The translations under genes and the position numbers were made by a program. DNA of 64,000 nt from Allomeiothermus silvanus DSM 9946 (GTDB lineage: Bacteria > Deinococcota > Deinococci > Deinococcales > Thermaceae), in contig NC_014212.1 of assembly GCF_000092125.1 (NCBI RefSeq), positions 1,322,001 to 1,386,000 of the forward strand, read 5' to 3'. Of the stretch, positions 1-64,000 are shown in pieces (positions within the stretch are counted from its first letter, which is position 1; each line of letters starts with the position of its first letter). The notes beneath the pieces are model-generated. The model saw only the letters and a program-made list of their open reading frames with translations. It was not told the origin of the DNA and searched no databases.

Positions 1-595
1 CCAGGAAGAGCGTTACCGGGGCCTGCCCGTTCTCGCCTTTGAGCTGGTGCTCCATCGGCCTGAGCCCGGCGAAAGGTTTTACATCGATGACCAAGGGCTC
101 GAGCCCCGCGGCCTTGATGGCCTCAACCAATCCCGCTACCGTTTCCTGGCGGGCTGCCCCGACTACTACTTCCATCTGCTCCCCGTCTGCGATGGTCTCT
201 GGATCATCCAAAGGAGCAAAGTCCAGCACCACCTCGTCAATGGGGAAAGGGATGTACCGCTCGGCTTCCCAGCGCACGGCCTCCTCGAGCTGCTTGGGCA
301 GCATCTTGGGCACCTGGATGGTACGGGTGATCACGGCCAGGTTGCTGGCGGCAGCCACCACGTAGCGTTTGCGGGTGCGTAACTCGCCCAGCATATCGCG
401 CAACTCCCCGGCCAATACCCCCGGCTCCACGATGGCTCCGTCCTGGATGGTGCCTGGCGGTGTAGGACGGATGGCCAAACCGCGGAGGGTGGGAGGGTAG
501 CCGGATAGCTCCACCAGCTTGAGGTTGGCCGAACCGATCTCGAGGCCCAATGCCTCGACCCGTGGCCGTAACAAGCTGCTTAATAGCTCTCGCAC
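1..595 (-). CDS. pilM: Type IV pilus assembly protein PilM, N-terminal part (runs off the window)
   Basis: PilM is the cytoplasmic actin-like ATPase that binds PilN and forms part of the inner-membrane platform of type IV pili, needed in Thermaceae for twitching and DNA uptake. About 198 codons are visible; the family is about 375 residues. Seen in the sequence: the ALGLEIGSANLKLVEL start of the actin-like fold and the block EEAVRWEAERYIPFPIDEVV, both very close to what I recall of Thermus thermophilus PilM. The start chosen is GTG at 595, with an AAAGGGGG ribosome site just upstream. The rest of the gene, and presumably pilNOPQ, lie beyond the left edge. Confidence 0.9.
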   Translation of the reverse strand, partial: MRELLSSLLRPRVEALGLEIGSANLKLVELSGYPPTLRGLAIRPTPPGTIQDGAIVEPGVLAGELRDMLGELRTRKRYVVAAASNLAVITRTIQVPKMLPKQLEEAVRWEAERYIPFPIDEVVLDFAPLDDPETIADGEQMEVVVGAARQETVAGLVEAIKAAGLEPLVIDVKPFAGLRPMEHQLKGENGQAPVTLFL

Positions 596-1000
596 TCTGC
601 CCCCTTTCAACTCACTGGAGTATAACAAGCTAAAACCGCTACCCTGTGGCTAATCGTCACATCCGGTCGTACGTGGAAAAAATAAGGCTTAACTTGGCGT
701 CTTCTCTCCATCACGGCGCGCAGAAAACCCTGACCCCTAGCGAATATGCCCGCATCTTACCTCCATTTCCTGGGGTTTCTGAGGGAGATCTGAAAAAGAT
801 TAAGGACGACTAAAGCAGGGGCGATGGAGCAGGAAAATACGCTGGAATCCTACCAAGATCTCCAGGGAGGTGACCGCATAGGTTAGCAGGTGAGTTGTCC
901 TACCTCACCAAGCTGCCCCTGCGAGGGTTGACCCCCTAGAGCGGTACCCACGGAACGATTTCCATACCCCAAGCAAGCAGGGCAACCGCGCGGGGTGGCT
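596..1000. other. Intergenic stretch without a confident gene
   Basis: About 400 bases between the homoisocitrate dehydrogenase stop and the pilM start. It presumably holds the pilM promoter. A rightward 46-codon reading frame (GTG 673 to TAA 813, ending SEGDLKKIKDD) is open but has no convincing ribosome site and I do not recognise it. A small inverted repeat (GGTGAG/CTCACC) lies near 890-910. The base composition is less GC-rich than the flanks, so a decayed gene or IS remnant is possible. Confidence 0.4.
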
Positions 1001-2005
1001 CTAAAGCGCAGCAGCGACGGCCTTGGCGAACTCGAGCGTGCCTGCTTTGCCCCCCAAGTCAGGGGTAAGGGGGCCTTGCTCGAGGGTTATGTCTACGGCT
1101 TTCTCGATGCGGCGAGCGGTTTCGTGCTCCCCCAGATAGTCAAGCATTATGGCCGCTGAGAGGATGGCGGCGGTAGGGTTGGCGACCCCCTTCCCGGCGA
1201 TGTCCGGGGCGGAACCATGTACCGGCTCGAAGATGGCGGCCTGCTCGCCGATGTTGCCCGAGGGCGCGATACCCAGGCCACCTACCAGCCCCGCGGTGAG
1301 GTCGGAGAGGATATCGCCAAAGAGGTTTTCCATTACCAGCACGTCGAAGCTCTGTGGGTTGCGCACCAGCCGCATGGCGCAGGCGTCCACAATCACCTCG
1401 GAAACCTGGATATCGGGATAGTGTTTGGCGGCGTCGTAGGCGGCCTCGAGGAAAAGCCCATCAGAAAGCGGCAGGACGTTGGCCTTGTGCACCAGTGCCA
1501 GTTGCTTGCGGCGGGTGCGGGCCAGCTTGAGGGCGTACTCCACGATCCGATAGCTGGCGTCGTAGGTGATGACCCGGTCGGCGATCGCCACCTTGCCTTT
1601 GGCGTAGCGGCGCTCCTGCTCAACATAAAGCCCCTCGGTGTTCTCGCGCACCACAACCAAATCGGTTCCCGGGGTGGAGCCTTTAACCGGGTGGTGCTTG
1701 GCCGGACGCACATTGGCGAAAAGGTCTAGCCGGCGGCGCAGGTAGCGAATAGCCCCGAAAAAGCCCTCTACTTTCTTGGTAGGGCTGGTAGCGGCTCCGA
1801 AGAGGGTGGCGTCGGCGGATTTGACAATCTCTACGGTCTCCTCGGGCACCGAGGTACCTCTTCGCTCGAAGGTCTCCCAGCCTGCCTCAGCCTCCACGAA
1901 CTCACACTTGAGCCCGGTAGCCTCGAGCACGTGCCTGGCTGCCGGGACTACTTCGTGGCCGATACCGTCGCCTTCAATTAAGCAGATTCGATAAACTCGA
2001 CTCAT
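1001..2005 (-). CDS. hicd: Homoisocitrate dehydrogenase (lysine biosynthesis, aminoadipate route)
   Basis: NAD-dependent oxidative decarboxylation of homoisocitrate to 2-oxoadipate, the fourth step of the alpha-aminoadipate lysine pathway used by Thermaceae. 334 residues, the full length of the family. Visible: the GDGIGHEV N-terminal motif, the substrate-selecting stretch [15 protein letters not shown] (residues 88-102; the arginine run distinguishes this enzyme from IPMDH), [10 protein letters not shown], the lysine of HKANVLP, GDILSDL, and [14 protein letters not shown] near the C-terminus. A TACAAT -10 box (rc of 2015-2020) nine bases before the ATG and an AAGGT ribosome site suggest its own promoter 39 bases after the DUF5317 gene. 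Isocitrate dehydrogenase side activity is possible. Confidence 0.9.
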
Positions 2006-2044
2006 ACCTTGGCTATTGTAGCCCTAATGGGAATGCTGTAGGTC

Positions 2045-2737
2045 TTAAACCCGACCCAGCGAAGCCCAAATCACTACCGCAGCCAGGTAAAGCCCCAAGG
2101 CCAGGCGCTGCTTGGTGGGCTCCGGGAGGTCGAGGAGGTTGCGCCCGCCCGCCTGCAAGGCCCCCTCGAGGATCACCCCGGCAATCCCCAGCATCAGCAG
2201 GACGTCACCCAAGCTCATGACGTTGCGGAAGACCTCCAGTGGGACCGGGATCACATCCCCCAAGAACCACAGCCGGGTTTGCTCACTCATCAGGGTGTGA
2301 ATGGCATCGTAGGTGTTGCGCAGCGCGGGCTCGAGGTGGCCCAACCCGGCCTGTCGCAAAGCCTCGGCGCTCACCGGCATGTGCCCCCGGTTAGCAAGGA
2401 TTACCAGGGTATTGGCCAAAAGGCCCAGCCAGACAAACCATAGACTTCTGAGGTGCAGATTGCGCAACAGGCCATAGCCGACGAAGGCCAGCACACAGAC
2501 CTTGGCGATAGGCCCGGCCAGCTCGGGGGAGAAGAGCCCCCTCGAGGTCGCAAAGGCTAGGCCGCCCTCGAGCCCGGCGGCCAGCAAAAAAGCCCAGGCG
2601 GACTTCAGTTCAATTCTTCCGAAGTCCTGTAGGCGGGCGCCGGCGAGGAGGGCGCCGAGGAATCCGACGAGGGCGCTTGCGAGGTAGAGGCGCGTAGGAA
2701 AACCTCCCGATCTTTCCAGAGCGGGTCTTGGGACCAC
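2045..2737 (-). CDS. DUF5317-type integral membrane protein
   Basis: A 230-residue protein with about six hydrophobic segments (for example LYLASALVGFLGALLAG and VLLMLGIAGVILEGAL) and the central NRGHMPVSAEAL / GDVIPVP-type stretch seen in DUF5317 proteins; function unknown. The only in-frame start I can find is GTG 2737, preceded by AGGAG at a short two-base spacing. That start makes the gene overlap the end of the upstream HD-GYP gene by 133 bases; a second GGGAGG stands inside the overlap but no ATG, GTG or TTG follows it. Translation coupling with the HD-GYP gene is likely. Confidence 0.75.
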   Translation of the reverse strand: MVPRPALERSGGFPTRLYLASALVGFLGALLAGARLQDFGRIELKSAWAFLLAAGLEGGLAFATSRGLFSPELAGPIAKVCVLAFVGYGLLRNLHLRSLWFVWLGLLANTLVILANRGHMPVSAEALRQAGLGHLEPALRNTYDAIHTLMSEQTRLWFLGDVIPVPLEVFRNVMSLGDVLLMLGIAGVILEGALQAGGRNLLDLPEPTKQRLALGLYLAAVVIWASLGRV

Positions 2738-3996
2738 AACTCCTGGAATAGCTTAGCCAGCTTGGGGTCAAACTGGCTACCAGATAAGTCCAAAATCTCA
2801 CGCAGGGCTTCCTCGGGGGTTTTGGCTTTCACGTAAGGCCGCCCAGCGGTCATGGCCTCGTAGGCATCGCCCAAAGCCACAATCCGTGCCCAGAGGTGGG
2901 TTTCCTGCCCGGCCAAGCCATCGGGGTAGCCCCGCCCATCCCAGCGCTCGTGGTGGTGGCGGATAATGGGGAGCACGTCGCGCATGTAACGCTGGGCAGG
3001 CTGGAGCAGCTTGATGCCCTCGGTGGGATGAAGCTTGATCTGGTTGAACTCTTCCTCGGTGAGCCGCCCCGGTTTGAGCAGGATCGAGTCTGGGATGCTA
3101 ACCTTGCCGATGTCGTGAATGCGGGCTCCGTACTCGATCTTACGCTGGTCGCTTTCGTCGAGCCCGGCGGCTTTGGCGAGGTCCTTGGAGATGGCCGCTA
3201 CCCGCTCGGAGTGCAGGCGGGTGTGGGGGTCTTTGGCATCCAAGGCTTTGACCAGAACCTCGATGGTGCTATCTAAGGCTTCCTGTAGCTTGACCCGCTC
3301 GTCCCAGTAGAAGCGGGAGTAGTACAGCAGCATAAGTATAAAGAGCACGCTGAACCCGCCCCAGCCGCCCACTAGAGGGGTCTGGTAGGCCCGGGCCATA
3401 AACAGCCCGATGGGCGCTAGGACAAAGTAGCTCATCGAGAGCCAGCGGAAGTTGTCTACCCAGACCTTGCGAAGTGGAGCCCCGGAGGCGAGGTGAATGA
3501 CATACGAAACTAGGCTGATGTTCGTGAGAAAGAGGGCAAGAGAAGATGCAATAATTGCCACGCCCACGCTTATGTTTAAGTGGCCCATACTTACGGGAGC
3601 AACTTTTGTTAAGTAGTACCAAGTTAGTGTTGCAATTCCTGTAACTAGGGTGTTTTGGGCACGATTAAAAAGATCCTTGTACCAAGCTTCCTTGCCAAGT
3701 CTGGGGCTAAAGTAGCCTAGGGCCACGATAACCATGGCCAGCCAGGGCGGAAAGAGAATGACAGCCCCCAATATAATCACATAAAGATGCGACATCGTAG
3801 CATTGAAGGGTAGGGCCACTGCGATGCGGGTTGACCAGGCAACCAAGCCTACCCAGAAAGCTACATCGAGCCACGTGTAACCATGTTCTTTAGGGCCTGT
3901 TAAATACAACCAGGTGCCCAGCACCGCGGCAACCAAGGCGATACTGAAAATATAAACGACGATTCTTACTGGGACACTGCTAGACGCTCGCTGCAT
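2605..3996 (-). CDS. Membrane-bound HD-GYP cyclic-di-GMP phosphodiesterase-type protein
   Basis: Predicted sensor with a C-terminal HD-GYP domain, the family that degrades cyclic di-GMP. The N-terminal 240 or so residues hold about seven hydrophobic segments and no known ligand motif; after a short linker come HSERV, HDIGK, the HHH of IIRHHHERW, and the diagnostic GRGYPDGL, then DAYEAMTAGRPY. The catalytic residues therefore look complete. The C-terminal tail (SSDSSAPSSPAPAYR) is low complexity and overlaps the next gene. I chose ATG 3996; an in-frame TTG at 4017 would add seven residues. The membrane part (about 3480-4000) is clearly more AT-rich than the HD-GYP part, which hints at recombination or acquisition of the sensor half. 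Confidence 0.85.
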   Translation of the reverse strand: MQRASSSVPVRIVVYIFSIALVAAVLGTWLYLTGPKEHGYTWLDVAFWVGLVAWSTRIAVALPFNATMSHLYVIILGAVILFPPWLAMVIVALGYFSPRLGKEAWYKDLFNRAQNTLVTGIATLTWYYLTKVAPVSMGHLNISVGVAIIASSLALFLTNISLVSYVIHLASGAPLRKVWVDNFRWLSMSYFVLAPIGLFMARAYQTPLVGGWGGFSVLFILMLLYYSRFYWDERVKLQEALDSTIEVLVKALDAKDPHTRLHSERVAAISKDLAKAAGLDESDQRKIEYGARIHDIGKVSIPDSILLKPGRLTEEEFNQIKLHPTEGIKLLQPAQRYMRDVLPIIRHHHERWDGRGYPDGLAGQETHLWARIVALGDAYEAMTAGRPYVKAKTPEEALREILDLSGSQFDPKLAKLFQELWSQDPLWKDREVFLRASTSQAPSSDSSAPSSPAPAYRTSEELN

Positions 3997-4052
3997 CTCC
4001 GCCAACTCTACAGGCAAAATATAAACAGAGTTTTAACGGCTCATATTTCACG

Positions 4053-4079
4053 AAAAAAGAACCCATGCACTGGGTTCTT
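4053..4079 (-). terminator. Rho-independent terminator after the small peptide gene
   Basis: Read on the minus strand: AAGAACCC, seven-base loop, GGGTTCTT, then a continuous T run. It lies between the stop of the 32-residue peptide gene and the HD-GYP gene, so the peptide is made from its own short transcript. Confidence 0.8.
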
Positions 4080-4113
4080 ATTTATGGATAAGTTTATGTA
4101 ACTTGGTGGGGCT

Positions 4114-4212
4114 TTAGTGCCACTCAGCCGTAGCACCCGCAGCGAGTCCGAGGGCAATCAGGCTGGAGATCAGGCCGAACACGCGAGCGATCAGTTTCTT
4201 GGTCATATTCAT
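4114..4212 (-). CDS. Small hydrophobic peptide, signal-peptide-like (32 residues)
   Basis: A short gene with all expression signals: promoter at 4263-4291, ribosome site AAAGGAGAG, ATG 4212 (a second ATG two codons on), TAA, then an intrinsic terminator. The peptide starts MNMTKKLIARVFG, continues with a hydrophobic core, and ends AAGATAEWH. It has the layout of a secretory signal (basic start, core, ATA that could be cut by signal peptidase), leaving only a few residues outside. I do not recognise it. Possible roles are an exported signalling peptide or a small membrane peptide acting on the adjacent membrane HD-GYP protein; both are inference from position only. Confidence 0.55.
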   Translation of the reverse strand: MNMTKKLIARVFGLISSLIALGLAAGATAEWH

Positions 4213-4262
4213 CTCTCCTTTGAGGTTTGGGCGGGGTTTCTTGTTCCCCTTTGCTTGTATTG

Positions 4263-4291
4263 AGAGTAAACCGTCTGACTTCAATAGTCAA
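4263..4291 (-). promoter_or_regulatory. Sigma-70 type promoter of the small peptide gene
   Basis: On the minus strand TTGACT (rc of 4286-4291), a 17-base spacer, and TACTCT (rc of 4263-4268). It lies about 50 bases upstream of the peptide ATG. Confidence 0.55.
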
Positions 4292-4548
4292 GAGGTGTAT
4301 AGCAAGTATCAACTTGGCCTAAATTGTTGATTAATCACAATACTTTACCAATGTAAAGAAAGACCACACCCAATATAGCACATACTGTGCTCTTGGGTGC
4401 GGGCACTGTGCAAATTCGGGATTATTCTGTGCTGCAAATGGGAATCCAACCAGTAAAGCCCAAAATGAAGAATGATCTTAGGAAAGCCTAGGCGGCTGTA
4501 CTCATCCGGTTCTCAGGTCTTTCCTGGGCGAAATTGTAACTTTGCTGT
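4292..4548. other. AT-rich intergenic stretch
   Basis: Noticeably AT-rich for this genome (for example TTGTTGATTAATCACAATAC near 4323). It separates the peptide promoter from the end of the glycosyltransferase gene. I see no gene in it; an A/T tract follows the glycosyltransferase stop. Confidence 0.5.
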
Positions 4549-5367
4549 TTAAAAAAATAAAGACTCGTTTACATTTTCTCTGGCGAGCCAGGCTGCCAAG
4601 AGACGGTATCCCTTCCGGCGAACCGGATTCTTATCAAAGCGCAGCCGTAGTTGGGCCTCGAGCCAAACGGCTTTCCGGTGCAAGCTGTGCAGCCAGGGGT
4701 AATACTCCGCGCTCAGGATCAGGCCTCCTCGGTAACCCTCGGCGATAAAGCGCGGGTCGCTGGGGGTGGAGGCCCCCCCCAGGTGCAAGACCCGCCGGGG
4801 AACCAGCAGATTCTTGAAGCCCAGCTTACGGGCCCGCAGGCCCCACTCGAGGTCTTCGTTGTAGAAGAAAAAACGCTCGTCCATGCCGCCCAAACGCTCG
4901 AGCGCGGCCCGCCGCACCAAGAGCAGCGCCCCCGAGAGCCAACTTACCGGCCTGGGTTTGCGTAGCTTCCAGTAGTTAGGGGCATAAAACAGCCCGAAAG
5001 ATTGCGGTCTGCCGGAAGGGGTGACGAGCACCGGGCCTGCCAGGGCGGCGGTGGGGTCGGCGTCCAGGGCTTGTTGCAGGGCCTCGAGGTCGCCGGGCTC
5101 GAGGTAGATGTCGCTGTTCATCACCGCCGTGTAAGCACCCTGGGTGTGCTCCAAGCCTCGGTTTACAGCGTAGGCATAGCCGCGGTTGGCCACTGCAATA
5201 AGACTTACCTGGGGAAATTCGCTGCGCACCATAGCCTTACTCCCGTCGCTCGAGCCAGTATCCACCACCCAAAGCTCGGCCTCCGGATAGTAAGCGGTAA
5301 GGCGCCGTAAACACTCGTGGAGTACGGCGCGAGCGTTATAGGAGATGACCACCACCGAAAGACGCAC
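4549..5367 (-). CDS. Family 2 glycosyltransferase
   Basis: A 272-residue cytoplasmic GT-A fold glycosyltransferase that moves a sugar from a nucleotide donor, probably for exopolysaccharide or a cell-surface glycan; the acceptor cannot be told. Seen: VVVISYNA at the N-terminus, the nucleotide-binding VDTGSSDGS, the metal-site MNSDIYLEPGD in the DXD position, SGALLLVRRAALERLGGMDERFFFYNEDLEWGLRARKLG typical of the rhamnosyltransferase-like subgroup. No membrane segment. Its 5' end faces the tRNA-Val element, and the codons near its 3' end share the AT-rich character of the following region. Confidence 0.85.
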   Translation of the reverse strand: MRLSVVVISYNARAVLHECLRRLTAYYPEAELWVVDTGSSDGSKAMVRSEFPQVSLIAVANRGYAYAVNRGLEHTQGAYTAVMNSDIYLEPGDLEALQQALDADPTAALAGPVLVTPSGRPQSFGLFYAPNYWKLRKPRPVSWLSGALLLVRRAALERLGGMDERFFFYNEDLEWGLRARKLGFKNLLVPRRVLHLGGASTPSDPRFIAEGYRGGLILSAEYYPWLHSLHRKAVWLEAQLRLRFDKNPVRRKGYRLLAAWLARENVNESLFF

Positions 5368-5441
5368 CGGGATTCAGTTTAAGGCCCTAGCCAGGCTGAT
5401 TTACCGCAGACTTCACGGGGAACGGGTATGGGCGGCAAAAG

Positions 5442-5464
5442 AAAAAAGGCACCGAAAGGTGCCT
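5442..5464 (-). terminator. Original terminator of the tRNA-Cys/tRNA-Val transcript
   Basis: On the minus strand AGGCACC, loop TTTC, GGTGCCT, then a run of T. It lies four bases beyond the left copy of the tRNA-Val 3' end (5468), exactly where a terminator for the tRNA would be. Integration of the element has moved it 9.4 kb away from the tRNA gene. Confidence 0.75.
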
Positions 5465-5467
5465 ATA

Positions 5468-5512
5468 TGGTGGGCGCGATTGGACTCGAACCAACGACCC
5501 CTACCGTGTCAA
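5468..5512. repeat. Left attachment site: copy of the tRNA-Val 3' end
   Basis: 45 bases identical to 14891-14935, covering the anticodon stem's 3' side, T arm, acceptor 3' strand and CCA. The 5' half of a tRNA is absent here, so it is a displaced fragment, not a gene. Confidence 0.9.
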
Positions 5513-5643
5513 TGCTACCCGGCCACTCCCACAGCGTTATACAACACTCCACAACGCACCACACTAAGCCCGTCCTGAACGCAAAAGCTCGCTCTGATCT
5601 TCCCATGGCTTCCCATACCGTACCCCCCTATCCCAGCATGTAC

Positions 5644-5663
5644 ATTGCACCCTTATTGCACCC
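5644..5663. repeat. Left pair of putative integrase arm sites
   Basis: ATTGCACCC twice at an 11-base period (5644-5652, 5655-5663). The same pair with the same period occurs at the right end (14820-14839). Position and spacing fit arm-type binding sites of a tyrosine integrase; binding itself is inferred. Confidence 0.5.
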
Positions 5664-5683
5664 TCTTTGCAAAACAAAGCGCT

Positions 5684-6733
5684 TTATTTTTTAGTTCGCT
5701 CGCGGGATCGGTGCGCCGCCATCCGACACGCCCCTGAGCAGTACCGGGCGGTGCTACGCGCCGGGATGAAGGACGCTCCGCAGTGCGCACAAGCCCTCGG
5801 GCCCGTCTTTCGGGAAAGCTCAAGCAGTGCGTTGTGATACGCGCCGATATAGCCTGGTATCGGTGGAGCTGAGCCTTCAGGTGCTCGGGTGTACACCAGC
5901 GGGCCCGGTATCTGTACCCCTCGCAAACCGGCTTCTCGCAGGTAGCCGCGTACTCGCGCGCGGTTGAGGTACTTCCTACCGCCATGCAGGTGCAGGACTC
6001 GAGCCGATAACTCTAGCACTGGTATGGAATCTATGGAAAGGATGCGCTCATGACGCTCCTGCTTCAACAACGAGTAACGCTTGTCCCACTCGGTCCCCCA
6101 TAGCCCGTAAATATCACGCCCCAGCGTTCGAAGCACGCCGTCTAAGTCCTTACCGCCATAGCTCAATAACTCTGACCAAAACCTCACCCCGAGCGTGGCC
6201 CAAATCCACCCCTCTAGAGAGTCCTGTGGGTTTCGAAGGTGGAACTCAAAGGCCCCTACCTCTAAATCGGCTTCTGGCGGTAACGGGTGGGGTTCGAGTA
6301 GACCAATCCGTTCCACCTCTTTGGTAACAGATTTCTTGAAGGGGCCAAACGTTTTTAAGTCTGAGCATAGTGCCTTGTAAAGCCGGTTGAAGCCTACCAC
6401 CGCACTGGTTGGTTTTCCCATCCCCTCCCAGTGTTGCATATATCCCCACTGGAAAAAGGGCGGCATCGCTGTGGTCAGGCGTGGGTATGACCAATGCGAG
6501 GGAGGGGGAGGCAGATCGCGCATGGCGGGGTGTGCGCGCACAGCTTCATAAGCGTGTTCTCGAGAACGCTTTCCCACATACACGCTCCAAAACACTTTTG
6601 AAAGTACTTCCTGTGCGCTGCTTTTCCGGGCCGTATCGAAGGGAAGCAGCTCCGAGGGGGTATCCACCCAAAGTACCGGGACCTGGTAGGGGGCTGGTGT
6701 GACGCTAAATGTGACGCTAAAAGCGGTAGACAC
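5684..6733 (-). CDS. Unknown element protein with C-terminal treble-clef type zinc finger
   Basis: About 349 residues. I do not recognise the main body. The C-terminus has CAHCGASF, then YCSGACRMAAHRSR: four cysteines spaced CX2C-X12-CX3C followed by basic residues, which suggests a nucleic-acid-binding zinc finger. The best start is GTG 6733, because a perfect TATAAT lies six bases upstream and no ribosome site precedes it, as in leaderless genes. It diverges from the excisionase gene and the two promoters overlap, so it could be a regulator of the element's lysogeny-like state, but that is inferred from position only. An upstream ATG at 6763 would add ten residues. Confidence 0.65.
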   Translation of the reverse strand: MSTAFSVTFSVTPAPYQVPVLWVDTPSELLPFDTARKSSAQEVLSKVFWSVYVGKRSREHAYEAVRAHPAMRDLPPPPSHWSYPRLTTAMPPFFQWGYMQHWEGMGKPTSAVVGFNRLYKALCSDLKTFGPFKKSVTKEVERIGLLEPHPLPPEADLEVGAFEFHLRNPQDSLEGWIWATLGVRFWSELLSYGGKDLDGVLRTLGRDIYGLWGTEWDKRYSLLKQERHERILSIDSIPVLELSARVLHLHGGRKYLNRARVRGYLREAGLRGVQIPGPLVYTRAPEGSAPPIPGYIGAYHNALLELSRKTGPRACAHCGASFIPARSTARYCSGACRMAAHRSRERTKK

Positions 6734-6768
6734 GCATGGATTATAGCGCAATGATGGGGGCATGAAAG
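6727..6768. promoter_or_regulatory. Overlapping divergent leaderless promoters of the element
   Basis: Rightward: TAGACA (6727-6732), 17 bases, AATGAT (6750-6755), six bases, ATG 6762. Leftward: TATAAT (rc of 6740-6745), six bases, GTG 6733, with a weak CTTTCA at rc of 6763-6768. Each gene's start codon lies in or against the other's -35 box, so the two promoters should exclude each other. No direct evidence of activity. Confidence 0.5.
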
Positions 6769-7028
6769 TCACGAAAAAACGCGAGACTGAAAAGCGGCTT
6801 CTGGACATACAGGACATCCGGCAGGAATACGGGCTAGGGCGGCAAACCTGCTATTTGGTTCTCCGTCTTATGCCTACCGTGCGGGTGGGTTCTCGCTACA
6901 TGGTGCGTCGAGAAGACCTCGAGGCCTATCTCGAGCAGGCCGCCCGTGAGGGCCGCGACATCCGGGCAGAGGCTTTAGCTGCCACCCGCAGAAGCAAAAC
7001 CCCCGCCGGGGCAGGCGGGGGGCGCTAA
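6762..7028 (+). CDS. Excisionase-type helix-turn-helix protein
   Basis: An 88-residue MerR-like winged-helix protein of the excisionase (HTH_17) class: LLDIQDIRQEYGLGRQTCY followed by VGSRYMVRREDLEAYLEQ, the usual turn plus recognition helix and wing. Such proteins either direct integrase towards excision or repress element promoters. It is the first gene of the rightward cluster that ends with the integrase. The GGGGG before the ATG is too close for a normal ribosome site, and an AATGAT box lies six bases upstream, so leaderless translation is likely. The C-terminal tail (RRSKTPAGAGGGR) is basic and glycine-rich. Confidence 0.75.
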   Translation: MKVTKKRETEKRLLDIQDIRQEYGLGRQTCYLVLRLMPTVRVGSRYMVRREDLEAYLEQAAREGRDIRAEALAATRRSKTPAGAGGGR

Positions 7029-7040
7029 AGGTGGTGGACC

Positions 7041-7232
7041 ATGCGCGAGATCATTCTACTCGAGCTCCGCGAGATTCGCCGTCTTATAGACGGTGCGATG
7101 CTACAGTGCGGACGCTGCCCCCGCTGCGGCAGGCCCCTGCCCGCCCTCGAGCGATACACCCTCGAGCGCGATGAGGAGCCTGCGGTGTACTGCCCCTGCT
7201 GCGGGTCCGAGTGGGGGGTGCAGGATGCATAG
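7041..7232 (+). CDS. Small zinc-ribbon protein
   Basis: 63 residues with two CXXC knuckles, CGRCPRCGRPLP and YCPCCGSEW, the pattern of a zinc ribbon; an acidic N-terminal helix (MREIILLELREIRRLID) precedes it. An AAAGGTGG ribosome site lies upstream. It ends eight bases inside the PrimPol gene, so the two are probably translated together. A role as a DNA-binding accessory of the primase is a guess from position; function is unknown. Confidence 0.65.
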   Translation: MREIILLELREIRRLIDGAMLQCGRCPRCGRPLPALERYTLERDEEPAVYCPCCGSEWGVQDA

Positions 7233-8094
7233 CTCCATGACCGCCGCCCTCGAGTACGCCTCGATGGGCTACCCCGTGTTGCCCGTCGAGTCTGAATCCA
7301 AAAGACCTATCGCCTACCTAGCCCCGCACGGACTCCACAGCGCGTCCACGAACCCTCGCATCATCTCGGCCTGGTATCGGCTCGAGCCTACGGCTAACGT
7401 CGCCGTCGTGCCGCCCGCCGGGGTCGTGATCCTCGACCTCGACAGCCGCGCCTCCTGGGAGTCGTTAACTCGAAGCTTCCCGGCCCTGCTCGAGGCGCCC
7501 CACAGCCACACCCCTCGAGGTGGCACACACTGCTACCTGCGCGTCCCCTCCGGCGTCGCCCTGCGGGCCTGCTCCACCGGGTCCTTACCCGCGTTCGAGG
7601 TTAAGCGTAGCGGCCTGGCCTACGTGCTCGAGGCCCCCAGCCGGACGGAGCGCGGGGCGTACTCCTGGGCCGTCCCTCTGCGCCGGCCCTCCGAGTTGCC
7701 CCTAATGCCCTACGCCATCTTGGCGCGGCTGCGGGTACTGGTAACCAAACCAGTCCAGGCCGATAGACTCAGCGACACCGCGCTACGCGCCCGCCTGGAG
7801 CAAGCCGCCCACCAGGTGCGCCACGCCGCGCCGGGGAGCCGCCACGTCACCTTGATCCGACAGGCCGCCCGCGTGGGCTCGCTGCTGCCGCGCGGCCTCG
7901 ACGCCTCTTCGGCCCGGGACGCGTTGTTACGGGCCGCCCTGGACGCGGGCCTGCCCCGCCACGAGGCCGAGGCCGCCATCCGCTGGGGACTCGAGCGCGG
8001 CAAAGATACCCCGGCATTGGTGCGGGAACTCCCACCCCGCCTTCGTCTTTGGATAAACCGTCGTGAACGCTTGGAGGTGCGGCGTGAAGGCTGA
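7225..8094 (+). CDS. Bifunctional DNA primase/polymerase (PrimPol)
   Basis: 289 residues of the Prim-Pol family (archaeo-eukaryotic primase superfamily) found in plasmids, phages and integrated elements; makes primers and can extend DNA. The N-terminal domain shows YPVLPVESESKRPI, the metal-binding VVILDLDS (about 67-74), the catalytic TPRGGTHCYLR (about 96-106) and FEVKRSGLAYVLEAPS; a helical PriCT-like part (about 195-260) follows. Start ATG 7225, overlapping the zinc-ribbon gene; ATG 7237 is an alternative. No helicase domain is fused; the ATPase next door would supply it. The stop overlaps the ATPase start by 11 bases. Confidence 0.85.
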   Translation: MHSSMTAALEYASMGYPVLPVESESKRPIAYLAPHGLHSASTNPRIISAWYRLEPTANVAVVPPAGVVILDLDSRASWESLTRSFPALLEAPHSHTPRGGTHCYLRVPSGVALRACSTGSLPAFEVKRSGLAYVLEAPSRTERGAYSWAVPLRRPSELPLMPYAILARLRVLVTKPVQADRLSDTALRARLEQAAHQVRHAAPGSRHVTLIRQAARVGSLLPRGLDASSARDALLRAALDAGLPRHEAEAAIRWGLERGKDTPALVRELPPRLRLWINRRERLEVRREG

Positions 8095-8107
8095 TTTTCG
8101 ACACCTT
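8084..8107 (+). pseudogene. First eight codons of the interrupted ATPase gene
   Basis: GTG 8084, preceded by GGAGG at a normal spacing and overlapping the PrimPol stop, reads VKADFRHL up to the insertion. Removing the IS and one ACCTT copy joins it in frame to ATT at 9205. This is the native start of the downstream ATPase. Confidence 0.8.
8103..8107. repeat. 5-bp target duplication, left of IS701-like copy 1
   Basis: ACCTT here and again at 9200-9204 directly after the IS. Confidence 0.85.
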
Positions 8108-9199
8108 TAGGAGTTACGCAGTTGCAGTTGACTGGACATTCTTCTGTGTGCTAGGAGGAGAGTGCTTAGCCAAGCTTCTCCAAAGGGGGTGATGCCCATG
8201 AACCCACCGAAGTGCGATGACCTGGACTACATCCACTTTCTCATCGCCGCTCAGCGGGTCTTCACCTGTACCGAGGCCGCTCGCTGTAGTCCAAAGGAGA
8301 AGAGCCCTCCCGCCCATGATGCCTTTACCCGCCTGCTGCAAAGACAGCCGCCCGACACGGCGGCGCTGTGGCAGGAGGCCAAGGCCTTCGTGAAGCTCAG
8401 GGAGGGGCTGCTGATCCTGGACGACACCACCCTGGATAAGCCCTACGCTCGGGACATGGATCTGGTGAGTTACCACTGGAGCGGCAAACACCAAAGGGTG
8501 GTTAGGGGCATCGCCCTCATGACCCTGCTGTGGACGGAGGGGCAGGCCCTGATCCCCTGCGACTTTCGGGTCTACGACAAGCCCCAGGATGGGAAGAGCA
8601 AAAACGACCACTTTCAGACCATGCTCCAGAAAGCGAAGGAGCGGGGGTTTCAGCCGGAATATGTCCTGATGGACAGCTGGTATGCCAGCTTGGAGAACCT
8701 CAAGGCCATAGTCAGCTTTGGCTGGCGGTTTCTGACGCGGCTGAAGGGCAACCGCCTGGTCAACCCGGAGGGGAAGGGAAATGTACCCATCCGTGAGGTG
8801 GAAATCCCTGGGGAGGGGAGGGTGGTTCATCTTCGGGGTTTTGGGTTCGTGAGGGTGTTCCGAACGCTCTCCAAGGACGGGGAGGCGGAGTACTGGGCCA
8901 CGAACCATCTGGGGATGAGCGAAGAGAAGCGGGCGGAGTTAGAGCGGCAAGGATGGGGGATCGAAGTGTACCATCGGGGGCTCAAGCAGTGCTGTGGGGT
9001 GGAGCGGGCCCAGGTGAGGAAGGCGGTCTCCATCCTGCGGCACCTCCTCCTGGCTTTGCGGGCCTTCCTCCGGCTGGAGGTCTACCGGCTGCGCAGGGGG
9101 GTGAGCTGGTACGAGGCCAAGGCGTCCATTGTTCGCGAGGCAATACGAAGTTATCTCGCCCATCCCCTCCACATCCTTCAGCCAACTGCGTAAGTCCTA
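8108..9199 (+). mobile_element. IS701-like insertion sequence, copy 1 (1092 bp)
   Basis: Ends are imperfect inverted repeats (TAGGAGTTACGCAGTTG and TAGGACTTACGCAGTTG) flanked by the 5-bp duplication ACCTT. It is the same length as copy 2 at 52570-53661. It has inserted after codon 8 of the element's ATPase gene, in the same direction as the operon. Confidence 0.92.
8198..9193 (+). CDS. IS701-like transposase
   Basis: DDE transposase of the IS4/IS701 type: LLILDDTTLDKPYA (first Asp), VLMDSWYAS (second Asp), and IEVYHRGLKQCCGVE (Glu region). Start taken as ATG 8198, eight bases after GGGGG; an upstream GTG 8162 is also in frame. Ends a few bases inside the right inverted repeat. Differs from copy 2 by one residue (Glu here, Gly there, in KRAxLERQG). 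Confidence 0.9.
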   Translation: MNPPKCDDLDYIHFLIAAQRVFTCTEAARCSPKEKSPPAHDAFTRLLQRQPPDTAALWQEAKAFVKLREGLLILDDTTLDKPYARDMDLVSYHWSGKHQRVVRGIALMTLLWTEGQALIPCDFRVYDKPQDGKSKNDHFQTMLQKAKERGFQPEYVLMDSWYASLENLKAIVSFGWRFLTRLKGNRLVNPEGKGNVPIREVEIPGEGRVVHLRGFGFVRVFRTLSKDGEAEYWATNHLGMSEEKRAELERQGWGIEVYHRGLKQCCGVERAQVRKAVSILRHLLLALRAFLRLEVYRLRRGVSWYEAKASIVREAIRSYLAHPLHILQPTA

Positions 9200-9204
9200 A
9201 CCTT

Positions 9205-11175
9205 ATTGACTCGCTAACCCTCGAGGACTGGGCCACCAGATCCTTGGAACTTTTCGAACTAATAGTTAGTAGCGGACTCAACGCGGTTGAGACCGACGTC
9301 GTGCTGAAATCCGTCGCTGCTAAGCTCAAAACCCCGATTGCCGCCGTGCGTAAGGATTTTCAGGTCTATTTAGGGGAATCGCCAAACCTCGACCAGAACG
9401 CCGCCGGGGAAGCGGTGCGGTTAGCGCTGGAAGCTGGTTTAGAGCTATGGCACACTCCCGAAGGTGACGGATGGACTTCAGTCGCCGTTGGTGGGGCGCT
9501 TCATCATCTTTCCATTCGGCATAAAGACTTTCGCACGTGGCTATCCGGCATCTATTTCGAGAAAAACAACAAGCCTTTGTATGCACAAGCGCTGCAGGAC
9601 GCGCTAGCCGCGCTGGAAGCCCGAGCGCGGTTCCAAGGACCCGAGCATCCGGTGTACCTCCGGTTGGCGCATCACGAGGGGCACATATATTTCGACCTGT
9701 CCCGGCCCGACCGCCAGGTGGTCGAGATTACCCCTTCGGGCTGGCGGGTGATTCACTCGGAAGAGTGCCCGGTGCGCTTTCGCCGGACTCCGCATCAACT
9801 CCCACTACCACTACCTGAGCATGGAGGCAACCTCGAGGACTTCTTGAAGCTTTTACCGTTGCGGGAAGACCGCGACCGCGTGGTTTTGTTGGGCTGGCTC
9901 ATCGGCACGCTCAACCCACATGGCGGCTATCCCGTTCTCGTGTTTCTGGGGTCGAAAGGCGCGGGAAAAAGCTTTGCGACTAAGTTGCTAAAGAACCTGG
10001 TTGACCCCAGCAAAGCGCCTCTACGCTCGGAGCCGAGGGATGAAACCGACTTGATGGTGGCGGCTCACTCAAGTCACATCGTGGCGCTGGACAACTTGAG
10101 CGGCATTCCCCCCAAACTCTCCGACGCGGTGTGTCGGTTATCCACCGGCTCAGGCCTGGGCAGACGAGCGTTATACACCGACGCGGACGAGCACGTCTTG
10201 GAGGCTACCCGACCCGTTTTGATCACCAGTATTAGCCTGGGGCTGCTCCGGGACGACCTGGCAGACCGAGCGCTAACCCTGAACCTCGAGCGCATCGAGG
10301 ACACCGAGCGCAAACCCGAACGGGAGCTTTTGGCTGAGTTTGAACGCATCCGCGCTAAGACCCTGGGGGTCTTACTGGACGCAGCGGTCACGGCGCTAGC
10401 CAACCTGGAAACTACCTCCAGGGAGCTACCCCAACTCCCCCGGCTGGCAGACTGGGCCATCTGGGCTGAAGCCGCAGCACCGGCGTTGGGGCTCAAGCGC
10501 GGGGAGATCGTTGGGGCAACCTTTGCCGTTCAAGCTGGACTTGAGCAGGATTTGTTGGACAGCGACCCGATAGCGCGTGCCATCATTGAACTTACCCTTA
10601 CCTTCAGCGAGGGAGAGTGCCGGGAGTACACCACCTCCGAGCTTCTCAAGGAGCTTGAGGCCGCCGCAGGGTTAGCGGACAGCAACCGCAAGCCCGAGGG
10701 ATGGCCTAGAACGGCAGCGGGGTTGGGTAAGCATTTACCCCGACTTCAGACCGCGCTTCGGGGCGTGGGGGTGGCGATCAGGGGAACCCGTGACCCCCGA
10801 ACAAAGAACCTGCGGTGGTCGGTTTGTTTAGAAAATAGGGGGGAACAACCACCGCATCCACCGCAACCACCGCAAACAGCGTCCAGCACGACAGAAAATG
10901 TTGCGGTGGTTGGGCGGTGGGTTTCAGCCAAACCACCGCAACCACCGCTAAACCCCCCCATCTCGACGGTGGTTGCGGTGGATGACTTTTGGGGTTCACA
11001 ACAACCACCGCAAACAGAAACACCGTCCAGCACGGGTTCTGCGGTGGATGCGGTGGTTGCGGTGGTTGAGTACCCTCAATTTCTAAAAACAAACGACGCC
11101 CCTAAACCGCAAGGGTTGTTCGCCGGGTTGGATGACCCGACTCGTGAGGCAGAGGATGATGCGGACTACTTCTAA
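9205..11175 (+). CDS. AAA+/SF3-type replicative ATPase of the element, 5' end cut off by an IS
   Basis: 656 residues remain of a predicted 664-residue protein. Seen: a non-catalytic N-terminal part, a P-loop GSKGAGKS near residue 250, the Walker B-like HIVALDN near 292, and ITSISLGLLRDDLADRA further on, the pattern of plasmid and phage helicase-like ATPases that act with PrimPol. The last 110 residues are a Pro/Gln-rich linker (PPHPPQPPQT and similar) encoded by repeats. The IS701-like element separates it from its GTG 8084 and ribosome site. The frame stays open back into the IS (to an ATG at 8953), and TTG 9244 or GTG 9301 could restart translation, so a shortened product may still be made. 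Confidence 0.75.
   Translation: MDSLTLEDWATRSLELFELIVSSGLNAVETDVVLKSVAAKLKTPIAAVRKDFQVYLGESPNLDQNAAGEAVRLALEAGLELWHTPEGDGWTSVAVGGALHHLSIRHKDFRTWLSGIYFEKNNKPLYAQALQDALAALEARARFQGPEHPVYLRLAHHEGHIYFDLSRPDRQVVEITPSGWRVIHSEECPVRFRRTPHQLPLPLPEHGGNLEDFLKLLPLREDRDRVVLLGWLIGTLNPHGGYPVLVFLGSKGAGKSFATKLLKNLVDPSKAPLRSEPRDETDLMVAAHSSHIVALDNLSGIPPKLSDAVCRLSTGSGLGRRALYTDADEHVLEATRPVLITSISLGLLRDDLADRALTLNLERIEDTERKPERELLAEFERIRAKTLGVLLDAAVTALANLETTSRELPQLPRLADWAIWAEAAAPALGLKRGEIVGATFAVQAGLEQDLLDSDPIARAIIELTLTFSEGECREYTTSELLKELEAAAGLADSNRKPEGWPRTAAGLGKHLPRLQTALRGVGVAIRGTRDPRTKNLRWSVCLENRGEQPPHPPQPPQTASSTTENVAVVGRWVSAKPPQPPLNPPISTVVAVDDFWGSQQPPQTETPSSTGSAVDAVVAVVEYPQFLKTNDAPKPQGLFAGLDDPTREAEDDADYF
10812..11065. 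repeat. Cluster of GCGGTGG / CCACCGC repeats, candidate iterons
   Basis: GCGGTGG occurs at 10812, 10903, 10914, 10975, 11041, 11050, 11059 and its complement at 10849, 10858, 10867, 10933, 10942, 11005: thirteen copies in 254 bases, several in exact 9-base tandem, in alternating orientation so that large hairpins can form. They lie in the coding sequence for the ATPase C-terminal linker. They may only reflect a Pro/Gln linker, or serve as a replication origin. Confidence 0.6.
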
Positions 11176-13207
11176 CCCGGCAGGTCTACTCGAGACCTTG
11201 GCGCAGCGTAAGGCTACACTGGAGCGCCACGGCAACGTCTTGCGGGTTAGTCCTAAGGGTATAGCTTTGGGGCTGGAGGTATCTATCACCGAGCACAAAC
11301 CCGCCTTGCTCGAACTTCTCGACCTGGCCGGGGGCCGTCTCAACCCCGAGGAGCTTTCCGACCTGGCCGCTCTGTCCAAAGACTACGGACTAACCGCTGT
11401 AATGCGAGCGCTGAGGCAAAAGCTTAGAAAAGATCGGGGAGCAATAGCCGTAAACGCCGCACAGGGCGCTAAAACCGTTGCGGCTATTGTATCGGTGGGA
11501 GATAGTACATCGCCGCAAACGCCGCAAACGCCGCAAGCGTCGCAACTCATCACCCGCCCATCAGACCTCGAGGCCCTGCCACCCCGCCTGATGGCCGCGC
11601 CGGTGCTGGGGCTCGACCTCGAGACCACCGGACTGGACCCCCACCAGGACCGGCCCCGGCTGCTGAGCCTGAGTACGGAGCGGGATACCTACCTCGTGGA
11701 CCTGTTCGCCCTACCCCATGCCCTCGAGGCCCTGCGGCCCCTCTTCGAGGCCAAGACCGGCCCGGTTCTGGTAGGCCATAACCTCAAGTTCGACCTCGCC
11801 TTTCTCCTCAAAGCCGGGCTGTGGCCCGAGGGCCGGCGGCTCTGGTGCACCGGCCTGGCCCACCAAGTCATTCACGCCCGGTCCCGGATGCCTGCCCTGG
11901 CCGATCTGGTACCGGGCCTGGATAAGCGTCTGCAAACCTCCGACTGGTCCGGCCCCATCAGCGAGGCCCAGCTGGCCTATGCCGCTAGAGACACGCAGGT
12001 GCTCCTGCCTCTATACCACCAGCAGCAGGAGGAATCCCGGCGGCTGGGCATCGGGAAGGTGTTGGAGATCGAGTCCCGCGCCCTGCCTGCCGTGGCCTGG
12101 ATGGGGCTCATGGGCGTGCCCTTCAATCCCGAGCGCTGGCTAGCGACAGCCAAGGAGGCCGAGCTTAGCGCCCAGGAAGCCCTGAAGCGACTCGACTGGC
12201 GTACCAACTGGGACAGCCCCAAGCAGGTGCTAGAGGCCCTGCGCCGGGCGGGGATCGAGCTAAGCGATACCCGGGAAGAGACTCTGTCCCGTCACCGCGA
12301 GCACCCCACCGTGGCGGCCCTGCTAGCCTACCGGGAGCACCGCAAGAGACAGAGCACCTACGGCGCGGCCTGGCTCGAGAACCTGCACCCCCTCACCGGT
12401 CGCATTCACCCTTCCTGGCAGCAAATCGGGGCCGAGTCGGGACGAATGTCCTGCTCCAGGCCCAACCTCCAGCAGGTGCCCAGAGAGCCCGCCTACCGCG
12501 CGTGCTTCCAGGCCCCAGGGGGCCGGGTGCTCATCAAAGCCGACTATTCGCAGATCGAGCTACGGCTTGCCGCGCAAATCGCCGGGGAAAAGCGCATGCT
12601 CGAGGCCTTCGAGCAGGGTGAGGACTTGCACACCCTCACCGCCCGGCTCGTCACCGGCAAGGCCGAGCCCAGCCGGGAAGACAGACAGCTAGCCAAGGCC
12701 CTTAACTTCGGCCTGCTCTACGGCATGGGGTCCGAGGGGCTGCGCACCTACGCCCGCGCGAACTACGGCCTGGAACTCTCCCCCCAGGAGGCCGAGGCCC
12801 TGCGCGAGGCTTTCTTCAGGGCCTACCCCGGCCTACGAGCCTGGCACCGCCACCAACCCGAGGGCGAGGTCGAGGTCAGAACCCTGGCCGGTAGGCGTCG
12901 GGTCACGGGCCGTTACACCGAGAAGTTGAACACCCCGGTCCAGGGATCGGGCGCGGACGGGCTGAAGCTGACCCTGGCCCTGCTCTACGAGAGTCGTCAA
13001 AAGGCCCCGGGCTGTTTCCCGGTGTTGGCGGTGCATGACGAGATCGTCATCGAGGCCCCAGCCGATGGGGTAAGCGCCGCCTATGCCTGGCTCACCCGGT
13101 CCATGCGGGAGGGCATGGAGGCCATCCTTACCAAGGTGCCGGTGCTGGTGGAGGTCGGGGTGTGCGAGGATTGGGGTGTAACTGAATGGGAACTGGTGGT
13201 GATATAA
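11156..13207 (+). CDS. Family A DNA polymerase with 3'-5' exonuclease, element-encoded
   Basis: 683 residues. It lacks the 5'-3' nuclease of chromosomal PolA. Order: an N-terminal 50-residue part resembling TubC-type docking domains (LLETLAQRKATLERHGNVL), a PQTPQTPQASQ linker, a 3'-5' exonuclease domain (LGLDLETTGLDP near 152, GHNLKFD, YAARDTQ) and a polymerase domain with motif A DYSQIELR (about 462), motif B RQLAKALNFGLLYG (about 512) and motif C VHDEIVIE (about 626). All catalytic acids are visible, so it should be active with proofreading. ATG 11156 has GAGG six bases upstream and overlaps the ATPase stop by 20 bases. Likely extends primers from the PrimPol. Confidence 0.88.
   Translation: MMRTTSNPAGLLETLAQRKATLERHGNVLRVSPKGIALGLEVSITEHKPALLELLDLAGGRLNPEELSDLAALSKDYGLTAVMRALRQKLRKDRGAIAVNAAQGAKTVAAIVSVGDSTSPQTPQTPQASQLITRPSDLEALPPRLMAAPVLGLDLETTGLDPHQDRPRLLSLSTERDTYLVDLFALPHALEALRPLFEAKTGPVLVGHNLKFDLAFLLKAGLWPEGRRLWCTGLAHQVIHARSRMPALADLVPGLDKRLQTSDWSGPISEAQLAYAARDTQVLLPLYHQQQEESRRLGIGKVLEIESRALPAVAWMGLMGVPFNPERWLATAKEAELSAQEALKRLDWRTNWDSPKQVLEALRRAGIELSDTREETLSRHREHPTVAALLAYREHRKRQSTYGAAWLENLHPLTGRIHPSWQQIGAESGRMSCSRPNLQQVPREPAYRACFQAPGGRVLIKADYSQIELRLAAQIAGEKRMLEAFEQGEDLHTLTARLVTGKAEPSREDRQLAKALNFGLLYGMGSEGLRTYARANYGLELSPQEAEALREAFFRAYPGLRAWHRHQPEGEVEVRTLAGRRRVTGRYTEKLNTPVQGSGADGLKLTLALLYESRQKAPGCFPVLAVHDEIVIEAPADGVSAAYAWLTRSMREGMEAILTKVPVLVEVGVCEDWGVTEWELVVI
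11511..11544 (+). repeat. Tandem 9-bp GCCGCAAAC-type repeats inside the polymerase gene
   Basis: Three to four tandem units of CCGCAAACG/CCGCAAGCG encode the PQTPQTPQASQ linker. The CCGCAAAC core is shared with the repeats in the ATPase gene (near 10870 and 11008). Confidence 0.5.
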
Positions 13208-13306
13208 CCCGCTTGAGCACCAGCGCCGCCCGGCTGCTGCTCGAGCTTGAAGCGCCCCAGCCCGGTGAGGAGCCCATGCCGCGTCAACACAGGAGGTAAC
13301 CAGTCT

Positions 13307-13576
13307 ATGCCCAGGAAGAAGCGACAGCAAAAGCCCGCAACCCCGCCCGACCCCGAGTCGCTGCGTCTCGAGGATGGCCGCCGGGTCCGAATTTCGGTCT
13401 ATGCCGATACTGCCGCCGAAGCCGAGCGCGGGGAACACCAACCGGCGCATACCGTCGCGTTTTGGAGCATCCCCAGCTGGGCCGCCCTGCTCGAGTCGTT
13501 TACCCCAAAACGCCGGGGTGAGGTGTTTGAGACCGGGCTGAAGGCCCTGGGGATGGAGGTAGGGGATGGCAAGTAG
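13307..13576 (+). CDS. Small charged protein upstream of the integrase
   Basis: 89 residues starting MPRKKRQQKPATPP, with a strong AGGAGGT ribosome site six bases before the ATG. No family recognised: a basic N-terminus, then RLEDGRRVRISVYAD and an alpha-helical end (ALLESFTPKRRGEVFETGLKAL). Its stop lies eleven bases inside the integrase gene, so it is translated together with it. It might help integrase or repress it; function unknown. Confidence 0.6.
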   Translation: MPRKKRQQKPATPPDPESLRLEDGRRVRISVYADTAAEAERGEHQPAHTVAFWSIPSWAALLESFTPKRRGEVFETGLKALGMEVGDGK

Positions 13577-14816
13577 AAAACGCCCTTTGGAGAAGCGCCC
13601 CCATGGATCAGGCACCAAGCCCACCAAGCGCGGGCACCAGTGGACGATGCAAGTCACCCTGGGACGCCGCGCGGATGGGAAGCTCGACCGCCGCCGGGTG
13701 TTCGGGCTGACCCCCGAGGACTGCTTGCAGAAAGCCCGCGAGCTTCAGGTAGCCGCTGCCCAAGGGATGCTCGCTACCCACGAGCGCACGACGGTTGCAG
13801 AGTGGTTGGGGATATGGCTCGGAGGTAAAGCCACCCAAGCCGCCCCCACTTACCGGCTCAAACTCGAGGCCCACGCCAAGCACATTACCCAACATTTGGG
13901 GAGCATGGAGCTTCGCAAGCTGAGGCCTGGGCACGTTCACACCTTCGCCCGCGCCCTGGAGGCTAAGGGGTTAGCCCCTTCCTACCGCCGTGAGGTGCTG
14001 AGCACCCTCGAGGCCGCCCTTGAACGTGCCGTGGTCATGGAGCTCATCCCGCGCAACGTAGCCCGCCCGGTGAAGCTCGAGGCCGCCCCCGCGACCCGCA
14101 AGGTCAAAGCCTGGGACGCCGCGACCGTGGCCCGTTTCCTCGAGGTGGCCCGCCCCTACCGGCTGTATCCGCTGTTCTATCTGGGGTTTGCCACCGGCCT
14201 GAGGCGAGAGGAGCTGCTAGGGTTGCGTTGGGTGGACATAGACCTAGAGGCCCGCACCCTGCGGGTGGAGCAGACCCTAACCCCGGACAAGGGCGGTGTC
14301 CACATCGGCCCGCCCAAGACCCGCACCAGCCGCCGGGTGGTGGGCTTCGGGCCGGACGTGGCCGCCGTGCTGGAGGAATGGCGGGCCAAGCTAGCCGAAG
14401 AGCGCCGCATCCTGGGGAAGGAGTGGTACGATTCGGGGTTGGTGTTCCCCTCGAGCACCGGCCACCCCCTGCACCCGCGCAACGTGAACCGGGACATGGG
14501 CCAGATCATCAAGACCCACAACCGCAAGCGGGTCAAGGAGATTCGGAGGGCCATGCAGGGACAGCCCGAAGAGGAAATAAAGCGGGCCATTGAAGAGGTC
14601 ATGCTCCCCCACCTGAGCCCGCACATGATGCGCCATACCCACGCCACGCTACTCGCGCAAAAGACCCGGCAAATCGAGCTGGTGAGCCGCCGCCTGGGGC
14701 ACTCCCGCCCCTCCGTCACGCTCGACATTTACCGCCACATCGCGACGTGGGAGCTTGAAGAGGTGGCCCTACCCCTGAGCGAGCTGCTGAACCCTACCCC
14801 CCGCACCCTGAACTGA
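13566..14816 (+). CDS. int: Tyrosine recombinase/integrase of the element
   Basis: 416 residues. Catalyses site-specific recombination between the tRNA-Val attB and the element. N-terminal AP2-like DNA-binding part (about 20-70) and SAM-like core-binding domain (about 75-170) with TVAEWLGIWL; catalytic domain with the first Arg in TGLRREELLGLRW (about 212), the box 2 motif HMMRHTHATLL (about 353-363), RRLGHSRPSVT, and the tyrosine in LDIYRHI (about 388). The complete RHRH/Y set is visible. It lies directly beside the intact tRNA gene, as expected for the att-proximal integrase. Start ATG 13566 overlaps the preceding gene. Confidence 0.92.
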   Translation: MASRKRPLEKRPHGSGTKPTKRGHQWTMQVTLGRRADGKLDRRRVFGLTPEDCLQKARELQVAAAQGMLATHERTTVAEWLGIWLGGKATQAAPTYRLKLEAHAKHITQHLGSMELRKLRPGHVHTFARALEAKGLAPSYRREVLSTLEAALERAVVMELIPRNVARPVKLEAAPATRKVKAWDAATVARFLEVARPYRLYPLFYLGFATGLRREELLGLRWVDIDLEARTLRVEQTLTPDKGGVHIGPPKTRTSRRVVGFGPDVAAVLEEWRAKLAEERRILGKEWYDSGLVFPSSTGHPLHPRNVNRDMGQIIKTHNRKRVKEIRRAMQGQPEEEIKRAIEEVMLPHLSPHMMRHTHATLLAQKTRQIELVSRRLGHSRPSVTLDIYRHIATWELEEVALPLSELLNPTPRTLN

Positions 14817-14819
14817 TGG

Positions 14820-14839
14820 ATTGCACCCAGATTGCACCC
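14820..14839. repeat. Right pair of putative integrase arm sites
   Basis: ATTGCACCC at 14820-14828 and 14831-14839, an 11-base period, matching 5644-5663 in sequence, spacing and orientation; it lies between the integrase stop and the right att core. Confidence 0.5.
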
Positions 14840-14844
14840 AAAAA

Positions 14845-14876
14845 CCCCCTTATGCACTCTTTGCATAAGGGGATTT
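14845..14876. terminator. Bidirectional terminator at the right end of the element
   Basis: Perfect 11-base stem CCCCTTATGCA / TGCATAAGGGG with ATTTT on the rightward side and GGGGGTTTTT on the leftward side. It ends the integrase operon and, on the minus strand, the tRNA-Cys/tRNA-Val transcript whose own terminator now lies at 5442-5464. Confidence 0.8.
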
Positions 14877-14890
14877 TCTCGTTGGGAACG

Positions 14891-14935
14891 TGGTGGGCGC
14901 GATTGGACTCGAACCAACGACCCCTACCGTGTCAA
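14891..14935. repeat. Right attachment site inside tRNA-Val
   Basis: Identical over 45 bases to 5468-5512; forms the 3' part of the functional tRNA-Val gene. Confidence 0.9.
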
Positions 14936-14967
14936 GGTAGTGCTCTAGCCAGCTGAGCTACGCGCCC
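14891..14967 (-). tRNA. tRNA-Val (GAC anticodon), integration target
   Basis: Read on the minus strand: acceptor GGGCGCG pairs with CGCGCCC, CCA is encoded, D arm GCTCAGCTGGCTAGAGC, anticodon loop TTGACAC (GAC), T arm GGTTCGAGTCC. The element has replaced its 3' part with an identical copy, so the tRNA stays functional. Confidence 0.93.
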
Positions 14968-14989
14968 ACAGGGAATCCTGACCAAGTTT

Positions 14990-16194
<1,205 letters not shown>

Positions 16195-16357
16195 CTGGGG
16201 AACCTCCTTTCCTGGTCGGTTCCCCTCTTTTTATCCCAGCTTAGAGTCTCACATGTGTTTGTCCGGGTTCAAGCGGGAAAACCCCTTAGGCCAAATCCCG
16301 AGCGACCCTTGGATCTTTGGGTCGCTGGATGAGTGCAGGATTACTGGCTGCGAGGGT

Positions 16358-16363
16358 TATGAT
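16358..16363 (+). promoter_or_regulatory. -10 box of a leaderless start for 2-phosphoglycerate kinase
   Basis: TATGAT followed by six bases and ATG 16370; no ribosome site. No clear -35. Confidence 0.4.
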
Positions 16364-16369
16364 GGCGCC

Positions 16370-17803
16370 ATGCGGGAGACCTATATCAAGACCTCGAGAG
16401 GCTACCGGTGGCCCTTTTCCAAGGGATTGTTGGTAGAGTCGTTGCTCAACGCCGGGGTCAAGATGCAGGTCGCGCAGTCCATCGCCCATACCATCGAAGA
16501 GCATCTGCGAACCCGCAAGAGATCGGAGATCAGCGCCAGCGCTCTAAAGCGGTTGCTTACCCGCGAAGTCGAGCGGGTGCTGGGCCCCGAGGTAGCGGCC
16601 CGGCTCAAATCCCAGACCCAAAGCTTCGAGGAGATCGTGGTCAAGAGCGGGGATACCCGCCGCCCATTTTCCAAGGGGGTGTTGGCACGTAGCCTCGAGG
16701 ACGCGGGTTTTTCCACCCGCGAAGCGTACGAACTTGCCAAGAATGCCGAGACTGCCCTGCGCAAGGATGGGGTGCGGGAGATCGATTCCGCCGAGCTAGA
16801 AAAACGCGTAGGGCGGTTGGTGGAAAAGCAGTTTGGCCGGACCGCTCGGCGGCGCTATACCGGGCGGCTGTGGCTGGCGGGGGAGCTTTTCGTGGAGGAG
16901 GAGCCAGGAGAGCCCAGGGTTCCTTTTTCCAAGGGGGTGCTGGCCCAGTCCATCATGGCTGCGGGGGTCTCGCCAGATGCCGCTTACCGTATTGCCCGCG
17001 AGATCGAACGCCGGCTGCGTGAAGGGGGTCAGCGGGTGGTGAGCCGCGATCAACTGCGGGCGGTAGCTTCGGCGCTGCTGGCCGAAGAGGTGGGGGAAGA
17101 TTTGGCCCGCAAGTACGAACTGCTGCGGGCCATTCGCCGCACGGTCCGCCCGGTGCACCTGCTCATTGGTGGGGTGACCGGGGTAGGGAAGAGCCTATTG
17201 GGTTCGGCCTTGGCCTACCGGCTGGGTATCACCCGGCTCATCTCCACCGACACCGTGCGGGAGATCCTGCGCTCCACCGTGGCTACCGACCTGATCCCCA
17301 CCCTGCACACCTCGAGCTTCAACGCCTGGACCCGCCTGGCCGGGGCCGAAGGGGCAGCTCCCAGCCCGGAGCTGATCCTGCGCGGTTTCCGCGACCAGGT
17401 GGCGCGGGTAGCGGTGGGGTTGCGGGCTATTCAGGAGCGGAGCGCCCAGGAGCACACCTCGGTGGTGGTGGAGGGGGTTCATGTGGTGCCGGGGTATCTC
17501 TCCCACCCCTCGCAATCCCAGGTCATTCAGATCCCCATGCTGGTGATGTTGGAAGACGAGGCCCTACACCGCAGCCGCTTTATCCTGCGCGAGCGCGAAA
17601 CCCAGGGCAACCGCCCGCGGGAGGATTACCTGCGCAACTTCCCTTCGATTCGCCTGATCCAAAGTCACCTCCTCGAGCTGGCAGAGCAGACCGGTATCCC
17701 GGTGATTCCGGGCGAGAACCTGGACCGGGCCATCGACCGAGGGCTCGAGGTAATCGTAGAGAAGATGCAGAAGGTGTATGGGGAGGTGCTGGAAGCCGTC
17801 TAG
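16370..17803 (+). CDS. 2-phosphoglycerate kinase with three ATP-cone domains
   Basis: 477 residues. Predicted to phosphorylate 2-phosphoglycerate to 2,3-bisphosphoglycerate, as in enzymes making cyclic 2,3-diphosphoglycerate. Three ATP-cone regulatory repeats come first, each opened by the same motif: RWPFSKGLLVESL, RRPFSKGVLARSL and RVPFSKGVLAQSI. The kinase part starts with the P-loop GGVTGVGKS (about 267-275), then STDTVREILR, and SVVVEGVHVVPGYL. The start ATG 16370 follows a TATGAT box by six bases. An open frame continues upstream into the IS481-like copy and is not real. Three cones suggest strong nucleotide control. Confidence 0.85.
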   Translation: MRETYIKTSRGYRWPFSKGLLVESLLNAGVKMQVAQSIAHTIEEHLRTRKRSEISASALKRLLTREVERVLGPEVAARLKSQTQSFEEIVVKSGDTRRPFSKGVLARSLEDAGFSTREAYELAKNAETALRKDGVREIDSAELEKRVGRLVEKQFGRTARRRYTGRLWLAGELFVEEEPGEPRVPFSKGVLAQSIMAAGVSPDAAYRIAREIERRLREGGQRVVSRDQLRAVASALLAEEVGEDLARKYELLRAIRRTVRPVHLLIGGVTGVGKSLLGSALAYRLGITRLISTDTVREILRSTVATDLIPTLHTSSFNAWTRLAGAEGAAPSPELILRGFRDQVARVAVGLRAIQERSAQEHTSVVVEGVHVVPGYLSHPSQSQVIQIPMLVMLEDEALHRSRFILRERETQGNRPREDYLRNFPSIRLIQSHLLELAEQTGIPVIPGENLDRAIDRGLEVIVEKMQKVYGEVLEAV

Positions 17804-17833
17804 TTTGGTTGGTAGCTGTGGCACACTAAGGGG

Positions 17834-18937
17834 GTGAAAAGGGGTTTTTGGGGCTTGGTGCTGGGCTTGCTGCTAGGCAGCGCGTGGGCTAGCCCCAGCC
17901 GCTATGCGGAGCAGTTTGAGTATGCGTGGCGGCTGGTCGAAGAGTATTACTGGGACCAGAGCCATCACGGGGTGGACTGGGTAGCCGTGGGTGAACGGTA
18001 CCGGGACCGTCTCCCGGAGATCAAGGATTGGAGGGGATTAGACCGCCTCATCGAGGAGATGTACGGCGAACTCCGCGATGACCACTCCACCTACCTGAGC
18101 CCCGACGAGGCCAGGTTGTTGCTCTCAGGGGCGCAGTGTTTACCATTACCCTATCGCGAGGCCTGGGACCGGCCTTCCGGCCGGAATACGGATAGCCCAA
18201 GCGCTGAGGCTGCGAATCCTGTACCCACCCCGCTCTCCGAAGAGCCGCGGGAGACTGCCTTTGCCGCTCCGCAAGTGAGCCTGCGCGGTGGGGCAGTGAT
18301 CGTTCGGCTATCCAACTTGATTGACCCGGAGGCTTTTAGCACTCTGGCTTCCGCTATTCGTCGGTATGAGGCGGAGAGTTTCCGCAAAGGCTCGATCAAG
18401 GGCTACATCCTCGACCTACGGGGGAACCCAGGGGGACTGGCCTTACGGATGGCCGAGGTGGCCGGGCTTTTCTTCCGGGGGGTCCCTTGGCGGATCGTGA
18501 GCCGCAACCTGGGCACCCTTCCCCAGCCGACCCAGCCCGCATTGGGACGGGCCAACACCCAAAAACCGCTGGTGGTGCTCATCGATGGCCAAGTGAACTC
18601 GGCGGCAGAGGGGCTGGCCGGGGCGCTCAAGGAGGCGGGGCGGGCTTTTCTTGTGGGCCAGCGCACCGCGGGCAACACCGAGGTGCTGATTCCCTACTGC
18701 TTCCCTGATGGGGCGGTGGCGATGGTAGCTGCCGGGGTGTTGGCCCCCTTGCGGGGGGCCACTTGGGAAGGACGCGGGGTTGAGCCAGACTTGCCGGTAC
18801 AGGGCGCAGAGGCTCAGCTCGAGGCGGCCTTGCGCTACCTGGATGGTCTTTCGTCCAGGCGCTACAGCCTTCCTGCATGGATAGAGAAGATCCGAGCGGG
18901 GCAGCGCTTTCGGCTTGAACTTGGGGTGGTGCGCTAG
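17834..18937 (+). CDS. Secreted S41-family protease-like protein
   Basis: 367 residues with a signal peptide (GLVLGLLLGSAWA then S). N-terminal helical part (YYWDQSHHGVDWV), no PDZ domain, and a C-terminal crotonase-like S41 fold: YILDLRGNPGGL, then the nucleophile region GQVNSAAEGLAGAL. In CtpA-type enzymes a lysine follows in FGKG; here the matching stretch is RTAGNTEV, so that lysine is absent and the protein either uses the tricorn/IRBP-type catalytic set or is inactive. Start GTG 17834. Followed without a gap by a small membrane protein gene (TAG then ATG). Confidence 0.75.
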   Translation: MKRGFWGLVLGLLLGSAWASPSRYAEQFEYAWRLVEEYYWDQSHHGVDWVAVGERYRDRLPEIKDWRGLDRLIEEMYGELRDDHSTYLSPDEARLLLSGAQCLPLPYREAWDRPSGRNTDSPSAEAANPVPTPLSEEPRETAFAAPQVSLRGGAVIVRLSNLIDPEAFSTLASAIRRYEAESFRKGSIKGYILDLRGNPGGLALRMAEVAGLFFRGVPWRIVSRNLGTLPQPTQPALGRANTQKPLVVLIDGQVNSAAEGLAGALKEAGRAFLVGQRTAGNTEVLIPYCFPDGAVAMVAAGVLAPLRGATWEGRGVEPDLPVQGAEAQLEAALRYLDGLSSRRYSLPAWIEKIRAGQRFRLELGVVR

Positions 18938-19285
18938 ATGCTCGATCCATTGGTGGGGTTGGTCCTTGTAGGGATAGGGGTTTGGTTCGTTCGCCGTACC
19001 CGGCTTCCCTGGGAGGCCGCAGGGGTCTGGCTCAACTTGCTATGGTTTTTGTACCAGCATGAGCTGGGATCGGGGTGGGTGAACTACCTGCGGGGGCTGG
19101 GGCTGGCCTTTATGCTGGCTGCCACCGGGCGCGAGTACGCTTTGGCCTGGGTCCTCACTCCTTGGCCGTTGCTCCTTTTGCTGGGCTTTAACCTGAGCGC
19201 CTGGGTGTTGTACCTACCCCCTTTGGGCGAGGGGCTGATGGCCGGGGCGCTGGTTTACTTGCTGGTGGGTTGGATGCGCCGCTAG
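18938..19285 (+). CDS. Small integral membrane protein
   Basis: 115 residues with about four hydrophobic segments (PLVGLVLVGIGVWFV, LGLAFMLAATG, WPLLLLLGFNLSAWVLYLP, LMAGALVYLLVGW). No family recognised. ATG follows the S41 gene's stop at once, so they form an operon. Its end overlaps the end of the convergent nitrilase-type gene by four bases. Confidence 0.65.
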   Translation: MLDPLVGLVLVGIGVWFVRRTRLPWEAAGVWLNLLWFLYQHELGSGWVNYLRGLGLAFMLAATGREYALAWVLTPWPLLLLLGFNLSAWVLYLPPLGEGLMAGALVYLLVGWMRR

Positions 19286-20025
19286 AGCTTGTACAAATCC
19301 GGGCGGCGCTGGGGGAAGACCGGGAACTCTGTACGCAGACGGGTGGGGTATGAAGGGTCGAGCTCGATCACCCGAACCCCCTCCGACTCGAGGCGGGCTA
19401 GCTCCATCCCCAGCGGATCAATGGCCAGGCTGGCTGCCCCAAAGGGTTCCTCAGCATGGTTGACCGCGAGCAGATAGGCCTGGTTCTCGGCGGCCCTGGC
19501 CTTGCAGAAAAGTTCCCAGGCGTAACTGCGGCTTATAGGCCAGGCGGAGGGGACCAAAAAGAGGTTTACCCCATCTACGGCATAGGCGCGAAATAGCTCC
19601 GGGAAGCGCAGGTCGAAGCAGATGGCCACCCCGGCCTGGAAGCCCTGCAGCTCGAGCCGCACCAACTCCTGGCCGGGGATCATGGTCTGGGGTTCGCCGA
19701 AAGCGGGGATGAGGTGGGTTTTGGTGTAGCAGCCGATTTCGCCCTGCGGGCCGAGGATGCGCACCCGGTTGGCGTAGCGTTCGGCGGCGGTTTCCAGCAC
19801 TCCAGCCACGATCACCATCTGGTGCTGGCGGGCCGAAGTTTGCAAGGCCTCGAGCACCTGGGGCGTGGCTGCGGCGTCGGGGTAGCGGTAACCGCTGGGG
19901 AAGAGTTCGGGCAACAGGGCTACCTGAGCCCCCTCCTGGGCGGCCTGCTCGAGCAGGGACAGGGCGGCTTTGAGGGTTGCTTCGGGGGTTGCACGGGTGG
20001 CAAGGTGGACAAGGGCAGCTTTCAT
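19282..20025 (-). CDS. Carbon-nitrogen hydrolase (nitrilase superfamily)
   Basis: 247 residues, the full length of single-domain C-N hydrolases; hydrolyses an amide or nitrile bond of an unknown small substrate. The catalytic triad is visible: Glu in LLPELFPSGY, Lys in YTKTHLIP and Cys in ICFDLRFPELFR. The HAEEPFGAASLAIDPLG stretch is typical of omega-amidase or NAD-glutamine amidohydrolase-like groups, but substrate cannot be told. Next to two small membrane protein genes on the same strand. Confidence 0.85.
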   Translation of the reverse strand: MKAALVHLATRATPEATLKAALSLLEQAAQEGAQVALLPELFPSGYRYPDAAATPQVLEALQTSARQHQMVIVAGVLETAAERYANRVRILGPQGEIGCYTKTHLIPAFGEPQTMIPGQELVRLELQGFQAGVAICFDLRFPELFRAYAVDGVNLFLVPSAWPISRSYAWELFCKARAAENQAYLLAVNHAEEPFGAASLAIDPLGMELARLESEGVRVIELDPSYPTRLRTEFPVFPQRRPDLYKL

Positions 20026-20032
20026 GCGGTCC

Positions 20033-20086
20033 TCCCCGCGTAGCGGCGAAAGAAGCGTCTCCCCGCTTAGCGGTGAAAGAAGCGAC
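20033..20086. repeat. 27-bp imperfect tandem duplication
   Basis: TCCCCGCGTAGCGGCGAAAG... is repeated 27 bases on with two changes, spanning the stop codon of the small membrane protein gene at 20067. Confidence 0.7.
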
Positions 20087-20375
20087 TTTGGTTGATGCGG
20101 TAGTGCATGTAGGGTAATCCTAAACCGAGCACGGTGCCGAGCAGCGCAGCCAGAAACTCACCGCGGAGGATTTGCAGCACCAGCAAGATCCCCGCTAGCC
20201 AGGCATACAGCGGCAGGATGAAGGGCCTATCGCTGCTGTACTGCACGATGCTGCTGGCGATCATCAGCGCGACCGAGCCCACCACTCCGGAGTTATTGGG
20301 GCTTAGTAGCCAGAAATATACCAACCCAGCCACCCCCGCAAAGGCCAGCGCCTGGGTCAGCCGGTGGGTGTTCAC
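20067..20375 (-). CDS. Small membrane protein
   Basis: 102 residues with about four hydrophobic stretches (ALAFAGVAGLVYFWLL, PLYAWLAGILLVLQIL, ALLGTVLGLGLPY) and a basic end. GTG 20375 overlaps the stop of the preceding gene (GTGA). I do not recognise a family; the pair has a similar size and layout. A longer open frame to 20687 exists but its first half is the shadow of the neighbour. Confidence 0.65.
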   Translation of the reverse strand: MNTHRLTQALAFAGVAGLVYFWLLSPNNSGVVGSVALMIASSIVQYSSDRPFILPLYAWLAGILLVLQILRGEFLAALLGTVLGLGLPYMHYRINQSRFFHR

Positions 20376-20680
20376 GACTTGATAAACCGCCAGACGATGA
20401 GCTGGGACAGCACCAGCCCGATCCCGCCCCAGGCCACCTGCTCCTCGCTGCCGAGAAAACCCATGAGGGCAGAAAATATCCCCGCAATGAGGAACCAACG
20501 GGCATACTTTGGGCTCACCGTGAGCCCCAGGCCGAAGGCCACCACGAAGCCGGAGACCGCCGGGGGCATCCCCGCTCCTACTGCCACCACGCCGATGAGG
20601 ATGGCCAGGGTGATCGCCAAGCCCACGAAGTAGGCCCCAGCGAAAGGTTCCTTGTTGGGTTTGATCTCCTTGCTGCTCAT
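20372..20680 (-). CDS. Small membrane protein
   Basis: 102 residues starting MSSKEIKPNKEPFAGAYFVGL, with about four hydrophobic segments (ITLAILIGVVAVGAGMPP, SGFVVAFGLGLTV, WFLIAGIFSALMGFLG, GGIGLVLSQLIVW). GGAG lies seven bases before ATG 20680; seven codons further up is another ATG without a ribosome site. Function unknown; translated together with the next membrane protein gene. Confidence 0.65.
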   Translation of the reverse strand: MSSKEIKPNKEPFAGAYFVGLAITLAILIGVVAVGAGMPPAVSGFVVAFGLGLTVSPKYARWFLIAGIFSALMGFLGSEEQVAWGGIGLVLSQLIVWRFIKS

Positions 20681-20705
20681 AAACCATCTCCAGCCTAACA
20701 TACGG

Positions 20706-21464
20706 CTAAGGCCGCCCTGGCTCGAGCACCCGGAATCCTTCCGGGGTGCCCATTACCCGCCAGTTGACCCGCCACTGACCGTTCTCGTCGCGCCGGAAGG
20801 GAGGCCAGAGTACGAAATTGGCTTTCCCACCGATCTGATCGAGCGAAACTGGCCCGAAGGCCCTCGAGTCCTCCGAGCCGCCATAGGAGCGATTATCCCC
20901 CATTACAAAGTACATTCCCGCGGGGACCACGTACTCCCCCGTTTGGCCCTGGCGAAAGGGCCAGGCGTCGGAGTTGGCCCGATCTGAGATAGTATCCAGT
21001 TGGCCCAAGGATCGCCAATAAGGGACGGTGTGGCTTTCATCCACCGCCACCCCGTTGATGAAAAGCTGTCCTTGTTCCATGCGGATCCGGTCTCCTGGTA
21101 AGGCCACGATGCGCTTGATGAAAAAGGGGCGGAAGTTGACCCCAAACTGCCCCAAAAGCGGCAGGGGCTGGATTGCGTAGGGATCGGTGAGGGGCGGCTT
21201 GACCACCACCAAGTCGCCCCGTTTAAAGCTGCCGATGCCGAAGCGGTGTAGCCAAGTCTGGTACTTGGGGACCACCAAGCGCTCGCCTGGATGGAGGTTG
21301 GGTAGGTCGCTGGTGCCCACTACGCCTACCGTGGTAAAGGCGAAAGTAGTGATGAGAAGGGCTAGTAGTAGCGCTTCACCTGTGGGGCGAAGCCACCCTT
21401 GCCAGAGGTAGCGCGCAAGGCTGGGTTTGCCCGCGGGTGGGTTGCTGGCTATGGGTTGTTGCAT
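20706..21464 (-). CDS. lepB: Signal peptidase I
   Basis: 252 residues. Removes signal peptides from exported proteins; catalysis on the outer face of the membrane. One N-terminal membrane segment (ALLLALLITTFAFTTV), then the serine motif in the form TSDLPNLHPGERLVV, in place of the usual SMxPTLxxGD; the general-base lysine in FIKRIVALPGDRI; and MGDNRSYGGSEDSRAFG near the end. All key residues are present. ATG 21464 has GGGGAG upstream. An insertion (PPLTDPYAIQPLPLLGQFGVNFRP) lengthens the region before the lysine. Confidence 0.88.
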   Translation of the reverse strand: MQQPIASNPPAGKPSLARYLWQGWLRPTGEALLLALLITTFAFTTVGVVGTSDLPNLHPGERLVVPKYQTWLHRFGIGSFKRGDLVVVKPPLTDPYAIQPLPLLGQFGVNFRPFFIKRIVALPGDRIRMEQGQLFINGVAVDESHTVPYWRSLGQLDTISDRANSDAWPFRQGQTGEYVVPAGMYFVMGDNRSYGGSEDSRAFGPVSLDQIGGKANFVLWPPFRRDENGQWRVNWRVMGTPEGFRVLEPGRP

Positions 21465-21921
21465 GCAGATACTCCCCGAACGAGTTTCACTAAAGCCGCA
21501 AGCCGATGGATTCAAGTCGGGATAGGGGGGGCTCGAGGGGAGAGCCGGTAAATCTGCTGGTGGGGAATCCGCGAACCTCCCTCGCGCCGGATCCCGTTGC
21601 CCGCCGCCTTGGGTCGTAACAGCGCTAGCGCAGGGGGCGGTACCGCCCCAATCGAATAAGGCAGCGCCAGGGGGGGCGCAAAAGCGCTTGGAACGGGGCT
21701 CGAGGCTTGGGAGCAGCGCTGGATGCACGCACTGTGCCCAGCGAGGGCGTGGAGGGTGTCGCCCAGAAGATGGCGGGCCTCGGTGCTCGAGGCGGCCAAC
21801 AGCAACACAAAAGGCAGCAGCCGTACGGGCCGCCACCGGGCCAGAGGATACCAGGCCAACACTCCAAGCTTCAGGATAGCGCCAAAGATGACAGGGTCCT
21901 GAAACGGCCAAGCAGAGGGGC
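21465..21921 (-). other. Gap with a doubtful open frame
   Basis: 457 bases between signal peptidase and threonine synthase. A minus-strand frame ending at 21512 includes VLAWYPLARWRPVRLLPFVLLLAASS, which looks like a membrane segment, with GTG or TTG starts near 21860, but the rest is alanine/proline-rich and could be chance coding. No other gene seen. Confidence 0.3.
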
Positions 21922-23208
21922 CTATAGCAGGTGCTGTTTGAGCGCTTCCACTGTTGGGGGGATGGTTTCCACCGCGACCTCGCGCCCCCACAGTTCCTCG
22001 AGCGCAGCTTCCTTGGGGGCTTGGATGCCGAGGGCTCCTGCGACGGCTTCCGGGAACTTGGCAGGGTGCGCCGTGGAGAGGGTGACGATAGGGGTCGGGT
22101 CAGCGGTGGCAGCGCGGTAGCGGGCTACCGCCTCGAGTCCTACTGCGGTGTGGGGGCAGGCTATATAGCCATACCGCGCATAGGTTTGCCGCATTCGCTC
22201 GAGCGTCGCGTCATCCAAGACCACCGTACCCCATACCCACGCGCGCAGCTTGTTCGCTCCCAGCAAGGTATACAGCCGCTCGAAGTTGCTGGGTGCGCCC
22301 ACGTCCATGGCGTTGGAGAGGGTGGCGAGGGTAGGGTGGAATTGGTAGGCCTCCGCTCGGCCCGCCAGGAAGTTGGGGAAGAAGTGGTTGGCGTTATGCG
22401 CGGCGAGGAAGCGGGGTACATCTTGGCCCATCAAAGCGGCCAGAATGCCTCCCGTGAGGTTGCCGAGGTTGCCGCTAGGAACGCAAAAGTTGACTGCGCC
22501 GCCCCCCAGCTGACGGGCTGCCCACAGGTAGTAGAGCGTCTGTGGTAGGAGCCGCCCGATGTTGATAGAGTTGGCGCTCGAGAGCGGCAGGTGCGAGAGC
22601 TGGGGGTCTACGAAGGCTTCTTTCACCATGCGCTGGCAGTCGTCAAAGCTGCCCTCTACCGCGAAGCTCCGCACCCCTTTGCGCCGCACGATCAGCTGGC
22701 GCTCTTGCACGTCGCTAACTTTGCCCTTGGGGTAGAGCAGTACCACCTCGATATTGTCTTGGCCGGCAAAGCCATCCGCCACGGCGCTGCCGGTATCGCC
22801 CGAGGTGGCGACCAGGATGATCCGCCGCTCGCCCCGGCGGGCCAGGAAGTACTGCATCAGCCGGGCCATGGTGCGCGCCCCGAAGTCCTTGAAGGAGAGG
22901 GTGGGGCCGTGGAACAGCTCGAGCACGTACACCCCGTCCGAAAGCGGGATCAGCGGGCAGGGGAAGTTTAGCGCGTCGCGGACGATAGGCTCGAGGTCCG
23001 CCGCAGGGATCTCTTCCTTCAACCACTCCCCCAGCACCTTCACCCCGACTTCCGCGAGGGAACTCGCCTCGAGCCAGGCGCTCGGGCTGAGGGTGGGAAT
23101 CCGGTCCGGGAGGTATAACCCTCCGTCCGGCGCGAGCCCTTTGAGCAGGGCCTCAGCGAAGGAGAGGGGGGTTTTATGGGAGTCACGGGTGCTGAAGTAG
23201 CGAACCAT
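21922..23208 (-). CDS. thrC: Threonine synthase
   Basis: 428 residues. PLP enzyme that turns O-phosphohomoserine into threonine, last step of threonine synthesis. Seen: the PDGGLYLPD N-terminal motif, the PLP lysine in GPTLSFKDFGAR, TSGDTGSAVADGF, the SFDDCQRMVKEAF and NSINIGRLLPQ stretches, and CVPSGNLGNLTGG. This is the longer E. coli/yeast-like type of the family. It follows homoserine dehydrogenase on the same strand with about 30 bases between, so the two form a threonine operon. Confidence 0.92.
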   Translation of the reverse strand: MVRYFSTRDSHKTPLSFAEALLKGLAPDGGLYLPDRIPTLSPSAWLEASSLAEVGVKVLGEWLKEEIPAADLEPIVRDALNFPCPLIPLSDGVYVLELFHGPTLSFKDFGARTMARLMQYFLARRGERRIILVATSGDTGSAVADGFAGQDNIEVVLLYPKGKVSDVQERQLIVRRKGVRSFAVEGSFDDCQRMVKEAFVDPQLSHLPLSSANSINIGRLLPQTLYYLWAARQLGGGAVNFCVPSGNLGNLTGGILAALMGQDVPRFLAAHNANHFFPNFLAGRAEAYQFHPTLATLSNAMDVGAPSNFERLYTLLGANKLRAWVWGTVVLDDATLERMRQTYARYGYIACPHTAVGLEAVARYRAATADPTPIVTLSTAHPAKFPEAVAGALGIQAPKEAALEELWGREVAVETIPPTVEALKQHLL

Positions 23209-23239
23209 AAAGAAAGTGGCCGCTCACAGTGTATCAGGC

Positions 23240-24259
23240 TCAGACTTCCTCGAGCCGTTCTGCTGGGTAATCGGGAACCGGGGCTTTAGCCGAGATGGGG
23301 GCGTGACCGGGAACGCCCATGAGCAGTTGGTATAGGTCCCCCAGCACGGCGCTGGCGGTGGCGGCTCCTCCAGCTCCGGCGCCCATAAAGACCAGCTCGC
23401 CGCAGGCGTCCCCCCGCAAGACCAAGCCGTTACGGGCGCTGCCGGCGCGGGCCAGGGGGTGCTCGAGCGGCAGCCGCACCGGGCGCACCACCGCTTTCCA
23501 CCTTCCGTTTTCGGGGTAGAGGCTTCCGACCAGGCGTATGGTCTGGCCCTGCTGACGGGCGTCCTCCAGGTCGGCGGGGGTGAGGTGGGTGATGCCCCGC
23601 GTATGGGCCCGCACCTCTTCCCAGGGGTAGTCGGGATCGGCACAGAGCCGGGCCAAGACGGTGAGTTTATGGGCGGCGTCGAGGCCCTCCACGTCTAGGG
23701 TAGGGTCGGCTTCGGCGTAGCCCTTGGCCTGGGCCTCGGCTAGCGCCTCAGCGTAGGTAGCGCCCCCCTCGAGGCGGTTCAGGATATAGTTGGTGGTGCC
23801 GTTGAGGATGGCGTGCAGCTCGAGCAAATGGCTCCCCCACAGCACCCCTGAGAGGGCCGAGACCACCGGAGTAGCGGCCATCACGCTAGCCTCGTAGTAC
23901 AGCAGCCCGTCGTCGGCGTAGGGGCGGAGTTCACCCCAGGCCTCGGCGAGCAAGGCCTTGTTGGCGGTGATCACCGGGATGCCCTGCTCAAGCGCATCCA
24001 GTACGAGCTTTTTAGCCAGGCTGGTGCCGCCCATCACCTCCACCAGCACGTCAGCCTCCTCAAGGAGGCCCTCCGTCTGGTCGGTGAGCTTCTCCGCAGG
24101 GATTCCCTCTCGCACCTTGGAGGGATCGCGCACCAACACCTTGCCCAACTCCACCTCGATCCCTAACCCGGCCAGCCGTTGGCGCTGCTGCGCCACAAGT
24201 CGGGCGAAGGCGCTGCCAACGGTTCCTGCCCCGAGCAAAGCGATGTTTACCCGTTCCAC
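23240..24259 (-). CDS. hom: Homoserine dehydrogenase
   Basis: 339 residues. Reduces aspartate semialdehyde to homoserine in methionine and threonine synthesis. N-terminal Rossmann motif NIALLGAGTVGSAFARL, the substrate-binding NGTTNYILNRLE and the lysine/aspartate region TLDVEGLDAAHKL, ending with the SARNGLVLRGDACGELVFMGAGAGG loop. There is no C-terminal ACT domain, so the form without that feedback domain. Start GTG 24259: TATACT lies six bases upstream and GGGGA directly before it; an ATG ten codons further up would lie upstream of the promoter. Confidence 0.9.
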   Translation of the reverse strand: MERVNIALLGAGTVGSAFARLVAQQRQRLAGLGIEVELGKVLVRDPSKVREGIPAEKLTDQTEGLLEEADVLVEVMGGTSLAKKLVLDALEQGIPVITANKALLAEAWGELRPYADDGLLYYEASVMAATPVVSALSGVLWGSHLLELHAILNGTTNYILNRLEGGATYAEALAEAQAKGYAEADPTLDVEGLDAAHKLTVLARLCADPDYPWEEVRAHTRGITHLTPADLEDARQQGQTIRLVGSLYPENGRWKAVVRPVRLPLEHPLARAGSARNGLVLRGDACGELVFMGAGAGGAATASAVLGDLYQLLMGVPGHAPISAKAPVPDYPAERLEEV

Positions 24260-24265
24260 TCCCCG

Positions 24266-24271
24266 AGTATA
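24266..24271 (-). promoter_or_regulatory. -10 box before the homoserine dehydrogenase start
   Basis: Minus strand TATACT, six bases, GTG 24259. It lies between the divergent hom and queG starts (24259 and 24306). Confidence 0.45.
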
Positions 24272-24305
24272 AAGCCCTAAGACGCGCACGCAGTACCATC
24301 GAGAA

Positions 24306-25463
24306 GTGGACGCTCGAGCCCGGATTGAAAGCGAAGCCCGCGCGCGGGGGTTTCTGGTGGCCTGGGCGCCGGTGGACTTGCCCGAGGAGGCGCGGCTAGG
24401 CTATATGGATTGGCTGGCCGCAGGAAATCAGGCCGGTATGGGCTACCTCGAGGCCCGCATAGAGGATCGGCTTGCCCCTACCCGCCGTTTTTCTTGGGCC
24501 AAAAGCGTGTTGGTGCTGGCGGCCTCCCACGCATACCCCGACCCCGGCTTACCGGAAGGGGGGGTGCGCATCGGACGGGTGGCCCGCTACGCCTGGGTAC
24601 GCGACTACCACACGCTGCTGCAGCCCCATATCGAAAGCTTGGAGAACCTAGCCCGGCGGCTTGGCCTCGAGGCCAAGGGGTACGTGGACCATGGCCCGCT
24701 TTCCGAGCGCAGTTACGCGGTGTTGGCGGGTTTGGGCTGGATCGGGAAAAACGCCATGCTGATGCGGATGGAAGAGGGCAGCTACCTCACCTTGGCGGTG
24801 TTGTTGACCTCGCTCGTGCTCGAGGATTTACCGGAAGAGCGCTACCCCAACCGTTGTGGACGCTGCACCCGGTGTTTTACCGCCTGCCCGACGAACGCCC
24901 TTCCTGGCAATGGCTCCCTCGACGCGAGGCGCTGCATCAGCTACTGGACCATCGAGCACCGCGGGTGGATCCCCACCGAGCTATGGCCCGGTCTGGGGGA
25001 TTGGATTCTGGGCTGTGACATCTGCCAGCAGGTTTGCCCCTGGAACCGCAAAGCCCGGGAGTTCTGGCAGGATTTCACCCCTGAAGCGGAACTGGCCCAT
25101 CCGGACGTTCAGGATTTTTTCTTTCTCTCAGGGCACGCGTTTGCCCGCAAGTACGCCGGCACGGTGTTTTTGCGCCCGGGGCGTACCCGCTTGGCGCGCA
25201 ATGCCCTGATCGCCCTTGCCAATGCCCAAGATGAGCGGTATCTGCCCCTGGTGCGCCGAGCTGCGGAGGATGTCAGCCCGCTCGTACGGGCTACCGCTGC
25301 CCATACCCTGGCTCGCTTAGGAGACACCGCCGCTGCCGAGAAACGGCTCACCGACCCTGACGAAAACGTTATCCGCGAGGCTCGGGCTGCCTTGGATCAA
25401 GCGTTATGTAGGGTTTCGCCTTTGGCTACCCCGGAAACCGTCCCTGGCGGATCACGTCGCTGA
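24306..25463 (+). CDS. queG: Epoxyqueuosine reductase
   Basis: 385 residues. Cobalamin- and iron-sulfur-dependent enzyme that makes queuosine from epoxyqueuosine in tRNA. N-terminal cobalamin-binding part with KSVLVLAASH and GWIGKNAMLM; two 4Fe-4S motifs, CGRCTRCFTACPTNAL and GCDICQQVCPWN; and a C-terminal HEAT-like repeat (VRRAAEDVSPLVRATAAHTLARLGD, about 300-370) as in longer QueG proteins. GTG 24306. Its end overlaps the end of the convergent phosphoesterase gene by 38 bases. Confidence 0.92.
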   Translation: MDARARIESEARARGFLVAWAPVDLPEEARLGYMDWLAAGNQAGMGYLEARIEDRLAPTRRFSWAKSVLVLAASHAYPDPGLPEGGVRIGRVARYAWVRDYHTLLQPHIESLENLARRLGLEAKGYVDHGPLSERSYAVLAGLGWIGKNAMLMRMEEGSYLTLAVLLTSLVLEDLPEERYPNRCGRCTRCFTACPTNALPGNGSLDARRCISYWTIEHRGWIPTELWPGLGDWILGCDICQQVCPWNRKAREFWQDFTPEAELAHPDVQDFFFLSGHAFARKYAGTVFLRPGRTRLARNALIALANAQDERYLPLVRRAAEDVSPLVRATAAHTLARLGDTAAAEKRLTDPDENVIREARAALDQALCRVSPLATPETVPGGSRR

Positions 25464-26148
25464 GTACCGGGGGTAGCTCCCAGGCGGCTAGGTCAAAAAG
25501 CACTTGGCCAAAATCGTACGGTACTTTTAGAAAACGCACCTTGAGAGCAGGTTGTCCTTCTTGTGCTTGTGGGATCTCCTCGAGCAGCAGCACGTCCGCA
25601 CCTGGCTCGCCGCCTAAGGTGAGCCCCACCGATCCAGGGTCTACCAAGATCCCCTGCCCCACCCGGCGCTCGTAGGGGATGTGTTTGCCTGCCGCTACCA
25701 TGTAGCGAGCCCGCGATTGCTCGAACATCCGTACTAAGTCGGTGACCGGGATGTCGATATCGAGCTTGACCTCGGGGTCATCGGGGGTGCCGTGGAACGC
25801 CAACAGCCGCCCCCCACCGATATCCATGCGGTGGCGCGAGCGCAGGTTGCGTAAAAAGTTCAGCTCGCGTTTGCCCAGCTGGGTGATGGTCCACTGCAAA
25901 ACGGTTTCGGCGATCCCCGAACGGGCCTCGCTGGGCAGGTTGAAAGCCACTCGGATGTCGGCGGAGCCTAACACGCAGGCGATCCCCTCGCGCTCGAGCA
26001 ACCTTAGCACCTGGCGAGGGTGGGGGCCATACCCCACCAGGTCACCGATGGCCAGAACCTGATCCACTCCTTCTTCCCGGAGTGCGGTGAGCGCGGCCTC
26101 TAAGGCGGGCAGGTTAGCGTGGATGTCGGCGATAATTCCAATCCGCAT
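25426..26148 (-). CDS. Calcineurin-like metallophosphoesterase, altered metal/catalytic motifs
   Basis: 240 residues of the YfcE/MJ0936-like group. Motif I DIHANLPAL and motif II GDLVGYGPHP are normal. The GNHD motif reads GSADIRV and the last GHTH motif reads GKHIPYERR, so the Asn, the catalytic His and one metal-binding His are missing or moved. AFHGTPDD (the GxH motif) is kept. Related Thermaceae proteins known to me with GNAD suggest a variant group rather than a dead enzyme, but activity cannot be told. Divergent from lnt with a short shared region. Confidence 0.75.
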   Translation of the reverse strand: MRIGIIADIHANLPALEAALTALREEGVDQVLAIGDLVGYGPHPRQVLRLLEREGIACVLGSADIRVAFNLPSEARSGIAETVLQWTITQLGKRELNFLRNLRSRHRMDIGGGRLLAFHGTPDDPEVKLDIDIPVTDLVRMFEQSRARYMVAAGKHIPYERRVGQGILVDPGSVGLTLGGEPGADVLLLEEIPQAQEGQPALKVRFLKVPYDFGQVLFDLAAWELPPVLSDVIRQGRFPG

Positions 26149-26207
26149 GTATGCCCCTATTCTTACATGAAAATCTGGTGAGCCATGGCAATCTCACTGC
26201 CCCCCGC

Positions 26208-26213
26208 TATGCT
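26208..26213 (+). promoter_or_regulatory. -10 box for lnt, leaderless-type
   Basis: TATGCT, six bases, GTG 26220; a weak -35 ATGGCA lies 17 bases upstream (26185-26190). Confidence 0.45.
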
Positions 26214-26219
26214 AGGGGC

Positions 26220-27617
26220 GTGTGGGATCGCGCGCGCCCTCCTTTGGTCTGGTTTTTGTTGGGCCTAGGCTTGGCGGTCACGCTGCCGCCTTCCCCGCTG
26301 GGGATCTTGGCCCCGCTCCCGCTGGCCCCGCTTGTGCTAGGGGGTGGGTTTGGGGTGGGGATGTGGGCTGGCCTGGGTTTTTGGAGCATGCACCTGATTT
26401 GGCTCCCCTGGAGCTTTGCCGAGCTGTTTGGGCCGTGGGGGGTAGTTCCCTTTATTCCGCTGATTTTGGCCAAGGCAGCGACTTGGGGCATACTCTTTGG
26501 CCTCACCCTAAGGCGGCCCTTGGCGCGGGTAGGGGGGTGGGTGGTGCTGGAGTACCTCACCTCGCTGGGGGAACTGGCCTTCCCCTGGGGATTTGTGGGC
26601 TACAGCTTAGTGGGGGCGCCGGGCCGCTGGCTGGCTGCTGTGGGGGGGGTGTATTTGCTCTCGCTGGTGGTGCTGCTGGTAGCCTACGGGTTGGGCCAGC
26701 GGCGGTACTGGGTGGCGATTCCCTGGGTGCTGCTGTGGGTGTTGCCGCTTCCCCCCGCCCAACCCACACAGACTGCGCTGCTGGTGCAGGGGAACGTGAA
26801 CCCGCTGCGTAAGGTAGCGGGAAACGTCCCTGACGAGCAGGTATATATAAACCTGACCCGGCAGGGCCTGGCCGAGCACCCTGAGGCGCGGTTGGTGGTC
26901 TGGCCCGAGACCGCGGTATCGGCATTTCCGCCTGAACTTCCTGCGGTCTTGGGGGGCCGGGAGTTGGTGAGCGGGTTCAACGCTGAGGGCGGATACAACC
27001 GGGTGGTGCGCTACGTTGACGGGCGGATCCTCGAGACCTACGACAAAAACCGCTTAGCTCCCTTCGGGGAATTCTTCCCCTGGCAGCGTTACATCGGCCC
27101 GGTCTATAGCTTTTTTTTCCGGGCTTTTGGCTTCAGCGCTGACCTCGCCAGCCGTCCCTTTGGCAGCGGCTACCGCACTTTGGGGCCTTACGGGGCCTAT
27201 ATCTGCTACGAGTCGGTGTTCCCGGAGGTGGCTCGAGCCCTCACCCTGCGGGGGGCGGGGGTCTTGGTACTTGGCTCCAACGATGCGTGGTTTGGCCCCA
27301 GCTTTGGCGCCCTTCAGCACTTCCAGATGGGCCGCTTGCGGGCGGTAGAGAACGGGCGCTGGCTCTTGCGGGCGGGCAATGACGGGGTGACGGCTGCGAT
27401 TGACCCCTACGGGCGGGTGGTGGCTCGGATACCGCAACATGTGGCGGGCTACCTGGCCGCCCCCTACGCCCCTGCTACCGGACAGACCCTCTACACCCGG
27501 CTGGGTGACTGGGCGGTGCTCATCGGGCTGGGGTTGCTGGTGTGGGTGCGCGCTTCCCGGCTGCGCCGCTTGACCTGGCGCGAGCGCAACTGGGGAGACG
27601 TAACGGTGCCGCGCTAG
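26220..27617 (+). CDS. lnt: Apolipoprotein N-acyltransferase
   Basis: 465 residues. Adds the third acyl chain to lipoproteins at the outer face of the inner membrane. Six or seven N-terminal membrane segments (WFLLGLGLAVTLPPSPLGILAPLPLAPLV and on), then a nitrilase domain with its triad: Glu in VWPETAVSAF, Lys in YDKNRLAPFGEFFP and Cys in YICYESVFPEV. One more membrane segment at the end (WAVLIGLGLLVWV). GTG 26220 is preferred over the ATG at 26151 because the promoter and -10 box lie between them. Its presence is consistent with a diderm envelope. Confidence 0.88.
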   Translation: MWDRARPPLVWFLLGLGLAVTLPPSPLGILAPLPLAPLVLGGGFGVGMWAGLGFWSMHLIWLPWSFAELFGPWGVVPFIPLILAKAATWGILFGLTLRRPLARVGGWVVLEYLTSLGELAFPWGFVGYSLVGAPGRWLAAVGGVYLLSLVVLLVAYGLGQRRYWVAIPWVLLWVLPLPPAQPTQTALLVQGNVNPLRKVAGNVPDEQVYINLTRQGLAEHPEARLVVWPETAVSAFPPELPAVLGGRELVSGFNAEGGYNRVVRYVDGRILETYDKNRLAPFGEFFPWQRYIGPVYSFFFRAFGFSADLASRPFGSGYRTLGPYGAYICYESVFPEVARALTLRGAGVLVLGSNDAWFGPSFGALQHFQMGRLRAVENGRWLLRAGNDGVTAAIDPYGRVVARIPQHVAGYLAAPYAPATGQTLYTRLGDWAVLIGLGLLVWVRASRLRRLTWRERNWGDVTVPR

Positions 27618-27623
27618 AAGTCA

Positions 27624-27652
27624 TTGACAAGGCCTTAGAAGCTGCGTAAGCT
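27624..27652 (+). promoter_or_regulatory. Promoter for tRNA-Leu (and probably secG)
   Basis: TTGACA (27624-27629), 17 bases, TAAGCT (27647-27652), just after the lnt stop. Confidence 0.65.
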
Positions 27653-27659
27653 ATCAGGC

Positions 27660-27680
27660 GACCTCGCCCTGAGGTCTTTT
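27660..27680 (+). terminator. Stem-loop, probably lnt terminator
   Basis: GACCTC, loop GCCCT, GAGGTC, TTTT. It lies almost at the expected start of the tRNA transcript, so it can end lnt mRNA without stopping the tRNA promoter. Confidence 0.55.
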
Positions 27681-27716
27681 GGGGGTTGCGCAGCCCCTGA
27701 CCCTGCGCACAAGCAA

Positions 27717-27802
27717 GCCGGGATGGCGGAATCGGTAGACGCACTCGACTCAAAATCGAGCGGTTAGCAGCCATGGGGGTTCGAGTCCCCCTCCCGGCAC
27801 CA
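27717..27802 (+). tRNA. tRNA-Leu (CAA anticodon)
   Basis: Class II tRNA with acceptor GCCGGGA / TCCCGGC, anticodon loop CTCAAAA (CAA), a long variable arm, T arm GGTTCGAGTCC and encoded CCA. Confidence 0.93.
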
Positions 27803-27843
27803 AGACGCATCAACTGGGCCGGTGGCCCGGGTTCGGAGGATCG

Positions 27844-28071
27844 ATGGAAATTGTCTATAACCTTCTTCTGGTTCTTTACCTGCTGATAGCGGCGGGTTTG
27901 GTGTATTTTGTGCTCGCGCAGGAGCCCAAACAGACCGGGGGTGACATTCTGGGGGGCTCGAGCGATCTGTTCCAAGCGCGCGGAGTAACCGGCGGCTTGT
28001 ACCGCATCACCGTGGTGCTGGGGATCGCCTTTGTGGTGCTGGCCTGGCTGCTGGGCCGTTTGCCGCGCTAA
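27844..28071 (+). CDS. secG: Preprotein translocase subunit SecG
   Basis: 75 residues, two membrane helices (MEIVYNLLLVLYLLIAAGLVYFVLAQ; GLYRITVVLGIAFVVLAWLLG) joined by the glycine-rich GGDILGGSSDLFQARGVTG loop typical of SecG. Partner of SecYE in protein export. GGAGG lies before the ATG. It follows tRNA-Leu by 41 bases and probably shares its transcript. Confidence 0.92.
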   Translation: MEIVYNLLLVLYLLIAAGLVYFVLAQEPKQTGGDILGGSSDLFQARGVTGGLYRITVVLGIAFVVLAWLLGRLPR

Positions 28072-28093
28072 GCAATAAGCTCGAGCATCGGTG

Positions 28094-28118
28094 GGCGTCC
28101 GCTTTGGACGCCATTTTT
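28094..28118 (+). terminator. Terminator after secG
   Basis: GGCGTCC, loop GCTTT, GGACGCC, then ATTTTT. Confidence 0.85.
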
Positions 28119-28203
28119 GTCTTCGGGCTTGAATCGCCTCTACCTTCCCCTTGTATCCACCGGTTGGTGGATGGGCCTCCGTCTGGTGGTAGCTTAGCCA
28201 CCC

Positions 28204-29343
28204 TGAACCCGGACAAACACATGTGAGACTCTAAGCTGGGATAAAAAGAGGGGAACCGACCAGGAAAGGAGGTTCCCCAGGTGCAGTTTACCACCGTTGG
28301 CCGAGAGATATGGAGAGGCGCTAGACAAGCACAGAGGCTGGCCGAGGCCAACGCAAGCGACCCAGAGGTCCAGGAACGTCTGCGCAAGCTCCGACTGGTC
28401 AAAGCCCTGCGTGAAAGTAAAAAGAGCTGGAAGGAGATCCAGGACCTGGTCGGGATCAGCCGGGCCACCTACCACCGCTGGCAAAAAGCCCTAAAAGAAA
28501 AGGGCCTGGCTGGACTCAAACCCCGCTCCCGCCGCCCTAAGCACCTGCGCACAAAGGTCCACTGGACCCCAGGGCTGCTCATTAGAATAGAAACTCTCCG
28601 CAAGGAAAACCCCACCTGGGGACGCTGGTCCATCTGGCTTACCCTCCGCAAGGAGGGTTTCCAGATGAGCGAACGCACGGTGGGGCGCATCCTGGCCTAC
28701 CTGGAGAAGCACCGACGTATCGAGAGCGTGGCCGGCTACCTGGCCCGGACTCAAAGAGGGAAGCTAAAGCGAAGGGTAAACCGGCCCTACGCCAAAAGGA
28801 AGCCCCGAGGATACGAGGCCAGGGCTCCTGGGGACCTGGTCCAGGTGGACACCCTCACCCTGACCTTAGGACCGGGAAGCATGGTCAAGCACTTCTCGGC
28901 GATTGACCTCCATAGCCGGTTTGTCCTGGCGGAGGTGCACAGCCGGGCCACGGCTAAGCTTTCTGAGGGGTTCTTGTCCTTGCTTCTGGCCAGGGCCCCT
29001 TTTCCCATCCGGGCCATCCAGGTGGATGGGGGCAGCGAGTTCATGGCCGAGTTTGAGGAGGCCTGCTGTGCTCTGGGGATTGCCTTGTTTGTGCTACCGC
29101 CGAGGAGTCCTAAACTCAATGGTCACGTGGAGCGGATGCAGCGGACCTTCAAGGAGGAGTTCTACACCCGGCCTTTGCCCACCCCGCTCAGCGAGCTGCA
29201 GGCAGAGCTGGATACCTACCTGGACTACTACAACCGCCGAAGGCCTCACATGGCCCTGGGGGGTCTTGCTCCGCTGGAGTTTTTGGCTAAGATGCAAGAG
29301 GAGTCGGTTCCTCAAAGAGTCTCAAATGTGTTGACCGATTACA
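28204..29343 (+). mobile_element. IS481-like insertion sequence, copy B (1140 bp)
   Basis: Flanked by the 5-bp duplication CACCC (28199-28203, 29344-29348). The right end abuts the -35 box of the following ABC operon. Near its left end a hairpin GGGGAACC/GGTTCCCC (28250-28257, 28271-28278) covers part of the transposase ribosome site. Confidence 0.92.
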
Positions 29344-29366
29344 CACCCTTGACATCTCAAGGGTAA
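28281..29366 (+). CDS. IS481-like transposase, copy B (stop codon outside the IS)
   Basis: Same body as copy A up to VLTDY; the frame leaves the IS and stops after TPLTSQG in the promoter of the ABC operon. Helix-turn-helix plus rve DDE core (VQVD, VDGG, VERMQ) intact. GTG start, AAGGAGG ribosome site eight bases upstream. Confidence 0.88.
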   Translation: MQFTTVGREIWRGARQAQRLAEANASDPEVQERLRKLRLVKALRESKKSWKEIQDLVGISRATYHRWQKALKEKGLAGLKPRSRRPKHLRTKVHWTPGLLIRIETLRKENPTWGRWSIWLTLRKEGFQMSERTVGRILAYLEKHRRIESVAGYLARTQRGKLKRRVNRPYAKRKPRGYEARAPGDLVQVDTLTLTLGPGSMVKHFSAIDLHSRFVLAEVHSRATAKLSEGFLSLLLARAPFPIRAIQVDGGSEFMAEFEEACCALGIALFVLPPRSPKLNGHVERMQRTFKEEFYTRPLPTPLSELQAELDTYLDYYNRRRPHMALGGLAPLEFLAKMQEESVPQRVSNVLTDYTPLTSQG

Positions 29367-29377
29367 CTAGATACCTT
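29349..29377 (+). promoter_or_regulatory. Promoter and palindrome before the ABC importer operon
   Basis: TTGACA (29349-29354), 17 bases, TACCTT (29372-29377). The -35 lies in a palindrome CTTGACATCTCAAG (29348-29361), which could be an operator. The IS481-like target duplication ends at 29348. Confidence 0.55.
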
Positions 29378-29458
29378 GAACCGGAGTCCAAAGCTAGCTG
29401 CGTGAATGCCCCATTTTCAAGCTGCTAGACCTGTTGGATAAAAATGCAGGAGGCATGA

Positions 29459-31192
29459 ATGAAAAAAATCTTTGTTCTGGGCATGCTGGTGCTAACGGGC
29501 TTGGTCCTGGCGCAGCCCAAGGTGTTCAAGGGCACCGAGATCGGGAAGCCGGGCGGTTCGCTGCGCATCTCTTCGATCTCTGACCCGCGCACCTTCAACC
29601 CCTTTGTGGCTAGAGAAACATCCTCGACCGACATCATCAACAACTTCTTCCCCTACCTCACCGGCTATAACCCCTACACCCTGCAGCCCGAAGGTTTTCT
29701 GGCCACCTCCTGGGAGGTGCGCAACAACGGGCTCACGGTGATCTTCAAGCTGCGCCAGGGGGCCAAGTGGTCGGATGGGCAGACCATCGATGCCGACGAT
29801 GTAATTTTTAGCGCCACCGTCCACGCCGATCCCAAGGTGAACTCCAACAGCCGCTCGAGCTTCGTCCTCGATGGCCAGCCGATCAAGTGGAGCAAGGTCG
29901 ATCAGTACACGGTGCGCGCGGACTTCCCCAAGCCCTACGCCCCGGCTTTAATCCAGAGCTGGCTCATCGCCCCCGAGCACATCTTCGGCCCGGCCTACCG
30001 CCAGGGGCCGGAGAAGCTGCAAGCGCTCTACAACCTGGATACCCCGCCGGCCCAGATCGTGGTGGGCGGCCCCTTTACCCTCGACCAGTACGCCAAGGGC
30101 GAGCGGGTGGTGCTCAAGCGCAACCCGAGCTACTGGGGCACCGACGAGAAGAGTAACCCAGTAGCCTACCTGGAGCGCTGGACCTTCCAGATCGTCTCCA
30201 ACACCGAAGCCCAGCTGGCCCGCTTCCTGGGTGGGGATGCCGACCTCTACGCCGCCCCCGACGGCGACAAGGTGGCCCAGGTGCTGGAGCGCATCCGCTC
30301 AGGCCGCCTCAACGCTCAGATCTTCCCCAACGCCGACGTGACCACCGGCACCAACTTCATCGTCTTCAACTGGAACAACAAGGATCCGTTCAAGGCCAAC
30401 CTCTTCCGCCAGGTGAAGTTCAGAAGGGCCATGGCTCACCTGATGGATAAGAAGTCCATGATCGAAGTGGCCCAGGGCGGGCTGGGGCGTCCGCAGTGGA
30501 GCCCTATTTCGATTCCCGTCAAGCAGTTCTTCACCGACGACGTGGCCAAGTACGAGTTCAGCCCGCAAAAGGCCACCCAGCTCCTGGCCGAACTCGGCTT
30601 CCGCACCAAGAACAAAGACGGCTTCTTAGTGAATGCCCAGGGTCAGGTGCTCGAGTTCAACCTGGCCACCAACCAGGGCAACACCCTGCGCGAGCGGATC
30701 GCCCAGATCTTCGCCGATGAGGCCCGGAAGGTCGGGGTCAAGGTCAACTACCGCCCCATCGACTTCAACGAGCTGGTGCGCCAGCTCACCAGCCCCGCTG
30801 CCGACGGCACCCGGGAGTTCGACGCCATCCTCATCGGCCTCACCGGAGGTATCGAGCCGGCCTTTAGCCGCAACGTGTGGCAGCTCAACGGCTCGCTGCA
30901 CATGTGGAACCTGGGGATGAACGGGCAGAACCCCACCCGCCTCGAGCCGTTCGAGGTACTCATTGATAAGCTGATGACCCAAGGGGCTACCACCCTCGAT
31001 CCGGCCAAGCGGCGCGAGATCTACGTGCAGTTCCAGAAGGTGGTGGCGGAGAACTTGCCGGTCATCTACACCGTGGCCCCGGCCTATAACCCGGCCCGCC
31101 TCAACCGCATCGGCGGTCTCTTCGGCAAGGAGGAGATCAACGCCATCGTCGGGCAGTACCCCTACATCGAAACGGTCTTCGCCAAAGAATAA
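29459..31192 (+). CDS. Peptide/oligopeptide ABC transporter, solute-binding protein
   Basis: 577 residues of SBP family 5 (DppA/OppA-like), with a signal peptide (IFVLGMLVLTGLVLAQ). Visible: GGSLRISSISDPRTFNPF, the family signature WSDGQTIDADDVIFSATV, FPKPYAPALI, VGGPFTLDQY and FRQVKFRRAMAHLMDK. No lipobox cysteine follows the signal, so it is either periplasmic or held by the membrane without a lipid. AGGAGG before ATG. First of five genes of a full importer; substrate is probably peptides, but related proteins carry nickel or sugars. Confidence 0.9.
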   Translation: MKKIFVLGMLVLTGLVLAQPKVFKGTEIGKPGGSLRISSISDPRTFNPFVARETSSTDIINNFFPYLTGYNPYTLQPEGFLATSWEVRNNGLTVIFKLRQGAKWSDGQTIDADDVIFSATVHADPKVNSNSRSSFVLDGQPIKWSKVDQYTVRADFPKPYAPALIQSWLIAPEHIFGPAYRQGPEKLQALYNLDTPPAQIVVGGPFTLDQYAKGERVVLKRNPSYWGTDEKSNPVAYLERWTFQIVSNTEAQLARFLGGDADLYAAPDGDKVAQVLERIRSGRLNAQIFPNADVTTGTNFIVFNWNNKDPFKANLFRQVKFRRAMAHLMDKKSMIEVAQGGLGRPQWSPISIPVKQFFTDDVAKYEFSPQKATQLLAELGFRTKNKDGFLVNAQGQVLEFNLATNQGNTLRERIAQIFADEARKVGVKVNYRPIDFNELVRQLTSPAADGTREFDAILIGLTGGIEPAFSRNVWQLNGSLHMWNLGMNGQNPTRLEPFEVLIDKLMTQGATTLDPAKRREIYVQFQKVVAENLPVIYTVAPAYNPARLNRIGGLFGKEEINAIVGQYPYIETVFAKE

Positions 31193-31206
31193 AACTCGCT
31201 GCTGCG

Positions 31207-31231
31207 GGGGGCGGGCGCGCCGCTCGCCCCC
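31207..31231 (+). promoter_or_regulatory. Intercistronic stem-loop
   Basis: GGGGGCGGGCG, three-base loop, CGCTCGCCCCC (one G-T pair) directly after the binding-protein gene. Without a clear T run; probably protects or partly ends the binding-protein mRNA so that it is made in excess over the permeases. Confidence 0.6.
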
Positions 31232-31261
31232 TTCGGCTTGGAAAGCGGCGCGGAAGTCACT

Positions 31262-32260
31262 ATGTGGAGCTACATCGTTCGGCGGTTGCTTCAGCTCATT
31301 CCGACCTTTTTCGGGGCTACGTTGCTGGCCTTCATCATCATCCAGCTAGCGCCAGGGGATTTCGTCACCCGCCTCGAACTCGACCCCACCCAAACGCGAG
31401 AATCCATCGCCTCCTTACGGCGGGAGTTCGCCCTCGACCAGCCCTGGACGGTGCAGTACGCCAAGTGGGTCTCAGGGGTACTGCAAGGAAAACTGGGGCT
31501 TTCCCTTTCCTACAAGGCCGATGTCTGGAAGGTGATCTGGCCTCGCATCCTCAACTCGATGGTGCTGGTGGTGCTCTCCACCCTGCTCATCTATCTGATT
31601 GCCATTCCAGTGGGGGTGTACTCGGCCATCCGCCAATACTCGGTGGGGGATCGCATCCTCACGGTGCTGGCCTTTATAGGGGTGGCGATCCCCAACTTTT
31701 TCTTCGCGCTGATCATGCTCTTCGTGGCGGTGTGGCTCAACGACGCTATGGGCATGAAGATCCTGCCGATCGGCGGGATGACCTCGGAGTTCGTGGGCGG
31801 GGTGCCGTACTTGCAGGCCCCCTGGTGGCAGCGCACCCTGGATGTGCTGTGGCACGCTCTACCGGTGGTGCTGGTGCTGGCTACTACCGGAACGGCCGGG
31901 CTCATCCGGGTGATGCGCGGGCAGATGCTCGAGGTGCTCTCCCAAGACTACATCCGCACCGCCCGGGCCAAGGGGGTGACCGAGCGGATTGCCATCTATA
32001 AACATGCCTTGCGCAACGCGGTGATTCCGATCGTGGCGGGGATCGGGTTCCTGCTCCCTGCGCTCATCGGCGGGGCCGGGTTGATCGAGGTGGTGATGGC
32101 TTGGCCGGGAATCACGCCTATGCTGCTCGATGCCATCTCGGCGGTGGACCTCTACCTGGTTATGGGATTCATCACCGTCACCACCATCCTGCTCATGCTG
32201 GGCAACCTGCTCTCCGACCTCCTTTTGGCCTGGGTGGACCCCAGGATTCGCTACAACTAG
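31262..32260 (+). CDS. Peptide ABC transporter permease, DppB-type
   Basis: 332 residues, six membrane segments, starting with the family signature YIVRRLLQLIPTFFGATLLAFIIIQLAPGD and carrying the EAA loop (QDYIRTARAKGVTERIAIYKHALRNAVIPI) that docks to the ATPases. Forms the channel with the next permease. ATG 31262; an in-frame TTG at 31238 is less likely. Confidence 0.88.
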   Translation: MWSYIVRRLLQLIPTFFGATLLAFIIIQLAPGDFVTRLELDPTQTRESIASLRREFALDQPWTVQYAKWVSGVLQGKLGLSLSYKADVWKVIWPRILNSMVLVVLSTLLIYLIAIPVGVYSAIRQYSVGDRILTVLAFIGVAIPNFFFALIMLFVAVWLNDAMGMKILPIGGMTSEFVGGVPYLQAPWWQRTLDVLWHALPVVLVLATTGTAGLIRVMRGQMLEVLSQDYIRTARAKGVTERIAIYKHALRNAVIPIVAGIGFLLPALIGGAGLIEVVMAWPGITPMLLDAISAVDLYLVMGFITVTTILLMLGNLLSDLLLAWVDPRIRYN

Positions 32261-32268
32261 GAGCGCCC

Positions 32269-33657
32269 ATGACCGGAAAGATCGAGCTTCGCGAAGGCAT
32301 GGGGAGGAGTGAGGGCTTTTTCCAGATGGCTTGGCGGCGTTTCCGCCGTCACCCGCTGGCCCGGCTGGGAGGGTGGGTGCTCTTGCTGCTGTATCTGGGG
32401 GCTTTATTCGCGGATTTTCTAGCCCCTTACCCCGAGAGCAAGAGCTTCCGCCAGTTCAGCTATGCGCCTCCAACCCACATTTTTTGGCGCGATACCGACG
32501 GCAGACTGACCCGCCCCTACGTGTGCGCCAGCGAGCGCAGGAGGAACCTCGAGACCTTCCGGGTGGAGGTGGTTACCGACTGTAGCAAGGGTCGTTACCC
32601 GATTTATTTCTTCGTGCACGGGGAGCCCTACAAATTCCTGGGCTTCATCCCGGCCAACTTGCGGCTCTTGGGGGGCGACTGGCTGGTGAGCGAACAAGCC
32701 CACCTGTTCATCTGGGGCACCGATGACTTTGGCCGGGATTTGTGGGGGCGCATCTGGTATGGAGCGCGGGTTTCGCTCACGGTGGGTATCCTGGCTACCG
32801 GCTTGGCTCTTATCATCGGGGTGTTTTTCGGGGGGATCGCCGGGTTCTACGCCGGAAGGCCGGTTACCCTCAGCGTGGGTTTCGCCAACCCCGAATTTCG
32901 CCGTTACCTCAGGCGGGGGCGCCCGCTCCTGGCCTGGCTCAAGGCCTTGGGTTGGACGTTGGTCTGGCTGGGGCTGGCTTGGCTTTTGTGGATCACCCTG
33001 CAGGGATTTTTGCAGACCAGCCGGGGGCTCGAGGCTATCCTGGCGGGGGTTATCGGCGTGGCGCTCTTGGGAGCCATAGGCTACTTCCTGATCTGGCAGA
33101 CGGTGAAACTAGACCTAGACACCCTGATCATGCGTACTACCGAAGTGCTGGCCGCTATTCCTGATCTTTTTTTGCTCATCACCCTCTCGGTGCTGATTCC
33201 CCAGGATATCCCCCCCGCCACCCGCTTCATGTTGGTGGTTTCGATCCTCTCCTTCGTCAACTGGGGGGGGTTGGCCCGCACGGTGCGCAGCCAGGTGTTG
33301 CAGCTACGGGAGATGGAGTACGCCCAAGCCGCCCAGGCCCTGGGGGCTTCCGATGCGCGCACGCTAACCCGGCACATCCTGCCCGGAACCTTCACCTACC
33401 TCATCGTGATCGTTACCCTCTCGATTCCCAGCTTCATCCTGGCGGAGTCGGGGCTTTCTTTCTTGGGGCTGGGTATCCAAGAACCCGCTTCTTCTTGGGG
33501 ATTGTTGCTATCTAAAGCCCAGCAGACCGGGATCATCGCCTTTACCGAGCGGCCCTGGCTGTTGATCCCCGGCCTCTTTATCCTGATCGCGGTTTTGGCG
33601 TATAACTTGTTGGGTGACGGGCTGCGCGACGCCCTGGACCCGCGCTCGAGGCGCTAG
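32269..33657 (+). CDS. Peptide ABC transporter permease, DppC-type, with extra domains
   Basis: 462 residues, about 160 more than usual DppC. The ends fit the family: [33 protein letters not shown] and, at the C-terminus, the EAA loop ([27 protein letters not shown]) and [19 protein letters not shown]. Added parts: an exported loop after the first helix (about 60-135, two cysteines, [16 protein letters not shown]), and a central insert (about 200-280) with two more helices ([19 protein letters not shown] and [17 protein letters not shown]) between the first core helices and [28 protein letters not shown] before ATG 32269. Confidence 0.85.
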
Positions 33658-33707
33658 CAGATACCCTGGGGCGCGGATACGTTAGTATAGGAGCCGGAGT
33701 AGAACGA

Positions 33708-34730
33708 ATGGACGAAAAACGCCTCCTCGAGGTCAAAGACCTCAAAGTTCACTTCTTCACCGACGACGGCGTGGTGAAAGCGGTAGACGGAGTTTCCTTC
33801 CACATCGACAAAGGGGAGACCCTGGCGGTGGTGGGCGAGAGTGGCTCGGGCAAGAGCGTGACCAGTCTGGCCGCAATGCGCCTGATCCCGATGCCCCCCG
33901 GCAAGATCGTGCATGGAGAGATCCTCTTCCGCGGCAAGGACAAGGTGGTCAAGGATCTCACCAAGCTCTCCGAGGCGGAGATGCGCAAGATCCGCGGCAA
34001 CGATATCGCCATGATCTTCCAGGAACCGATGACCTCTTTGAACCCGGTGTACACGGTGGGCGATCAGATCGCTGAGGCCATCGTGCTGCACCAGGGCAAG
34101 AGCAAGAAAGAAGCCCTGGAAATGTCGGCGGATATGCTCGACCTGGTGGGCATCCCTGAGCCCAAAAAGCGCCTTTCCAACTACCCCCACCAGATGTCGG
34201 GTGGGATGCGCCAACGGGTCATGATCGCTATGGCGCTTTCCTGCAACCCCTCGTTGCTCATTGCCGACGAGCCCACCACCGCGCTCGATGTGACCATCCA
34301 GGCGCAGATCCTAGAACTTATGAAAAAGCTCCAGGACGAGATCGGCATGAGCATCCTGTTCATTACCCATAACCTGGGGGTAGTGGCCGAGATGGCCGAC
34401 CGGGTAGTGGTGATGTACGGAGGTCGGGCGGTGGAAGAAGCCGACGTGGTCACCACCTTCAAGAAGCCGCTGATGCCCTACACGATGGGACTTTTGAACT
34501 CCATCCCCCGCTTGGATCGCGCTGCCGAGCATAAGGAGCGCCTCGAGGCTATCCCCGGCAACGTGCCCAACCCCTTGTATATGCCCGCCGGGTGCGCCTT
34601 CCATCCCCGTTGCAAGTACTTCCAGGCCGGCCGCTGCGACCAAGAGATCCCTCCCCTTGAAGACGCCGGGGGTGGGCACATGGTGCGCTGCGTACGCTGG
34701 GCCGAAATTCAACAGGAGGTGCTGGCGTGA
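33708..34730 (+). CDS. Peptide ABC transporter ATPase, DppD-type
   Basis: 340 residues. Walker [10 protein letters not shown], the [11 protein letters not shown]-loop, signature SGGMRQRV, Walker [13 protein letters not shown] and the H-loop ITHNLG. The C-terminal oligopeptide-transporter extension ([18 protein letters not shown]) holds the cysteines that bind an iron-sulfur cluster or metal in related proteins. Its stop overlaps the start of the next ATPase gene by four bases. Confidence 0.9.
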
Positions 34731-35743
34731 ACCCTAGCCCTGCTCCTAGCGCTCCTCGTACCGAGGGCAAAAGTACCAACCTGCTCGAGGTCAAGGACCT
34801 AAAAAAGTGGTTCCCCATCCGGGGCGGCATCCTCTCGCGAGTGGTGGCCAACGTCAAGGCGATCAACGGGGTGAGCTTCAGCGTCAAAAAGGGCGAGGTG
34901 TTGGGCCTGGTGGGGGAGTCCGGTTCCGGCAAGACCACCGTAGGTCGTACCATTCTGCGCCTGATCGAGCCCACCGAGGGTTCGATAAAATTTAACGGAC
35001 AGGAGATCACTACCTTGTCCAAAGCGCAGCTGCGGCCTTACCGCCGCAAGATGCAGATTATCTTCCAGGATCCCTTTGCCTCTTTGAACCCCCGCATGAC
35101 CGTGGGCGACATCATCGCCGAGCCCCTGGTGATTCACCGGATCGGCACCCCCGCCGAGCGGCAGGAACGGGTCGCCAACTTGCTGCGCACCGTGGGCCTC
35201 TCGCCTGATCACGTGCGCCGCTACCCCCACGAGTTCTCCGGCGGGCAGCGCCAGCGCATCGGGATCGCCCGGGCTCTGGCGGTGGAACCGGAGTTTGTCG
35301 TGGCCGACGAGCCGGTTTCAGCGTTGGATGTCTCGATTCAGGCCCAAGTGGTGAACCTGCTGCAAGACCTGAAAGAGCAGTTCGGGCTTACCGTGCTCTT
35401 CATCGCCCACGACCTGGCGGTGGTGGAGTATATCTCCGACCGTATTGCGGTGATGTATCTGGGCCGCATCATGGAGTTGGCCACGTCTAAGCAGCTATAC
35501 GCCAACCCTAAACACCCCTACACCGAGGCCTTGCTCTCGGCCATCCCCATGCCCGATCCCACCATTAAGCGCGAGCGCATCGTGCTGCAGGGGGATATCC
35601 CCAGCCCCATCAACCCACCCTCGGGCTGCGTGTTCCGCACTCGCTGCCGCTACGCCATTGCGGAGTGTGCTACCACGGTGCCGGAACTGCGCGAGGTGGA
35701 GCCCGAGCACTTCAAGGCTTGCATCCGCGACGACATCCTTTAG
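34727..35743 (+). CDS. Peptide ABC transporter ATPase, DppF-type
   Basis: 338 residues. Walker [23 protein letters not shown], signature [14 protein letters not shown], Walker [14 protein letters not shown]-loop IAHDLA, and the family C-terminal part with [17 protein letters not shown]. Forms a heterodimer with the preceding ATPase. GTG 34727 overlaps the DppD stop. A strong terminator follows. Confidence 0.9.
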
Positions 35744-35759
35744 GGCGCGTGTATCAGGA

Positions 35760-35786
35760 AACCCCGGCTTAAAGCCGGGGTTTTTG
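35760..35786 (+). terminator. Terminator of the ABC importer operon
   Basis: AACCCCGGC, loop TTAAA, GCCGGGGTTTTTGG. Confidence 0.9.
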
Positions 35787-35873
35787 GCTTTACTCGGCTA
35801 GCCTTCCTATGCTCAGCACCTTTATTGAAGCTGTTCTCACACGGTCCTATCCGCAGCGTGGTTTACTGCGCTC

Positions 35874-37097
35874 ATGAACAAAATCCTTCTAACTTTGGGA
35901 ATTGCGGCGCTGGTTGGGGCCGTTCAAGCCCAGGAAGCTACCTTCTACCGGGGCTTTGCCGAGGTCAAGACCCCGGTGACGTTGCCCGCCGGGGAGTGGA
36001 CCTGGCAGCCGGGGGAGACCCTTTTTGAGACCCTGGTTCCCGGAACCCTAAAGCTGATCGGCGTGACCGAACAATCCCGCCGGATCCTCTCGCGGGAGGC
36101 CCCTAACCCGTTGGCAGCCTACAGGGGTAAGGCTATCTCGTTTTACTGGGAGGGAAAATGGCGGGAAGCGGTGGTGGTGGACCCCGATAAACCCCTCTTT
36201 CAGTTCGAGGGCCGCTACCTTACCGCCTTACCGGGTTTGGTAGCCTACCCCGACCCTTCGGGCTTCCCAAATTCCCGCCTCGAGGTAGTCTTCCGCTATC
36301 AGGGCCAGGGGTCGGCTACCCTGGACTACCTGAGCCGGGGGCTTTCTTGGGGATTGCGCTACACCCTTGAAGGCAACGACCTCACCGGCTGGGCCGGCCT
36401 GCACAACTCCCTGGGAACGCCCCAGCGCTTCCGCCAGGTGGAATTGGTGGCGGGGACGGTTCCCCTTTTGGAAGGCGGCATTGCTGTGCCCAAAGCGGCT
36501 ACAGCCCCGGCACCCGAGGCGCGCTCGATGGCCGCCGATGCGGGGTTTGGCGCGGAGTTCGCGGGGGAGGCGGGCGGCACTTTCCGCTACCGCTTGCCGG
36601 GGGAGGTAAACCTCGAGCCCGGCCTCACCGAACTGCCCTTTATCCGCGCCCAGGTGCAGCCTGCGTATACCTGGGCCTACACCGGCGGCTTCAATACTGG
36701 CCTCGAGATCCGCTTCCAGCGCGGTTACCGTTTTAGCGCTCCGGAAAACCTGGCCGCGGGGATCGTGAGTATCCGCGACCAGGGGGTTTTTGTGGGTCAG
36801 GCGGCCCTACCCGACACCGCCAAGGGCAGCCTAGTGCGCCTTGTGCTCGGCCCCGACCCCGAAGGGCAGGCCGAGCGCAAGATCGAACAGCTCGCGCAAA
36901 ACAGCTTCCGTGTAACCACCACCGTGCGTAATCCCAAGAAGTACGCACTCGAGGTGGAGATCAGCGAGTTCTTCCCCCGACCCTTCACGCTCGAAGGGCA
37001 GGGGCTGGAGAAGACCCCCGAGGGATACCGGGTGCGCTTCAGCCTCAACCCCGGACAAACCCGCATCCTGGTGTATACGGTGACACTGCCCCGGTAA
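35874..37097 (+). CDS. Secreted DUF4139-like protein
   Basis: 407 residues with a signal peptide (ILLTLGIAALVGAVQAQ). The middle has LDYLSRGLSWGLRYTL, the stretch typical of DUF4139 beta-strand proteins, followed by a region (PKAATAPAPEARSMAADAGFG) that is a flexible linker and then beta-rich C-terminal part (FRVTTTVRNPKKYALEVEISEFFP). Function unknown; likely an envelope or surface protein. ATG 35874 has no ribosome site. Confidence 0.65.
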   Translation: MNKILLTLGIAALVGAVQAQEATFYRGFAEVKTPVTLPAGEWTWQPGETLFETLVPGTLKLIGVTEQSRRILSREAPNPLAAYRGKAISFYWEGKWREAVVVDPDKPLFQFEGRYLTALPGLVAYPDPSGFPNSRLEVVFRYQGQGSATLDYLSRGLSWGLRYTLEGNDLTGWAGLHNSLGTPQRFRQVELVAGTVPLLEGGIAVPKAATAPAPEARSMAADAGFGAEFAGEAGGTFRYRLPGEVNLEPGLTELPFIRAQVQPAYTWAYTGGFNTGLEIRFQRGYRFSAPENLAAGIVSIRDQGVFVGQAALPDTAKGSLVRLVLGPDPEGQAERKIEQLAQNSFRVTTTVRNPKKYALEVEISEFFPRPFTLEGQGLEKTPEGYRVRFSLNPGQTRILVYTVTLPR

Positions 37098-37110
37098 AAA
37101 CGGGATTTTT

Positions 37111-37138
37111 CAGGGTAGGCCAGCGCTGGCCTACCCTG
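37111..37138. repeat. Perfect 28-bp palindrome
   Basis: CAGGGTAGGCCAGC and its exact complement with no loop, 14 bases after the DUF4139-like gene. Followed by GTTT only; may act as a terminator or mRNA end for the upstream gene. Confidence 0.6.
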
Positions 37139-37177
37139 CAGTTTCCCAACGGGCTGACCAGCGGGTCATTTTTCGGG

Positions 37178-37183
37178 TAAAGT
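37178..37183 (+). promoter_or_regulatory. -10 box for the S9 peptidase, leaderless-type
   Basis: TAAAGT, six bases, GTG 37190; CTGACC (37154-37159) lies 18 bases upstream as -35. No ribosome site. Confidence 0.5.
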
Positions 37184-37189
37184 ATCGGC

Positions 37190-39052
37190 GTGAAACCTGA
37201 GATCCTCTACCAGTTGCGCTTCCTCTCCGAACTTACCGAAGGCCCGGGTGGCCGGCCCCTTTTCGTCCTGACGGACATCGAGCGAACCGAAAAGTCTGAG
37301 GAATCCCCCAAGTACCGATCCCGGTTGGCTGTGTGGGAAGACGGGCTTCGCTTGCTCACCCAAGGCGAGGCCCGTACTCCTCAGTGGGCTGGGGAGTACA
37401 TTTACTTCACCCGCAAAGTGGAGAAGGTGGCCCAACTCTTCCGGTTACCGCTCAGGGGTGGGGAGCCGGAACAGGTTACCCACTTCAAGGCTGGGCTCGA
37501 GGGCTACAAGGTAAGTCCGGATGGTTCCAAGATCGCCCTCCTCAGCCGGGGTGATTACGAGGCGCCCAAACCCGACCAGCCCCGCACCTACCAGACCTGG
37601 CCGTTCAAGTTCGAGCAGCGGGGCCTTTTGCCCCAGGTACCTCGGGCGCTATATCTGTGGCAAGGCGGGGAAACTCGGTTGTTAGCGCAACAGCCCGAAG
37701 ACATCGAAGAGGTAGCCTGGAGCCCAGCGGGGGACTTCTTGGTGTTCACGGCCTCAGCCACACCCCAGGAGCGGTGGGCCTGGAAGCAGCGGTGCTACCG
37801 GGTGAACCTGGCAGGGCAGGTCGAGGAGTTATTCGGCGGGGTCGGCCCCATCTCGGGCTTGGCGGTGACCCCAGACGCGGGCGGGCTGGTATACCTAGCC
37901 CATGCCTGGGAGTTCGGCGGGGCTACCGAGGCCCGGCTCTACCACCACCCCTTCGGAGGAGGCTTCACCCAGTTGGCCGAAGGGGCGTTTGGCAATACCA
38001 TCAACTCGGATTGCCGGTACGGGGGTTATTTCCAAGCTCCCCGTTTTGGCCCCGACGGGGCTATCTACCTGGTCGAGACCTATAAGGGCTCGGCCCGGTT
38101 GTCGCGGGTTTCTCTAGCTGGGGAGATAGGCAAGGTGCACGGGATCGGAGAAAGCGTGCTGGCGTATGCCTTCTGCGGGCGTGAACTGTACACGCTCACC
38201 GAGTCCTTTACCCATCCGGCCCGACTCACCCGGGGCGGCGAGGTGCTTTTTGACCCCAATGCCGAAGTGCTGCCTTCGCTACCCGCCCCTAAGCCTATTG
38301 CCTGGCACAGCCCGGAGGGGCATAGCGTGCCGGGCTGGGTACTGCTCCCCGAGGGAGCAGGCCCGCACCCCACCATCCTCTACATCCACGGCGGCCCGCA
38401 CACTGCCTTTGGCGATGCCTTGATGCTTCAGCTCCAGCTCTTCCGGGCATCGGGTTACGCGGTCGTCTACGGCAACCCCAGGGGTTCGACCGGCTACGGC
38501 CAAGACTACACCCGGCTAGACGGGCGTTGGGGCGAGATCGACGAGGCGGATTTGCTGGGGCTTTTGGAAGAGGCGCTGTCTCGCTTTCCCTTGGACCGCG
38601 GGCGGGTCGGGGTGGCCGGGGGCAGCTACGGTGGCTACATGACCAATTGGCTTACCGCGCACAACCCTGGGCGCTTCAAGGCCGCTGTCACCGACCGCAG
38701 CATTTGCAACTGGACCAGTTTCTTTGGAGCTTCGGACATCGGGCCGCGCTTCACCTGGCTGCAGTTGGCGGCCACCCCTTGGGAACGGCCCGAGGTGCTT
38801 TGGCAGAAAAGCCCGCTGAGCCTGGTGCACCAAGTAAAAACCCCAACGCTGGTAGTGCATTCCGAGCAAGATCACCGCTGCCCCATCGACCAGGGCGAGA
38901 CCTGGTACACCGCGCTGCTGCATCTGGGGGTTCCGGCCCGCTTCTTCCGGGTTCCCGAGGAGGGCCACGAGCTTTCCCGTTCAGGCCGCCCGGATCGGCG
39001 GGTCGCCCGGCTCGAGGCCTACTTGGAATGGTGGGAAGCCCACCTGCGCTGA
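37190..39052 (+). CDS. Prolyl oligopeptidase family (S9) peptidase
   Basis: 620 residues, cytoplasmic. N-terminal beta-propeller (for example GYKVSPDGSKIALLSRGD, AVTPDAGGLVYLAH) and C-terminal alpha/beta hydrolase: oxyanion YIHGGPHTAFGD, NPRGSTGYGQDY, the nucleophile serine in GVAGGSYGGYMTNW, the aspartate in HSEQDHRCPID and the histidine in PEEGHELSRSGRP. Looks like acylaminoacyl-peptidase or oligopeptidase of the S9C group. Start GTG 37190. Confidence 0.88.
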   Translation: MKPEILYQLRFLSELTEGPGGRPLFVLTDIERTEKSEESPKYRSRLAVWEDGLRLLTQGEARTPQWAGEYIYFTRKVEKVAQLFRLPLRGGEPEQVTHFKAGLEGYKVSPDGSKIALLSRGDYEAPKPDQPRTYQTWPFKFEQRGLLPQVPRALYLWQGGETRLLAQQPEDIEEVAWSPAGDFLVFTASATPQERWAWKQRCYRVNLAGQVEELFGGVGPISGLAVTPDAGGLVYLAHAWEFGGATEARLYHHPFGGGFTQLAEGAFGNTINSDCRYGGYFQAPRFGPDGAIYLVETYKGSARLSRVSLAGEIGKVHGIGESVLAYAFCGRELYTLTESFTHPARLTRGGEVLFDPNAEVLPSLPAPKPIAWHSPEGHSVPGWVLLPEGAGPHPTILYIHGGPHTAFGDALMLQLQLFRASGYAVVYGNPRGSTGYGQDYTRLDGRWGEIDEADLLGLLEEALSRFPLDRGRVGVAGGSYGGYMTNWLTAHNPGRFKAAVTDRSICNWTSFFGASDIGPRFTWLQLAATPWERPEVLWQKSPLSLVHQVKTPTLVVHSEQDHRCPIDQGETWYTALLHLGVPARFFRVPEEGHELSRSGRPDRRVARLEAYLEWWEAHLR

Positions 39053-39076
39053 GGCCGGACGCGGAACGCGCCCTGT

Positions 39077-39946
39077 ATGCGCCTTCCCCCGCTTATCTAC
39101 CCTCTTTTTTCCATCCTCGCCTGGGGTTCGAACGCCACCGCACTCAAGGTGCTGGTGGCGTATCTGCCGCCCCATGCTATGAACAGCTTGCGGGTATTGG
39201 TGGCCTCGCTGGTCTACGCGGCGTTGTGGGCGCTATTCAGCCGGGAGCGGCTGGGTTGGCGGGATTGGGTGGTGATCGCAGGCCTCGGGCTCATCGGAAA
39301 CAGCCTTTACCAATGGCTTTTCCTCGAGGGGATTCCCCGCCTTCCAGCCTCCTACACTTCCATCGTGAGTTCCACCAACCCCATCTGGGTGGCTTTGCTC
39401 AGCGTGATTTGGCTCCGCGAGTCGCTGCCCAAAATGGCCTACGTGGGGCTGGTCCTTTCGCTGGCCGGGGTCATGATCCTGAGTGCGGAGACCCTCGAGC
39501 AGGGAGGGGCCCAGTGGCTGGGGATTGCGTTCGTGCTGCTCTCTGCGGTGAGCTGGGCGGTCTACACGGTGGGGGCTCGTCGCCTGGCTGGGGGTTACCG
39601 GCTCCTCACTTGGACCGGTGGAAGCTTCGTGCTGGGCATGGTTCCCTACTGGCTCCTGCACACCCCCGACATGCTGCGGCTAGCCAGCGCCGCGGTGCCG
39701 GTGTGGGTCTGGGTTTTGCTGATAGCGAGTGGGCTGCTCGCCAACACCCTGGCCTTTCTGACCTGGATGCACGGAGTACGCCAGCTCGGCCCGGTGCGGG
39801 TAGCAGTTTTCTCCAACCTTACCCCGGTAGTGGGGGTACTGGCCGGAGTGGTTTTTTTGGGTGAGCGTTTGCCGCTACAGGCTTTGCTGGGGGGGCTGCT
39901 GACCCTTTGGGGTGTCCTGATTGCCCAACGGGCCCAGAGAATGTGA
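39077..39946 (+). CDS. EamA/DMT-family membrane transporter
   Basis: 289 residues with ten hydrophobic helices in two repeats (FSILAWGSNATALKVL and LLSAVSWAVYTVGARRL), the RhaT/YdcZ/EamA pattern of drug/metabolite exporters. Typical features: LLVASLVYAAL, SSTNPIWVALLSVIWLRE, and the second repeat's NLTPVVGVLAGVVFLGERL. Substrate unknown. Begins 25 bases after the S9 peptidase stop. Confidence 0.85.
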   Translation: MRLPPLIYPLFSILAWGSNATALKVLVAYLPPHAMNSLRVLVASLVYAALWALFSRERLGWRDWVVIAGLGLIGNSLYQWLFLEGIPRLPASYTSIVSSTNPIWVALLSVIWLRESLPKMAYVGLVLSLAGVMILSAETLEQGGAQWLGIAFVLLSAVSWAVYTVGARRLAGGYRLLTWTGGSFVLGMVPYWLLHTPDMLRLASAAVPVWVWVLLIASGLLANTLAFLTWMHGVRQLGPVRVAVFSNLTPVVGVLAGVVFLGERLPLQALLGGLLTLWGVLIAQRAQRM

Positions 39947-40065
39947 AGCGCGAACCCGGCGCAAAGCGCTAGGGCTCGCGCTAAGGTACGGTGCTTATCG
40001 CGTTTCCCACCATTACTCCTCACGTAATGTACTCGGCCCAGCACCGAGTATTCGTGGGAACCGCT

Positions 40066-40335
40066 CTAGGCCTGGCTACTCGGGCCTTCGGCTATGGGCT
40101 CGGGGATCAGCCCGTAGGACTCCTCGTAGCGCTGGATGTTCTCGGCCAAGCTGCGTAAGAGGGCCTTAGCGTGTTGGGGGCTGGTGATCAGGCGGGAGAC
40201 TACCATGGCCCCGCCTTGCGGCTGAATCATGGCGAAATCCAGCACGAATTCGTTCTTGGTGTGGGAGAAGAGCGCTAGGTTGGTATAGCGCCCGTAAGCG
40301 GTTTCCTTATCGATGTCCAGGCGAAGCTCGTTCAC
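40066..40335 (-). CDS. DUF3467 family protein
   Basis: 89 residues with the family's core YTNLALFSHTKNEFVLDFAMIQP and MVVSRLITSPQHAKALLRSLAENIQRYEESYG. Function unknown; small cytoplasmic protein. RBS AGGAGG upstream of ATG (rc near 40340). Next to the two Roadblock genes on the same strand, 115 bases apart. Confidence 0.85.
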   Translation of the reverse strand: MNELRLDIDKETAYGRYTNLALFSHTKNEFVLDFAMIQPQGGAMVVSRLITSPQHAKALLRSLAENIQRYEESYGLIPEPIAEGPSSQA

Positions 40336-40450
40336 AGGTTCCTCCTAAGCTCGGGGATGTCCCGAGCGCGGTAGCAGTCTAACCCTTTTTGAAGGGATAT
40401 GGCGAGAGTGAGAGGAAAAGTCAACAGGGGCTCGCTAACGGCCCACGGCG

Positions 40451-40804
40451 TTATGCCAACGCCTCTTTAAGCCGGGGGATGCTCTTCTTAAGTTGGAAGC
40501 GGGCCCGGCCCAGGCTTTGCACCGAGTCGAGGAGCACCACCAGCAAGTAGCCCCCCTCGAGCGGCACCAGCAGCAGAGGGCCTTCGGGGTACTCGACCAT
40601 TACCTCTTCAACCTCGCCGCGGTTGATCTCCTGGGAAAGCGCTTTGGCCGAAGCCAGGGCGGTTGCGGCGGCCCCACCCAAGAAGTCCACGTCGGGGGCG
40701 CCAGCGGCCCGCTGGCTTTCCACGATGAAGCCATCCTCGGCGACCAGCGCAGAGCCTAGCACCCCGCGCACCGCCTGTAGTTCGGAGAGTACCTCTTGCA
40801 CCAT
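40451..40804 (-). CDS. Roadblock/LC7 domain protein
   Basis: 117 residues, one Roadblock fold of MglB type: VRGVLGSALVAEDGFIVES, then GGAAATALASAKALSQE and the last strand-helix GYLLVVLLDS... FQLKKSIPRLKEAL. Such proteins act as GTPase-activating partners of MglA-like small GTPases; no GTPase gene is visible nearby. AAGGAG six bases before ATG 40804 makes that start more likely than ATG 40825. Directly after a second Roadblock gene. Confidence 0.8.
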   Translation of the reverse strand: MVQEVLSELQAVRGVLGSALVAEDGFIVESQRAAGAPDVDFLGGAAATALASAKALSQEINRGEVEEVMVEYPEGPLLLVPLEGGYLLVVLLDSVQSLGRARFQLKKSIPRLKEALA

Positions 40805-40827
40805 GACTCGCTCCTTCTGGGGCATGC

Positions 40828-41160
40828 TTATAGCTGCTCAAAGAGGCGGCTGGCCAACCTAGAAAGTTCAGTTCCAACCGCCCGGCGATCCCCCCCCCGC
40901 TCGACTACTGCGCCCAGACAGTATTCACCTACCACCACCACCAGCACCTCGCGCTCCTCGGTGGCCAGGGTGAAGCGGCGGATGCGTCCTCCTAGCCCCT
41001 CGGCTAGCCGTTGCATGCTGCGGTGGAGCGAGGCCAGTTCGGCGGCCAATAGCTCGGCTGAGGGGGTACCCGAGCCCACACTTTCGATCACCAGACCGTC
41101 GGTGGCGGTAAGCACTGCCCGCCGGACCCCTAGGGTGGCTAGGCTATCCAGAAATCTCAC
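40828..41160 (-). CDS. Second Roadblock/LC7-like protein
   Basis: 110 residues: GVRRAVLTATDGLVIESVG, SAELLAAELASLHRSMQRLAEGLGG, EVLVVVVGEYCLGAVVERGG. Same fold as the next gene but shorter helices; the two may form a heterodimer. GTG 41160 with GGGAGG upstream. Function unknown; could control polarity or motility if an MglA partner is elsewhere. Confidence 0.7.
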   Translation of the reverse strand: MRFLDSLATLGVRRAVLTATDGLVIESVGSGTPSAELLAAELASLHRSMQRLAEGLGGRIRRFTLATEEREVLVVVVGEYCLGAVVERGGDRRAVGTELSRLASRLFEQL

Positions 41161-41336
41161 GCCTGACCCTCCCGGGTCAGCGGCAAAAAAACAGTGTGGA
41201 GGCAGACCGGCATACTGGGGTTAGCCTAACACAGCCCGGACTCGGCCTGACGAGCATTTGCACATGTTGCCCGCTCCATCCAAAACCAGCCCGTCGCGAA
41301 TGGGTACTGGATCATCCCCAAACCCCCAGGGATCGG

Positions 41337-41954
41337 CTATTCGCTAAAGCCCCGGCGGTTTTCCAGGGCTCGAGCCAGCGTCACCTCATCGGCATACTCG
41401 AGGCTTCCCCCCACCGGCAAGCCGTAGGCCAACCGGGTGGCTTTGATTCCCCGCTCCTTGAGCATATCGGCCAGGTAGGCGGCGGTGGCCTCGCCCTCCA
41501 CGGTCATCGAGGTAGCCAAGATGATCTCCTCGACCTTGGCTCCCAGGGCTTCGGGGTTCTCCGGCTGGAGCCGCTTGTAAAAGCTCCCCAGGTTGAGCTG
41601 CTCGGGGCCGATGCCCTCGAGGGGGTTCAGGGCTCCGCCCAGTACGTGGTAGAGCCCGCTATATTCTCCGCTGCGCTCGATGGCCATCAGGTCACCCACG
41701 CTCTCCACGACGCAGACCAGGTTGCGCTCGCGGTGCTCGTCAGCGCAGATCGGGCAGAGTTCGTCTTCGGCCAGGTTGCCGCAGATCGGACAGGGGTGCA
41801 AAGCTTGAGCCGCATCCAAGGCGGCCAGCAGCTCCTGCGCCGCGTCTTTTTGCATTACCAGGTATAGCCCCAGCTTTTGCGCGGTCTTGGGACCCACGCC
41901 AGGCAATACCGCCAGGGCCCGCACCAACTTGAGTAATCGTTCAGGGTAGCGCAT
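41337..41954 (-). CDS. recR: Recombination protein RecR
   Basis: 205 residues. Works with RecO and RecF to load RecA at gaps. N-terminal helix-hairpin-helix LPGVGPKTAQKLGLYL, zinc finger CPICGNLAEDELCPIC, Toprim domain with VCVVESVGDLMAIE and the EIILATSMTVEGEATAAYLADML block. Follows the YbaB/EbfC gene by about 56 bases on the same strand, the usual ybaB-recR pair. Confidence 0.93.
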   Translation of the reverse strand: MRYPERLLKLVRALAVLPGVGPKTAQKLGLYLVMQKDAAQELLAALDAAQALHPCPICGNLAEDELCPICADEHRERNLVCVVESVGDLMAIERSGEYSGLYHVLGGALNPLEGIGPEQLNLGSFYKRLQPENPEALGAKVEEIILATSMTVEGEATAAYLADMLKERGIKATRLAYGLPVGGSLEYADEVTLARALENRRGFSE

Positions 41955-42010
41955 CGTCGCCTACCGCTTGGCGCCCGACGCTGAAGCCCTAGGGCGTTCG
42001 GCGTTCGGCT

Positions 42011-42322
42011 TTAGAGCATTCCCCCCAGCATCGAGCCGATTCCGCCTAGTTCGCGGCCCATCTCCTTCTCGGAGAGTTCCTGGGCTTTTTGCTGGGCATC
42101 CTGGATGGCCACCAGGAGGAGGTCCTCGAGGGCCTCGAGGTCCGAGGGATCTACCGCTTCGGGTTTGAGTTTCACCGCCTGGATCTGACCGTGGCCGTTG
42201 GCGGTGACCTCCACCATACCTGCGGCGCTTCCTACCACGGTCATCGTTGCTAGCTTTTCCTGCACCTCGGCGGCTTTTCGCTGGGCCTTCTGGGCCTCTT
42301 TCATCAGTTTTTGTAGGTTCAT
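42011..42322 (-). CDS. YbaB/EbfC nucleoid-associated protein
   Basis: 103 residues. DNA-binding dimer with tweezer shape; the glycine- and charge-rich middle (VEVTANGHGQIQAVKLKPEAVDPSD) is the family signature, with long helices at both ends (QKLMKEAQKAQRKAAEVQEKL; LLLVAIQDAQQKAQELSEKEM). The adjacency to recR supports the call. Confidence 0.92.
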   Translation of the reverse strand: MNLQKLMKEAQKAQRKAAEVQEKLATMTVVGSAAGMVEVTANGHGQIQAVKLKPEAVDPSDLEALEDLLLVAIQDAQQKAQELSEKEMGRELGGIGSMLGGML

Positions 42323-42391
42323 GGGTCCGTGCCCTCCGCAACCATTATAGGCGGTGTGCCCGCAGGGGAGCGGCGCGGTGTCGGGGGTTGT

Positions 42392-43597
42392 TCATGTTTT
42401 TGCTGTGGTCGGAGCGGCGCTGGCCTCGGGAATTCCCCCAAGTAGGGTGACCGCTATCGCCACTGCGGTCACAGCCAGCCCGCAAAACACCATCGCTTCC
42501 GTGATACCCAACATGGCGGCTAGGGTTGCGCCCAGGGTAGCTCCACCAATCTGGGCTGCATCCGTTAGGCTGATAAAAGTGCCCAAGATGCGTCCACGCT
42601 GATCTGGGGGGGCGGCAATCTGTAAGATGCTCCGCATCGGCACGATAAACCCCGCGTTAGCGACCCCGAAGAGAAAGCTAGCGACCCCTACCCAGATGGG
42701 ATAGGGGAAAGCTCCCATGGAGGCATATATAAAACCAAAGGCCATCAGGGCTAGCAGGAACAGCCGCTCTCGAGCTATCCGGCGGGTGATGTGCGGCACC
42801 CATAAGAAGCCCAATAAGGCCCCGGCGGCGGTCAGGGCTTCCATCACCCCAAACCCCTGCACCCCGATCTTGAGTACCTTGACCGCCAGCACGTAGCCCA
42901 GCACGGCTTCGGCGGAGCCAAAGAGGGCCGCTATGGTGATGCTGAGCACGCTATAGCGCAAGGTGCGGTTATGCCAGAGGGGCCCGAAGCCCTCGAGCAA
43001 GGCCGTTAGGTAGCGGCGGCGGGGGCTTGGTTTGGGTTTGAGGGCCGGAAGCCGCAGCAAGTACAAAGCCGAGATCAGATAGGAGAAGGCGTCGAGGTAA
43101 AAGGCCGGGGCGAAGCCCACCCCCGCTACCAGCAGCCCGGCTAGGGCCACGAAGCCGATCTCCGCCACGCGGTTGGTCAGGAGCAGGAGGCTATTGGCCT
43201 GGTCGAGCGAAGATTCTGGAACTAGGTCGGCCACTGCGCTGTTGAGGGCGGGGTAGCGCAGGGCATCCGTAGCCGCAACCAGCACGGTCAGCGCGATCAA
43301 AGCTCCCAGCGAGCGAATCCCCAGCAGGGGAATCAGCGCCACCAGACCCACGCAGACCAAGTCCGAATACAGCATGATCAGGCGGCGGTCGTTGCGGTCG
43401 ACAAGGGGTCCCAGGAGCGGTCCCAGGATGACCCGGGAGAAAAGCTGGGCGGAGATGACCACACCGGTCCAGACTAGTCCGTACATCTCGTTAACCAGTG
43501 CCAGGAGGGCGATGCGGTGGACTTTATTGCCGACTTGGGAAACTAGGTTGGATAAAAACAGACGCAAAAAAGCCGGTTGTTGGAAAATCCCCGCCAT
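42392..43597 (-). CDS. MFS transporter, EntS-like
   Basis: 401 residues, twelve predicted helices. Motifs fit the MFS_3/enterobactin-exporter group: FLSNLVSQVGNKVHRIAL at the start, GPLLGPLVDRNDRR (the A-type loop), TDALRYPALNSAVADLVPESSLDQANSL, and in the second half PPDQRGRILGTFISL. Substrate unknown; drug or metabolite export is typical. Confidence 0.85.
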   Translation of the reverse strand: MAGIFQQPAFLRLFLSNLVSQVGNKVHRIALLALVNEMYGLVWTGVVISAQLFSRVILGPLLGPLVDRNDRRLIMLYSDLVCVGLVALIPLLGIRSLGALIALTVLVAATDALRYPALNSAVADLVPESSLDQANSLLLLTNRVAEIGFVALAGLLVAGVGFAPAFYLDAFSYLISALYLLRLPALKPKPSPRRRYLTALLEGFGPLWHNRTLRYSVLSITIAALFGSAEAVLGYVLAVKVLKIGVQGFGVMEALTAAGALLGFLWVPHITRRIARERLFLLALMAFGFIYASMGAFPYPIWVGVASFLFGVANAGFIVPMRSILQIAAPPDQRGRILGTFISLTDAAQIGGATLGATLAAMLGITEAMVFCGLAVTAVAIAVTLLGGIPEASAAPTTAKT

Positions 43598-43693
43598 ATT
43601 AGGCGGATTCTACCTCAGCCGATCGGTGGATGGGTATCGTCGTTTGGGCCGAGGTGGATCTGGGAGGGCCGCTCATCCGGCGACTTTTAGGGT

Positions 43694-45511
43694 TTATGCG
43701 CTTTCGAACTGGGTGTTGGGCAGCAGCAGGTAAGCTACCCGCAATCCTTCCCTGGCCAACACGCCCATCCCCTCCGGGACGCTCCACACCAGCAGGTCAT
43801 CGAGCCGGCGAGGCACCTGGGCGGCGGTAGCTACGTAGACGGTATCTTCTTGGTAGCGCAGCGAGAGCACTACCGAGCCCAGCCGCACACTGGCCGGGGC
43901 CTCGCTCAGGGTAGCGGCCCCGACGCCCCCCAGGGTATCCCGGGTAGGGGGGCGGTGGCCCGTCCAGTCGGAAAGGGCCTGGGCCAAGGCTCGGCCTTCC
44001 CGCTCGAGCCTCAGTTGGGATGCCACCTCTTCCATCAAAAGCTGCCAGTTGGAGCCGCTGCTGATCCGCCCGCGCACCACCTCCAGCCCTTTGCGGGCAA
44101 AGTCCTGTAAGGCCTCCGGCGTGGCTTCCCCATAACGCTGGGCGGATTCCGGGCCGAAATTGAGGGGGTCTATAGGCCCCTTAAGTCGAGCCGAGAAGGC
44201 CCGCAAAAGCCGCAGATAGGCGAAGTGTTCGGTGGGCCGCAGCAGGTGGGCCAACACCCGCCCTTCCGCCAGTAGGGTGGAGATGTGGGCTCCTTCCCGG
44301 GGCTCGAGGCGCAGGTGGAGGTAGGTGGTGTAGCGTATCGCCCACAGCTCGAAGCTTCCTGCCCTGATGGTCAGGGGTTTCGCTGGATCCAACGGGTAAT
44401 CGGTGCCTTCGAGGCTTAGCATGAACTCCCCAGCGGTTTCGCTGAGGAGGATCTCGAGCCCACCCAGGCTAAGCCGGGCCGGTAAGAGCCGCAGGGTGAC
44501 CACTGCGTCTTCGGGGCTGATCGCCTCCTGCCGCAGATTGGGGTCTTGCCCCCAGAGGATTCTGGCCGGGATCTGTGGCAGAGGGGCCTCGCCGCGGGGA
44601 GTTGGGAGATGGCGGTAGAGTAAAGCGGCCAGCCGCTCCGAGGCCTGGTGGAAGCGCTGGCGGTCCTCTTCCAGCACCAGCAACATTCGCCGCTCTTCTG
44701 CCGCTACCGCTTGTAAACGCTCCTCTAGGGCGCGGATCTCGGAGATCGGTAGCTGCATCCGCTGGGCTTCCTCCAGTGCCCGCCGCAGGCTCTCCACGGA
44801 AGTGCGCCGCCCCGTTCCCTGGGGCCTCAGGGCCCCTTCACTCTCGATAACCCGGCGCATGAAGCGGCGCAGGTAGGCCACGGTCTCCTCGGGAGGTAGG
44901 CGCAGCCGTTCCGGCAGGCGGTAAGCCTCCTTGAAGAGTTCGAGCAGCAAAGCCTTAGCGACTTCGGGATCCTCGAGGCTCACCAGCGGGTCAGAGATGG
45001 CAGGTATAGCCTGGGAGAGGGTGAAGCGCGAGAGGTTATAGTCCTGGGCGAACTGAGGAGTTTTGGAGTAGGCCTCGAGGTTTTGCAGCAGCGCGTAGAT
45101 GAGCCGTAACTCCTCGCGCTTACCGGATAGCAGAGGTTTGACCTGTCGCTCCAGGTCGTGCTCGAGCCGCAGCCAGTATACCGACTGGGTGAGGGCCTCG
45201 AGGGCCTGGCGCTCGGGGCTTGGCCCGTCCGGGACCACCTGGGGCTCTTCCTCCACGAAAACGCTGCTCAGTTCAGTAGGGGGTGGCTCGGCGAACACTT
45301 CGCTGAGGTTGCGCTGGATCTGGTTCAGGCTGCGGAAGCGGGCGTCCGCCTGACGGAAGCGCTTGGCGTGGGGGCCTTGATGGGCCAGCTTGATCAGCAA
45401 CTGGCGCAACCGGACCACGCTGGCCCGTCCCCCCTTGGGCTCGCGCCCGGCGGTCAGGTCATCGACCTTGTACTCGTAAAGTTCGACCAGTTCGGCCAGC
45501 CCTGCGCTCAT
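43694..45511 (-). CDS. Large conserved-looking protein of unknown function
   Basis: 605 residues, soluble and rich in charged helices; I recognise no domain. The N-terminal 170 residues are helical (VRLRQLLIKLAHQGPHAKRF), the middle has a coiled-coil-like stretch (IRALEERLQAVAAEERRMLLVLEEDRQRF), and the last third is beta-rich (LSLGGLEILLSETAGEFMLSLEGTDYPL; FELWAIRYTTYLHLRLEPR), perhaps an FHA-like or other beta-sandwich. Divergent from the PP2C/kinase operon with 141 bases between the starts, so a role in the same signalling pathway is possible but not shown. Confidence 0.6.
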   Translation of the reverse strand: MSAGLAELVELYEYKVDDLTAGREPKGGRASVVRLRQLLIKLAHQGPHAKRFRQADARFRSLNQIQRNLSEVFAEPPPTELSSVFVEEEPQVVPDGPSPERQALEALTQSVYWLRLEHDLERQVKPLLSGKREELRLIYALLQNLEAYSKTPQFAQDYNLSRFTLSQAIPAISDPLVSLEDPEVAKALLLELFKEAYRLPERLRLPPEETVAYLRRFMRRVIESEGALRPQGTGRRTSVESLRRALEEAQRMQLPISEIRALEERLQAVAAEERRMLLVLEEDRQRFHQASERLAALLYRHLPTPRGEAPLPQIPARILWGQDPNLRQEAISPEDAVVTLRLLPARLSLGGLEILLSETAGEFMLSLEGTDYPLDPAKPLTIRAGSFELWAIRYTTYLHLRLEPREGAHISTLLAEGRVLAHLLRPTEHFAYLRLLRAFSARLKGPIDPLNFGPESAQRYGEATPEALQDFARKGLEVVRGRISSGSNWQLLMEEVASQLRLEREGRALAQALSDWTGHRPPTRDTLGGVGAATLSEAPASVRLGSVVLSLRYQEDTVYVATAAQVPRRLDDLLVWSVPEGMGVLAREGLRVAYLLLPNTQFESA

Positions 45512-45652
45512 TGCACCTCCACCATCCTCTCGAGCCTACCAGACCTTCCTCACCCGGCGTGTGACGGGCGGGGGTGGGAGGAATTTGCCAGGCCCAGTGC
45601 GGTTTATTTTGCCGCTTCGGGGATCGGGGCGGGCGCTATGATAAGCGGAGTC

Positions 45653-46411
45653 ATGCGGGTCTCACGCTTGGAAATCGCCACCGTTTCCAACGTCGGCAGG
45701 CGGCGGCGCAACAACGAGGACTTCCACCGCGTAGCGGTGTATCCGACCGCACGAGGCAGCTTGGTGTTGGCGGCGGTGGCCGACGGCATGGGCGGTTCGG
45801 AGGCGGGGGAGTGGGCCAGCAAGCTGGCCATCGAGGGGCTCACCGAGGCGGTACGGGCCTATGCAGCCCAGCTCGAGACCGGCAGACCGGCGGTCCCCCT
45901 CGAGCGTGTGATGGATAAGGCCTTCCGCTTGGCCCAGCATCGTATCCTGCAAGAAGGAGAACGCGTGCCCGAGCGCAAGGGCATGGGAACTACGCTCACC
46001 GCTATGTTGCTGACCGAGTGGAACAAAAGCGGGGTAATCGGCCATGTGGGCGATACCCGGGCTTACCGCCGCAACAAAGGCCGCTGGCAACAGCTCACCG
46101 CCGACCACTCCTGGGTGGCCCAACAGGTCCGGGAAGGCCTCCTGACCCCACACCAGGCCGAGACCCACCCCTGGCGGCATATGCTGACCCAGGCCTTGGG
46201 GCTCGCCGAAGTGCGCTATGACCTGATGGGCATCAACCTAGCTCCCGACGATACCATCGTGCTCACCACCGATGGGCTTTACAACCTGGTCCTGCCGGAA
46301 GAATGGCAGACCACGCTGGATCTGCAATCCTCCGTTGAGCACTGGGTCAGTCTGGCGCTCGAGCGGGGCGGCACCGACAACATCACCGCGGTGGCAGCGA
46401 GGTGGCGATGA
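45653..46411 (+). CDS. PP2C-type protein serine/threonine phosphatase
   Basis: 252 residues, PPM family. Metal-binding motifs: RRRNNEDF, VADGMGGSEAGEWAS, MGTTLTAML, IGHVGDTRAYR, LTTDGLYNLV and GGTDNITAVAARW, all complete. It should remove phosphate from proteins, most likely the substrates of the kinase encoded next, whose start overlaps its stop (ATGA). ATG 45653 with GGAG three bases upstream. Divergent from the 605-residue unknown gene. Confidence 0.92.
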   Translation: MRVSRLEIATVSNVGRRRRNNEDFHRVAVYPTARGSLVLAAVADGMGGSEAGEWASKLAIEGLTEAVRAYAAQLETGRPAVPLERVMDKAFRLAQHRILQEGERVPERKGMGTTLTAMLLTEWNKSGVIGHVGDTRAYRRNKGRWQQLTADHSWVAQQVREGLLTPHQAETHPWRHMLTQALGLAEVRYDLMGINLAPDDTIVLTTDGLYNLVLPEEWQTTLDLQSSVEHWVSLALERGGTDNITAVAARWR

Positions 46412-48444
46412 GCGTCTTGTTGGCGGTGCTTCTGGTGGGGCTTTCGGTGGCGTTGGCCCTGCGGCTAGGCAGCACCTGGGTCCTGTTGGGGGGGATGGCC
46501 CTCCTGCTGGGGGTGGGTTGGGGGTTGGGGGCTCAGCCCGCGCCTTGGTTGCCCCTGTTGGCGTTGGGGTTAGTGGTGGCATGGGGCCCGCGACCCCGCC
46601 TGGGTCTGGCCCCCTCGAGGGCTACGCCCCCCCGCCCGGCCAACGGCAAAAACGGCAAAGGCCCCAAGGCCCGGCTGAACAAGACCAAGACCCCCACTAA
46701 CCCCCGGACTACCCTGAGCGGGTTGGCTGGTGCCCCGGCGGGCCTGGAGGACAAGTACGAGATCTTGGAGAAGGTGGGAATCGGTGGAATGGCCACCGTG
46801 TACAAGGCCCGCGACAAGTCTGGGCAGATGTTGGCCCTCAAGATCCCTCAAGAGAAGTTCGTGGGCGACACTCGCTTCGTGCGGCGCTTCCACCGCGAGG
46901 CCGAAGTGTTGGCCCACCTCGACCACCCCAGTATCGTCAAAGTGTTCGATCACGGCAACGTGGGCGATACCCACTACATCGCTATGGAGTTCCTGGATGG
47001 TGAGGGGCTAGACCGGCTGATCGAAAGCCGCAAGCTCAGCGTGCGCTCGAGCGTGGAGATCATGCAGCGGGTGGCCGAGGCATTGCAGCACATCCACGCC
47101 CAAGGCATCATCCACCGCGACATCAAGCCAGGCAACATCATGGTGCTTAAAGGGGCGATCCGCGAGGATGGCCGGGTGGACCCTAAGGGCGTGCGCCTGA
47201 TGGACTTCGGCATCGCCGCTGGAAAGGTGCTGACCCGGCTCACCATCACCGGGGCCCGCATCGGTACCCCGGTGTACATGAGCCCCGAGCAGGCTAAGGG
47301 CCAACGCATCGACCATAGGTCCGACATCTACAGCCTAGGGGTGGTCTTCTATGAGGCCCTTACCGGGCAGCCGCCCTTCCAAGGGGGCTACGAGGCGGTG
47401 ATCCACCAGCAGATCTTCCAGATGCCTACCCCGCCCCGCCAGCAAAATCCCGAGATCCCCCAAGCCCTCTCCGACCTGGTGTACCGCATGCTCGATAAGG
47501 ACCCGGAGAAACGGCCCAGCTTAGACCAGGTCATCGCAGCGCTCAAAGGAAACTGGGAGGAGGACCAAGGCTTGCAGGCCGAGTACTACTTGGCCCTCGC
47601 GGTGGAGGCCAAAAAGGGCACCCTTCGGCTGGTAGAACCCAGCGGGATGCTGGCCCGGATGTGGAGCGGGGTGGGCAGTGGGCGCGGGCAGTTCCCCTCG
47701 CCCCCCCTTTCGCTGGCGGTAGACCCCCAGGGCCGCTTCTGGATTACCCTCTTTGAGTACGGCGGGAGCGGGGTGCGGTTGGTGCACCGCTTTTCAGCCG
47801 GGGGGGAACTCGAGTTCAGCATGGGCCCCTACGGCATGAAGCCGGGGGAGTTCTTGTATCCGGCCTCAATCGCGGTGAGCGGCAACGACCTCTACGTACT
47901 CGACACCGAGACCAACACCATCAGCCACTTCGACCTCGAGGGCAACCTGCTGGGCCGCTTCGGTGGGGCGGGGCCGGGGCGGGGCACCTTTGACGCCCCA
48001 AAGGGCCTGGTGGTGGGCCGCCATTTCCTCTACGTGCTCGACTACGGCAACCGCCAGGTGCAACGCCTTAGCCTGGAAGGCCAGTATCTTTCGCGTTACG
48101 CCTTCCGCAAGAGCCGCGAGACCCAGGAGTTGCGGGTCATCGCCGGGATGGGGTTGGGCCTAGATGATCAGCTCTACATCTACGATGCCGATGCCCAGAA
48201 GATCCGCCAGGTGGCCCAGGACGGGCAGATCACCAGTTCGATCCCACTGCAACTCTTGGAGGGTGAAGACCCCAACAGCATCGTGGAGATGATTATTCGG
48301 GGAGACATCCTGTACGCTGCCCGGCGCGGCGGTACTAAGATCCAGCGGATGCGGCTTTCTGGTGAGCCCCTGCCGCCGATAGATATCTATGCCCCGCTGC
48401 GCTCGCTCACGGTCTGGGTCAACTACGCCAAGGGTAAGAACTAA
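46408..48444 (+). CDS. Serine/threonine protein kinase with C-terminal NHL-type beta-propeller
   Basis: 678 residues. N-terminal three hydrophobic helices (MSVLLAVLLVGLSVALALRL and two more), a Lys/Pro-rich linker, a Hanks-type kinase (about 116-385) with GIGGMATVYKA, LALKIPQ, HRDIKPGNIMV, LMDFGIA, GTPVYMSPEQAKG; then an NHL/SMP-30-like propeller (about 400-678) with repeats such as GPYGMKPGEFLYPASIAVSGNDLYVLD and GPGRGTFDAPKGLVVGRHFLYVLD. Kinase and propeller appear on the same side of the membrane, unlike PASTA kinases. GTG/ATG start: ATG 46408 overlaps the phosphatase stop, so kinase and phosphatase are one unit. Confidence 0.88.
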   Translation: MSVLLAVLLVGLSVALALRLGSTWVLLGGMALLLGVGWGLGAQPAPWLPLLALGLVVAWGPRPRLGLAPSRATPPRPANGKNGKGPKARLNKTKTPTNPRTTLSGLAGAPAGLEDKYEILEKVGIGGMATVYKARDKSGQMLALKIPQEKFVGDTRFVRRFHREAEVLAHLDHPSIVKVFDHGNVGDTHYIAMEFLDGEGLDRLIESRKLSVRSSVEIMQRVAEALQHIHAQGIIHRDIKPGNIMVLKGAIREDGRVDPKGVRLMDFGIAAGKVLTRLTITGARIGTPVYMSPEQAKGQRIDHRSDIYSLGVVFYEALTGQPPFQGGYEAVIHQQIFQMPTPPRQQNPEIPQALSDLVYRMLDKDPEKRPSLDQVIAALKGNWEEDQGLQAEYYLALAVEAKKGTLRLVEPSGMLARMWSGVGSGRGQFPSPPLSLAVDPQGRFWITLFEYGGSGVRLVHRFSAGGELEFSMGPYGMKPGEFLYPASIAVSGNDLYVLDTETNTISHFDLEGNLLGRFGGAGPGRGTFDAPKGLVVGRHFLYVLDYGNRQVQRLSLEGQYLSRYAFRKSRETQELRVIAGMGLGLDDQLYIYDADAQKIRQVAQDGQITSSIPLQLLEGEDPNSIVEMIIRGDILYAARRGGTKIQRMRLSGEPLPPIDIYAPLRSLTVWVNYAKGKN

Positions 48445-48535
48445 ACGCCAACACCTGCCATGAATCTTGGGGTAGCCGAGTCCGAGAGCGTGCTGGCCTA
48501 CACCCTAGGTGCTGAATAGGTTGCACACTCGAGGT

Positions 48536-49039
48536 ATGCGAAACCTACTGTGTCTGTTGGCGCTGCTGACTTCTGCCTTCGCACAAAAGATCGGTGACCC
48601 GGTGAATTTGCCTAAGGTGCAGGACTCCTACAACAAACCGGTGGACCTGCCTGCGTTGACCCAGGAGGGGCGCTACCTGCTTTTCTGGTTCTACCCCAAG
48701 GCGCTCTCGCCCGGCTGTACCGCTCAAGGCAAACGCTATGCCGAACTCTACGACGAGTTCAAAAAGCTGGGGGTCGAGGTGTTTGGGGTCAGCGCCGACC
48801 CAGGGGCGGAACAGTGCGCATTCATCGAGAAACTAGCGCTCAAGGGGGGTATGATCCCGGACAAGTCCGGGACGCTGGCAAGGCTATTTGGCGTGGGGGG
48901 GTTCTTTGGTTTTTATAACCGCGACACCATTTTGGTCAATCCCCAAGGGCGCATAGAACAAATCTGGCGGGGGGTGAACCCCTTTCGCGATGCCGATACG
49001 GTGCTGGCTTACCTAAAAGAGAAGCTCGCCAAACGGTAG
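48536..49039 (+). CDS. Secreted BCP/AhpC-type peroxiredoxin
   Basis: 167 residues with a signal peptide (NLLCLLALLTSAFAQ). Thiol peroxidase fold: FWFYPKALSPGCTAQG with the peroxidatic Cys in the SPGCT motif (usually TPGCT), then FGVSADPGAEQCAFIEKL and a LARLFGVGGFFGFYNRDTILVNPQGRI end. A second Cys in EQCAF could be resolving. Likely removes peroxides in the periplasm. ATG 48536 with GAGGT. Confidence 0.82.
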   Translation: MRNLLCLLALLTSAFAQKIGDPVNLPKVQDSYNKPVDLPALTQEGRYLLFWFYPKALSPGCTAQGKRYAELYDEFKKLGVEVFGVSADPGAEQCAFIEKLALKGGMIPDKSGTLARLFGVGGFFGFYNRDTILVNPQGRIEQIWRGVNPFRDADTVLAYLKEKLAKR

Positions 49040-49043
49040 GTGC

Positions 49044-50522
49044 ATGCGCGTCATTGTCATCGGCGCCGGAGTAGGCGGGCTGACGGCGGCGGCCTTGCTG
49101 GCTAAGGCGGGCCTCGAGGTCACCGTGCTCGAGGCCCACCTCTACCCCGGTGGCTCGGCAGGAACTTTTGTTCACCGGGGTTACCGCTTCGATGCGGGGG
49201 CGACGCTGCTAGCGGGTTTCGACCCCGATGGGGTATTCACTCGGCTCGAGCAGTGGTTGGGGCTGGAGTTCCCGGTGCAGCGGCTGAGCGCGGGAGAGAG
49301 CCTGATGCGGGTCTTTTTGCCCGAAGGCCGAAGCGTAGACCGTCCGGTGGGGCGAAGCTATGAGCAAGCCGCCCAGCTCGAGGCTTTCGGGCCTTGGGTA
49401 GGAGGCTTCTGGACCTGGCAGGAGCGCCGTGCCCAGGCACTTTGGTCGCTGGCCGCGGGCTTGCCTTTTCCCCCAGCAAATCTGGACGAACTCGGGCGGC
49501 TGGTCCGCACAGGGGTTCCTTGGGCCAAGCAGCACTGGAGGGAACTGCCGGGCATTTTGACGGACTTCGTGCGCCGAACCTCGGCCCATGCCCCGCCTAT
49601 TCCCGCCTTCCGGCGCTTCCTCGACGCCCAACTCCTCATTGCCTCTCAGGCCGATGCGGACAGGACCTATGCCCTGTTCGGAGCCGCTGCCCTGGACTTG
49701 CCGCACCGGGGAGTGGCTTTGCCGCGGGGGGGGATGGGGGTGGTGGCCGAAACCCTGGCCCGGGCCGTCGAGATGCAAGGAGGTCGCGTCCTCTACCGTC
49801 ACCGGGTCAACCGGCTGGTGGTTCATGGCGGAAGGCTCCAAGCGGTAGAGGTGGTGTTGGGTGGCCGCCGGCGGGGGCAGCGGGAGGTGCTCGAGGGCGA
49901 TCTTTTCGTCGCCAACCTGACCCCTGGCAGCCTGGCCGGACTCCTAGGCCGACCGGGAACGCCACCCTCCGACGGCTGGGGGGCCTTCGTGGTGCATGCC
50001 GTGCTCCCTGAGCCGGATCTACCTCCTGGGCCGCCGTACCGGCAGTGGGCAGGAGAGGGAGACTGGGTGTTCGTGAGCTTGGCAGAGGGTGCGCGGCGCG
50101 GGAGTCCGGGGGTTTGGGTGCTATCGGCCTCGGTGCACACCCCACTTTCGGAATGGCGGGGTCTGAGCGAGGAAGAATACCGAGCCCGGAAAAAAGCTTG
50201 GCAAGATCGGGTAGAGCGGCAAGTAGAGCGCATTATCCCCGGTTTCCGCGAGTCCGCCCGGCTGATCCTGGGGGCTTCACCCCGTACCTTTGCGTTTTAC
50301 ACCTCCCGCCAGGATGGCTGGGTCGGGGGGTATCCGCAGATCCACCCCTTCCGCACCCCCAGCCCCAAGACCCCCTATCCCAACCTGTTTCGGGTGGGAG
50401 AAACCATTTTTCCCGGTCAGTCGGTACCGGCAGTGGCGATGGGGGGAATCCGGGTGGCTGAGGGGATCCTAACCAAACTAGGGGCGAAGTATAAGTACCC
50501 CACGGGAAGCTTTCCAACCTAG
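49044..50522 (+). CDS. FAD-dependent phytoene desaturase/isomerase-like oxidoreductase
   Basis: 492 residues of the CrtI/CrtD/CrtISO amine-oxidase-like superfamily. FAD site VIVIGAGVGGLTAAALLAKAG followed by EAHLYPGGSAGTF; central PRGGMGVVAETLARAVEMQGGRVLY; C-terminal FAD motif GETIFPGQSVPAVAMGGIRVAEGIL. It probably works on carotenoids, which colour this group, but the reaction (desaturation, isomerisation, ketolation) cannot be told. Starts five bases after the peroxiredoxin stop. Confidence 0.8.
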   Translation: MRVIVIGAGVGGLTAAALLAKAGLEVTVLEAHLYPGGSAGTFVHRGYRFDAGATLLAGFDPDGVFTRLEQWLGLEFPVQRLSAGESLMRVFLPEGRSVDRPVGRSYEQAAQLEAFGPWVGGFWTWQERRAQALWSLAAGLPFPPANLDELGRLVRTGVPWAKQHWRELPGILTDFVRRTSAHAPPIPAFRRFLDAQLLIASQADADRTYALFGAAALDLPHRGVALPRGGMGVVAETLARAVEMQGGRVLYRHRVNRLVVHGGRLQAVEVVLGGRRRGQREVLEGDLFVANLTPGSLAGLLGRPGTPPSDGWGAFVVHAVLPEPDLPPGPPYRQWAGEGDWVFVSLAEGARRGSPGVWVLSASVHTPLSEWRGLSEEEYRARKKAWQDRVERQVERIIPGFRESARLILGASPRTFAFYTSRQDGWVGGYPQIHPFRTPSPKTPYPNLFRVGETIFPGQSVPAVAMGGIRVAEGILTKLGAKYKYPTGSFPT

Positions 50523-50614
50523 CCGGTTTGGGGAAGGGATCTGGGGTTAGCTAGCGGCTTGTTCTGTAGGGTGGGCTCATGTGGTGAGTAGATGAGGAAA
50601 GTACAACCAATCCC

Positions 50615-51922
50615 ATGAATCTGGTTTGGCATAGAGCCGATTTACGCACCCACGACCACCCGGCGCTTTACCAAGCGGCCCAAAGTGGGCCCCTGGTGGG
50701 CCTGGTCAACCTCGATCCACACATCCTCGAGCCCACCTCTCCCCGCCGCCGGGCCTGGTTTTACGCCAACACCCAGGCCCTGCGCGAAGCGTATGCCCGT
50801 CGTGGAGGAACGCTGCTAGTGCGCTACGGAACTCCCTGGGAGGTGTTGCCCCAGGTAGTGGCGGAACTGGGGGTACAGAGGGTTTTCGCCATTGCCAGCT
50901 ATACCCCCTACGGCTTGCACCGGGACCACAAGACCGAACAGGCTATACCGGGTCGGATCCATTGGTGCGAGGGGAACCATGTCCAGCCGCCCGGCCGCTT
51001 GCTTAAGCCCGATGGCACGCCGTATACGGTCTATACTCCTTACGCCAAGCGATGGTGGGGCGAAGCGGAGCGGCTTGGTGAGGGGCTTCTTCCCCCTGGG
51101 CGCTTCCCGGCCCTCGAGCGGCCTGACTTGGAACTCGGCCAGGTTCCCCAGGAGCCCAGCGATGTTCCCCTGCCGCCCCCGGGAGAGGAAGCCGCATTAC
51201 AAGCGCTGGAGGCTTTTTTGCGGGATAGGCTTCCTACCTACCACCAGACCCGCGACCGGCTCGACGGCCAGGGGGGCTCGAGGCTCTCCCCCTACTTCAC
51301 CCTCGGCGTTCTATCGCCCCGGTTGGCGGTGCATAGGGCCTTGCACATCGGCGGGGAGGGGGCCCGTAAATGGGTTGCCGAACTAGCCTGGCGCGACTTC
51401 AGCGCGGACTTGCTCTACCACCGCCCGCAGATGCTCCACCAGAGCTTTGATCCCCGCTGGGACGGGCTTCCCTGGGTGGATGACCCTGAGCTTTTTGAGG
51501 CTTGGAAGGCGGGAGAGACCGGGATTGCCCTGGTGGACGCGGCAATGCGCGAACTCAACGCCACCGGTTTTATGTCTAACCGAGCCCGCATGGCAGTAGC
51601 CCAGTTTGCCGTCAAGCTCGCCCTGTTGCCTTGGCAAAAGGCCGAACAGCACTTCAAGAACCGGTTGCTTGACGGGGATACCGCGAGCAACCTGCAAGGC
51701 TGGCAGTGGGCGGGCGGGCTGGGGGTAGACGCGGCCCCCTACTTTCGGGTGTTCAACCTCGAGCGCCAGGTAGCCCAGCACGACCCCGAAGGGGTGTGGC
51801 TCAAGCGCTGGTTGCCAGAGTGGGGAGGACCTCCCGTGCAGCCGGTGATCGACCTGGAAGCCGCCCGCCAGCGCTACCTCGCAGCCGCCGCGAGGATCGC
51901 CAAGCCCAGACCTCCTACCTAA
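50615..51922 (+). CDS. phr: Deoxyribodipyrimidine photolyase
   Basis: 435 residues. Repairs UV-made cyclobutane dimers in light. N-terminal photolyase alpha/beta domain (LVWHRADLRTHDHPAL), then the FAD-binding domain with LSPYFTLGVLSPR, WRDFSADLLY, WKAGETGIALVDAAMREL, TGFMSNRARMAVAQF, and DGDTASNLQGWQWAGGLGVDAAPYFRVFNL. The SYTPYGLHRDHKTEQ stretch is like the Thermus enzyme. All FAD residues I can judge are present. No ribosome site is evident; TACAAC lies upstream. Confidence 0.93.
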   Translation: MNLVWHRADLRTHDHPALYQAAQSGPLVGLVNLDPHILEPTSPRRRAWFYANTQALREAYARRGGTLLVRYGTPWEVLPQVVAELGVQRVFAIASYTPYGLHRDHKTEQAIPGRIHWCEGNHVQPPGRLLKPDGTPYTVYTPYAKRWWGEAERLGEGLLPPGRFPALERPDLELGQVPQEPSDVPLPPPGEEAALQALEAFLRDRLPTYHQTRDRLDGQGGSRLSPYFTLGVLSPRLAVHRALHIGGEGARKWVAELAWRDFSADLLYHRPQMLHQSFDPRWDGLPWVDDPELFEAWKAGETGIALVDAAMRELNATGFMSNRARMAVAQFAVKLALLPWQKAEQHFKNRLLDGDTASNLQGWQWAGGLGVDAAPYFRVFNLERQVAQHDPEGVWLKRWLPEWGGPPVQPVIDLEAARQRYLAAAARIAKPRPPT

Positions 51923-51929
51923 ACGTAAT

Positions 51930-51958
51930 TTGGACAAAAATTTTACAAATGTTATACG
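51930..51958 (+). promoter_or_regulatory. Promoter of the fasciclin-domain gene
   Basis: TTGGAC (51930-51935), 17 bases including an A/T-rich tract, TATACG (51953-51958). Confidence 0.55.
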
Positions 51959-52015
51959 GTTAGCGTAGTGAACGAAAGGCAGTCTAAAAATAGCCTTTCA
52001 CCCCAGGAGGAACCC

Positions 52016-52519
52016 ATGAATCCCCGTGTTTTTTTGGTCCTTGGCATGCTCACCCTAGCGGCACTTGGTTTTACCGTAGCGCAGAACATGCAGGGTATGG
52101 CCGATACTAGCAAGCAAACCATCGCCCAGATCGTCGCTACCAACCCCAATTTCAGCACCCTGCTAGCGGCCGTAAAAGCCGCGGGTCTGGTGGAGACGCT
52201 CTCCGGCCCTGGCCCCTTCACGGTATTTGCTCCGACCAATGCGGCTTTTGCCAAGATCCCCAAGGCTGACCTGGATAAACTCCTAGCCGACAAGGATGCC
52301 CTTACCAAGGTGCTCACCTACCATGTGGTGGCGGGACGGGTGCCCTCCAGCGAGGTGGTCAAGCTCAAAGAGGCCAAGACCGTACAGGGCCAGAGCGTGA
52401 CCATCGCGGTGTCGGGCGGTAGCGTCATCCTCAACGGTAACTCTAAGGTGACGGCGGTGGATATTCCTGCTAGTAACGGCGTGATTCACGTGATCGATAC
52501 CGTGTTGCTGCCTAAATAA
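52016..52519 (+). CDS. Secreted fasciclin (FAS1) domain protein
   Basis: 167 residues with a signal peptide (FLVLGMLTLAALGFTVAQ) and a single FAS1 fold: GPGPFTVFAPTNAAFAKIP, LTKVLTYHVVAGRV and NGVIHVIDTVLLPK. Probably a cell-surface adhesion or matrix protein. ATG 52016 with AGGAGG. Ends with a strong terminator just before the IS701-like copy. Confidence 0.92.
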   Translation: MNPRVFLVLGMLTLAALGFTVAQNMQGMADTSKQTIAQIVATNPNFSTLLAAVKAAGLVETLSGPGPFTVFAPTNAAFAKIPKADLDKLLADKDALTKVLTYHVVAGRVPSSEVVKLKEAKTVQGQSVTIAVSGGSVILNGNSKVTAVDIPASNGVIHVIDTVLLPK

Positions 52520-52533
52520 TCGCCTCTTCTGAG

Positions 52534-52560
52534 AAACCCCCGCCTAGGCGGGGGTTTATT
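52534..52560 (+). terminator. Terminator of the fasciclin gene
   Basis: AACCCCCGCC, TA, GGCGGGGGTTTATT. It lies directly before the IS701-like target site. Confidence 0.85.
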
Positions 52561-52569
52561 AAATGTTTG

Positions 52570-53661
52570 TAGGACTTACGCAGTTGGCTGAAGGATGTGG
52601 AGGGGATGGGCGAGATAACTTCGTATTGCCTCGCGAACAATGGACGCCTTGGCCTCGTACCAGCTCACCCCCCTGCGCAGCCGGTAGACCTCCAGCCGGA
52701 GGAAGGCCCGCAAAGCCAGGAGGAGGTGCCGCAGGATGGAGACCGCCTTCCTCACCTGGGCCCGCTCCACCCCACAGCACTGCTTGAGCCCCCGATGGTA
52801 CACTTCGATCCCCCATCCTTGCCGCTCTAACCCCGCCCGCTTCTCTTCGCTCATCCCCAGATGGTTCGTGGCCCAGTACTCCGCCTCCCCGTCCTTGGAG
52901 AGCGTTCGGAACACCCTCACGAACCCAAAACCCCGAAGATGAACCACCCTCCCCTCCCCAGGGATTTCCACCTCACGGATGGGTACATTTCCCTTCCCCT
53001 CCGGGTTGACCAGGCGGTTGCCCTTCAGCCGCGTCAGAAACCGCCAGCCAAAGCTGACTATGGCCTTGAGGTTCTCCAAGCTGGCATACCAGCTGTCCAT
53101 CAGGACATATTCCGGCTGAAACCCCCGCTCCTTCGCTTTCTGGAGCATGGTCTGAAAGTGGTCGTTTTTGCTCTTCCCATCCTGGGGCTTGTCGTAGACC
53201 CGAAAGTCGCAGGGGATCAGGGCCTGCCCCTCCGTCCACAGCAGGGTCATGAGGGCGATGCCCCTAACCACCCTTTGGTGTTTGCCGCTCCAGTGGTAAC
53301 TCACCAGATCCATGTCCCGAGCGTAGGGCTTATCCAGGGTGGTGTCGTCCAGGATCAGCAGCCCCTCCCTGAGCTTCACGAAGGCCTTGGCCTCCTGCCA
53401 CAGCGCCGCCGTGTCGGGCGGCTGTCTTTGCAGCAGGCGGGTAAAGGCATCATGGGCGGGAGGGCTCTTCTCCTTTGGACTACAGCGAGCGGCCTCGGTA
53501 CAGGTGAAGACCCGCTGAGCGGCGATGAGAAAGTGGATGTAGTCCAGGTCATCGCACTTCGGTGGGTTCATGGGCATCACCCCCTTTGGAGAAGCTTGGC
53601 TAAGCACTCTCCTCCTAGCACACAGAAGAATGTCCAGTCAACTGCAACTGCGTAACTCCTA
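52570..53661 (-). mobile_element. IS701-like insertion sequence, copy 2 (1092 bp)
   Basis: Same length and inverted repeats as copy 1; flanked by the 5-bp duplication GTTTG (52565-52569 and 53662-53666). It stands between the fasciclin terminator and the DUF4397 promoter region and breaks no gene. Confidence 0.92.
52576..53571 (-). CDS. IS701-like transposase, copy 2
   Basis: Same sequence as copy 1 with one change (KRAGLERQG here). DDE motifs LILDDTTLDKP, VLMDSWYAS and YHRGLKQCCGVE present. Start ATG 53571, with GGGGG eight bases upstream; GTG 53607 is an alternative. Confidence 0.9.
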   Translation of the reverse strand: MNPPKCDDLDYIHFLIAAQRVFTCTEAARCSPKEKSPPAHDAFTRLLQRQPPDTAALWQEAKAFVKLREGLLILDDTTLDKPYARDMDLVSYHWSGKHQRVVRGIALMTLLWTEGQALIPCDFRVYDKPQDGKSKNDHFQTMLQKAKERGFQPEYVLMDSWYASLENLKAIVSFGWRFLTRLKGNRLVNPEGKGNVPIREVEIPGEGRVVHLRGFGFVRVFRTLSKDGEAEYWATNHLGMSEEKRAGLERQGWGIEVYHRGLKQCCGVERAQVRKAVSILRHLLLALRAFLRLEVYRLRRGVSWYEAKASIVREAIRSYLAHPLHILQPTA

Positions 53662-53666
53662 GTTTG

Positions 53667-53834
53667 ATTAAGCCAGAGGATTTCCACCCCTCTGGCCGTG
53701 TATGCTGACCGGCGGGTCAGTGAAAGGAGGATGAAAGTGGCCTCATAAGGTGAAATATCTGAAAATTTAGACGAGCTCGAGTTTGTAAGGTGCAAAAGCC
53801 CTTTGACCTAAGGGGACTTGAAAGGAGAAAAGTG
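53667..53834 (+). promoter_or_regulatory. Upstream region of the DUF4397 gene with hairpins
   Basis: Contains two small stem-loops: CCAGAGG/CCTCTGG (around 53673-53695) and TGACC/GGTCA (around 53706-53719). A ribosome site AAAGGAG lies before ATG 53835. No clear promoter consensus; the IS cut off what lay further upstream. Confidence 0.35.
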
Positions 53835-54533
53835 ATGAGTAAGCGCGTCGTGCTACTAGCTTCAGCCTTGTTTGGATTTGCTCTGGCCTTTGCCCAGGAC
53901 GCATTCCCCCAGCCCGGTCCCAACGATGCCCTGGTACGCTTCGTGCACCTGGTGCCGGATGGATCCAGGATAGATGTGTCCTTAGGGGACAAGAAAATCT
54001 TTGAGGAACTCTCATACCAGGATACCGCTACGTACTTGCCGGTGGCGGCGGGAAGCCCTACTTTCGTGTTGAGCGAGGTCGCCAAAACCGACGACAAAGG
54101 TAATTCCCAGCCCGGCGCGAAGCTCCTCGAGGTCAAGGCCAAGCTCGAGAAGGGTAAACGCTATACCATCGCACTTATGGGCTCCGCCAAAGCGCCCAAG
54201 GCCCAGCTTTTCGAAGATACCTTCAAGGCCGTGACAGGCCAGGCCTTGGTGCGGGTGATTCATGCTTCCGCCGACGCTCCGGCGGTGGACTTAGCTACCA
54301 AAGGCGGGCCGGTGCTTTTCAAAGGGCTGGCTTACGGCCAGGGTTCAGCGTACACACCGGTGCGGGCCATGACCTATGACCTAGAGGTACGCCCGGCAGG
54401 CAAGGCTGACGTGGTCCTCTCCTTACCGGGGATCAGCCTGCAAGCGGGACGGGTCTACACCGTTTTCGTAGTGGGTAGTGCAGTGGATAAGACGCTTGAA
54501 GCGGTATTCGCAGAGGACAACTACGGCGAGTAG
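53835..54533 (+). CDS. Secreted DUF4397 domain protein
   Basis: 232 residues with a signal peptide (VVLLASALFGFALAFAQ). Two DUF4397-type beta-sandwich halves: ALVRFVHLVPDGSRIDVSLGDKKIF and ALVRVIHASADAPAVDLAT, the family's VRxxHxxPDAPxVD motif twice. Unknown function; surface protein. Before the IS701-like insertion it was the neighbour of the fasciclin gene, and the two may have a common use at the cell surface. Confidence 0.88.
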   Translation: MSKRVVLLASALFGFALAFAQDAFPQPGPNDALVRFVHLVPDGSRIDVSLGDKKIFEELSYQDTATYLPVAAGSPTFVLSEVAKTDDKGNSQPGAKLLEVKAKLEKGKRYTIALMGSAKAPKAQLFEDTFKAVTGQALVRVIHASADAPAVDLATKGGPVLFKGLAYGQGSAYTPVRAMTYDLEVRPAGKADVVLSLPGISLQAGRVYTVFVVGSAVDKTLEAVFAEDNYGE

Positions 54534-54546
54534 ACCCGGTCTTTAG

Positions 54547-54583
54547 CTGGGGCGAGCGGAAACTCCTGCCCGCCCTAGTTTTT
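54547..54583 (+). terminator. Terminator after the DUF4397 gene
   Basis: CTGGGGCG and CGCCCTAG (one G-T pair) with a 16-base loop, then GTTTTT-type T run. Confidence 0.7.
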
Positions 54584-54638
54584 GCTGGTTGTAGGCGGGC
54601 GCTCGATTCCCCTTCGGGCGAAGCGCCAGAATCGTCGT

Positions 54639-55928
54639 ATGCGGGGAGTTCTGTTGCTGCTGGTGGCGCTGGGCCTAGCCGGGGCGCAAAGCCCGCGGTG
54701 GGCGGGCGAGCCTGAGTATCGCACCTTTCCCGGCGTGCCGACTGCTGCCGGGCCGACCCTGGACAAAAGCTACGGGCTCGTCTACCCGGCCCAGGGGGAG
54801 TTCAGGGGTACGGTCCTCTTCGTGCCGGGGTTTTTGGGCGGGGCCACCAACTTCGACGCACTGGCTCGGCGGTTGGTCCTAGCCGCTCCGGGCTGGGAGG
54901 TATGGGCCTGGGATCGCCGCAGCAACGGCCTCGAGGACCGCCGCGGTTTCGAAGCCGCTGATCCTTGGGCCTACTACCAGCAGTACAGACTGCCGGAGTT
55001 TCCCTTTCTCAAAGACTGGGGCCTCCGGGTGCACCTGGGCGACCTCCAGCACCTGGTAGAGCAAGCCCGTGCCCGTGGACCGGTGGTGCTGGCCGGGCAC
55101 AGCCTGGGGGCTAGCCTGGCTGCCCTCTTCGCCCTGTATCGCCCGGAGCAGCTCTCTGGGCTCATCTTGTTGGATGGCTCCGCCAACTTGCTCTCGCTCA
55201 GCGAGGAGCAATACCATGGCGGCGCCGATACCCCGTTTGGCCACACGCCGGGCCTGGACGCGCTGAACGCGGGCCAGGCCCCGCCCTACATCAGCCTCTT
55301 GGGGCTTGATCCACGGGGGCTGGCCCAGGCCGAGGCTCAGGCCTTCATGGCCGCCCAATCCCCCGGGGCCGATGCCCCGCACGGTTGGGTACCCTGGCGG
55401 GCCAGCCGTATCGCGGCGGCCTTATACCGGGTGGATGACCGTTACCAGCCGTTTCCGGCATTCTCGGTTTCGGTAGGCCAGGCAGTGGGGCGAGAGGGTT
55501 TCAACCTCTTGGGCTTCCTTTTCGGCAATTTGACCTACACGGTGCGGGGACCGCGGGGGAAGAGGGTCGAGTGGCAGGATACCGGGGAAGCCACCGACCC
55601 GCTGGAGTTTTTGCGGCTTTATGCCAACCCCAGCACAGGCTTTTCCGAGTGGTTTTTCCCCTACCGCCTCACCCTCGATATCAGAGCGTGGCAGGTCGCG
55701 ATGCCGGAACTCAAACCGCGTACGCTCCCTTACCCGGTGCTGGCGCTGGGGGCCGGGCGCGGGCTGCTGCCCCGTGCGGGGGATTTCGCCGGGCTTTCGA
55801 GGGTATTCCCCGGCTCTGGCTTCGACGTGCGGATCCTGCCGGGGCTCACCCACTTAGATCTCCTTACCGGGCGGAATGGGCCTGCGGTGGGGCCGATCGC
55901 CCAGTATCTACAGGCGGTTCGCCCATAG
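54639..55928 (+). CDS. Secreted alpha/beta hydrolase
   Basis: 429 residues. Signal peptide (VLLLLVALGLAGAQ), then an alpha/beta hydrolase: LFVPGFLGGATNFDALARRL, WAWDRRSNGLEDR, the nucleophile elbow GHSLGASLAALFALY, and a late histidine in LPGLTHLDLLTG. No lipase subfamily recognised. Start ATG 54639; CAGAAT lies six bases upstream and no ribosome site is present. Converges with hmuV. Confidence 0.75.
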   Translation: MRGVLLLLVALGLAGAQSPRWAGEPEYRTFPGVPTAAGPTLDKSYGLVYPAQGEFRGTVLFVPGFLGGATNFDALARRLVLAAPGWEVWAWDRRSNGLEDRRGFEAADPWAYYQQYRLPEFPFLKDWGLRVHLGDLQHLVEQARARGPVVLAGHSLGASLAALFALYRPEQLSGLILLDGSANLLSLSEEQYHGGADTPFGHTPGLDALNAGQAPPYISLLGLDPRGLAQAEAQAFMAAQSPGADAPHGWVPWRASRIAAALYRVDDRYQPFPAFSVSVGQAVGREGFNLLGFLFGNLTYTVRGPRGKRVEWQDTGEATDPLEFLRLYANPSTGFSEWFFPYRLTLDIRAWQVAMPELKPRTLPYPVLALGAGRGLLPRAGDFAGLSRVFPGSGFDVRILPGLTHLDLLTGRNGPAVGPIAQYLQAVRP

Positions 55929-55948
55929 GCCTTGGCGGTAGGCTTTCT

Positions 55949-56767
55949 TCAAGTTGCTTGCGGCAGCACCACCGGTCTGCCGCTGGGGTGGGGGTAACGC
56001 TGAAAGGGAAGGCCATAGACTCGCTCGAGCAGTTCCGGGGTGAAAAGCTCCTCCGCGGTTCCGCTGGCGACGGCCTGTCCATCTTTCATCAGCAGCAGCC
56101 GGTCGGCGAACAGCGAGGCCAGGTTAAGGTCGTGCAGCGCTGCTAGAACAATCCGCCCGCTGCGAGCTAGCTCACGGCAATGCTCCAATAGCTCGAGTTG
56201 GTGTCTGGGATCTAGGTGGTTGGTGGGTTCGTCGAGCAAGAGGATCTTGGGTTGTTGTGCCAGTACCCGAGCCAAGTCTACGCGGGCTTTCTCTCCCCCC
56301 GAGAGAGAAGGGTAAAGCTCCTCGGCAAGGGCTAGCGCGTCAGTTCGCTCGAGCGCTTGCTGTACCACCTGGTGGTCGGCGGCGGTCTCGGCGCGGTCTT
56401 CCAGGTAGGGCATGCGGCCCAAAAAGGCCACCTCGTAGGCGCTGAAGGGAAACGCGAGGTCGCGCTGCTGGGGCAAAAAAGCCCGGGTGCGGGCCAGCTC
56501 GGAAGCTCGGTATTGCCCCAGCGGCTTGCGGTCCAGCGTCACTTGGCCTGTGTCGGGGGGAATCTCACCCGAGAGCAGGCGCAGCAGCGTGGTTTTCCCC
56601 GCCCCATTGGGCCCCAGTAAGGCCCAGAACTGGCCCCCCTCGAGCCGGAGCGAAACCCCCCGCACCAACCAGCGCTTCCCGCGTCGATAGCCTAGGTCTT
56701 GGGCCTCCAGGGTGATCCCCGCCTCTGTTTGAGGAGCTTGGGCGGTATAAGGGGAAGCTTCAGGCAT
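55949..56767 (-). CDS. hmuV: Haem ABC transporter ATPase
   Basis: 272 residues. Walker A LGPNGAGKTTLL, signature LSGGEKARVDLARVL, Walker B ILLLDEPTNHLD, H-loop ALHDLNLA. The FAFLPQQRDLAFPFSAYEVAFLGRMPY stretch fits HmuV/FecE-type ATPases. Overlaps the permease stop by eight bases. Energises uptake of haem or a siderophore. Confidence 0.85.
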   Translation of the reverse strand: MPEASPYTAQAPQTEAGITLEAQDLGYRRGKRWLVRGVSLRLEGGQFWALLGPNGAGKTTLLRLLSGEIPPDTGQVTLDRKPLGQYRASELARTRAFLPQQRDLAFPFSAYEVAFLGRMPYLEDRAETAADHQVVQQALERTDALALAEELYPSLSGGEKARVDLARVLAQQPKILLLDEPTNHLDPRHQLELLEHCRELARSGRIVLAALHDLNLASLFADRLLLMKDGQAVASGTAEELFTPELLERVYGLPFQRYPHPSGRPVVLPQAT

Positions 56768-57782
56768 AGGTCTCCTTCTTATACCGCAGCAAGAGCCACA
56801 GGAAAAAAGGCCCCCCCACCAGGGCAGTGATGACCCCTACCGGAAGCTCCGCTGGAGCCACCACGGTGCGCGAGATCAAATCGGCCAACACGCTGAGCAC
56901 CGCCCCGCCCAGCGCCGAGCCCACCAGCAGGTAGCGGTGATCCGGCCCGGCGAAAAGACGGAATAGGTGCGGCACCACCAGCCCCACGAAGCCGATCCCT
57001 CCGGCGGCCGCTACCGCTGCCCCCACCCCGAGCGCGGTAAGGGCGATGGCTTGGCGCTTCATCCGCTCCACCGAAACCCCCAGGTGGTACGCCTCCCCCT
57101 CACCCAGCACCAGTGCGTTGAGGGGTTTGGCCAGCCGCAACAACCCGAAAATGGCGATGAGCATGAAAGGAGCCGTCAGGGCCAGCAGCGACCAGTTAGT
57201 CCCGCCGAAGCCGCCCAGGGTCCAGAAAGCGATGCTGCGTAGCTGTTGGTCGTCGGCCAGGAACAGCAAGAGCCCGATGGCTGCCCCGGAAACGCTGTTA
57301 AGCGCGATCCCCGCCAGCAGCAAGGTAGCGGTGTGCACCCGAGGGCCGCTCTGGGCTACCCGCCACACCAAGGCCACGGTGAAGAGCCCACCCCAAAAAG
57401 CCGCTAGCGGCAAGCCCAGGTAGCTCCAGCCTAGCGCCCCGAAGAGCACGATCCACAAAGCGGCGCCAAACCCGGCCCCGGCGCTCACCCCGATCAAGCC
57501 AGGGTCGGCCAGGGGGTTGCGGAACATCCCTTGCAGTACCGCTCCCGAAAGGGCCAGGGTAGCCCCGACCAGAGCGGCCAGAAGCACCCTGGGGAAGCGG
57601 ATCTCCACCAACACCGCGTACCCCTCGAGCTTCTGCGAGAGCACCCGTGGAACCTCGAGGGGGGGAATCCAGTAAGCCCCGATCCCCGCCGCTAGCAGCA
57701 GGACTACCGGCAATGCCACCCCGACCAGCCAGATGGCCCGCCGGTAGCGGCTTTGGCGTTTTTGGACGGGGGAGAGGGTCAT
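56760..57782 (-). CDS. hmuU: Haem/iron ABC transporter permease, FecCD family
   Basis: 340 residues, about ten helices. Typical motifs: IRFPRVLLAALVGATLALSGAVLQGMFRNPLADPGLIGVSAGAGFGA, LVVPHLFRLFAGPDHRYLLVGSALGGAVLSVLADLISRTVVAPAELPVGVITALVGGPFFLWLL. ATG 57782 has AAAGG five bases upstream; a GTG at 57797 is also possible. It lies between hmuV and hmuT. Confidence 0.88.
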   Translation of the reverse strand: MTLSPVQKRQSRYRRAIWLVGVALPVVLLLAAGIGAYWIPPLEVPRVLSQKLEGYAVLVEIRFPRVLLAALVGATLALSGAVLQGMFRNPLADPGLIGVSAGAGFGAALWIVLFGALGWSYLGLPLAAFWGGLFTVALVWRVAQSGPRVHTATLLLAGIALNSVSGAAIGLLLFLADDQQLRSIAFWTLGGFGGTNWSLLALTAPFMLIAIFGLLRLAKPLNALVLGEGEAYHLGVSVERMKRQAIALTALGVGAAVAAAGGIGFVGLVVPHLFRLFAGPDHRYLLVGSALGGAVLSVLADLISRTVVAPAELPVGVITALVGGPFFLWLLLRYKKETYA

Positions 57783-57829
57783 GCCAGCCTTTACCACACC
57801 CGATGCACGATCCGCCCTGGGGTGTCTTT

Positions 57830-58783
57830 TTAGCGCGCTTCTCCCAGCTTCCCGGCGATCTGTACGAAGCCGCTTTGCTCGTAGATGGCCCGGTGCAGGT
57901 CAAGGGCGGCTTTGCCCACCGTGTAACCATAGCCGGAGAGGTAGAGCACCTCCATCGCCACGATGCGGCGGTTCTGCCCAGCGGGGGTCTGGGCCACCCC
58001 CGGCAGCCGTAGCACGCTCTCGAGGTTGAAGGGCTGGTCGGGGAAGTAGGGCACCACGATCACGTCGGGCTTGGCTGCTACCACAGCCTCGGCGGTGATG
58101 TTCACGCAGCCCCGCACGGCCCCGCTCCCGCGCGCTTCCTTGATGGCGTTCTCAGCCCCCGCCAATGTGATAAGCCCGGCTCCACTGGCTTCCTCGCCGC
58201 AGACGAAGGTGTTGCGGGGATCGCGGGGGTACAGGTAGAGCACCCGCTGCTTGGGTTGGCCAGAGCGCTGGGAGAGCTTGGAGCGCAAGGCCAAGAGGTC
58301 GCGCTCGAGGCCCCGCACCAGTTCCTCCCCGCGCTGCACCTTCCCGACTGCCGCCGCCAGGGTGCGGATCTTTTTCTTAACCCCATCCAAGGTTGGCTCA
58401 TCGGGAACCAACAGCACGGTGACCCCAGCCTGGCGGAGTTGTTGAATTACCGGAGGAGGCCCAGCCTCGGCCACCGCGATCACCAAGGTGGGCCGGGCAG
58501 CCAGGATGGGCTCGGCGTTCAGGCGGAAGAAGAGGCCGATGTCGGGTTTGCGGGTAGCTTCCAGCGGCACGTAGGAGCCGGTGTCGCGGGCTACGATGCG
58601 CTCTCCCAGACCTAGCGCATAGAGGATTTCGGTAAGGCTTCCCCCGATGCTTACGATGCGCTCGGTGCTGCGGATTTCCACCTCTTTACCGGTGGCATCG
58701 CTCACGCGGTAGGGTTGGGCCAAGCCGGAGCCAAAGGCGAGTATACCTAGCAACACAAGAACTCGAGTCCACATACAGCTCAT
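57830..58783 (-). CDS. hmuT: Haem-binding periplasmic protein
   Basis: 317 residues with signal peptide (VLVLLGILAFGSGLAQ). Helical-backbone (TroA-like) fold: RIVSIGGSLTEILYALGLGERIVARDTGSYVP, then KKKIRTLAAAVGKVQRGEEL and AGLITLAGAENAIKE. First gene of hmuTUV. ATG 58783 or 58774 (three codons on). Confidence 0.85.
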   Translation of the reverse strand: MSCMWTRVLVLLGILAFGSGLAQPYRVSDATGKEVEIRSTERIVSIGGSLTEILYALGLGERIVARDTGSYVPLEATRKPDIGLFFRLNAEPILAARPTLVIAVAEAGPPPVIQQLRQAGVTVLLVPDEPTLDGVKKKIRTLAAAVGKVQRGEELVRGLERDLLALRSKLSQRSGQPKQRVLYLYPRDPRNTFVCGEEASGAGLITLAGAENAIKEARGSGAVRGCVNITAEAVVAAKPDVIVVPYFPDQPFNLESVLRLPGVAQTPAGQNRRIVAMEVLYLSGYGYTVGKAALDLHRAIYEQSGFVQIAGKLGEAR

Positions 58784-58937
58784 TACGCTACTGGGATTTC
58801 GCCGCTGGGTTTGTAATGTTTGCCCACCCTTGGGGGGTTATACGCCAGGCTTACAGTCATAGCCATCAGATCGAGTGTAGGTTACTGCGCGGAGACCCCG
58901 CTTCCCCTGCCCTGCATCCGAAAGCGGATCCCTAGCG
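58784..58937. other. Intergenic region upstream of hmuT
   Basis: 154 bases between the divergent hmuT start and the IS481-like copy C; before the insertion it was joined to the YceI gene's promoter. Contains AT-rich sequence suitable for the hmu promoter and possibly an iron-regulator site, but no operator consensus is clear. Confidence 0.4.
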
Positions 58938-60077
58938 TGAACCCGGACAAACACATGTGAGACTCTAAGCTGGGATAAAAAGAGGGGAACCGACCAGGAA
59001 AGGAGGTTCCCCAGGTGCAGTTTACCACCGTTGGCCGAGAGATATGGAGAGGCGCTAGACAAGCACAGAGGCTGGCCGAGGCCAACGCAAGCGACCCAGA
59101 GGTCCAGGAACGTCTGCGCAAGCTCCGACTGGTCAAAGCCCTGCGTGAAAGTAAAAAGAGCTGGAAGGAGATCCAGGACCTGGTCGGGATCAGCCGGGCC
59201 ACCTACCACCGCTGGCAAAAAGCCCTAAAAGAAAAGGGCCTGGCTGGACTCAAACCCCGCTCCCGCCGCCCTAAGCACCTGCGCACAAAGGTCCACTGGA
59301 CCCCAGGGCTGCTCATTAGAATAGAAACTCTCCGCAAGGAAAACCCCACCTGGGGACGCTGGTCCATCTGGCTTACCCTCCGCAAGGAGGGTTTCCAGAT
59401 GAGCGAACGCACGGTGGGGCGCATCCTGGCCTACCTGGAGAAGCACCGACGTATCGAGAGCGTGGCCGGCTACCTGGCCCGGACTCAAAGAGGGAAGCTA
59501 AAGCGAAGGGTAAACCGGCCCTACGCCAAAAGGAAGCCCCGAGGATACGAGGCCAGGGCTCCTGGGGACCTGGTCCAGGTGGACACCCTCACCCTGACCT
59601 TAGGACCGGGAAGCATGGTCAAGCACTTCTCGGCGATTGACCTCCATAGCCGGTTTGTCCTGGCGGAGGTGCACAGCCGGGCCACGGCTAAGCTTTCTGA
59701 GGGGTTCTTGTCCTTGCTTCTGGCCAGGGCCCCTTTTCCCATCCGGGCCATCCAGGTGGATGGGGGCAGCGAGTTCATGGCCGAGTTTGAGGAGGCCTGC
59801 TGTGCTCTGGGGATTGCCTTGTTTGTGCTACCGCCGAGGAGTCCTAAACTCAATGGTCACGTGGAGCGGATGCAGCGGACCTTCAAGGAGGAGTTCTACA
59901 CCCGGCCTTTGCCCACCCCGCTCAGCGAGCTGCAGGCAGAGCTGGATACCTACCTGGACTACTACAACCGCCGAAGGCCTCACATGGCCCTGGGGGGTCT
60001 TGCTCCGCTGGAGTTTTTGGCTAAGATGCAAGAGGAGTCGGTTCCTCAAAGAGTCTCAAATGTGTTGACCGATTACA
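58938..60077 (+). mobile_element. IS481-like insertion sequence, copy C (1140 bp)
   Basis: Same length and ends as copies A and B; flanked by the 5-bp duplication TAGCG (58933-58937, 60078-60082). Its transposase points to the YceI gene. Confidence 0.92.
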
Positions 60078-60145
60078 TAGCGTATCTTTCGGAGGGTGCT
60101 ATGCTCGATTTTGGGATTCTCTTGTTTGCGAATGCTGGGAGGTGA
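59015..60145 (+). CDS. IS481-like transposase, copy C (stop codon outside the IS)
   Basis: Identical body to copies A and B up to VLTDY, then IAYLSEGAMLDFGILLFANAGR encoded by the flank until TGA just before the YceI start. DDE core intact. Confidence 0.88.
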   Translation: MQFTTVGREIWRGARQAQRLAEANASDPEVQERLRKLRLVKALRESKKSWKEIQDLVGISRATYHRWQKALKEKGLAGLKPRSRRPKHLRTKVHWTPGLLIRIETLRKENPTWGRWSIWLTLRKEGFQMSERTVGRILAYLEKHRRIESVAGYLARTQRGKLKRRVNRPYAKRKPRGYEARAPGDLVQVDTLTLTLGPGSMVKHFSAIDLHSRFVLAEVHSRATAKLSEGFLSLLLARAPFPIRAIQVDGGSEFMAEFEEACCALGIALFVLPPRSPKLNGHVERMQRTFKEEFYTRPLPTPLSELQAELDTYLDYYNRRRPHMALGGLAPLEFLAKMQEESVPQRVSNVLTDYIAYLSEGAMLDFGILLFANAGR

Positions 60146-60147
60146 GC

Positions 60148-60672
60148 ATGACCCGGCCCTGGTTGCTGGTTGCGCTGGTGGGACTGGCCTATGCCCAAGC
60201 CCCCCAGTTCGCGGTGGAGGGGCGGGTGACCTACGCCGCCAGCTACCCCTTGGGCCGGTGGGAGGGAACCAACTCCACCGCCAGCGGACAGGTGCGCTGG
60301 GAGGTGGAAAGCGGGGTATTGGAGGGGCGGATCTGTGTGGACCTGCGCGCTTTTGACTCCGGTAACCCCTTGCGTGACGCCGATTCCCGCGGGGTATTCG
60401 AGGTGAACAAATACCCCCAAAGCTGTTTCCAGCCCACCCGCCTGCTCCGCCAAGGGGAGGGGGTGAGCGTGGTGGGGATCCTCGATTTGCACGGGGTGAG
60501 AAGAGAAATCCGCATCGTGGGGAGCTTGAGCCAAGAAGGTGCGGCTTACCGCTTTCGCGGCGCTTTTGAGACCAAGTTTTCGGAGTGGAACCTCGAGCGC
60601 CCCAGCCTGCTCTTCTTGAGGGTGGACGATCCCGTGCAGGTGCGCCTGGAGGCCCGCGTGGAGCCCCGTTAG
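60148..60672 (+). CDS. YceI-like lipid-binding family protein
   Basis: 174 residues with a signal peptide (LLVALVGLAYAQ). YceI beta-barrel pattern: APQFAVEGRVTY, DLRAFDSGNPLRDADSRGVFEVNKYPQSCFQP, GILDLHGVRREI. These bind isoprenoid-like lipids. GGGAGG five bases before ATG 60148. TATGCT (60100-60105) could be its -10; the matching -35 position coincides with the IS target duplication. Confidence 0.85.
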   Translation: MTRPWLLVALVGLAYAQAPQFAVEGRVTYAASYPLGRWEGTNSTASGQVRWEVESGVLEGRICVDLRAFDSGNPLRDADSRGVFEVNKYPQSCFQPTRLLRQGEGVSVVGILDLHGVRREIRIVGSLSQEGAAYRFRGAFETKFSEWNLERPSLLFLRVDDPVQVRLEARVEPR

Positions 60673-60693
60673 GGAATAGAATAAAGAAGTAAA

Positions 60694-60721
60694 TTGGTAC
60701 AGAGCCTAGCAGTGATACGGT
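60694..60721 (+). promoter_or_regulatory. Promoter of the TetR gene
   Basis: TTGGTA (60694-60699), 16 bases, TACGGT (60716-60721), eight bases before GTG 60730; very short or no leader. Confidence 0.5.
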
Positions 60722-60729
60722 AGACACCT

Positions 60730-61257
60730 GTGAATACCCGTGAAGCTCTCCTCGAGCGCGCCAAGGCCGCATTTGCCGAGCGGGGTTATGCCGCTACCAG
60801 CCTGGAGTTGCTGGCACGCAGCCTGGGCCTATCTAAAGCCGCGGTCTATCACTACTTCCCCTCTAAGCGGGCTTTGCTCGAGGCGCTGTTGGAAGAAGCC
60901 TTGGAGGAGACCCGCCAGGCCCTGAACCAGCCAGCAGGCCTCGAGCAGCGGCTACTCGGCTACGCCTTGGCCTACCGTGGACAGGTCGAGCCCCTGACTG
61001 CCCTCATGACGGCTCACTCCGGGAGGCGGGGCGGCGACCAGGAAGCGGTCAAGGTATCCCTGGTGGCTATGCAGCAGGGGATGGATCTCCTAGCCGGAGT
61101 GCTAGAGACGGTAGTCCCGGGTAAGGGAAGGGTGTTGGCAGTGATTTTCTCGTCCATCGTCCACGGGGCCTACATGGTAGGGCGGCACCTGCCAGGATAT
61201 GAGGTCGAATCCCTGGTGCGCGAAGGGGTACGGGTCTTCGTGCGGGGCCTCGGCTGA
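60730..61257 (+). CDS. TetR-family transcriptional regulator
   Basis: 175 residues. N-terminal helix-turn-helix: AAFAERGYAATSLELLARSLGLSKAAVYHYFPSKRALLEALL, a standard TetR DNA-binding domain. The C-terminal ligand domain is not assigned. It lies after the YceI gene, and could control it. Start GTG 60730. Confidence 0.9.
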   Translation: MNTREALLERAKAAFAERGYAATSLELLARSLGLSKAAVYHYFPSKRALLEALLEEALEETRQALNQPAGLEQRLLGYALAYRGQVEPLTALMTAHSGRRGGDQEAVKVSLVAMQQGMDLLAGVLETVVPGKGRVLAVIFSSIVHGAYMVGRHLPGYEVESLVREGVRVFVRGLG

Positions 61258-61362
61258 TGGGGAACCGAGGGGAACCGGAGGCTTGGCGGCGAGAGCCGAA
61301 AGCGGATGAACAACCCAGACCCTGTCCATATCTCAGCCCCAGCTAATCGGCTCCGTGCAACA

Positions 61363-62022
61363 ATGGAGGTCGTGAGCGTTCGGGTGCTGTTGGTCGAGGA
61401 CGACCGGGGGGTGCGGGAGGCCCTCAAGCTAGGCCTCGAGCTGGAAGGTTACACCGTGCTGGAGGCTTCAAACGGCCCAGAGTGCCTGCGCAAACTGGAA
61501 GAAGGCCCCGATGCGGTGATTCTGGACGTGCTGATGCCGGGGGGCGATGGGTTTGGGGTGCTGCGTGAGATTCGTCGCAAAAGCAGCGTACCGGTATTGA
61601 TGCTTACCGCCTTGGACGAGGTGGAGTGGCGGGTCAAGGGACTAAAGGAGGGGGCTGACGATTATTTGGTCAAACCGTATGCTTTGCCCGAGTTAGTAGC
61701 CCGCCTCGAGGCTGTGTTGCGCCGCACGCGTAGGGAAGATGCAATCCTCTCTTACGCCGACCTCACCCTGTACCCGGCCAAGATGGAAGCCCGCCGGGCG
61801 GAGCGGGTACTCGAGCTTTCCCCCAAGGCGTTCTCCCTCCTTAAGTGCCTGGTCGAGCACGCCGAGCGCATCCTGCCCAAAGAGACCCTGATGCAGCGGG
61901 TTTGGGGCGAGGAGGTCGAGCCCAACACGCTCGAGGTCCACCTCTCCGCGTTGCGCCGGGCCCTGGGTGAGCCTCCTTTGCTTCACACCCTGCGCGGGCA
62001 CGGATACATCCTCAGGAAGTGA
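61363..62022 (+). CDS. Two-component response regulator, OmpR/PhoB type
   Basis: 219 residues. Receiver domain: VRVLLVEDDRGVREAL, phosphate-accepting Asp in AVILDVLMPGGDG, switch T in LMLTALDE, and K in YLVKPYALPEL. Then a winged-helix DNA-binding domain (LELSPKAFSLLKCLVEH... NTLEVHLSALRRALGE ... GHGYIL). ATG 61363 and GTG 61372 are the likely starts (GGAGGT lies just before the latter); ATG 61306 is also in frame. Operon with the kinase 75 bases on. Confidence 0.9.
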   Translation: MEVVSVRVLLVEDDRGVREALKLGLELEGYTVLEASNGPECLRKLEEGPDAVILDVLMPGGDGFGVLREIRRKSSVPVLMLTALDEVEWRVKGLKEGADDYLVKPYALPELVARLEAVLRRTRREDAILSYADLTLYPAKMEARRAERVLELSPKAFSLLKCLVEHAERILPKETLMQRVWGEEVEPNTLEVHLSALRRALGEPPLLHTLRGHGYILRK

Positions 62023-62096
62023 GGAAAAACGTCATACCCTGTACTTGCGCCAAGGCAGGCCCGTTGTTGACGTATAAGACACACGACCTCTAAACC

Positions 62097-63470
62097 ATGC
62101 TCCGCCCCCTGGCCGTTATTGCAAAACTACGCCTCAGCCTCCGCGCCCGCCTCTTCCTTTGGCTGCTGATTGCCTTGAGCCTGCTCTTGGTGCCGCTGGG
62201 GGTGCTCACCGTGCGCGAAGCTCAGCGGGCCGCACAAGCTGGGCTCGAGCGGGCGGCTTTGTCGGGCTTGGGAGTCTTGGTGGCCGAGAATGCTGGGGTG
62301 CGTGAACTGTTCTCGCTAGTGCAGCGCTTTGGCGGAGGGGTGGGCTATGTGGTGTGGCTTCCGGGGAGGCGGGGTGCTCCTGATCGGCTCGAGCCCCGCA
62401 TAAGCTGGACAGACCGGGGGGAATACCGACTTCCCGAGGGCCTAATCGAAGCGCTCGCCGAGGGGCAAAGCTACCGCCGGTTGGTGGGAGATACGTTGTG
62501 GCTGGCCCTGCCCACGGAGGCCGGAGGAATAGGCCTGGGTGTACGCGTTTCCGAGGTAGCGGCTTTACCCTCGAAACTCTTCCAGCTTTATACCGGCTTG
62601 GGGGTGGGGCTACTGGTCTTGGCTTGGTCGGTAGGGGCCTGGGGGCTTTCCCGCTCGCTGCGGCCGACCCTGGAGATGTCGGAGGAACTCTCCCGGCGCA
62701 ACCCGGATTTCCTCGAGCCCCTGAGCGAGCCCCGGCTGGCGGAGTTGCGCCCGGCGGTGCTTTCGCTCAACCGCTTGATGGACGAGCTTTCGCGGGCTTT
62801 TGCTCGGCTCAAAGCGCAAGAGGAATCGGCCAAGCGTTTTGCCTACGGAGCTTCGCACGAACTGCGTAACCCCCTGGCCGCGCTCAAGGGATATCTGGAG
62901 GTGCTGGCCCGCCGCCCTGGTGAACTGCGGGCTATCGAGGGAGCATTACGTGAGGCACGGCGGATGGAGAGCCTGCTCGAGGGCTTGCTCACCTTGGCTC
63001 GGCTCGAGGGGCGGGGGCGGGTGGAGGGAACGCCCCAGGACTTGGCCGCTTTCCTAAAGGAGCGCTATGTCCCCGAACGCTTGTCTGAAGTGATCGGCGA
63101 GGCTCAGGTGCAGGCCGAACCTGCTTTGCTCACGCTGGCCGTGGAGAATCTGCTCAAGAATGCGCACAAGCACGGAGGGGGTAGGGTGCGCGCTCGCCTC
63201 GAGCGTGACGGCCCTGGTTTTTGGCTGTGGGTAGAAGATCAAGGGCCGGGGTTCGCGGCGGAGATCTTGCCCCGCGCCTTCGAACCCTTTATCAAATTCG
63301 GGGACGGCACCGGGTTGGGGCTAGCCATCGTAGCCGCGGTAGCTCGAGTTCACGGGGGGCGGGCGGCTGCCCAGAACCTCGCCGAGGGTGGAGCCAGGGT
63401 CGGAATTTGGCTGATAGGAGCCAAGGTGGAGGCGTCTTTTCGCGGCGATAGCCGGGAGGCGGACGGCTAA
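62097..63470 (+). CDS. Sensor histidine kinase
   Basis: 457 residues. Two membrane helices (RLFLWLLIALSLLLVPLGVLTV; YTGLGVGLLVLAWSVGAWGL) flank an exported sensor region of about 120 residues; HAMP-like part; phosphoacceptor His in FAYGASHELRNPLAALKGYLE (about 253); catalytic domain with NLLKNAHKHG, WLWVEDQGPGF and GDGTGLGLAIVAAVARVHGG. Partner of the preceding regulator. The signal is unknown. Confidence 0.92.
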   Translation: MLRPLAVIAKLRLSLRARLFLWLLIALSLLLVPLGVLTVREAQRAAQAGLERAALSGLGVLVAENAGVRELFSLVQRFGGGVGYVVWLPGRRGAPDRLEPRISWTDRGEYRLPEGLIEALAEGQSYRRLVGDTLWLALPTEAGGIGLGVRVSEVAALPSKLFQLYTGLGVGLLVLAWSVGAWGLSRSLRPTLEMSEELSRRNPDFLEPLSEPRLAELRPAVLSLNRLMDELSRAFARLKAQEESAKRFAYGASHELRNPLAALKGYLEVLARRPGELRAIEGALREARRMESLLEGLLTLARLEGRGRVEGTPQDLAAFLKERYVPERLSEVIGEAQVQAEPALLTLAVENLLKNAHKHGGGRVRARLERDGPGFWLWVEDQGPGFAAEILPRAFEPFIKFGDGTGLGLAIVAAVARVHGGRAAAQNLAEGGARVGIWLIGAKVEASFRGDSREADG

Positions 63471-63645
63471 GAAGAGGAGAAGGCCAGCAAGAGACCGCCA
63501 CTCTTGCTCCATTCCCACCTTCAGCCCCAGTTCAGCCAACGCCCCCGGACGCCTTAAGTCAACCCCGCTAGGTTAAAAGCCATGGGAGTGCGGGTTTGGG
63601 AAAGGGGGTCGAGGGCTCTGTATTCTTGAGTCGGAGCGGCTTAGG
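63471..63645. other. Intergenic stretch
   Basis: 175 bases between the histidine kinase and the SCO1 gene with nothing recognised apart from a possible promoter (TAGGAT at 63642-63647). Confidence 0.4.
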
Positions 63646-64000
63646 ATGGATTTTGTGCGCAAGATCTATGGGGTTTTGCTCGTGGTGGGTGGGGTAGGGC
63701 TGGCCCACGGAACCCACTATCTTCCCGCTTCGGGACCGGGAGTAAAGGTTTTTCAACCGGCCAAGTCCCTACCTCTAATCGAGTTGCAGGACACCTTAGC
63801 CAAAGCCGTGAGTTTCCCGCCGAAGGGCACGGCCTGGGCTATCTACCTAGGTTACACCGCCTGTCCCGACGCTTGCCCCGTGACCCTCGAGCGGTTGCGT
63901 CAGGCCTATGCCCGCCTAGGTAGCCCCAAGACCGTGCGGTTAGGCTTCGTGAGCCTGGACCCGGCCAACGATACTCCCGCCGTGATGGGCCGCTACCTGC
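63646..64000 (+). CDS. SCO1/SenC-type copper chaperone, N-terminal part (runs off the window)
   Basis: About 118 codons visible. SCO proteins deliver copper to the CuA site of cytochrome oxidase and act in thiol redox. N-terminal anchor (IYGVLLVVGGVGLAHG), then FQPAKSLPLIELQD, the copper-binding CPDACP (CXXXC) and FVSLDPANDTPAVMGRYL, the family signature. ATG 63646; GTG 63655, seven bases after TAGGAT, is an alternative start. Confidence 0.88.
   Translation, partial: MDFVRKIYGVLLVVGGVGLAHGTHYLPASGPGVKVFQPAKSLPLIELQDTLAKAVSFPPKGTAWAIYLGYTACPDACPVTLERLRQAYARLGSPKTVRLGFVSLDPANDTPAVMGRYL

Follow-up and report, generated by a model that had tools for sequence, protein, structure and literature searches.

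A candidate iteron replication origin, conserved in layout and variable in repeat word, at the 3′ end of an initiator-like ATPase gene in a Thermaceae integrative element

The 64-kb stretch of DNA that we analysed (the window) carries an integrated element in which a dense field of short repeats occupies the 3′ end of an ATPase gene. We conclude that this field is probably the iteron replication origin of the excised element, embedded in the gene of its own initiator. Iteron origins are recognized by short direct repeats next to or within an initiator gene, and this is the arrangement found here. A preliminary description of the same DNA had suggested a possible origin at this place; the suggestion is now supported by a freeze of synonymous sites in the field and by a DNA layout conserved among relatives. 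The element comprises the following features (window positions).

5468..14935, no strand: ICETh2-like element of about 9.4 kb, integrated at a tRNA-Val gene and bounded by a 45-bp direct repeat (5468-5512 and 14891-14935)
6762-7028: excisionase-like HTH ORF, read from the ORF list
7098-7232: zinc-ribbon ORF of 44 aa, just 5′ of the PrimPol gene
7237..8094, plus strand: PrimPol (AEP primase-polymerase; Pfam PF09250, 2.2e-29 on ORF 7093-8094; starts read from the sequence)
8108..9200 (approximate ends), plus strand: insertion sequence (IS) breaking the 5′ end of the ATPase gene (DDE transposase; inverted ends TAGGAGTTACGCAGTTG / CAACTGCGTAAGTCCTA; duplicated ACCTT)
9250..11175, plus strand: replication-initiator-like P-loop ATPase gene, interrupted by the IS at its 5′ end; the product is homologous to PrimPol-associated ATPases borne on plasmids
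10540..10842, plus strand: predicted winged-helix DNA-binding domain of the ATPase, directly before the field (AlphaFold2)
11132..13207, plus strand: family A DNA polymerase gene after the field (PF00476, 7.6e-70; PF01612, 2.3e-22)
13566-14816: tyrosine integrase gene
14891-14967: tRNA-Val

The direct repeat corresponds to the 3′ end of the tRNA-Val gene, and this integration site, together with a PrimPol gene, a downstream ATPase gene and a tyrosine integrase gene, makes the element ICETh2-like. The ATPase has no Pfam match, and its sequence hits among solved structures were set aside as P-loop cross-matches, mostly to transporters. Comparison with M. rufus (L016), whose ATPase gene lacks the IS, places the insertion point ~14 codons into the gene; the ORF listed from 8953 therefore starts within the IS. 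Because the IS splits the start of the ATPase gene, the window copy of the ATPase, or of the whole element, may be inactive.

All 13 exact 7-mers that the preliminary description had counted at 10812-11065 are present, 6 as CCACCGC and 7 as GCGGTGG. The field thus holds 13 of the 54 such 7-mers in the whole window, for which dinucleotide shuffles gave a total of 18.8. The strict 9-bp tandems that had been reported are likewise real, and run at 10846-10875 and 11040-11068. Both orientations occur, as had been stated, but they do not simply alternate: three copies run inward from the left and three from the right, with more copies between. Similarly, the region is coding, but what it encodes is the C-terminal end of the ATPase, a tail predicted to be disordered (pLDDT about 22) and not an inter-domain linker. 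The parts of the field are these.

10827..10843, plus strand: left outer box TTTAGAAAA..GGGGGG, from the half-site alignment
10847..10873, plus strand: left iteron triplet, 3 x 9 bp, AACCACCGC / ATCCACCGC / AACCACCGC
10880..10890, plus strand: left near-palindromic box CGTCCAGCACG, at the same spacing in 30 half-sites
10903..10911, minus strand: inverted fourth iteron of the left half-site
10912..11002, no strand: inner iterons between the half-sites (7-mers at 10914, 10933, 10942 and 10975, and a degenerate copy near 10966)
11003..11011, plus strand: inverted fourth iteron of the right half-site
11024..11034, minus strand: right near-palindromic box (CGTCCAGCACG on the plus strand)
11041..11067, minus strand: right iteron triplet, 3 x 9 bp, GCGGTGGAT / GCGGTGGTT / GCGGTGGTT
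11073..11088, minus strand: right outer box CCC..TTTCTAAAA, from the half-site alignment

A reading of 10800-11110 revealed no clear A+T-rich unwinding stretch, just the short outer TTTAGAAA boxes. An unwinding stretch of this kind is common, though not universal, beside iterons, and we count its apparent lack against the origin reading.

Given that the field is an open reading frame and that 11 of the 13 7-mers share one frame (the copy at 10812 lies in another, inside LRW codons and outside the module), we considered whether selection on a low-complexity Pro/Gln/Val protein tail could have produced the DNA repeats as a by-product. When synonymous codons were redrawn according to the codon usage of the element, the mean number of 7-mers was 1.1 and the maximum 5 (5000 trials); when the field's own codons were permuted among equal residues, the mean was 3.5 and the maximum 8 (5000 trials). 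Since neither shuffle ever exceeded 8, the 13 observed are not forced by the encoded protein. The comparison of synonymous sites in related elements, which the preliminary description had proposed as a check, also favours an origin. Between the window and M. rufus there are 75 synonymous changes in about 400 sites of the ATPase gene upstream of the field, as against 0 in 66.7 sites within it (Fisher p = 6e-6). The 117 iteron bases are identical, and all 8 differences in the field are nonsynonymous and outside the iterons. Iteron bases are also spared in L017/L018 (0.076 vs 0.284), where suppression is limited to those bases, and in L025/L066 (0.036 vs 0.200), while L017/L019 are too similar for synonymous suppression to be judged. 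The more diverged pair L025/L026, in contrast, shows no synonymous suppression, and we count this, like the narrow extent of the suppression in L017/L018, against the origin reading. Overall, the repeats appear to be under selection on DNA rather than on protein, clearly so in the window/M. rufus pair and with mixed signals elsewhere. A protein-level repeat was rejected on the codon shuffles and the synonymous/nonsynonymous pattern. With synonymous sites frozen while amino acids change, both repeat orientations in use, relatives whose tails are quite different, and full or half modules that are non-coding in L022, L023 and L065, selection on the protein tail is a most improbable explanation for the repeats.

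A profile search of 50 Thermaceae genomes returned 15 ATPase loci, and in 12 of them a dense field of repeats marks the 3′ end of the ATPase gene; for two of these 12 (genome G065), the judgement rests on the Thermus arciformis records L017 and L018, assumed to be the same loci. In 11 the field overlaps the gene, and in L023 it sits just past the stop codon. The other three loci (L067, L068 and L069), which encode Hel-type ATPases in three Thermus genomes, have no iteron field near the gene. This counts against the origin reading, and those elements may start replication otherwise, or may not replicate. The preliminary description had held that relatives keeping the Pro/Gln tail and losing the DNA repeats would refute an origin; we saw the opposite, in that the DNA layout is kept, the tail is changed and some copies lie outside any gene. 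Six different 9-bp repeat words, with cores CCACCGC, CCCCCGC, CTACCGC, TAGCCGC, TGTCAC and CTCCGG, are found among the relatives.

AACCACCGC: window, M. rufus, L021
A[AT]CCCCCGC: L017, L018, L019
ATCTACCGC: L020
AATAGCCGC: L065
AAATGTCAC: L025, L026, L066
AATCTCCGG: L023

From the outside in, a half-site reads TTTAGAAA-GGGG-[9-mer x3]-6 bp-CGTCCWGGACG-about 11 bp-[inverted 9-mer], with nearly constant spacing in 30 half-sites, and the full field consists of two half-sites that face each other. The half-sites were chosen by visual inspection, guided mainly by the outer boxes and iterons, and they include several close relatives of one another, such that 30 overstates the number of independent cases. 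The roughly 11 bases between the box and the inverted 9-mer are often pyrimidine-rich. The box matches CGTCCWGGACG at 9 or more of 11 positions in 25 of the 30 half-sites; of random stretches, each scanned over 34 positions, about 4% reach this score. The box was discarded as a general genome motif: one-mismatch matches are common in the host (194 per strand vs 167 for the reversed control), and only its fixed place beside the iterons is therefore informative.

The module is found outside genes as well. In L065, a full module lies 5′ of the ATPase gene (515-725), and three non-coding half-modules lie between genes of the G020 element (L022). In L023 (9450-9900), the only same-genus relative compared, iterons AATCTCCGG and perfect CGTCCTGGACG boxes follow the ATPase stop codon. 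The G020 sequences (C18:284865-336280; L021, L034, L035 and L022) apparently form one large integrative element by rpsB, with PrimPol, ATPase and large transfer-like genes; the iterons of its ATPase gene recur about 41 kb away as intergenic arrays, with UvrD-like and sliding-clamp-like genes close by. Once the layout had been defined, two ATPase relatives (L111 and L112) were fetched from another family of the order; both carry repeats A[CT]CGTCAC at the matching position, and one of the two ends in TTTCTAAAG. The viral contigs had no ATPase relative and no exact half-site; three of them have CCACCGCA triplets but not the module.

Slippage can lengthen tandem 9-mers, and a neutral expansion, or mobile short repeats, might thus have generated such a field. 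We consider this exceedingly improbable, given that the identical layout is built from unrelated words in many elements, with the box at a fixed spacing. Moreover, this field is the only place in the 3.7-Mb host genome with exact tandem pairs GCGGTGGNTGCGGTGGNTG, and the best two matches to the half-site pattern CCGC-N5-CCGC-N6-CGTCCNGGACG were the field's own two halves. On the basis of these host genome searches, a neutral or genome-wide repeat was rejected.

The CCGCAAAC units that the preliminary description had noticed in the polymerase gene near 11514 are genuine. They are part of a degenerate half-module whose iterons are of a different class.

11427..11545, plus strand: degenerate half-module of a second iteron class, TTAGAAAAG..GGGG, AATAGCCG, CGCCGCAAA, matching the AATAGCCGC class of L065

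It also includes an inverted TGCGGCTATTG, and its box is poor (5/11). The polymerase gene of M. rufus differs in sequence at this point and lacks the half-module, which is probably either left over from another origin or a scar of recombination.

Evidence on the likely reader of the repeats came from L020 and L026. Their DNA is 91% identical over PrimPol and 89% identical from just past a TTTCTA box onward, yet there is no alignable DNA over the ATPase, the winged helix and the field, and the right edge of this divergent segment falls just after TTTCTA. In this pair, ATPase, winged helix and field were swapped as a block between flanks of about 90% identity. Given that repeat word and ATPase change in step, the iterons are likely to be read by the winged helix of the ATPase itself and not by the zinc-ribbon or PrimPol protein. 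In the same pair PrimPol and the box stay while the ATPase and the iterons change, a pattern that points to the box CGTCCWGGACG being read by something other than the ATPase. Our tentative interpretation, which we hold at somewhat less than even confidence, is that the site combines two codes. One would be a 9-bp word that varies, is recognized by the winged helix, determines specificity and is exchanged as a block with the initiator; the other would be an invariant CGTCCWGGACG at a fixed distance for a second factor, which might be PrimPol (priming or docking) or a host protein. The idea that the box is a PrimPol priming site is speculation, since TthPrimPol starts opposite TC and has a wide template specificity (PMC5141293). 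Were the two-code interpretation true, these elements would provide natural, interchangeable origin cassettes with different specificities that work at high temperature.

The winged helix itself rests on AlphaFold2 models, which were run on four sequences from the window and relatives. A first model of the whole ATPase was poor across most of its length, but a 106-residue piece (10540-10857) gave a mean pLDDT of 83.6 with the order H-H-E-H-H-E-E. A Foldseek comparison of this model with solved structures gave no significant match, which counts against the origin reading; several of the weak hits were winged-helix proteins. The predicted recognition helix has LPR where the words are CCGC or CTCCGG, and LKR, LRG or ISR where they are GTCAC, in a set of sequences too small for a claim.

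Sites bound by the ATPase could also serve copy control, incompatibility or autorepression and not origin opening. Iterons serve both purposes in known plasmids, and the arrays about 41 kb from the G020 ATPase gene are separate and non-coding, as extra control sites would be. However, this field is the only dense array of the window element, and for the related plasmid pWTY27 the minimal replicon was shown to include the iteron region (PMC3583192); we regard a purely regulatory role as unlikely. Partition proteins, too, use iterated sites of such size, which would allow for a centromere-like site or another segregation or transfer site. This alternative seems very unlikely to us, as no partition genes were recognized among the scanned element proteins in the window and the repeat word changes along with ATPase and winged helix.

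We therefore favour an iteron origin, which would operate as follows. After excision of the element, the ATPase would bind its own 9-bp iterons through the winged helix, assemble as ring helicases on the two half-sites and open the DNA. Replication would then be bidirectional, with primers made by PrimPol and extended by the polymerase of the element or of the host. The near-palindromic box, unchanged while the iterons vary, would be the contact of a second, conserved factor.

If confirmed, this would be the first candidate origin for the ICETh2-like PrimPol elements of Thermales, which have been studied for replication without a described origin. With at least six repeat words on one scaffold, it would also offer a way to learn how a winged-helix initiator reads DNA, a source of candidate thermophilic replicons, and a clear example of how a cis-acting site overlaps, and moves with, the gene of its presumed binding protein.

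We found no earlier report of such an origin in a search limited to open-licence papers. In SaPI-type systems, each Rep recognizes its own iterons. The pri-rep-ori region of SaPIs and the Cch/Cch2 systems of SCCmec, both from Staphylococcus, likewise combine a mobile element, a primase, an initiator helicase with a C-terminal DNA-binding domain, and iterons directly after the helicase gene. The SaPI Rep binds iterons just 3′ of rep via its C-terminal domain, and is thought to do so as two hexamers (PMC7581432). In contrast to SaPIs, the iterons described here are inside the 3′ coding end of the gene, they are accompanied by conserved near-palindromic and outer boxes, the primase is of the PrimPol type, and the ATPase has no Pfam match. 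The scanned element proteins include no phage-satellite packaging genes, and the host belongs to the Thermaceae and not to Staphylococcus.

The Streptomyces theta plasmid pFP11 shares a PrimPol, an ATPase homologue and iterons with our element. In pFP11 (L043) and in a plasmid of S. coelicoflavus (L042), the ATPase homologue comes after the PrimPol gene and before the iteron array. The pWTY27 locus comprises repA, a PrimPol-like repB and a 105-bp inverted repeat, and RepA binds the long inverted repeat (PMC3583192). The Rep proteins of pFP11 and pWTY27 bind their own iterons in vitro (PMC3583192), the pFP11 Rep presumably being the ATPase homologue. Both plasmids differ from the window element in that their iterons are non-coding and consist of other words, and the CGTCCWGGACG half-site layout was not seen in them, pWTY27 being compared by description only. 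A Chlorohelix plasmid has its iteron array directly 3′ of the ATPase gene, and the Methanothrix plasmid pH6Ac has repeats within it; in pH6Ac, GTTCGAGCAAA units also form a tandem array 5′ of the ATPase gene (L037:940-1020). The plasmid homologues L038, L039 and L040 and the phage homologue L044 have no comparable repeat field beside the ATPase.

The O protein of phage lambda loads the host helicase without being an ATPase itself. An O-type initiator that loads host DnaB is not what we found, as the initiator here is a P-loop ATPase. The lambda origin is nevertheless similar in that its iterons lie within the coding sequence of the initiator gene O (PMC5043065); it differs in having an A+T-rich stretch beside the iterons, and its proteins and repeats are unrelated to those of the window.

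Also among the closest known systems are ICETh2 of T. thermophilus HB27 and related Thermales elements, with the same tRNA-Val integration, a 45-47 bp repeat, PrimPol followed by Hel, and a tyrosine integrase (PMC7693054). The window element differs by its extra family A polymerase, and for ICETh2 no origin was described and iterons were unmentioned (PMC7693054). Replication of ICETh2 after excision was reported to be very low and independent of PrimPol (PMC7693054), and we count this against the origin reading. Iteron origins as such are thus known from SaPIs, pFP11/pWTY27 and lambda; what appears to be new here is a candidate origin that keeps its layout while its repeat word is swapped along with the initiator.
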